Assembly (NCBI GenBank): GCA_016932965.1
Contig: JAFGBW010000018.1
Span: 1 to 6,851, forward strand
DNA length: 6,851 nucleotides
Source: Candidatus Auribacterota bacterium
Lineage (GTDB): Bacteria; Auribacterota; JAFGBW01
Direction: 5' to 3'
The position numbers and the translations under genes were made by a program. Every line of letters begins with the position of its first letter. Position 1 is the first letter of the stretch. The notes under the pieces are model-generated. The model did not search any database, was not told the DNA's origin, and saw only the letters and a program-made list of their open reading frames with translations. Shown one piece after another: positions 1-6,851 of the stretch.

Positions 1-830
1 AAATTGTGATGTCAGAAAAAATCGCTGAAGACGTGCTGAAGTTTGAAATCCAGGCTCCAAGGATTGCCGAAAAAAGAAAACCCGGGCAATTCGTTGTCAT
101 TCGGGTGGATGAAAAAGGAGAACGGATCCCCTTGACCATTGTGGATTCAAACTTAAACAAAGGTACCATTACGTTGATCTTTCAGGTCGTGGGTGTTTCC
201 ACCAGGAAACTGGCCTCTTTAAAAACAGGGGATTCATTGATGGATGTTTTAGGCCCCTTGGGGCATGCAACGCATTTAGAAAAATACGGGAAAGTGATCG
301 CCATAGGAGGAGGGGTTGGCATAGCCCCTCTTTACCCCATCTCAAAAGGCATGAAGGATGCCGGAAACAGCGTCATTGCCATTTTGGGAGCCAGATCAAA
401 AAATCTCATGATTTTGGAAAGAGAAATGAAAGCCATCTGCACTGAGATACACCTGGTCACGGATGACGGATCTTATGGAGAAAAAGGCCTGGTTACGAAT
501 GTATTGAAAAAAATGCTGGATACGGGAACTCATCCGGATATCGTCATCGCCATTGGACCATTGGTCATGATGAAAGCAGTCAGCGAGCTGACCCAGCCAT
601 ATGGCATTAAAACCATGGTGAGCTTGAATCCCATCATGGTGGACGGGACAGGGATGTGCGGAGGCTGCAGGGTTGATGTCGCCGGAGAAATAAAATTCGC
701 CTGTGTGGACGGCCCGGAATTCGACGGCCATGCGGTCAATTTTGACAAGCTGTCCATACGATTAAAAGCCTATAAGACATATGAAAAACATTCTATGGAA
801 CAATGCAAGCTGCAAGGAATGATAAAATGA
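1..830 (+). CDS. nfnA: NfnA: ferredoxin-NADP+ oxidoreductase subunit alpha (FAD/[2Fe-2S], SudB-like), 5' end cut by window
   Basis: Small subunit of NADH-dependent reduced ferredoxin:NADP+ oxidoreductase, a cytoplasmic flavin-based electron-bifurcating transhydrogenase. Numbering from GTG at 6: a ferredoxin-reductase-type FAD domain with KPGQF (25-29) and RIPLTI (40-45); a nucleotide-binding domain with IGGGVGIAPLYP (100-111) and the TDDGSYGEKG stretch (152-161); and a C-terminal [2Fe-2S] site with Cys218, Cys221 and Cys233 in MCGGC...FACVDGPEFDGH. The family's cluster is described as having three Cys and one Asp; Asp213 just upstream is a candidate (inference). Family members begin about M-x-K-I-V before the first strand, and the frame reads (K)-I-V-M-S-E-K from position 1. 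The real start is therefore probably two or three codons outside the window, and GTG 6 and ATG 9 are likely internal. The gene ends with an ATGA overlap with nfnB, so the two are translationally coupled. A homologous pair has been called sulfide dehydrogenase (SudAB), so that name remains possible. Confidence 0.93.
   Translation, partial: IVMSEKIAEDVLKFEIQAPRIAEKRKPGQFVVIRVDEKGERIPLTIVDSNLNKGTITLIFQVVGVSTRKLASLKTGDSLMDVLGPLGHATHLEKYGKVIAIGGGVGIAPLYPISKGMKDAGNSVIAILGARSKNLMILEREMKAICTEIHLVTDDGSYGEKGLVTNVLKKMLDTGTHPDIVIAIGPLVMMKAVSELTQPYGIKTMVSLNPIMVDGTGMCGGCRVDVAGEIKFACVDGPEFDGHAVNFDKLSIRLKAYKTYEKHSMEQCKLQGMIK
814..818 (+). promoter_or_regulatory. Ribosome binding site deciding the nfnB start
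   Basis: AAGGA lies 8 bases before the ATG at 827, inside the last codons of nfnA. It favours 827 over the in-frame upstream ATG at 803, which would add eight residues not expected in the family. Confidence 0.7.
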
Positions 831-2254
831 ATCCTGTTCTGAAACCCGATAAAAAAGAGAGAATGAAAATACCGCAGGTTCCGATGAGGGAACAGCCTCC
901 CCATGAAAGGATATATAATTTTAATGAAGTCCCCTACGGCTATAATCCGGAAGAAGCCCAAAAAGAGGCTGTCCGGTGTCTGGAATGCCCTAATGCGCCT
1001 TGTATAAAGGGGTGTCCTGTCAACATTGATATTCCGGCTTTCATAGAATTGATCGTTCAGGGAAATTTCGAAGGGGCCTTGGGAAAAATAAGGGAAACCA
1101 ATTCTCTCCCGGCCATCTGCGGCAGGGTTTGTCCCCAGGAAGTACAATGCCAGATTGTATGCACGTTGGGAAAAGTGAAGGGGCAAACCCCTGTGGCGAT
1201 TGGCAGACTCGAGCGTTTCGTTTCTGATTATGCCAGGGAAAAAGAAATAAAACCACGAATCAATCAGAAGCCTTCAACCAATAAAAAAGTGGCCGTCATT
1301 GGATCGGGTCCTGCCGGACTGACAGCTGCAGGAGAACTGGCCTTAATGGGGCACCAGGTCAGGGTTTTTGAAGCTTTCTCAGCACCAGGCGGAGTTCTCC
1401 TTTACGGGATCCCTGAATTCAGACTTCCCAAAAAAATCATTGATATGGAAGTGGAGTATTTAAAAATGCTCGGCGTTCAATTCGAATACAACTGCCTTGT
1501 CGGGAAAACCGTGACTTTGCAGGAACTCATGGAAAAGGAGGGCTTTCAGGCTGCTTTCATCGGAACCGGAGCAGGACTGCCTTATTTCATGGGTATTCCT
1601 GGTGAAGATCTGGTCGGCGTGTTCAGCGCAAACGAATTTTTAACCAGGTCCAACATGATGAGAGCCTACCGATTTCCTGAATTTGATACTCCTATTTTAA
1701 AGGCAAAAAACGCCGTGGTGGTTGGAGGAGGAAACGTGGCTATGGATGCGGCACGGACTGCTCTCCGGCTTGGATGTGAAAAAGTGAGCCTCGTTTACCG
1801 CCGAAGCATGGAGGAAATGCCGGCCAGACATGAAGAAATCGAGCATGCACGGGAGGAAGGGATCCAGTTCGAAATACTGACCCTCCCTCTTCGTTACATT
1901 GGTGATGAAAACGGCATTGTCAAAGAAGCCGAATGCCTTCGCATGAAGCTGGGGGAGATGGATAAAAGCGGACGAAGAAAGCCTGTTCCAATTGAGGGAA
2001 GTCAATTTATTCTGAAAACCGATCTGGTGATCGTTGCCATTGGAAATGGTGCCAATCCGATACTAGTTAAATCCACGCCAGGTTTGGGAACAGACAAAAA
2101 AGGACATATTCAAATTGATCCGGAAACCCATGCCACAAATATTCCGGGTATTTACGCTGGCGGAGACATTGTCACCGGCGCGGCCACAGTCATAGAAGCC
2201 ATGGGTGCAGCCAAAAAAGCAGCAGCGGCAATTCACCGGTACTTAAGTTTATGA
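827..2254 (+). CDS. nfnB: NfnB: ferredoxin-NADP+ oxidoreductase subunit beta (GltD/GltA-like FAD, NADPH and two [4Fe-4S])
   Basis: Large, bifurcating subunit of the NfnAB transhydrogenase, homologous to the small subunit of glutamate synthase (GltD); 475 residues, full family length. The N-terminal ferredoxin-like domain carries two cysteine groups: Cys51/54/59/63 (CLECPNAPCIKGCP) and Cys98/102/108/112 (CGRVC...QC...C), for two [4Fe-4S] clusters. The FAD site is VIGSGPAGLTAA (157-168), followed by the family block APGGVLLYGIPEFRLPK (186-202). The second Rossmann motif, VVGGGNVAMDAARTALRLG (298-316), binds NADPH, with YRRS (324-327) after it. The C-terminal FAD-contact block is GIYAGGDIVTGAATVIEAMG (441-460). 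The alternative reading, a stand-alone glutamate synthase small subunit, is less likely because the gene directly follows nfnA with a 4-base overlap and no large glutamate synthase subunit is present. Together the pair is expected to oxidise NADH and reduced ferredoxin to make NADPH, or the reverse. No residue of the visible motifs is missing. Confidence 0.95.
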   Translation: MNPVLKPDKKERMKIPQVPMREQPPHERIYNFNEVPYGYNPEEAQKEAVRCLECPNAPCIKGCPVNIDIPAFIELIVQGNFEGALGKIRETNSLPAICGRVCPQEVQCQIVCTLGKVKGQTPVAIGRLERFVSDYAREKEIKPRINQKPSTNKKVAVIGSGPAGLTAAGELALMGHQVRVFEAFSAPGGVLLYGIPEFRLPKKIIDMEVEYLKMLGVQFEYNCLVGKTVTLQELMEKEGFQAAFIGTGAGLPYFMGIPGEDLVGVFSANEFLTRSNMMRAYRFPEFDTPILKAKNAVVVGGGNVAMDAARTALRLGCEKVSLVYRRSMEEMPARHEEIEHAREEGIQFEILTLPLRYIGDENGIVKEAECLRMKLGEMDKSGRRKPVPIEGSQFILKTDLVIVAIGNGANPILVKSTPGLGTDKKGHIQIDPETHATNIPGIYAGGDIVTGAATVIEAMGAAKKAAAAIHRYLSL

Positions 2255-2279
2255 TTCTCACCTTTGCCGGCTTTTTCGT

Positions 2280-3014
2280 TCACATATTCAGGCTGATTCC
2301 TGCAATCAGAGAGAGATCGTTTTTCTTCACATTTTCAGCCGGTTTGCTGTCGTAACGATCTTGAAGCACAAGCCTCAGATTGATTTTCGAATTCAAGGCT
2401 GCTTCAGCTCCTGCTTCCGCATTGATCAGATGGTTTTCAAAATCATTTAGTTTGGGCAGGTATTCAAGACTCTGCCAGATTTTCGCCGTCTCACTGAATT
2501 GATGATCGAACCTCTGCGACAACCGCACGGTAAGATAGTCATCCTTTATTTCAGAGACTTCCTCCCATACATAAGAAAGACCGGTTTCAACAGACAGTTT
2601 CGAAGAATCCTTTTTAATGAGATACAACCCCGCTCCGGGACCTACACTCACCCGGTAATCGATACTGGCGATGTCATCATTCAAGGCTGAAAGATCCAGA
2701 TAGGCAAACGTCTTTTCTGAAAGTGTTTTTTTACCGTTTCCGAAACCCTTGATGTTTTTTACGGTGGTCTCACTTTCATCGTTCATGGTATTTTCGCCGT
2801 AATTAGCCTCCGCGCCGAACCGTACGGAACCAAAGCCTTTGCTTTCTCCTTCTGAGACCAGGCTGGCATTCGCCTGAAGTGTTTCGCTGTTGCCGCTGGT
2901 GAGAGTCAGTCCTGCAGACAATGTGGTTTTGAGTTTTCCTTCTTCTGCCATGGCAGGAGAAGAAAATAGGCGTAACATAATCCATACCAACAGCCATTCA
3001 CCTCTAAAATTCAT
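2280..3014 (-). CDS. DUF481 (YdiY-like) outer-membrane beta-barrel protein
   Basis: A 244-residue secreted protein of the DUF481 family, known mainly as salt-induced or uncharacterised outer-membrane barrels. A signal peptide covers residues 1-23: hydrophobic LLVWIMLRLF, then SSPAMA, with likely cleavage before EEGK. The mature part shows alternating beta-strand pattern and DUF481 hallmarks: LTLTSGNSET near the N-terminus (36-45) and IDYRVSVGPGAGLYLI (118-133), followed by KLSVETGLSYVWEE. The start at 3014 is chosen because AGGAGG lies just upstream (3019-3024) and it places the signal peptide correctly; a longer form from 3047 adds 11 polar residues. The last residue is Met rather than the terminal aromatic typical of outer-membrane barrels, although the final strand pattern (LIAGISLNM) fits a barrel. 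The gene converges on nfnB with 25 bases between them and diverges from the mscS-like gene. Function is unknown; a porin-like or envelope-stress role is only a guess. Confidence 0.85.
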   Translation of the reverse strand: MNFRGEWLLVWIMLRLFSSPAMAEEGKLKTTLSAGLTLTSGNSETLQANASLVSEGESKGFGSVRFGAEANYGENTMNDESETTVKNIKGFGNGKKTLSEKTFAYLDLSALNDDIASIDYRVSVGPGAGLYLIKKDSSKLSVETGLSYVWEEVSEIKDDYLTVRLSQRFDHQFSETAKIWQSLEYLPKLNDFENHLINAEAGAEAALNSKINLRLVLQDRYDSKPAENVKKNDLSLIAGISLNM

Positions 3015-3018
3015 GATT

Positions 3019-3024
3019 CCTCCT
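3019..3024 (-). promoter_or_regulatory. Ribosome binding site deciding the DUF481 gene start
   Basis: On the - strand AGGAGG, the full anti-16S core, stands 4 bases before the ATG at 3014. It selects that start over the upstream in-frame start at 3047. Confidence 0.75.
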
Positions 3025-3033
3025 GATTCTTTA

Positions 3034-3066
3034 TTGATCGAATTCAAATATTCATTATAATATAAT
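3034..3066 (+). promoter_or_regulatory. Sigma-70-like promoter for the mscS-like gene in the divergent intergenic region
   Basis: TTGATC at 3034-3039 (four of six bases match the -35 consensus) is followed after 16 bases by a perfect TATAAT at 3056-3061. A second, overlapping TATAAT follows at 3061-3066. Transcription would start near 3068-3073, giving a leader of about 40 bases before the ATG at 3113. A TATAAT also reads on the - strand at 3059-3054, but without a well-placed -35, so the promoter of the divergent DUF481 gene is not resolved. Confidence 0.45.
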
Positions 3067-3112
3067 ATTCCAAATATAACATCAGTCTATTCAAAATGAA
3101 GGAAAATATCTT

Positions 3113-3613
3113 ATGAATGAAATATATACTACATCCCAAGATTATTTCATGCGGTACGGAATGAATGTTATCGGAGCGATTTTGATTATTTTCTTGGGAC
3201 GCTGGGTATCCCTTCTACTCACAAATTTGATTGGAAAAATCATGGGAAAATCTAAAGTGGACCAGATCCTGATTTCTTTCATCAAAAATCTGGTTTATTA
3301 CGGTCTCATGACAGTGCTGGTGATTGCCGCGCTCAATAAACTCGGCATCCAGACAGCGTCATTCATCGCTGTTGTAGGAGCCGCCGGATTGGCTATCGGC
3401 ATGGCGCTTCAGGGATCGCTGTCCAATTTTGCTTCAGGCGTGCTCATCGTCATATTCAGGCCGTTTAATATCGGCGATAAAATCGAAGTGGCAGGTGTCA
3501 CCGGAATTGTTCAGGAAATCCAGATTTTTAACACCATCTTAAAGTCTGCGGAAAACAAAAGGATCATCCTTCCCAATTCCAAAATCACGGCTGATAAAAT
3601 CATCGTCGGATGA
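3113..3613 (+). CDS. MscS-family mechanosensitive ion channel, C-terminally truncated
   Basis: Inner-membrane small-conductance mechanosensitive channel family; 166 residues against about 286 in E. coli MscS. Three membrane helices are visible: TM1 about 17-40, TM2 about 57-78 and the pore helix TM3 about 83-117. TM3 has the Gly/Ala-packed VVGAAGLAIGMALQGSLSNF run (87-106), including the LQGSLSNFASG block. The beta domain follows (FRPFNIGDKIEVAGVTGIV, then IILPNSKI at 151-158). The protein ends at DKIIVG, the point that aligns with N-I-I-N-F-S of E. coli MscS, so about 110 residues forming the rest of the beta domain and the alpha/beta cage are absent. No MscS-like sequence follows in any forward frame. 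AAGGA at 3099-3103 lies 9 bases before the ATG, so translation starts normally. The stop is three bases from the stop of the convergent DUF3592 gene. It may be a decayed gene or a short functional form. The core and start look intact, so I leave it as a CDS. Confidence 0.85.
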   Translation: MNEIYTTSQDYFMRYGMNVIGAILIIFLGRWVSLLLTNLIGKIMGKSKVDQILISFIKNLVYYGLMTVLVIAALNKLGIQTASFIAVVGAAGLAIGMALQGSLSNFASGVLIVIFRPFNIGDKIEVAGVTGIVQEIQIFNTILKSAENKRIILPNSKITADKIIVG

Positions 3614-3616
3614 ATA

Positions 3617-4288
3617 TCATGGGCTCCTGCTCTGCCGGAAGGAAATCAGTTTATTCCGGATATTCAGGATCATCGGCTTGCAGAGAATATATCCTGAATA
3701 GATCAGTCCGAAACCGGACCCATTGATGATCAGAGAGGAGAAGGAAGAAAATTCCGTTGTGCCGGAAAGAATTTTTTCTGCCTGAGAAAACATCATCATC
3801 CCCCCGGATTGAATCAGGAAGATGCCCGCGAAAAATTTCTTTAAAAAACGTCTGATATTCACCAGGATGAGGGATACAAACGCTAAAAAACCCCCGATCA
3901 GGGCATCCGTTACGGCTGATAGTGTCATTCCGGGTTCCAAAACAGCCTGTTCCGGATTCCCTCGGTCATAAAAGACCTGGATCAGTTTGCCGACAGGGTA
4001 TTTTTTCAGGTATTTTTCTGCTTCAGACTGTTTTCCTGCTTCACTGGCAAATCGAATCCTGTCATGAACCCGTTTGCGGTTGGAAACAATATATTCGTAT
4101 TTAATTTTTGGAATATAGCGGATGATTTTTTTATCCCCTTCTGAACCAGCTTCAACGGAGGAAGATATGATCTTTCCCTGAGTTTCCAGCCAGAAATAAC
4201 TTTTATACGCATAATAAAGTTCTTCCTTTGCCTTGTTGAGAAAGGCAAGGGCTCCAAAAAAAATCAATAATTTGAATAATTTAACCAT
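3617..4288 (-). CDS. DUF3592 domain membrane protein
   Basis: A 223-residue protein matching the pattern of the uncharacterised DUF3592 family. There is one N-terminal membrane segment (about 5-18), then an extracytoplasmic-type beta domain. This domain has the family landmarks: a Trp followed by TQGKIISSSVE (W33 onward), YIPKIKYEYIVSN (58-70), and KKYPVGKLIQVFYDRGNPEQ (95-114) with AVLEPG after it. Three further hydrophobic stretches follow at about 122-146, 153-168 and 185-203, and the tail is basic. The ATG at 4288 is preferred over a TTG two codons upstream; neither has a good Shine-Dalgarno sequence. It is convergent with the truncated mscS-like gene (three bases between stops) and divergent from hemW. 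No function is established for this family, and the neighbours do not suggest one beyond being envelope proteins. Confidence 0.75.
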   Translation of the reverse strand: MVKLFKLLIFFGALAFLNKAKEELYYAYKSYFWLETQGKIISSSVEAGSEGDKKIIRYIPKIKYEYIVSNRKRVHDRIRFASEAGKQSEAEKYLKKYPVGKLIQVFYDRGNPEQAVLEPGMTLSAVTDALIGGFLAFVSLILVNIRRFLKKFFAGIFLIQSGGMMMFSQAEKILSGTTEFSSFSSLIINGSGFGLIYSGYILCKPMILNIRNKLISFRQSRSP

Positions 4289-4301
4289 GTCCAAGCATAA
4301 T

Positions 4302-4350
4302 CTGGTTTTAAGTCCGGCTTTATTTATAATAGGTTATTGTCAAAGCACAA
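4302..4350. promoter_or_regulatory. Possible divergent promoters between the DUF3592 gene and hemW
   Basis: On the + strand a perfect TATAAT lies at 4325-4330 with only a weak -35 (CTGGTT, 4302-4307, 17-base spacing); this would leave about a 50-base leader before hemW. On the - strand TTGTGC (4350-4345) is 16 bases from TATAAA (4328-4323), giving about a 28-base leader for the DUF3592 gene. Both are weak matches and their overlap would make them compete. Confidence 0.25.
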
Positions 4351-4386
4351 CTATTTTCCATGTAATTCTGCGAAGGATAAATATCC

Positions 4387-5541
4387 ATGCCGGATAAAAT
4401 GAGCGGGTCGTCATTTGGAGTTTACGTTCATATCCCTTTTTGCATCCAGAAATGCAGATACTGTGATTTCAATACGGTTTTGCGTTCTTCCTGCCATGGG
4501 GAAACGATCAATCGTTATCACCATGCCATGCTGCTCGAATGGGGTAGGCTTCAAAACAGAATCAAGGAACTCACTTCGGTTAAAACCATCTATTTTGGAG
4601 GAGGCACCCCCTCTCTTTATCCTGTGGATAAAGTGCAGGACCTGCTTGAAAAGATATTCTCCCATGCCTTGGTTCACCAGGGTTCGGAAATCACCATGGA
4701 AATCGATCCCAAAACCATCCGCAGACAATCCCTCGTGAAACTCCATGCGTTGGGAGTAAACCGGATCAGCATGGGCATTCAGAGCTTTTCAGATCCTGTT
4801 CTCGCCATCTTGGGCCGCTATCATCGCCAAAAGGATATCCTCGCCTGTTATGAAGACTGCCGTTCGGCCGGTTTCACCAACATCTCTTTTGATTTGATTT
4901 TCGGAGTCCCCGGACAAACGCTTTCTTCATGGGAAGAGGATTTAAAATGGGTCCGGTGTCTCAAGCCGGAACATGTTTCTTTATATAATCTCAACCTTTC
5001 GCGCGGCACTGATTTTTTCCGCAAAAGAAAAAAACTGGAATTTCCTGATGAAAGAAGCCAGATTCGCATGTATCATGCGGCCCATCATTCATTGAAAACA
5101 ATCGGCATCCGGCCTTATGAAATATCCAATTTTTCCAAGCCAGGATATGAATCCCGTCATAATATGGATTGCTGGAACCGAAAACTCTATGTTGGAATTG
5201 GTGCGGGAGCGAGTTCCTTTCATGGCGGAAAACGCTGGCAGAATGTGAAAAATATCCACTCCTACATTCAAAAGATTGAAAAAGGAGGCTTGGCGTTCAG
5301 TCAAACGGAAACTCTGAATCTTCAAAAAGAAAAAATCGAGTATGTATTTCTCTCCCTTCGTCAGGTAAAGGGCTTCGACAGAGAAAGTTACAGAATCTAT
5401 TTTCAAAGCAGCATCGAAAAGGATTTTCCGTCATTATTCACGCATCCGGAATTGAATTCCTTGATCAGGAAGAAGAAAAGAATTAGATTAACCCTGAAAG
5501 GAAGAATCCTGAGCAATGAAGTATTTCAGGAATTATTTTAA
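4387..5541 (+). CDS. hemW: HemW: radical SAM heme chaperone (formerly annotated as oxygen-independent coproporphyrinogen III oxidase-like)
   Basis: A cytoplasmic radical-SAM protein of 384 residues (E. coli HemW 378) that binds heme and delivers it to respiratory-chain enzymes. The opening motif is VYVHIPFCIQKCRYCDF, with Cys19, Cys23 and Cys26 ligating the [4Fe-4S] cluster. Phe28 stands where true coproporphyrinogen dehydrogenase (HemN) has the extra Cys of its CxxxCxxCxC motif, so this is HemW and not HemN. The SAM-binding block FGGGTPS is at 70-76, followed by EIDPKT (105-110), RISMGIQSF (126-134) and DLIFGVPGQT (169-178). The block SLYNLNLSRGT (198-208) is also HemW-like. The C-terminal heme-associated HNxxYW motif reads HNMDCW (258-263), with Cys in place of Tyr, followed by the conserved GIGAGASSF. 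A winged-helix-like tail completes the protein. AAGGA at 4373-4377 lies 9 bases upstream of the ATG. The last 26 bases overlap the proposed start of the next gene. Confidence 0.92.
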   Translation: MPDKMSGSSFGVYVHIPFCIQKCRYCDFNTVLRSSCHGETINRYHHAMLLEWGRLQNRIKELTSVKTIYFGGGTPSLYPVDKVQDLLEKIFSHALVHQGSEITMEIDPKTIRRQSLVKLHALGVNRISMGIQSFSDPVLAILGRYHRQKDILACYEDCRSAGFTNISFDLIFGVPGQTLSSWEEDLKWVRCLKPEHVSLYNLNLSRGTDFFRKRKKLEFPDERSQIRMYHAAHHSLKTIGIRPYEISNFSKPGYESRHNMDCWNRKLYVGIGAGASSFHGGKRWQNVKNIHSYIQKIEKGGLAFSQTETLNLQKEKIEYVFLSLRQVKGFDRESYRIYFQSSIEKDFPSLFTHPELNSLIRKKKRIRLTLKGRILSNEVFQELF

Positions 5542-6851
5542 CAAAGGACTGACACAGCCTGTGCATAGGAAAATTTTAACAAGGTTTTTTATTCTATTCA
5601 TAGCTGGGCAAACCTTTCTTTTCGCTAATGAGGAAACAGCTGCAACAAAGTTGCCTGAAACCTCCCATCCTGTTGCTGTGCGGCTCCTCAACATTCTTCT
5701 GAAGCATGGCAAGGAAATGGGTACAATTGAACAGCTTTCAGAAAAATTATCCGCAATCCCTTCCCTTGACGGAACTCTTATGCCTATTCTTTGTGAGAAG
5801 GGCCGGATAATCGTTTTGTGGGATGCCGTCCAGTTCAAGATTATTTTGGTCTGGTCCCAAATCCCTTTTGCCTTGGAATCTGGCCTCTCCCGGCAGGACT
5901 TTCCGGAGAACACCAGGATTTTTTCACCTGAAGATTTTGATACATGGCTTTTATCGGATGTTGAACTTCTGGATCAAGTCGTAAAAAACGCTGATTTTCT
6001 GCAAAAATGGATTCCTCATCTGAATCCGGAAAGTCCCCTGGGCCCAAGACAATTATTATCCTATTTATTTTCCATAGGCAGGCCTCAAAGACATTATAAT
6101 CTGGCTTCTGTTCTTGGAGAGGATAAATTCTTTTCCGGCATCACGGAAAATGACCAGGAATTTCGCTTCCTTCATCTGCCTTTGCTGCATTTTACGCTTT
6201 CCAAGAAGCATGTATTGTATTTCTGTAAAATTCGGGATGAAAAAATTCTGGAAAATCTTCCGAATCTTCTGGAAAAATACTGGGCCGATCCATCTGAACG
6301 GGCCCAATTCATCCAGACGTTTAAAACGACTCTTCAATCCATACAAAATACCTCCTTCAATGAAGAGACTTTTTTTAATGAACTAAAGAAGATTCTGGAC
6401 AAGGCTTCCCAGAAATACGACTTTTCAAACATCAATCCCGAGATAAAACAGCCGTTGATCAGAAACATCATTATCTTTTTTCAATCTAACGGAATAGCGG
6501 GCTTCAACGATTTCCGAAACGCGGAAGACTGGTTCAAAAAGGAGGTATCCGAACAATTTTTAATGGCCAAGACCACCGCTTTTTTCAGGGACTGGCGGGA
6601 AATGAAATTTTTATATTCCTGGTTAATTCATCTGGATAAACAATGTTCTCAGGAAAAACGTCCCATTAAAATCAAGGTGTTCGGCTGTTCCACAGGCCAG
6701 GAAGCGCTGTCTTACGCTTTTGAACTACTGGATTTGGGCATCAATCATTTCACCATTCTCGCTTCCGATATTGATGCCAATGTGCTTGCCGAAGCGGAAC
6801 AAATGGCTTATTCCGCAGACAAATTTCAAACCATGCCCTTGATGAAGAAAA
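5516..6851 (+). CDS. Signal-anchored protein with C-terminal CheR-type methyltransferase domain, 3' end cut by window
   Basis: An uninterrupted frame of 445 codons running off the window end. Residues 1-23 are strongly basic, followed by a hydrophobic stretch (about 20-37, ILTRFFILFIAGQTFLFA) and acidic NEE, as in a signal peptide or N-in anchor. Residues about 40-305 match no family I recognise; they are rich in Leu, Phe and Lys and probably mostly helical. A CheR N-terminal helical subdomain spans about 308-366, with KTTAFFRDW (352-360) standing for the family's T-x-x-x-F-F-R motif. The SAM-dependent methyltransferase fold then begins: IKVFGCSTGQEALSYA (386-401) for the SAM loop and ILASDIDANVLAEAE (414-428) with acidic Asp418/Asp420 for the ribose. 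The catalytic domain is incomplete here. Known CheR enzymes methylate chemoreceptor glutamates in the cytoplasm. The ATG at 5516 overlaps hemW by 26 bases, with AAGGA 13 bases upstream. GTG at 5561 (AAGGA 5544-5548, 12 bases away) would give a shorter, more standard 22-residue signal peptide. Target and role are unknown. Confidence 0.75.
   Translation, partial: MKYFRNYFNKGLTQPVHRKILTRFFILFIAGQTFLFANEETAATKLPETSHPVAVRLLNILLKHGKEMGTIEQLSEKLSAIPSLDGTLMPILCEKGRIIVLWDAVQFKIILVWSQIPFALESGLSRQDFPENTRIFSPEDFDTWLLSDVELLDQVVKNADFLQKWIPHLNPESPLGPRQLLSYLFSIGRPQRHYNLASVLGEDKFFSGITENDQEFRFLHLPLLHFTLSKKHVLYFCKIRDEKILENLPNLLEKYWADPSERAQFIQTFKTTLQSIQNTSFNEETFFNELKKILDKASQKYDFSNINPEIKQPLIRNIIIFFQSNGIAGFNDFRNAEDWFKKEVSEQFLMAKTTAFFRDWREMKFLYSWLIHLDKQCSQEKRPIKIKVFGCSTGQEALSYAFELLDLGINHFTILASDIDANVLAEAEQMAYSADKFQTMPLMKK

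What the first reader, a model, noticed from the sequence alone, without database searches (positions are those of the whole stretch)
5516..6851. CheR methyltransferase domain behind an export-like N-terminus and an unassigned ~270-residue region
Seen: one open frame carries a basic N-terminus, a hydrophobic segment of about 18 residues, an acidic stretch, a long unrecognised region, and then CheR-type motifs (FFR at 356-358, GCSTG at 390-394, SDID at 417-420). Established: CheR proteins use cytoplasmic SAM on cytoplasmic receptor glutamates, and standard CheR is about 270-290 residues with no signal peptide. Inference: the charge pattern predicts N-in/C-out, which would put a SAM-dependent enzyme outside the cytoplasm. 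Either the topology is different (for example a second membrane pass; 98-120 is fairly hydrophobic but contains Asp103 and Lys108), or the domain has been reused for something other than chemotaxis. No chemotaxis genes are visible nearby.
Basis: partly seen in the sequence, partly recalled or inferred. Interest (0 to 1): 0.6.

Follow-up and report, generated by a model that had tools for sequence, protein, structure and literature searches.

The report
Exported CheR-like methyltransferase-fold protein family
The gene belongs to a small, apparently undescribed bacterial family that carries the methyltransferase part of a chemotaxis enzyme on a protein marked for export from the cell, usually beside or fused to an exported hydrolase; this is odd because the methyl donor it should need (SAM) is not known to be available outside the cytoplasm.

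Summary
The ORF (5516-6850, cut by the contig end) has an export-type N-terminus, a ~270-residue region with no Pfam or PDB-sequence match, and the first half of a CheR SAM-binding domain (PF01739, E=1.9e-13). It continues on contig C246 of the same Ca. Auribacterota MAG (about 927 aa, ending in TPR-like helices).

It is one of five paralogues here. Homologues lie in one other Auribacterota genome, one Omnitrophota and three Elusimicrobiota genomes. All ten members with a known N-terminus have a signal-peptide-like start; none of eight canonical CheR controls does. AlphaFold models match CheR-SAH crystal structures (Z about 21) and show no second membrane pass.

In all four non-Auribacterota loci the gene sits beside, or is fused to, an alpha/beta hydrolase whose free-standing versions have their own signal peptide or lipobox. 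The fusion independently places the CheR domain outside the cytoplasm. An APC permease is adjacent in three of three testable loci.

Most SAM-pocket residues are conserved; the CRNV arginine of canonical CheR is lost. Likely role: extracytoplasmic methyl transfer paired with an exported esterase, with SAM supply unknown. The chemistry is inferred; export is well supported by sequence, not by experiment.

The parts
5516..6850 (+). Partial ORF (445 aa, no stop before the contig end) of an exported CheR-TPR family protein; continues on contig C246 (545 further codons with a 63-codon overlap, total about 927 aa)
5516..5626 (+). Predicted Sec-type signal peptide, residues 1-37 (basic n-region, hydrophobic core at about 20-36, candidate cleavage LFA|NE after residue 37)
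   Evidence: hydropathy 2.14 over 12 residues, net +4 before it; same feature in 10/10 homologues and 0/8 canonical CheR controls. Cleavage site is a (-3,-1) rule reading, no SignalP was available
5561..5563 (+). Alternative GTG start (residue 16), 20 bases after the HemW stop; would give the signal peptide MHRKILTRFFILFIAGQTFLFA
   Evidence: which start is used is not determined
5627..6451 (+). Family-specific N-terminal region, residues 38-312; no known domain by profile; in the paralogue model it looks like two beta-beta-beta-alpha units followed by helices
   Evidence: the two-unit reading is by eye from predicted secondary structure
5807..5875 (+).
   Evidence: alignment, model
6452..6571 (+). 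Residues 313-352, short helical segment in the place of the CheR N-terminal helical domain (QSNGIAGFNDF ...)
   Evidence: alignment; model overlap with CheR structures from residue 143 (C43) and 331 (C41)
6572..6850 (+). CheR SAM-binding domain, first half (residues 353-445)
   Evidence: PF01739 E=1.9e-13
6581..6589 (+). FFR motif, residues 356-358 (Arg conserved in all members)
6683..6703 (+). GCSTGQE SAM motif, residues 390-396
6764..6775 (+). SDID, residues 417-420 (acidic residue of the SAM pocket)
6662..6851 (+). 190-bp overlap with the end of contig C246 (93% identity, 9 synonymous and 4 nonsynonymous differences), joining the gene to its 3' part
4387..5541 (+). Upstream HemW-like radical SAM gene; its end overlaps the ATG start of the exported CheR ORF by 26 nt
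   Evidence: Pfam Radical_SAM

Best explanation
The window holds the 5' half of a gene for an exported (periplasmic or secreted) multidomain protein: signal peptide, a family-specific N-terminal region, a CheR-fold methyltransferase domain with most of its SAM pocket conserved, and a C-terminal TPR-like superhelix. It founds a small family, apparently undescribed, in Auribacterota, Omnitrophota and Elusimicrobiota. Most likely mechanism: after Sec export the TPR and N-terminal regions bind an envelope or extracellular target, the CheR domain transfers a methyl group to it (carboxylates by analogy with CheR), and the partner exported alpha/beta hydrolase removes an ester, giving a writer/eraser pair outside the cytoplasm. 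SAM would have to be supplied there, perhaps by a co-located transporter (APC permease, or EamA in one locus) or from lysed or neighbouring cells. Shown from sequence: family, domain order, conserved motifs, hydrolase linkage and fusion. Strongly inferred: export (about 0.9). Weakly inferred: catalytic activity, target, SAM source.
For: Export signal in 10/10 members and 0/8 canonical CheR. One member (Elusimicrobiota, L057) is fused at its C-terminus to an alpha/beta hydrolase whose free-standing relatives in five other genomes each carry their own signal peptide or lipobox, so the CheR domain of the fusion must share that extracytoplasmic compartment. Hydrolase adjacent in 4/4 non-Auribacterota loci; its Ser (GASxG), Asp and His triad residues are invariant. 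APC permease adjacent in 3/3 testable loci. AF2 models at pLDDT 84 and 78 match SAH-bound CheR 5ftw at Z 20.9 (248 residues, 3.7 A) and Z 21.4 (251 residues, 2.6 A). TxxFFR, CSTGxE, SDI, N and Y of the SAM/active site kept in all members, which argues for selection on the pocket. Purifying selection in the strain overlap, pN 0.027 against pS 0.218.
Against: SAM is not known to be available outside the cytoplasm (general knowledge; a literature search for 'periplasmic methyltransferase' plus SAM returned nothing). The CRNV arginine of canonical CheR is replaced by Q, L, M or K in every member. In Auribacterota the hydrolase and permease genes are not adjacent to the CheR paralogues. Transporters as SAM suppliers are guesses from family membership; the permeases score best against L-type amino acid transporters. 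No SignalP, proteomics or assay.
Confidence: 0.4

Rival explanations
1. Exported pseudoenzyme or ligand sensor: the CheR fold is kept outside the cytoplasm as a binding module for SAM, SAH or another nucleoside-like ligand, or as a scaffold, without methyl transfer; the TPR part transmits or recruits.
For: No known SAM source in the periplasm; the canonical CRNV arginine is lost in all members; the window paralogue has also changed GEE to GQE; five diverged paralogues in one genome suit recognition of varied ligands.
Against: R of FFR, the second E of GEE, D of SDI, N and Y are invariant or nearly so over three phyla, which is more than a scaffold needs.
Confidence: 0.28
2. Secreted effector-like enzyme: exported by Sec and then out of the cell or into a neighbouring host, prey or competitor cell, where it uses that cell's cytoplasmic SAM.
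For: Removes the SAM paradox. Some Omnitrophota and Endomicrobia are predatory or host-associated (general knowledge).
Against: The partner hydrolase is a predicted lipoprotein in one genome (L040, LFSAC), pointing to the envelope; no secretion-system genes were seen in the loci read; no delivery tag was found or tested for.
Confidence: 0.12
3. Cytoplasmic methyltransferase after all: the N-terminal segment is an uncleaved anchor in N-out/C-in orientation, or the true starts lie downstream.
For: It would restore access to cytoplasmic SAM; downstream ATG codons exist (residues 68, 89).
Against: Net positive charge before the segment in 10/10; alternative start GTG16 keeps the segment; conservation of a non-conserved-sequence hydrophobic start in 10/10; fusion to a hydrolase that is otherwise exported; no second membrane segment in the models.
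Confidence: 0.1
4. Artefact: chimeric contig, pseudogene or mis-binned sequence.
For: Metagenome assembly; the contig ends inside the gene and the join to C246 is a 93% identical overlap, not an identical one.
Against: Intact full-length paralogues with the same layout on C41, C75 and C43 of the same genome and in four further genomes; pN/pS about 0.12 in the overlap.
Confidence: 0.02

Closest known systems
CheR chemotaxis receptor methyltransferase (PF01739; PDB 5ftw, 1af7, 1bc5, 5y4r)
   Same: SAM-binding fold, with Z about 20-21 over about 250 residues; FFR, CSTGEE, SDI, N and Y motifs
   Different: Signal peptide; 160-350 extra N-terminal residues; CRNV arginine lost; no che genes nearby; C-terminal TPR superhelix; far below the NCBIfam CheR equivalog cut-off (29.9 against 435 bits)
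Cytoplasmic CheR proteins with C-terminal TPRs (the WspC / FrzF type, named from general knowledge; a che-cluster CheR of about 519 aa is present in this genome at C239)
   Same: Order CheR domain then TPR-type repeats
   Different: The che-cluster CheR controls have no signal peptide, lie with CheW/CheB/CheY-like genes and keep the CRNV arginine
CheR/CheB methylation-demethylation pair
   Same: A methyltransferase-fold protein paired with a serine hydrolase
   Different: The partner is an alpha/beta hydrolase (PF00561/PF12146), not CheB (PF01339), and is exported

Membership tests
CheR methyltransferase (PF01739) | Profile match above Pfam's curated cut-off | tested here: met
   All 10 sequences of alignment A2 match; window 50.7 bits against 27
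CheR methyltransferase (PF01739) | CheR fold | tested here: met
   Z 20.9 and 21.4 to 5ftw; based on paralogue models, as the window gene is truncated
CheR methyltransferase (PF01739) | FFR arginine, GxE glutamate, SDI aspartate, active-site N and Y | tested here: met
   Alignment with canonical CheR controls; for the window gene N and Y are read on C246
CheR methyltransferase (PF01739) | CRNV arginine | tested here: not met
   Q, L, M or K in every member with this stretch aligned; R in all aligned controls (C75 read)
Chemotaxis CheR (functional equivalog) | Cytoplasmic, no signal peptide | tested here: not met
   Signal-peptide-like start in 10/10 against 0/8 controls; prediction only
Chemotaxis CheR (functional equivalog) | NCBIfam equivalog cut-off (NF007902) | tested here: not met
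   About 30 bits against 435 for homologues
Chemotaxis CheR (functional equivalog) | Linked to che or MCP genes | tested here: not met
   None in the window or on C246. One paralogue (C75) does lie two genes from a CheB
Chemotaxis CheR (functional equivalog) | Methylates receptor glutamates with SAM | not testable with these tools
   Needs an assay
CheB methylesterase (for the partner hydrolase) | PF01339 domain | tested here: not met
   Partner hits PF00561/PF12146, no PF01339

The most novel reading that the evidence does not exclude
An extracytoplasmic SAM-dependent protein methylation system: an exported CheR-type writer with TPR targeting, an exported hydrolase as eraser (fused in one species), and a transporter that supplies SAM to the periplasm.
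Probability: 0.2. Interest if true: 0.9.

Novelty: new variant of a known kind. Interest (0 to 1): 0.62.

Why it matters
SAM-dependent methylation is taken to be a cytoplasmic activity in bacteria. A conserved family that sends an apparently intact CheR domain outside the cytoplasm, paired with an exported esterase-like hydrolase, makes the question of whether SAM, or a SAM-like ligand, exists and is used in the periplasm directly testable. It also gives a handle on envelope biology in three phyla known almost only from metagenomes.

Tried and rejected
Second membrane pass at 98-120: aligns to a predicted beta-hairpin. Downstream start without signal peptide: no support from homologues and the GTG16 alternative keeps the segment. 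Pfam low-score hits for the N-terminal part (Cas9_PI E=0.0077, TetR_C_10 E=0.07): below their cut-offs, not shared by other members. PDB sequence search with the N-terminal profile: nothing better than E=0.44. IMG/VR scan: no relatives in viral contigs. Conserved neighbourhood across the Auribacterota paralogues: none found. Literature searches for exported CheR, for CheR in these phyla, and for periplasmic SAM methyltransferases gave nothing relevant; searches for CheR active-site residue numbers gave nothing usable, so residue roles rest on general knowledge. The search tool found most members through profile alignments; members with very different motifs may have been missed.

Full report
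Check of the observation. The frame 5516-6850 (+) encodes 445 residues and runs off the contig. Pfam's CheR SAM-binding domain matches 353-441 at E=1.9e-13, but only to profile position 94 of 195, because the window is the whole of contig C221 and ends inside the domain. The gene's 3' part is on contig C246 of the same 3.14-Mb genome: 190 bp overlap at 93% identity in the same frame, followed by the rest of the domain and a helical C-terminus. The 13 differences are 9 synonymous and 4 nonsynonymous (pS 0.218, pN 0.027), as expected for strain variants of a gene under purifying selection. The join is therefore an inference, not an assembly.

Where it comes from. The nearest named relative, genome G001, has a contig of the same length (36,615 bases) as JAGLFH010000054.1, a Candidatus Auribacterota MAG; G001 is listed in the same order as the window's genome.

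The family. The window's genome holds five members: the window gene, C41 (987 aa), C75 (1035 aa), C270 (at least 812 aa, probably ending on C135) and C43 (797 aa). G001 has one (901 aa). A scan of 84,980 prokaryote genomes found further members only in an Elusimicrobia MAG (L038), an Endomicrobiales MAG (L040) and an Omnitrophota MAG (L041), apart from G001 itself; a phylum search added another Elusimicrobiota genome (G609/L057). Prevalence is low: 1 of 384 Omnitrophota, 3 of 340 Elusimicrobiota, and 2 of 44 Auribacterota genomes (full-length matches). The scattered distribution suggests horizontal transfer, which was not tested with a tree.

Export signal. No SignalP was available, so I used a plain measure: the most hydrophobic 12-residue stretch in the first 75-86 residues, and the net charge before it. 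The ten family members with a known N-terminus score 1.90-3.19 with +1 to +5 net charge; eight canonical CheR proteins from related genomes score 0.46-1.68. Several members have good signal-peptidase sites (AFA|DN, SYA|EL, VFS|QD, VFS|EG). The sequence of the segment is not conserved, only its character, as in true signal peptides. In both AlphaFold models the segment is of low confidence (residues 1-33 and 1-64 below pLDDT 50).

Independent evidence for the compartment. In L057 the CheR-TPR protein is fused to a C-terminal alpha/beta hydrolase (1033 aa in all; CheR E=5e-12, Abhydrolase_1 E=8.6e-12). In L038, L040 and L041 the same hydrolase is a separate neighbouring gene (25-52% identity between copies), and in the window's genome, G001 and G002 it lies elsewhere. 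All six free-standing copies start with a signal peptide or, in L040, a lipobox. Since the hydrolase is exported wherever it stands alone, the CheR domain fused to it is almost certainly exported too. An APC-family amino acid permease lies next to the CheR gene in L040, L041 and L057 (38-56% identical to one another); L038 is too short to tell. In G001 and G002 the hydrolase and the permease are neighbours, without the CheR gene. In the window's genome the three are unlinked.

Structure. The C43 model (797 aa, mean pLDDT 84, pTM 0.80) and the C41 model (987 aa, mean pLDDT 78, pTM 0.73) have the order signal peptide, beta-rich N-terminal part, CheR fold, TPR-like helices. The CheR part aligns to SAH-bound CheR 5ftw at Z 20.9 (248 residues, 3.7 A) and 21.4 (251 residues, 2.6 A); other CheR structures follow, and unrelated methyltransferases are near 12-13. 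The C-terminal part aligns to many TPR proteins, a common arrangement. The region corresponding to window residues 98-120 is a beta-hairpin. The N-terminal region has no Pfam or PDB-sequence match, but its fold was not searched alone.

Catalytic residues. Against canonical CheR controls, every member keeps the arginine of FFR, the second glutamate of GEE, the aspartate of SDI/TDI, the asparagine of the CRNV strand and the following tyrosine; every member with that stretch aligned has lost the arginine of CRNV, replaced by Q, L, M or K (in that automatic cut C75 was misplaced by a chance CSTG near its N-terminus, and its true domain, with CQNIFLYL, is). The window paralogue alone has GQE for GEE. 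From general knowledge these kept residues line the SAM pocket and active site of Salmonella CheR; I could not confirm residue roles from a paper here. The pattern favours a working SAM pocket with an altered acceptor site.

Not chemotaxis. The genome has one canonical CheR in a cluster with CheW-, CheB- and response-regulator-like genes (C239) and three MCP genes. No che gene is near the window gene. One paralogue, on C75, lies two genes from a CheB, which may be chance.

Mechanism. My preferred reading is an extracytoplasmic writer/eraser pair: CheR-type methyl transfer to an envelope or extracellular target, and ester removal by the exported hydrolase. The weak points are the SAM source and the absence of any assay. 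A pseudoenzyme or ligand-sensor reading is nearly as likely. A secreted effector using another cell's SAM would also resolve the paradox. Export itself I put at about 0.9.

Noticed in passing
L017:895-1974 (G001), L084 (G060), L087 (G007): AmmeMemoRadiSam-type radical SAM enzymes (TIGR04337, 349.6 bits against a cut-off of 220 for the L017 copy) with export-type N-termini: Sec-like in G001 and G060, and a Tat-like RRTFL start in G007. A second kind of SAM-using protein with an export signal, in two genomes that also carry the exported CheR.
   Followed up: partly
L017:10218-11096: An EamA-family transporter gene lies directly upstream of the G001 exported CheR gene on the same strand (78-bp gap); some EamA/DMT members are known SAM transporters (general knowledge).
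   Followed up: no
G001 C1 (L076:6127-7632, 9188-10675) and G002 C143 (L079:1013-2539, 2947-4335): The exported hydrolase (here 462-501 aa) and the APC permease stay neighbours, with a nitroreductase-like gene, where no exported CheR gene is adjacent, so the hydrolase-permease pair may be the older unit.
   Followed up: partly
L077:9050-11560: In the window's genome the hydrolase follows two short genes without Pfam match that look like coiled-coil membrane proteins.
   Followed up: no
window 3-2254: A pair of genes resembling the two subunits of an NADH-dependent ferredoxin:NADP oxidoreductase / sulfide dehydrogenase, overlapping by 28 nt; ordinary.
   Followed up: no
window 3113-3613: A short MscS-type channel ORF (166 aa) with only the channel core.
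   Followed up: no
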